Origin: Candidatus Cloacimonadota bacterium
Lineage (GTDB): Bacteria; Cloacimonadota; Cloacimonadia; JGIOTU-2; B8-G9
Assembly (NCBI GenBank): GCA_003647765.1
Contig: QMNM01000022.1
Coordinates: forward strand, 1 to 11,100
Reading direction: 5' to 3'
Length of the DNA: 11,100 bases
Position 1 is the first letter of the stretch, and each line of letters starts with the position of its first letter. Under the pieces are notes generated by a model. It searched no databases, had not been told where the DNA came from, and was given only the letters and a program-made list of their open reading frames with translations. Shown here one piece after another: positions 1 through 11,100 of this stretch. Made by a program: the position numbers and the translations under genes.

Positions 1-62
1 TACGCATTACGCATTACGCACTACGCACTACGCACTACGCACTACGCATTACGCACTACGCC
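1..62. repeat. 7-bp tandem repeat (TACGCAY)n
   Basis: Eight consecutive heptamers of the form TACGCAT or TACGCAC are followed by a partial ninth (TACGCC). The array starts at or before the window edge, so its full length is unknown. It lies downstream of the minus-strand hydrolase gene and contains no open frame or promoter-like signal. It looks like a simple-sequence minisatellite. Confidence 0.9.
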
Positions 63-82
63 TTGTGTAGTTTTGTGGCTAA
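63..82 (+). repeat. 20-bp dispersed repeat, copy 1
   Basis: The sequence TTGTGTAGTTTTGTGGCTAA here occurs again exactly, in inverted orientation, at 2337-2356. A diverged relative (TTAGCCCACAAAATTACAT) sits at 6831-6849. All three lie between genes. The TAGCCAC core is shared with the TAGCCACGAA repeats at 9105-9266, so these are probably one loose family of dispersed intergenic repeats. Confidence 0.65.
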
Positions 83-97
83 TTTTCACTTCTGCAT

Positions 98-865
98 CTA
101 ACTTATATCTACATACCAGCCATCATAAGCAACAATTACATTCATTAGTTCATATTTATCAACCTTATCCATCAATTTATCATTATTAGCTAATAAATCA
201 ACAGAAAGATGGTTCAAAATAATTTTTTTATATCTATCAATTTGTGAGACCGTTATAAATAGCTCATCTAAATCAATATGCATTCCATCAACAATTATCA
301 GATCACTTCTGATAATCTCATCTTTTATATCATCAATATTCCCAATGTCAGAAGAATAGAGAACTCTTTTTTGTTCAGTATTTATAATAACAGACCAAGA
401 GGATCCTTCATTTATATAAGATTTTTTCTCAAATAATTTTTTATATGAATCTAGATGTGTATTCTTAAATACAGTAATATAATAATTGTGTATTTGCAGA
501 TTACAAATTTGTTTGATTTCAATTGGAAATGGTAATACCTCTTCAAAGATATAGAAGTAATTGAGAACATTCCAAAATCTTTCTTTTGAACCCTCTGGAA
601 TATAAATAGTTAATTTATTAGTTCTCTCTTGGATAAGCCACATTTGTAACAGCATAAAGATCCCGACTGAATGGTCTGGATGAAAGTGTGTTATAATTAT
701 TTTTGATATGAAATCCTTAGATAATTTCTCTTGCACAATCCGTATAGATGTTCCTGGGCCTGCATCAATTAAAATCCCTTGTTCCTCAAAACTCCATAAT
801 AGTGCCGCATGGGTTCTATCAATAATAGGCATTCCAGGAGCAGTTCCTAATAGTTTTAACTGCAT
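98..865 (-). CDS. Metallo-beta-lactamase-fold hydrolase, RNase Z-like
   Basis: This 255-aa protein has the metal-binding motif HFHPDH at residues 60-65 (HxHxDH), preceded by the usual hydrophobic strand and LIDAGPG. Other likely zinc ligands are H137 (NTHLD), D173 (SSD) and H219 (LNHL), which together make a plausible complete two-metal site. The start LKLLGTAPG and the spacing of motifs resemble the RNase Z/ElaC-like branch of the superfamily, but I see no feature that fixes the substrate, so RNA processing is only one option. Similar proteins are often annotated simply as MBL-fold hydrolases. There is no signal peptide, so it is probably cytoplasmic. The ATG at 865 is preceded by AAAGGA at good spacing. 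It is the last gene in the minus-strand series, about 380 bp after its upstream neighbour, so it may have its own promoter. Confidence 0.85.
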   Translation of the reverse strand: MQLKLLGTAPGMPIIDRTHAALLWSFEEQGILIDAGPGTSIRIVQEKLSKDFISKIIITHFHPDHSVGIFMLLQMWLIQERTNKLTIYIPEGSKERFWNVLNYFYIFEEVLPFPIEIKQICNLQIHNYYITVFKNTHLDSYKKLFEKKSYINEGSSWSVIINTEQKRVLYSSDIGNIDDIKDEIIRSDLIIVDGMHIDLDELFITVSQIDRYKKIILNHLSVDLLANNDKLMDKVDKYELMNVIVAYDGWYVDIS

Positions 866-1245
866 TTGTTTCCTTTACTATTAAGTTAGAATATAAACAT
901 TCTGGGTATTCCCCCAGAAGTAGTGGTGAATGATTTATCAATAAAGCATCTCAAAATGCCACTACTTATACAGGACTAGCCATTTTCAGACAATAGACCG
1001 TGAAACCCGACTCGAGTTCAAAGAACCCGAGTCGAGTTTCTGTCGTAGGAAAGAAAAATCTGTTGTAATCCCGTAGGCATGAAATACTCGTAGCAATAAT
1101 TACAATAGCAAATCATAGCTCCGTAGGAGCGATATAAGTCGCTTTAACCATTTTTACCACATTAGAAATTTGGATTTTGATATTTTATTAAACTTATACA
1201 GGGCTACCAAATTCTGTATGTTTTAATATAGCAATAATTGTATAA
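866..1245. other. Gene-free region with hairpins and dispersed repeats
   Basis: This 380-bp gap between two minus-strand genes shows no credible reading frame or tRNA. It contains a 9-bp inverted repeat (AAGTAGTGG at 918-926 with its complement at 959-967), a long hairpin at 1002-1040 and a short palindrome GCTCCGTAGGAGC at 1118-1130. It also holds two similar copies of ACTTATACAGG(A/G)CTA, starting at 964 and 1192, that bracket most of it. The CCGTAGGCATGAAATACTCGTAG and CTCCGTAGGAGCGATAT wording resembles dispersed repeats seen in environmental genomes. A promoter for the hydrolase gene is expected here, but I could not pick one. Confidence 0.6.
1002..1040 (-). repeat. Long inverted repeat (18-bp arms, 3-nt loop)
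   Basis: Arms 1002-1019 and 1023-1040 pair around an AAA loop. Two positions do not match as DNA. In RNA from the minus strand both become G-U wobbles, giving an 18-bp stem with no mismatch, whereas plus-strand RNA would have two C-A mismatches. No run of U follows in the minus direction, so it is not a standard intrinsic terminator. It lies downstream of the sugar-phosphate transferase gene and upstream of the hydrolase gene. Confidence 0.7.
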
Positions 1246-2298
1246 TTACTTTTTCTTATGTAATTGATTTTGTGATAGTTTGATAGGAATTTGATCTAAT
1301 TGATTTCCAAAAAATAAAAATCCAAGAGCAAAAATTCCTATGGTTATCAATAAAAGATATATATCATTTACCTGATAAACTAAAATAGTAACAAGCACAA
1401 TAATAGTATTTACTAAATACACAACAGCAGCAGTAATTTTAGGGCATCCAACAGCAGTACCAATACGATGTGTAGAATGGTCTTTTCCTCCTTGCATAAC
1501 TTTTCTGCCATCTCTTTGTCGTGTAAAGCTAACTAATGAAATGTCAAAAATTGCATAACTTAATAAAAGCACAGGCAGAGGATATAGTAATTTTGGTAAT
1601 TTTTCCAACATTATAATGCCAAAACTAGAAAGTATATAACCAATAAACATACTTCCTGCATCACCTAAAAAGATTTTTGCTGGATTGAAATTGTGTATAA
1701 GAAAGCCAGAACAAGCCCCAGCAAAAATCACAGCTAAAGCTGATAACAAATAATTACCTGATAAAAGGCCTATGCCATAGCATCCAAATCCCAAAATTAT
1801 CCCTATCCCACTTGATATGCCATCCATATTGTCTAGGAAATTTAGAGCATTTATCAAGCCAACCATCCAAAAAAGAAAAACAGGCAAACTAATATAGATT
1901 GGTCCTAATAAAGTATAATACTTACCACTAATTAAAAATATCAAAGACACTAAAATTTGCCCAGAAAATTTTACTATCGGGTTCATACCAAACTTATCAT
2001 CTATTAGGCCAAGAATAATAATCATTGTAGATGCAATAATAAAACCAATCACTTTATCAGAAATTATATTAATTTTTGGTAAATGATACAAGTTTTGGAA
2101 AAATATTATAATGCAAAGCAACCCAACCAAAAATCCGATATAAATAGCTATTCCGCCCATAAGTGGTGTGGGATTTTGATGTATCTTCCGTTCATCAGGA
2201 ATATCGTAAAATTTCCACTTGGTTGATAGCTTGATAATCGGAAAAGTTATCAAATAGACCATTCCAAATGATAAAGCAAATAATATGAAATACTTCAT
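1246..2298 (-). CDS. Undecaprenyl-phosphate sugar-1-phosphate transferase, WecA/TagO type
   Basis: This 350-aa polytopic membrane protein belongs to the MraY/WecA glycosyltransferase 4 family. It moves a sugar-1-phosphate, typically GlcNAc-1-P from UDP-GlcNAc, onto undecaprenyl phosphate at the inner face of the cytoplasmic membrane, starting O-antigen, enterobacterial common antigen or other polymer synthesis. Visible motifs are IPDERKIHQNPTPLMGG (about 33-49), the Mg-binding DDKFG (100-104), NxxNFLDNMDG (150-160), FNPAKIFLGDAGS in the region after 200, and a C-terminal KDHSTHRIG. The histidine-containing last loop and the lack of MraY-specific motifs favour the WecA/TagO branch over MraY. 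The exact sugar is not readable. The start at 2298 keeps the first transmembrane helix, but no clear Shine-Dalgarno precedes it. It is separated by 148 bp from hflC, so co-transcription is uncertain. Confidence 0.9.
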   Translation of the reverse strand: MKYFILFALSFGMVYLITFPIIKLSTKWKFYDIPDERKIHQNPTPLMGGIAIYIGFLVGLLCIIIFFQNLYHLPKINIISDKVIGFIIASTMIIILGLIDDKFGMNPIVKFSGQILVSLIFLISGKYYTLLGPIYISLPVFLFWMVGLINALNFLDNMDGISSGIGIILGFGCYGIGLLSGNYLLSALAVIFAGACSGFLIHNFNPAKIFLGDAGSMFIGYILSSFGIIMLEKLPKLLYPLPVLLLSYAIFDISLVSFTRQRDGRKVMQGGKDHSTHRIGTAVGCPKITAAVVYLVNTIIVLVTILVYQVNDIYLLLITIGIFALGFLFFGNQLDQIPIKLSQNQLHKKK

Positions 2299-2336
2299 AA
2301 AATTTATGAATTAGAAATAAAAGATTTAGTAGTAAT

Positions 2337-2356
2337 TTAGCCACAAAACTACACAA
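2337..2356 (-). repeat. 20-bp dispersed repeat, copy 2 (inverted)
   Basis: This is the exact reverse complement of 63-82. It lies in the 148-bp gap between hflC and the sugar-phosphate transferase gene. Two exact 20-mers about 2.3 kb apart in opposite orientation are unlikely by chance and suggest a dispersed repeat. Confidence 0.65.
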
Positions 2357-2364
2357 TTTTTGAG

Positions 2365-2383
2365 TCGTCAATTATGTTGACGA
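2365..2383. other. Short hairpin downstream of hflC
   Basis: TCGTCAA (2365-2371) and TTGACGA (2377-2383) form a perfect 7-bp stem with a 5-nt loop, about 65 bp after the hflC stop in the minus direction. In the minus direction it is followed by CTCAAAAATTG rather than a U tract, so I call it a hairpin and not a terminator. Confidence 0.5.
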
Positions 2384-2446
2384 TTTATATAATTATGTCG
2401 CTTAACATAGTCAAGCACTTCATAAAGATGTTTTATTTAATAATGA

Positions 2447-3379
2447 TTATTTTGCACTTTGCAGATATTTATAAAATTCACTATCTGTAGAGAGTATAAG
2501 AGTATTATTTTTACTAACTGTTGTTTTATATGCTTCAAGAGATTGGATTAGAGAATAGAATTCTGGATCTTTGTTGTAAGCTTTTGCATAGATTTTTGTT
2601 GCTTTTGCATCTGCATTACCTTTAATTTTTTGTGCTTTCTCATAAGCTTCTGATTGGATTCTATATAATTCCTTTTGCATCTCACCTAATATTTTTGCTT
2701 TTTCGCCTTCGCCTTCTGCACGATATTTAGCCGCAATTCTATTTCGTTCAGAAATCATTCTATCATAGACCTTTTGCCGTACTTCTTTTACATAGTTAAT
2801 CCTTTTGATTCTTACATCAATTAGTTTAATCCCATATTGTGGTACTATTTTTGCGGCTTGATTGAATATTGCATCAGTAATTGCTGAGCGTCCCTTTTCT
2901 ATTGGTATAAGATAGGTAGTGTCAATTTCTGTCTCTCTCTCTTCTGTACTTTTCATTTCACGATTAGAATTTCGCACCAATTCAATTAAAGTATTACTAC
3001 TGATATTGTCTCTTGTAGCACCATCAACAACATCATCTAATCTGCTATGAGCATTCATTTCATTATGGACAGATTGGTAAAATTTAAGTGGGTCTTCAAT
3101 CTTCCAACGAGCAAAAGTATCAATCCAAATGTATCTCTTATCCGCAGTAGGTATTTGATTTGGGTTGCCATCCCATTCTAATATTCTCTTATCAAAATAA
3201 TGGACTTTATGAATAAATGGGGCTTTGATATGTAATCCAGCTTTTTTGATTGCACCACCTACAGGATCACCAAACTGAGTAATAATTACCTGTTCTGTCT
3301 CACTTACAATATATAAAGCATCTATGAGAACTATCAATCCTAATATAATAACGATGATAACCAATATTCCGCGCTTCAT
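2447..3379 (-). CDS. hflC: HflC, SPFH/Band 7 modulator of FtsH
   Basis: This 310-aa protein has an N-terminal membrane anchor (about residues 4-23) followed by the SPFH/Band 7 domain, starting IVSETEQVIITQFGDP. The second half matches the HflC pattern closely: IDVRIKRINYVKEV, then a charged helical region rich in E, K and A (AEGEGEKAKIL), then AYNKDPEFYSLIQSLEAY and STDSEFYKYL at the end. In Escherichia coli, HflC with HflK forms a large inner-membrane cage around the AAA protease FtsH and limits its attack on membrane proteins; the same role is inferred here. Length is near that of E. coli HflC. GGAGG lies 6 nt before the ATG at 3379. It follows hflK by 41 bp on the same strand, the standard hflK-hflC order. 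No ftsH gene is in the window. Confidence 0.95.
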   Translation of the reverse strand: MKRGILVIIVIILGLIVLIDALYIVSETEQVIITQFGDPVGGAIKKAGLHIKAPFIHKVHYFDKRILEWDGNPNQIPTADKRYIWIDTFARWKIEDPLKFYQSVHNEMNAHSRLDDVVDGATRDNISSNTLIELVRNSNREMKSTEERETEIDTTYLIPIEKGRSAITDAIFNQAAKIVPQYGIKLIDVRIKRINYVKEVRQKVYDRMISERNRIAAKYRAEGEGEKAKILGEMQKELYRIQSEAYEKAQKIKGNADAKATKIYAKAYNKDPEFYSLIQSLEAYKTTVSKNNTLILSTDSEFYKYLQSAK

Positions 3380-3420
3380 TATTTCCCTCCAATATTTGCT
3401 TCTTTATAGTTTTTGATTCG

Positions 3421-4422
3421 CTATTTAACTAATTGCTTAACATTTTTCCCAATATTTAATAGAGGTAGTATATTCTTCTGCTTACTATCTATTATATAGA
3501 TTTCCTCTATTTTAGGAAGAATCTCTGCCATAGTTTCAAGATAGAGTCGCTTTCGTGTTACTGTTTTGGCATTGCGATATTCACTGTATATCGCATTAAA
3601 TTTTTCTGCATTACCTTTAGCCCTATTAATTCTATCAATCGCATATCCTTCTGCTTCACTTATGGTTTGTTCTGCCTCGCCTTTGGCTTTTGGAATTATA
3701 TTATTATACTCTTCCCATGCATTATTAATCATTTTCTCTCTTTCTTGTTTTGCTGAATTAACAGCATTAAATGCAGGTTTAACAGGATCTGGTGGATTAA
3801 CATCAAGTAAATTTATATTTGTTATCTCTATTCCTGTTTCATAATTATCAAGTAATTTTTGCATTTCGGTTTTCGTCTCATAAGCAATGTCTCTACGGCC
3901 TAGGATTACTACTTCATCTACACTATAATCACCTACCAACCTCCGCATCGTTGATTCTGCTATATTCCGAATGCTCTCATTTATGTGTCTTACATTAAAT
4001 AGATATTTAACTGGATCCTTAATTCTATACTGGACAATCCATTCCACAATAGCAATATTTAAATCCCCTGTTAACATTCTTGATTCACTTTCATATCCTC
4101 TTTTAGCATATTGAGTTGTAACACCTGGCTTAATTGTACGGAAACCGAATTCTTCTTTATAAACTCTTTTAACCTTTACTTTGTTTAGTGTTTCTATACC
4201 AAATGGAATTTTGAGATTTAATCCAGGATTTGTTGTGCGCACATATTTACCAAACCTTCTGATAACTCCTGCTTCATCTGCTTCTATGACGAAAAATGAT
4301 GTGAACAATAAAATTAATCCAACAATGACTAAAATTATTATACCTATCAGTCCCTTTTTTATAGGTGGAATTTCTATTTCTGTGTTTCCAAGATGGACTT
4401 TCCTGCTATCATTATTATGCAT
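3421..4422 (-). CDS. hflK: HflK, SPFH/Band 7 modulator of FtsH
   Basis: This 333-aa protein is the partner of HflC. A short cytoplasmic segment of about 20 residues precedes one transmembrane helix (about 24-46), then the Band 7 domain beginning FVIEADEAGVIRRFGKY. Later motifs, SMRR-like STMRRLVGDYSVDEV and DVNPPDPVKPAFNAVNSAKQEREKMINNA split by short gaps, are typical of HflK, as is the following alanine/glutamate-rich helix. The frame is open back to an ATG at 4500, but that would overlap trmH by 79 bp. The ATG at 4422 is chosen because AAGGAG (4428-4433) sits 5 nt upstream. This start overlaps the trmH stop by one base (TAATG), so translation is probably coupled. The long glycine-rich N-terminus of E. 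coli HflK is absent. Confidence 0.93.
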   Translation of the reverse strand: MHNNDSRKVHLGNTEIEIPPIKKGLIGIIILVIVGLILLFTSFFVIEADEAGVIRRFGKYVRTTNPGLNLKIPFGIETLNKVKVKRVYKEEFGFRTIKPGVTTQYAKRGYESESRMLTGDLNIAIVEWIVQYRIKDPVKYLFNVRHINESIRNIAESTMRRLVGDYSVDEVVILGRRDIAYETKTEMQKLLDNYETGIEITNINLLDVNPPDPVKPAFNAVNSAKQEREKMINNAWEEYNNIIPKAKGEAEQTISEAEGYAIDRINRAKGNAEKFNAIYSEYRNAKTVTRKRLYLETMAEILPKIEEIYIIDSKQKNILPLLNIGKNVKQLVK

Positions 4423-5099
4423 TATGACTCCTTGGTTGATGATTGGTGGTTGGTGGTCGATAGAATATACATTCCATAAGGAGTGTATTTTATCATCCAT
4501 TCTTCTAATAGATGTGCCTTCTCTTCATCAGATAAAAATATAGATTTACCGACACTCTTTTCTAATTGTGTCCTTAAAGTAAATAAGCTTATCCCAGCTG
4601 CAACTGAAATATTAAAGCTCTGAACAAAACCAAACATTGGTATACGGAATCCTGCATCAGCCAGCTTTTTTGCTTTTTCTGTTAATCCAGGCTTCTCTTC
4701 ACCAAATACAAGAGCAATTTTCTTATCCAAATCTATTTCATCTAAATAATGATTCTCTTCATTAGGGTCAGCATATAAAATCCTATATCCAGATTCTCGT
4801 AAACTCTGAAAGCACTCTTCCACAGTTTTATATCTATTTATAGAAATCCATTTTTCAGTGCCATTCGTAATTTTTAAGGAAGGTGTAAATTTATTTTCAT
4901 ATTCTATAACATTGATGGTCTGAATGCCAAGAGCTTCTGCACTGCGAATAACTGCACTAGCATTATGCGGCTGATAAAGATTTTCTAAAACTAAACTAAT
5001 GTAATTAGTCCGTGTATCAATAACATCAATCATTCTGTAAAGCCGCTTATCAGTAACAAATTTCAAGTAAGTTTCTCTTTTATTATCATCTAACCACAT
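4422..5099 (-). CDS. trmH: TrmH-type tRNA 2'-O-methyltransferase (SPOUT)
   Basis: This 225-aa protein (from the ATG) is an SPOUT-class, S-adenosylmethionine-dependent RNA ribose methylase. Three family motifs are seen: motif 1 NLYQPHNASAVIRSAEALG with its conserved N and catalytic-type R, motif 2 VFGEEKPGLT, and motif 3 IPMFGFVQSFNISVA, where the knot binds the cofactor. The VLENLYQPHN and C-terminal LLEEW features fit TrmH, which in E. coli makes Gm18 in tRNA, better than rRNA enzymes such as RlmB; the target base is inferred. A TTG at 5135 would extend it by 12 residues. I prefer ATG 5099, since a TATACT hexamer (5121-5126) that could be a -10 box lies between them, but neither start has a clear Shine-Dalgarno. 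The last residues (ILSTTNHQSSTKES) are encoded by a simple-repeat-like stretch at 4433-4460 and look like a recent tail. Confidence 0.85.
   Translation of the reverse strand: MWLDDNKRETYLKFVTDKRLYRMIDVIDTRTNYISLVLENLYQPHNASAVIRSAEALGIQTINVIEYENKFTPSLKITNGTEKWISINRYKTVEECFQSLRESGYRILYADPNEENHYLDEIDLDKKIALVFGEEKPGLTEKAKKLADAGFRIPMFGFVQSFNISVAAGISLFTLRTQLEKSVGKSIFLSDEEKAHLLEEWMIKYTPYGMYILSTTNHQSSTKES
4428..4433 (-). promoter_or_regulatory. Shine-Dalgarno deciding the hflK start
   Basis: AAGGAG on the minus strand is 5 nt before the ATG at 4422 and lies inside the last codons of trmH. It supports the shorter hflK start over the upstream in-frame ATG at 4500. Confidence 0.8.
4433..4460. repeat. 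Low-complexity TTGGT/TGGTGGT stretch at trmH 3' end
   Basis: The plus strand reads TTGATGATTGGTGG then TTGGTGGTCGA, a degenerate repeat of TTGGTGG/TTGATGA units. It lies inside the trmH coding end and immediately upstream of the hflK Shine-Dalgarno. It resembles the simple repeats found between genes in many metagenomic genomes. Confidence 0.5.
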
Positions 5100-5194
5100 A
5101 ATGCATATGGCGTAAAGCCTAGTATATTTCAACAAAGAAGTTAGAAAAACTATTACACTGTAAAGTTAATTATGACACACATCCTAATTATTGC

Positions 5195-5767
5195 CTAATA
5201 TCCTCTTTTTTCCTCGTATTCTTCAATTTCTTGTTTCAATTCATCATAAGCCTTGGAAGCCTTAAATTCTGTCCATAATTTTTCATTAGCAGATAATCTC
5301 TGGACAAAATCTTTACCCATCTTACCAACTGGATATTTCATTAAGACATAGACAATATAAATATTATTGTTTTGGTTAAGAGATTGCTCTTCAAGTACAA
5401 CTCCGATAAGCTCTTGACTTGTAATTTCTTTTTGCACTTGTGTGAACTGCGAAATAATTTCTTCTTGTTTTGATAATCCTGTGGACTCTATAAAGTCCTT
5501 TTTTAATCTTTCAATTTTGCTACTAATAGTAGCTGCGATATTTCCTTTTGCCTCTAATTTTGCTTTACTTATTGCGACTTTTAGCATCTTTGATTCTGCT
5601 GTTCCTGTACCATAGATAAATTCCTTACTTTCAGGTGGATTAACAAACCAATCTGGCAAATCCAACTTTGTTTTGTTCTCACTTTTTATAGCCCTTCCAG
5701 CTCCTCCACAATTAGATAGTAAAACAATTACAACGAATAGAATGCTGATTTTACTTATGAATTTCAT
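5195..5767 (-). CDS. Short LPP20-family lipoprotein
   Basis: This protein is about 190 aa with an N-terminal signal peptide and lipobox LLSNC, so the lipidated Cys is residue 20 from the chosen start. After it comes LDLPDWFVNPP and YGTGTAESKMLKVAISKAKLEAKGNIA in sequence, the LPP20-type pattern of a W/P-rich opening, a G-T-G strand and an alanine-rich helix. The C-terminal third is charged and helical (EEYEEKRGY). LPP20 proteins are envelope lipoproteins, first known from Helicobacter pylori; their biochemical role is not settled. Two ATGs are adjacent at 5770 and 5767. AGGAGG ends 1 nt before the first and 4 nt before the second, so the second is likelier. The Shine-Dalgarno overlaps the TAG of the preceding gene (TAGGAGGA), indicating translational coupling with that paralogue. 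Confidence 0.85.
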   Translation of the reverse strand: MKFISKISILFVVIVLLSNCGGAGRAIKSENKTKLDLPDWFVNPPESKEFIYGTGTAESKMLKVAISKAKLEAKGNIAATISSKIERLKKDFIESTGLSKQEEIISQFTQVQKEITSQELIGVVLEEQSLNQNNNIYIVYVLMKYPVGKMGKDFVQRLSANEKLWTEFKASKAYDELKQEIEEYEEKRGY

Positions 5768-5770
5768 CAT

Positions 5771-5778
5771 TCCTCCTA
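5771..5778 (-). promoter_or_regulatory. Shine-Dalgarno overlapping upstream stop codon
   Basis: TAGGAGGA on the minus strand contains both the stop of the 344-aa lipoprotein gene (TAG at 5776-5778) and a near-ideal Shine-Dalgarno for the short LPP20 gene. It favours ATG 5767 over ATG 5770 and suggests ribosomes pass from one gene to the next. Confidence 0.75.
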
Positions 5779-6810
5779 TTGGTTTTCTCTTATTATATTT
5801 GTCCTTAAATATGTATAAAAATCTTTCTGTATGACTTTATTAACTGTTCTTAAAGCACGATTTCTGGCTTCACTTTTGTTTATATGTCCCTCACGACCTG
5901 ATTTTGTAAATGTCAAATCATCACTTCCACTAAGATTATTTTTTACAACAATAGTCAAATTCCATCGCACAAAATTCTCTCTCCGCTCTAATGGAACATC
6001 TTCTATTTTTAATGCTGTTCTGAATACTAAATCTGCTTCGCTATCTTCAACTACTGAGAACCCAAATCTGGACATAATAACCATTAAGTAACTTTCTATC
6101 TCTTCTGTATACTCACCACTGACAGTTATTGCTACTTTTATAGATTTTGTGAGGGCTTTATATTCTATTCTTAATTTCTCCAAACTGATTGGACTTACAA
6201 TTTCTTCATTAGATGGCTCTATCACTGACAGTTGAGTATTGAGAATATCATTGATTTCACCAAAATCAACTGCATATTGTAAAAAGTATAATTTATCCAA
6301 CTTGTCAGGGCTATCTTTATATTGCTGATAATATTTCTGTATAATTTGATTATTTTTCACAATTTCTTTTTTATAAATAAGAGCTGTTTCCATACGGTCA
6401 AGATATGCAAGTACATAATATAATCCATCTTTAGCATTAAAATATGTCTCTGCTATTTTTACATTTTTCAATGACTGGGAACTTCCAATAGAATAATTGG
6501 ATATCAAATCCACAGAAGAGGACAACTCGGAATCTTTGCCAATGCCTGTTTCTTTATACTGTTCTATAATTTCCTCTTTTACTTTTACATCCGATTGAAA
6601 TATTTTGGAAATATTAGCATAGGCATTATTTTCAGCATGACTTTTTGTATCACCAGTACCAACTGCTGTAATATACATTTCTGATGGATATTTTTTACTC
6701 GGCTCATTTATCCAATTAGGTAAATTGATGATATTATTATTTGAGCTGCTAACAGTATTTGCACAGGAAATTATCATTAGTAAAATGATTAGAAATAATA
6801 TTCTTTTCAT
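5776..6810 (-). CDS. Two-part lipoprotein with N-terminal LPP20-like domain
   Basis: This 344-aa protein has a 15-residue signal peptide and lipobox MIISC with Cys16. Residues about 28-160 resemble LPP20: INLPNWINEPS, then YITAVGTGDTKSHAENNAYANISKIF, and a later strand-rich LYYVLAYLDR. A helical linker follows (about 150-185). The C-terminal part (about 215-344) begins IKVAITVSGEY, continues with GFSVVEDSEADLVFRTAL and RWNLTIVVKN, and ends in a basic helix; I do not recognise it with certainty. Its alternating alpha/beta pattern recalls the small periplasmic domains of LpoB or TolB-N type, but that is a guess. AAAGGA lies about 9 nt before the ATG. The gene is immediately upstream of a smaller LPP20 paralogue, so the pair probably arose by duplication or forms one complex. 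Upstream lies a 176-bp repeat-bearing gap. Confidence 0.8.
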   Translation of the reverse strand: MKRILFLIILLMIISCANTVSSSNNNIINLPNWINEPSKKYPSEMYITAVGTGDTKSHAENNAYANISKIFQSDVKVKEEIIEQYKETGIGKDSELSSSVDLISNYSIGSSQSLKNVKIAETYFNAKDGLYYVLAYLDRMETALIYKKEIVKNNQIIQKYYQQYKDSPDKLDKLYFLQYAVDFGEINDILNTQLSVIEPSNEEIVSPISLEKLRIEYKALTKSIKVAITVSGEYTEEIESYLMVIMSRFGFSVVEDSEADLVFRTALKIEDVPLERRENFVRWNLTIVVKNNLSGSDDLTFTKSGREGHINKSEARNRALRTVNKVIQKDFYTYLRTNIIRENQ

Positions 6811-6870
6811 TTGAACAATCCTTTATTTTTTTAGCCCACAAAATTACATAAAAAGAATAGCACATAGAAA

Positions 6871-6949
6871 AACACTGACTAACACTGATAAAAAATTAAA
6901 ATTAGTATGTATCCTTAAATATTACTCTCTGTGTCTTTGTGCCTCTGTG
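6871..6949. repeat. Dispersed intergenic repeats (ACACTGA and CTCTGTGTC types)
   Basis: In the 176-bp gap between two lipoprotein genes, AACACTGACTAACACTGAT (6871-6889) is an imperfect tandem of AACACTGA units. CTCTCTGTGTCTTTGTGCC and the following TCTGTG span 6925-6949. The reverse complement of the second shares GACACAGAGAG with the repeat at 9134-9152. Such wordings recur in many environmental bacterial genomes as dispersed repeats. I see no terminator with a U tract here. Confidence 0.6.
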
Positions 6950-6986
6950 ATGAAATATTTTTTCCTGAAAACTCAGGCATCTATTA

Positions 6987-8408
6987 TTAGTTATACGAAA
7001 ATGTAGTCAATAGATTTAATTTATTTGGCTTAATTTCCACATCTCTAATTTCCTTTTTTTCTACCAGCCGATTTGCAGAATCTAAATATTTAATTGTAAA
7101 ATTATGCTTTCCATCAGGAAGAACAAATTCTCCGACATAACATTTTCCAGGGATTATTCTCCATCCTCTTAAATCAGCATTTTCTGTCAAATCTACAGCT
7201 GCATTTACAACTTTTCCCGTTACAACAGCAAGTAAAGGATTATCAATTTGGTTTCTAATTTTCTCTTTTCCCTTTTGAGCGACTACGCCTTTTATCACTG
7301 TTCGTAATATTGATTTCAAATATATAATCTGCTCTTTTACTTTATAAGTAGCGATAGCTATTTCTGACATATCTTCTAACAATTCCAATTCCCCTATTCT
7401 TTTGTCATCAGCATAAATTTCAATATTGGATATAACAGAATTCCGTTTCCTTATTTTAGGTAAAGAAAATCTAAAATGATAGCCCTGTTTTACATCTGCT
7501 TGTATAACATCTTTAAACTTCTCTGGCTTATCACCTTTGATTACAATGTAATTCTCATAAGTATCTATTTCACGATTAACAGCATATTTTTCTGGACCTT
7601 TTCCAACAAATGTAATGACATTCAATTTTGTTTGTTTTGTATTGGCAAGACTATTTTCAACTGCTGACGGAATATTGAAATAATACAAATCTTTTTGAAT
7701 TTTCCATAACTGCTCAATTTTTTCCTTATCAATGCGCGCGTCGTCATATTGTTCTTCTGCACGATAAATTAACAAGCTTAAATACCTTGCTAAAGCATCA
7801 TTATGAAATTTTATTTCACCTTTTTTGAATTTGATTTTGGCATTTTTAGATTTATTCAGCTGGCTTATTAAGTTATCATATTTAAGAGATAGAGTTTGTA
7901 ATTTTTCATTTATTCGTCTAATCTCTACAAAAGCATCATCAAACTTATTTAATTCCAGATAGCTTAACGCCTTAAATATATTAAGATATATATCTTCGTA
8001 GTCCTCACCTGAATATGCTAATACATTGTCATTCAATAGAATAGATGTAGCAGCTCTTGACACACTTTTTGTATATGCGTCTTCAATCGCTCTTTCTGCT
8101 AATTCTAGATTCTTTATACATTTCTCATAATTATCAGCGTAATAATAACAAATACCAATGTCTAAATAATATAAAATTTTGTCCTTTTCAGAGTATTTGT
8201 TATTTTTCCAATCCTGTTCAATTTTGGCAATTGCTTTTTGATAATTCTTTTGCTGAATTGCTGTTTCAATTAGTTCATATCTTTTTGTATAACTTCTTGT
8301 AGATGAACATGCTGTAACAATGGAAATAAGAGCGATTAGACATAATTTATGAAGGAATATACTTGGATTTAGATACTTTGATAGTGGATGAAAAGCGGCA
8401 TCTTGCAT
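6987..8408 (-). CDS. COG3014-like TPR-type lipoprotein
   Basis: This 473-aa protein is predicted to be anchored by a lipobox IVTAC (Cys34 from the chosen start) after a hydrophobic stretch at 22-33. Residues about 40-180 are helical and TPR-like (YYLDIGICYYYADNYEKCI, LELAERAIEDAYTKSVSR). They contain NDN (126-128), GEDYE (134-138) and a further repeat with LSYLELNKFDDAFVEIRR, a pattern I recall from the uncharacterised COG3014 family. The C-terminal half is strand-rich and of unknown function. The frame is open to an ATG at 8504, but that would overlap the upstream gene by 77 bp. The ATG at 8408 starts 19 nt after that stop and has GGAG about 10 nt upstream. TPR-like lipoproteins commonly scaffold envelope complexes; its position after an LpoB-like gene suggests work on peptidoglycan synthesis or outer-membrane attachment, as inference only. 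Confidence 0.82.
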   Translation of the reverse strand: MQDAAFHPLSKYLNPSIFLHKLCLIALISIVTACSSTRSYTKRYELIETAIQQKNYQKAIAKIEQDWKNNKYSEKDKILYYLDIGICYYYADNYEKCIKNLELAERAIEDAYTKSVSRAATSILLNDNVLAYSGEDYEDIYLNIFKALSYLELNKFDDAFVEIRRINEKLQTLSLKYDNLISQLNKSKNAKIKFKKGEIKFHNDALARYLSLLIYRAEEQYDDARIDKEKIEQLWKIQKDLYYFNIPSAVENSLANTKQTKLNVITFVGKGPEKYAVNREIDTYENYIVIKGDKPEKFKDVIQADVKQGYHFRFSLPKIRKRNSVISNIEIYADDKRIGELELLEDMSEIAIATYKVKEQIIYLKSILRTVIKGVVAQKGKEKIRNQIDNPLLAVVTGKVVNAAVDLTENADLRGWRIIPGKCYVGEFVLPDGKHNFTIKYLDSANRLVEKKEIRDVEIKPNKLNLLTTFSYN

Positions 8409-8427
8409 TGTCAAGAATCTCCAAAAA

Positions 8428-9036
8428 CTACGATTTAAATTTTTTCTGGCTGATAAATTTTTTGATTTTCTCTGTTCCCATCCACACTTTTTCATTTGTT
8501 TCAAGATGTATCAATTCCAAATCAGTTTGATAATAAATAACCTTTTTACCTTTAATTGTGTCTTCAATAGAATTGAGAGTTCCTTGTAGCATAAAATCCG
8601 CACCAGTTTCATTTGCCAATTTTTTAACTGTCTCTTCTGATGCGTAACTTTGCTGTTCTAATCTCTCTTCACGAAGCTCTTCGCGTTGCTTTCGTGCTGC
8701 TACAAACTTTACCTGACCAGAATTTATCAATTCTCGTTCAATATCTTTAATAAAGGTCTCAACATTGATATGTTCATTACTTTTATTACGGACAGTTCCA
8801 ACAATAACTACTGGATTTCTTCCATTTTTTGCAACAAAATCAGTAAGCCAAGTTTTGCCTAAAACATCTTTAATCATCTTCCCAGCTACCATTCTAGAAT
8901 CTGTATCATTCCATCTACCGCTTAAATCAGTAGTTGTATTAACTCCTATACGAGATACTTGCTTGGTGCTACTGCAACTTATAACTAATATTAGAATCAA
9001 CACATTTACGATAATTGGACTAAATTTACGAGTCAT
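8428..9036 (-). CDS. LpoB-family penicillin-binding-protein activator lipoprotein
   Basis: This 202-aa protein has a lipobox LVISC (Cys21) and then the highly typical COG3417/LpoB sequence: DLSGRWNDTDSRMVAGKMI, PVVIVGTVRNKSNEHINVE, FIKDIERELINSGQVKFVA, REELREERLEQQ, ADFMLQGTLNSIED and ETNEKVWMGTEKIKKFI. In E. coli, LpoB is an outer-membrane lipoprotein that crosses the periplasm and activates the glycosyltransferase and transpeptidase of PBP1b through its UB2H domain. The same general role is inferred here; the partner enzyme is unknown. Only about 14 residues separate the lipidated Cys from the folded domain, far less than the long disordered linker of E. coli LpoB. GGAGG lies 4 nt before the ATG. 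It is the first gene of the lipoprotein block, and a possible promoter lies at 9065-9090. Confidence 0.92.
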   Translation of the reverse strand: MTRKFSPIIVNVLILILVISCSSTKQVSRIGVNTTTDLSGRWNDTDSRMVAGKMIKDVLGKTWLTDFVAKNGRNPVVIVGTVRNKSNEHINVETFIKDIERELINSGQVKFVAARKQREELREERLEQQSYASEETVKKLANETGADFMLQGTLNSIEDTIKGKKVIYYQTDLELIHLETNEKVWMGTEKIKKFISQKKFKS

Positions 9037-9064
9037 TTTTCCTCCAATTTTTTTTTAGGATAAT

Positions 9065-9090
9065 TTCTTAACATCCATTTTTAATGTCAA
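9065..9090 (-). promoter_or_regulatory. Candidate promoter of the lipoprotein block
   Basis: On the minus strand a perfect -35 hexamer TTGACA (9085-9090) lies upstream of the LpoB-like gene. The best -10 is weak: TAAGAA preceded by TGT, an extended -10 form at only 15-bp spacing, or a poorer match at 17 bp. The -35 is convincing by eye; the -10 is not. Confidence 0.3.
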
Positions 9091-9104
9091 TTTTTTTAAT
9101 CAAA

Positions 9105-9266
9105 TGTAGCCACGAATTCACGAAGTATTATTTACCACAGAGACACAGAGAGAAAATATAGCCACGAAGTTCACGAAGTAGCACTAAAATAAAGTTTTGA
9201 ATAAAAAATCATTAGTGTAACTTAGTGTTCTTAGTGGCTGAAAAATGTAGCCACGAATTCACGAAG
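9105..9266. repeat. Cluster of TAGCCACGAA and CACAGAGACACAGAG dispersed repeats
   Basis: TAGCCACGAATTCACGAAG occurs identically at 9107-9125 and 9248-9266, and in a variant form (TAGCCACGAAGTTCACGAAG) at 9159-9178. ACCACAGAGACACAGAGAG lies at 9134-9152, and AACTTAGTGTTCTTAGTGGCT, an opposite-strand relative, around 9219-9239. No reading frame or promoter is evident among them. The cluster occupies the gap between the lipoprotein block and the mobile region and seems to have grown by repeated insertion or duplication. Confidence 0.7.
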
Positions 9267-9275
9267 ATATTGCGA

Positions 9276-9363
9276 CGGTGTAAACACCGACGCTGAGTCA
9301 ATAAAAGAACGCTAAAGCGTTCTATAATATAGCATTCTTTAGAATGCTTTCTTTGACTTAGCG
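9276..9363. repeat. Hairpin cluster with an enclosing stem
   Basis: Three near-perfect hairpins lie in a row: CGGTGT/ACACCG (9276-9289), AGAACGCT/AGCGTTCT (9306-9323) and AGCATTCT/AGAATGCT (9331-9348), each with a 2-nt loop. The last two are enclosed by an 11-bp outer stem, CGCTGAGTCAA (9291-9301) with TTGACTTAGCG (9353-9363), which has a single G/T position. The whole can fold as a branched RNA or DNA structure and has no open frame. It may be a REP- or MITE-like dispersed element. The insertion sequence begins 14 bp beyond it. Confidence 0.7.
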
Positions 9364-9376
9364 TGTGGGTTTATCC

Positions 9377-9393
9377 CATAGGCATCAACCTAA
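9377..9393 (+). repeat. Left terminal inverted repeat of the IS
   Basis: CATAGGCATCAACCTAA matches the reverse complement of 10984-11000 over all 17 bases. After four unmatched bases outside it, GGGTTT also matches on both sides, which may reflect similar target sites rather than element sequence. Confidence 0.92.
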
Positions 9394-9496
9394 CACAGAA
9401 TTTATTATAAATGCTAATCTTAGGCTGGTTAAACTCTCTTGGCACGATGCTATAGGAATTTCTCTAAAAAAACTTGCAAAATTAAGAAAAGAATAC

Positions 9497-9558
9497 ATAA
9501 CTTTCTCCTAAAAATAAGAAGAAATGAAAGTTTCATAGAAAAGAAAGGAGAAAGTTAT
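9497..9558 (+). promoter_or_regulatory. Inverted repeat sequestering transposase RBS and start
   Basis: ATAACTTTCTCCT (9497-9509) is the exact complement of AGGAGAAAGTTAT (9546-9558), which holds the Shine-Dalgarno and the first two bases of the transposase ATG. A small hairpin (ATGAAA/TTTCAT, 9524-9536) sits in the loop. In RNA entering from outside, the 13-bp stem would hide the ribosome site. RNA started inside the left arm would lack it. IS10 and IS50 use this principle to prevent activation by read-through transcription. Confidence 0.75.
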
Positions 9559-10987
9559 GTGGGAAGAATTAGAATTAAGTAAACATATCCATGAACTCTT
9601 TGAAAAATGTTCAAGATTAGAGAAAATTACCAAATTTGTTCAAAGAAGCACAGCAAAACTAAGAGGGCTTCTTTTTGTCAAGGTGATGATTTTTGAATCT
9701 ATAAAAAATCCAATGGCATCATTGGAGAACTATGTTCAAAAGTGCACAGACCTAGATCCTCAGGTAGAGATTAGCAGTCAAGGGATGCACAAAAGAATTA
9801 ATATTCATGCAGTAGAACTTATGGAAACACTATTTAAACAAGCAATAAAATCTCTTGTGAATACCGTTAAATTAGAACTTAATATTCTCAAAGAATTTAC
9901 TGAGGTTTATATTTTAGACAGCACTTCTATTTCTCTACCAGAGAAATTAAGTAAAGTTTTTAAAGGATGTGGTGGAAGTGCTTCAGAAGCTATTATGAAA
10001 GTTCAATCACTATTTGCTTTTCTAACTGGTAACTATATTGCTTTAGCATTGAGAGATGGTATCTCTTCTGATATCTCTTATGCTGAACTGACATTACAAT
10101 ATCTTAAAAAGGGTTCTTTACTTCTGTTCGATCTGGGTTATCTCAGTACTAAGTTTCTTCTGGAGATAGTTAAACGAGCTTGTTATTTCATCTGTCGTTA
10201 CAAGTTTGGCACTTCTCTTTATCTGAATTCACTTAAAACAGGGGAGTTAGAAAAGTTATATCTTGGACAACTCCTGAAAAAACATATCAAAATCCATTTT
10301 GAACTGAATGCTATTCTAAAATCTAAAGAAGGTAAGCAGATAAATACTCGTGTCGTTTTTATTCCAGTTCCAGAACAAACAGCTAATTTAAGAAGAAGAA
10401 AAGCTATCCGAAATTCTAAAAAGAAGGGTCATACACCAAACAAAGAAGCTTTAGCCTTACTGGATTGGTGTATTTTTCTGACAAATGTTTCTTCTGATAT
10501 TTTGAATATTGAAGACATAGCTCAATTATACCGTCTCCGTTGGCAGATTGAACTCTCCTTCAAAGTTTGGAAGAGTATCTTTGCCATTGATAAAATTCAT
10601 GCCAGAAAGCGTGAAGAACGCCTGTTATGTGAGTTCTATGCTAAAATGATTGGTATTATATTATTCAATTTTCTTTGCGCACCTCTGCGAGTAGAAACTC
10701 TTATCGTTCTGAACAGGGAACTCAGCATATTTAAAGCTTTTGCATACTTTCAGGAGGAATCTTTTGCTTTTGCCAAAGCCTTATGCTCTTATGAGACACT
10801 TGTTCAATTTCTTCAAAAAACCTACAAAAATTTAATGAGGTTTGCATTGAAAACTAAACGAAAAAAACGAAAGACTACTCTTCAATTGCTTATGGAATTA
10901 CATACTCCGCAAAACTCTGGGAAAAGAAACCAAAACACAAACTTATATCTTGATTTTCAAAGAACTTACATTAAAAAAGTTTCTTAG
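9557..10987 (+). CDS. IS4-family (IS231-type) DDE transposase
   Basis: This 476-aa protein is the usual length for IS231 transposases (about 478). It catalyses cut-and-paste movement of the element. The catalytic triad is visible: D121 in YILDSTSISLP, D192 in LLLFDLGYLS, and E332 in YRLRWQIELSFKVWK. The last matches the IS4 signature Y-(2)-R-(3)-E-(6)-K at Y325, R328, E332 and K339. The segment FKGCGGSASEAIMKVQ after D121 also matches the IS231 group. The C-terminus is basic (KTKRKKRKTT). AAAGGAG lies 6 nt before the ATG, within a sequestering inverted repeat. The stop codon lies inside the right terminal repeat, as is common in compact elements. The frame is complete with no visible damage. 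It is the only plus-strand gene in the window. Confidence 0.95.
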   Translation: MWEELELSKHIHELFEKCSRLEKITKFVQRSTAKLRGLLFVKVMIFESIKNPMASLENYVQKCTDLDPQVEISSQGMHKRINIHAVELMETLFKQAIKSLVNTVKLELNILKEFTEVYILDSTSISLPEKLSKVFKGCGGSASEAIMKVQSLFAFLTGNYIALALRDGISSDISYAELTLQYLKKGSLLLFDLGYLSTKFLLEIVKRACYFICRYKFGTSLYLNSLKTGELEKLYLGQLLKKHIKIHFELNAILKSKEGKQINTRVVFIPVPEQTANLRRRKAIRNSKKKGHTPNKEALALLDWCIFLTNVSSDILNIEDIAQLYRLRWQIELSFKVWKSIFAIDKIHARKREERLLCEFYAKMIGIILFNFLCAPLRVETLIVLNRELSIFKAFAYFQEESFAFAKALCSYETLVQFLQKTYKNLMRFALKTKRKKRKTTLQLLMELHTPQNSGKRNQNTNLYLDFQRTYIKKVS

Positions 10988-11000
10988 GTTGATGCCTATG
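10984..11000 (-). repeat. Right terminal inverted repeat of the IS
   Basis: TTAGGTTGATGCCTATG is the perfect partner of 9377-9393 and contains the transposase stop codon (TAG, 10985-10987). The sequence outside it, CCCCAAACCCC, does not repeat the left flank. Confidence 0.92.
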
Positions 11001-11019
11001 CCCCAAACCCCGCACCTGC

Positions 11020-11100
11020 ATTTCAATTCCAATATGGTTTGATTAAAAGGAACAAATTAAGAAATTAAAATTACCATATAATGAAAAATTTCAATTCCAA
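11020..11100 (-). CRISPR. Edge of a CRISPR array (leader-distal end)
   Basis: A 30-bp repeat at 11020-11049 begins ATTTCAATTCCAATATGGTT and ends TGATTAAAAG. A 38-bp unique AT-rich stretch follows (11050-11087). The same repeat then restarts (ATTTCAATTCCAA, 11088-11100) and runs off the window. The period of 68 bp, the repeat length and the ATTTCAATTCC wording fit known type I-B or III arrays. Read on the minus strand the repeat ends ATTGAAAT, a typical crRNA 5' handle. The array is therefore probably transcribed on the minus strand, and this is its terminal repeat with the leader beyond the window. No cas gene is visible. Only 13 bases confirm the second copy. Confidence 0.78.

Follow-up and report, generated by a model that had tools for sequence, protein, structure and literature searches.

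A conserved pair of LpoB-family and COG3014-like TPR lipoproteins in Cloacimonadota and other bacterial phyla

LpoB is the textbook example of a synthase being activated from the outer membrane, by a protein that extends across the peptidoglycan, and to our knowledge all work on LpoB has been done in enterobacteria. The E. coli locus comprises hinT, ycfL, lpoB, thiK and nagZ. Both E. coli LpoB and LpoP of Pseudomonas bind PBP1B at its UB2H domain and act in this way (PMC6220978, PMC7267771). In Helicobacter pylori, the LPP20 relatives HP1454 and HP1456 are encoded in one operon and interact with parts of the envelope; HP0838 (FapH) maintains the outer-membrane barrier of this species, and an hp1456 mutant has no barrier defect (PMC11756786).

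In this study, we analyzed a locus in which genes of the LpoB and LPP20 families are found together with a gene for a TPR lipoprotein. The window, i.e. the whole stretch of 11,100 nucleotides that was analyzed, is an entire contig and belongs to a metagenome-assembled Cloacimonadota genome of 1.97 Mb, which is 89% complete. The features of the block, in 5' to 3' gene order, are as follows.

8428..9036, minus strand: LpoB-family outer-membrane lipoprotein, 202 aa (PF13036, 143 bits over the full profile; TIGR02722, 96 bits; tether length)
6987..8408, minus strand, ATG at 8408: COG3014-like TPR lipoprotein, 473 aa (AlphaFold2 model; TPR matches in the PDB; 44 relatives aligned)
6811..6986, no strand: repeat-containing gap of 176 nt that separates the TPR and two-domain LPP20 genes (from the sequence)
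5776..6810, minus strand: two-domain LPP20 lipoprotein, 344 aa (PF02169, 49.8 bits; structure model; PDB matches)
5195..5770, minus strand: short LPP20 lipoprotein, 191 aa (PF02169, 34.9 bits; position varies among genomes)

The four minus-strand lipoprotein genes of the original prediction are all present as open reading frames with a signal peptide and a lipobox, the lipid-bearing Cys being residue 21 in the LpoB-family protein, 34 in the TPR protein, 16 in the two-domain LPP20 protein and 21 in the short one. They had also been described as tightly spaced, which is correct for two of the three junctions: 19 nt separate the LpoB and TPR genes, and the short LPP20 gene starts 5 nt past the preceding stop, with which its Shine-Dalgarno sequence overlaps. 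At the third junction, between the TPR and two-domain LPP20 genes, the gap is 176 nt and contains a CACAGAGACACAGAGAG-type repeat that is also present upstream of the LpoB gene; the same junction measures no more than 30 nt in 34 of 46 loci from other genomes. Intergenic sequence of the block holds an exact 24-nt direct repeat as well as the CACAGAGACACAGAGAG-type repeat (6922-6941, 9102-9155 and 9243-9266). A search of PHROGs gave no matches.

The remainder of the window holds an IS4-family insertion element (9367-11010) with its transposase on the plus strand (9557-10987) and imperfect terminal inverted repeats of 27 nt at 9367-9393 and 10984-11010. A protein with a metallo-beta-lactamase fold is encoded at 98-865; it is RNase Z-like in its first half only and, with 99 bits against a cut-off of 293, scores far too low for RNase Z. 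A tandem TACGCAT-type repeat occupies the extreme contig end (1-61).

The family assignments made for the LpoB protein and the two LPP20 proteins are confirmed by scores above the Pfam cut-offs. The LpoB-family protein matches PF13036 with 143.1 bits (cut-off 22.3) over profile positions 1-147 of 147, and PF02169 (cut-off 25.9) is matched by the two-domain and the short LPP20 proteins with 49.8 and 34.9 bits, as well as by all 42 aligned members of the two-domain family. The LpoB-family protein stays under the cut-off of the NCBIfam equivalog TIGR02722, with 96 against 110.55 bits, whereas the LpoB proteins of E. coli (218 bits) and Aeromonas (218.6 bits) pass it. The LpoB profile also displays weak kinship to CsgG and TolB_N.

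The TPR lipoprotein consists of a lipobox Cys at residue 34, TPR helices at about 42-251, a beta domain at 260-346, a pair of long helices at 347-408 and C-terminal beta strands at 422-471. An AlphaFold2 model with pLDDT 86.9 displays a TPR superhelix together with beta domains, and TPR chains fill the list of its PDB matches; their Z reaches 12.9 over 150-180 residues, which any helical repeat could attain, and the matched chains are generic TPR proteins. Sequence matches to TPR models fall below the cut-off, no relatives were found in the PDB by sequence, and none of the 44 aligned members of the COG3014-like family, which occurs in many phyla, is covered by a Pfam family.

The two-domain LPP20 protein is composed of an LPP20 domain (31-138), a helical linker, and a C-terminal alpha-beta domain (223-341) of the CsgG/LptE/TraT type. 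Its model has pLDDT 85.1, with low values in the LPP20 hairpins. No PDB relative was found by sequence; by structure, the best PDB match is H. pylori HP1454, over the whole length. FlgT is among the structural matches too, FlgT_M is a weak match of the LpoB-family protein of the window, and LPP20 is the family of FlgP. These matches would conform to a relative of FlgO, FlgP and FlgT (flagellar H-ring and basal disk) that acts at the flagellar motor. However, rod proteins (PF00460) were found in just three of the 28 genomes carrying the LpoB-TPR pair and were not found in the genome of the window; the flagellar role was rejected because the other 25 carriers have no flagellar rod proteins, and we consider it hardly credible.

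In the two-domain LPP20 protein, the C-terminal domain reaches Z of about 11 to LptE and CsgG and resembles PelC and TraT as well. Together with the kinship of the LpoB profile to CsgG and TolB_N, this is consistent with an outer-membrane complex for export or surface assembly, of the CsgG, PelC or TraT kind, in which the LpoB domain and the LPP20 C-terminal domain would oligomerize, the TPR protein would recruit a substrate, and the cell wall would not be the target. Neisseria and other bacteria possess a comparable operon of CsgG-family, TPR (DUF4810) and GNA1162 lipoproteins, which we counted in favor of this explanation. Neither a substrate nor an enzyme gene is conserved with the block across phyla, though, and in Aeromonas, which has a UB2H PBP1B, the pair lies at the lpoB locus. 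We regard export as unlikely.

A neighborhood analysis across phyla supported the predicted synteny for LpoB and the TPR protein strongly, and for the two-domain LPP20 protein as a third member in many phyla, but not for the quartet. In the genome collections searched, relatives of the window come mostly from Cloacimonadota. Of 59 genomes related at class level or more closely, 28 contain the TPR protein, and a strong LpoB (at least 116 bits) is present in the same 28 genomes plus one more, which has 8% contamination and LpoB only. By searching with the TPR profile, 80 named loci were found, whose record titles span Cloacimonadota, Marinimicrobia, Calditrichaeota, Kiritimatiellales, Lentisphaerae, Spirochaetes, Ignavibacteriales and Stahlbacteria. 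LpoB is encoded in all 77 of them that have sequence on the LpoB side; the two-domain LPP20 gene is present in 72 of the 80, and 69 have all three genes in the order and strand of the window. Four loci have the LpoB and TPR genes without an LPP20 gene, and the next genes there are metabolic.

The pairing was also found in loci collected with the Pfam LpoB model alone as query, without selection on the TPR gene, the 30 loci per phylum being the best-scoring LpoBs rather than a random draw. Among the best 30 spirochaete loci (120 genomes), the TPR gene lies directly beside LpoB, on either side, in 27. In Verrucomicrobiota (115 genomes) it was found within 1.5 kb of LpoB in 18 of the best 30 loci, and at least eight further loci of these 30 have it on a wider view, mostly in the arrangement COG3014-ycfL-lpoB; several of the verrucomicrobial TPR matches score weakly, at 15 to 30 bits. 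Zero TPR matches were obtained from 13 unrelated control loci.

The short LPP20 gene takes the position seen in the window in only two of the 57 loci that extend far enough, and elsewhere it is convergent in one locus and divergent in another. The idea of a four-part complex is not supported by this count, and a four-gene unit was rejected on the same ground. The conserved core is the LpoB-TPR pair and not the quartet, with the short LPP20 protein as an accessory. The third gene is specific to the clade, being the two-domain LPP20 gene in Cloacimonadota and several other phyla and YcfL in Proteobacteria and Verrucomicrobiota. No further neighbor is conserved across phyla, and only lineage-specific ones, e.g. 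YjbQ-like and oxidoreductase genes, were observed; the largest neighbor "clusters" turned out to be antisense shadows of the block itself and were discarded. In many spirochaetes a protein of about 620 aa is encoded after the LpoB-COG3014 pair, with PAS and response-regulator receiver domains in the four that were tested, and is possibly an envelope sensor.

The genes could also be neighbors by descent only, with products that work separately. Distances among the LpoB, TPR and LPP20 proteins do rise together (r 0.83-0.91), as plain vertical descent predicts, and we did not count this correlation as evidence of a joint function because no control gene was compared. Against such a purely historical association, the pair survives across several phyla while the flanking genes change and while the order within the pair itself varies, which makes this reading very unlikely.

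The connection of the block with LpoB, which had been drawn from the LpoB-like gene, is corroborated by the synteny and by the lpoB locus of Aeromonas. In Aeromonas caviae (NZ_AP026896.1), hinT, COG3014, ycfL, lpoB and thiK are encoded in a row, and a UB2H-type PBP1B is found in the same record, with 98.9 bits for the UB2H domain. Azospirillum possesses COG3014-ycfL-lpoB. Against the profile of the window's family, the TPR protein of Aeromonas scores E 9e-16 and the Azospirillum protein beside ycfL and lpoB 1e-9, with the database size set to 2000. The presence of the TPR gene within the true lpoB locus of an organism bearing a UB2H PBP1B therefore ties the pair to cell-wall synthesis. COG3014 is absent from the lpoB locus of E. 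coli, Klebsiella, Serratia and Proteus.

Concerning the records, NZ_AP026896.1 is filed as a plasmid, as is Proteus mirabilis NZ_OL790811.1, but with 4.9 and 4.1 Mb they are whole chromosomes. On plasmid pHP-187 of Marinobacter adhaerens, an LpoB-like gene and a YcfL gene flank the start of the record, and a Flp pilus cluster follows a few genes later; no COG3014 match was found near them, and this is an exception to the pairing.

The genome of the window encodes one class A PBP, of 716 aa, which has transglycosylase and transpeptidase domains only. A UB2H-type PBP was not found in this genome, in its 58 relatives, or in 19 block-bearing genomes of other phyla; at 89% completeness a missed UB2H gene is possible in this genome but not across all of the relatives. 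Weak UB2H matches in the relatives and further genomes were rejected as PBPs, because their open reading frames have the size of Mfd or UvrB and a single one that was checked proved to be Mfd. The mechanism known from E. coli can thus not apply unchanged, and the original prediction, which carried LpoB's activation of a bifunctional PBP over to this block, is contradicted on this point both by the missing UB2H PBP and by the score under the TIGR02722 cut-off. Furthermore, 24 near-complete relatives without the LpoB-TPR pair retain class A PBPs, so the pair is dispensable for these enzymes in general.

We tentatively propose that the pair is an outer-membrane module in which the TPR protein serves as a platform and which adjusts peptidoglycan synthesis through a class A PBP without UB2H, an explanation that we hold to be plausible though somewhat short of probable. 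The LpoB-family protein and the TPR lipoprotein would form the core, to which the two-domain LPP20 protein would add a third, clade-specific component; the short LPP20 protein would be optional. The TPR protein may hold and present the LpoB domain beneath the outer membrane, and the assembly would tune peptidoglycan synthesis from there through a contact other than UB2H. Its target in this organism would most likely be the single, PBP1A-like class A PBP. We infer the physical complex, the platform role of the TPR protein and the PBP target alike. Besides the missing UB2H PBP and the relatives that retain class A PBPs without the pair, further observations count against this explanation: the genes flanking the block in Cloacimonadota are not cell-wall genes, and the LpoB fold is common to export proteins such as CsgG.

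A link between the outer membrane and the peptidoglycan, or a monitor of their distance, would be structural or stress-sensing and would not activate a synthase. Several lipoproteins that are co-encoded and conserved would suit this role, as would the envelope interactions of HP1454 and HP1456, the barrier function of HP0838 (PMC11756786), and the sensor-type PAS/receiver protein that follows the pair in some spirochaetes. A Pfam search found no peptidoglycan-binding domain in any of the four proteins, however, and the intact barrier of the hp1456 mutant (PMC11756786) also argues against this alternative, which we judge improbable.

For the proposed LpoB-TPR module, the tether of LpoB provides a hint of what the TPR protein may do. 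A long disordered N-terminal tether was not found in the window's LpoB, where the lipid Cys lies 55 residues before the first beta strand of the domain, the E. coli value being 82; the true LpoB of Aeromonas is also short, with 52, and that of Azospirillum has 54. COG3014 adjoins in all three short cases, whereas the distance is 67-84 residues in the LpoB of four enterobacteria without COG3014 at the locus, a contrast of one clade with the rest that may reflect a single event. These lengths were checked by hand, since the automatic measure took a wrong cysteine or failed in a minority (values of 70-120). The contrast suggests that the TPR protein shares the depth-holding work of the E. coli tether, i.e. 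that it does part of the work of keeping the LpoB domain at the right depth. In Enterobacteria, the TPR partner may have been lost and LpoB's own tether lengthened instead.

The presence of the TPR gene beside LpoB in several phyla suggests that LpoB usually works with an unstudied partner. A broader claim, which we put forward as doubtful, is that LpoB did not originate as a lone UB2H-binding activator but is, across Gram-negatives, one half of an outer-membrane pair with COG3014 that controls cell-wall synthesis through a contact other than UB2H, and that Enterobacteria lost the partner and acquired a longer tether. If LpoB normally has a second lipoprotein, the E. coli system would be a reduced form, and another explanation than the one known would be needed for the many phyla that have LpoB and no UB2H. 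Aeromonas combines the pair with a UB2H PBP1B in one easily manipulated organism, where the idea is directly testable. No paper with the term COG3014 and no description of an LpoB-TPR pair was found in a search of mostly freely accessible journals, and the conserved pair appears to be undescribed in the literature searched.

Compared with known systems, the set resembles FlgO, FlgP and FlgT of Vibrio in that co-encoded envelope proteins bear domains of the LPP20 and CsgG types; the Vibrio set is flagellar, whereas most carriers here have no flagellum. HP1454 and HP1456 (Lpp20) of H. pylori are alike in that the former gave the best PDB match to the two-domain protein and the latter is itself an LPP20 protein, but no LpoB or COG3014 partner is described in H. 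pylori. LpoP of Pseudomonas aeruginosa is likewise an outer-membrane TPR lipoprotein linked to the control of a class A PBP. It is composed of a disordered tether and three TPRs and binds UB2H alone (PMC7267771), whereas the protein of the window has its TPRs near the lipid anchor, possesses two beta regions and comes with LpoB. E. coli LpoB shares with its counterpart here the full PF13036 profile, the outer-membrane lipoprotein nature and a homologous locus in Aeromonas. The window's LpoB differs in its score below the equivalog cut-off, its shorter tether, the lack of a UB2H PBP found in its genome, and its pairing with a TPR lipoprotein that is absent from the E. coli lpoB locus. Aeromonas has that same locus, with COG3014 placed between hinT and ycfL.
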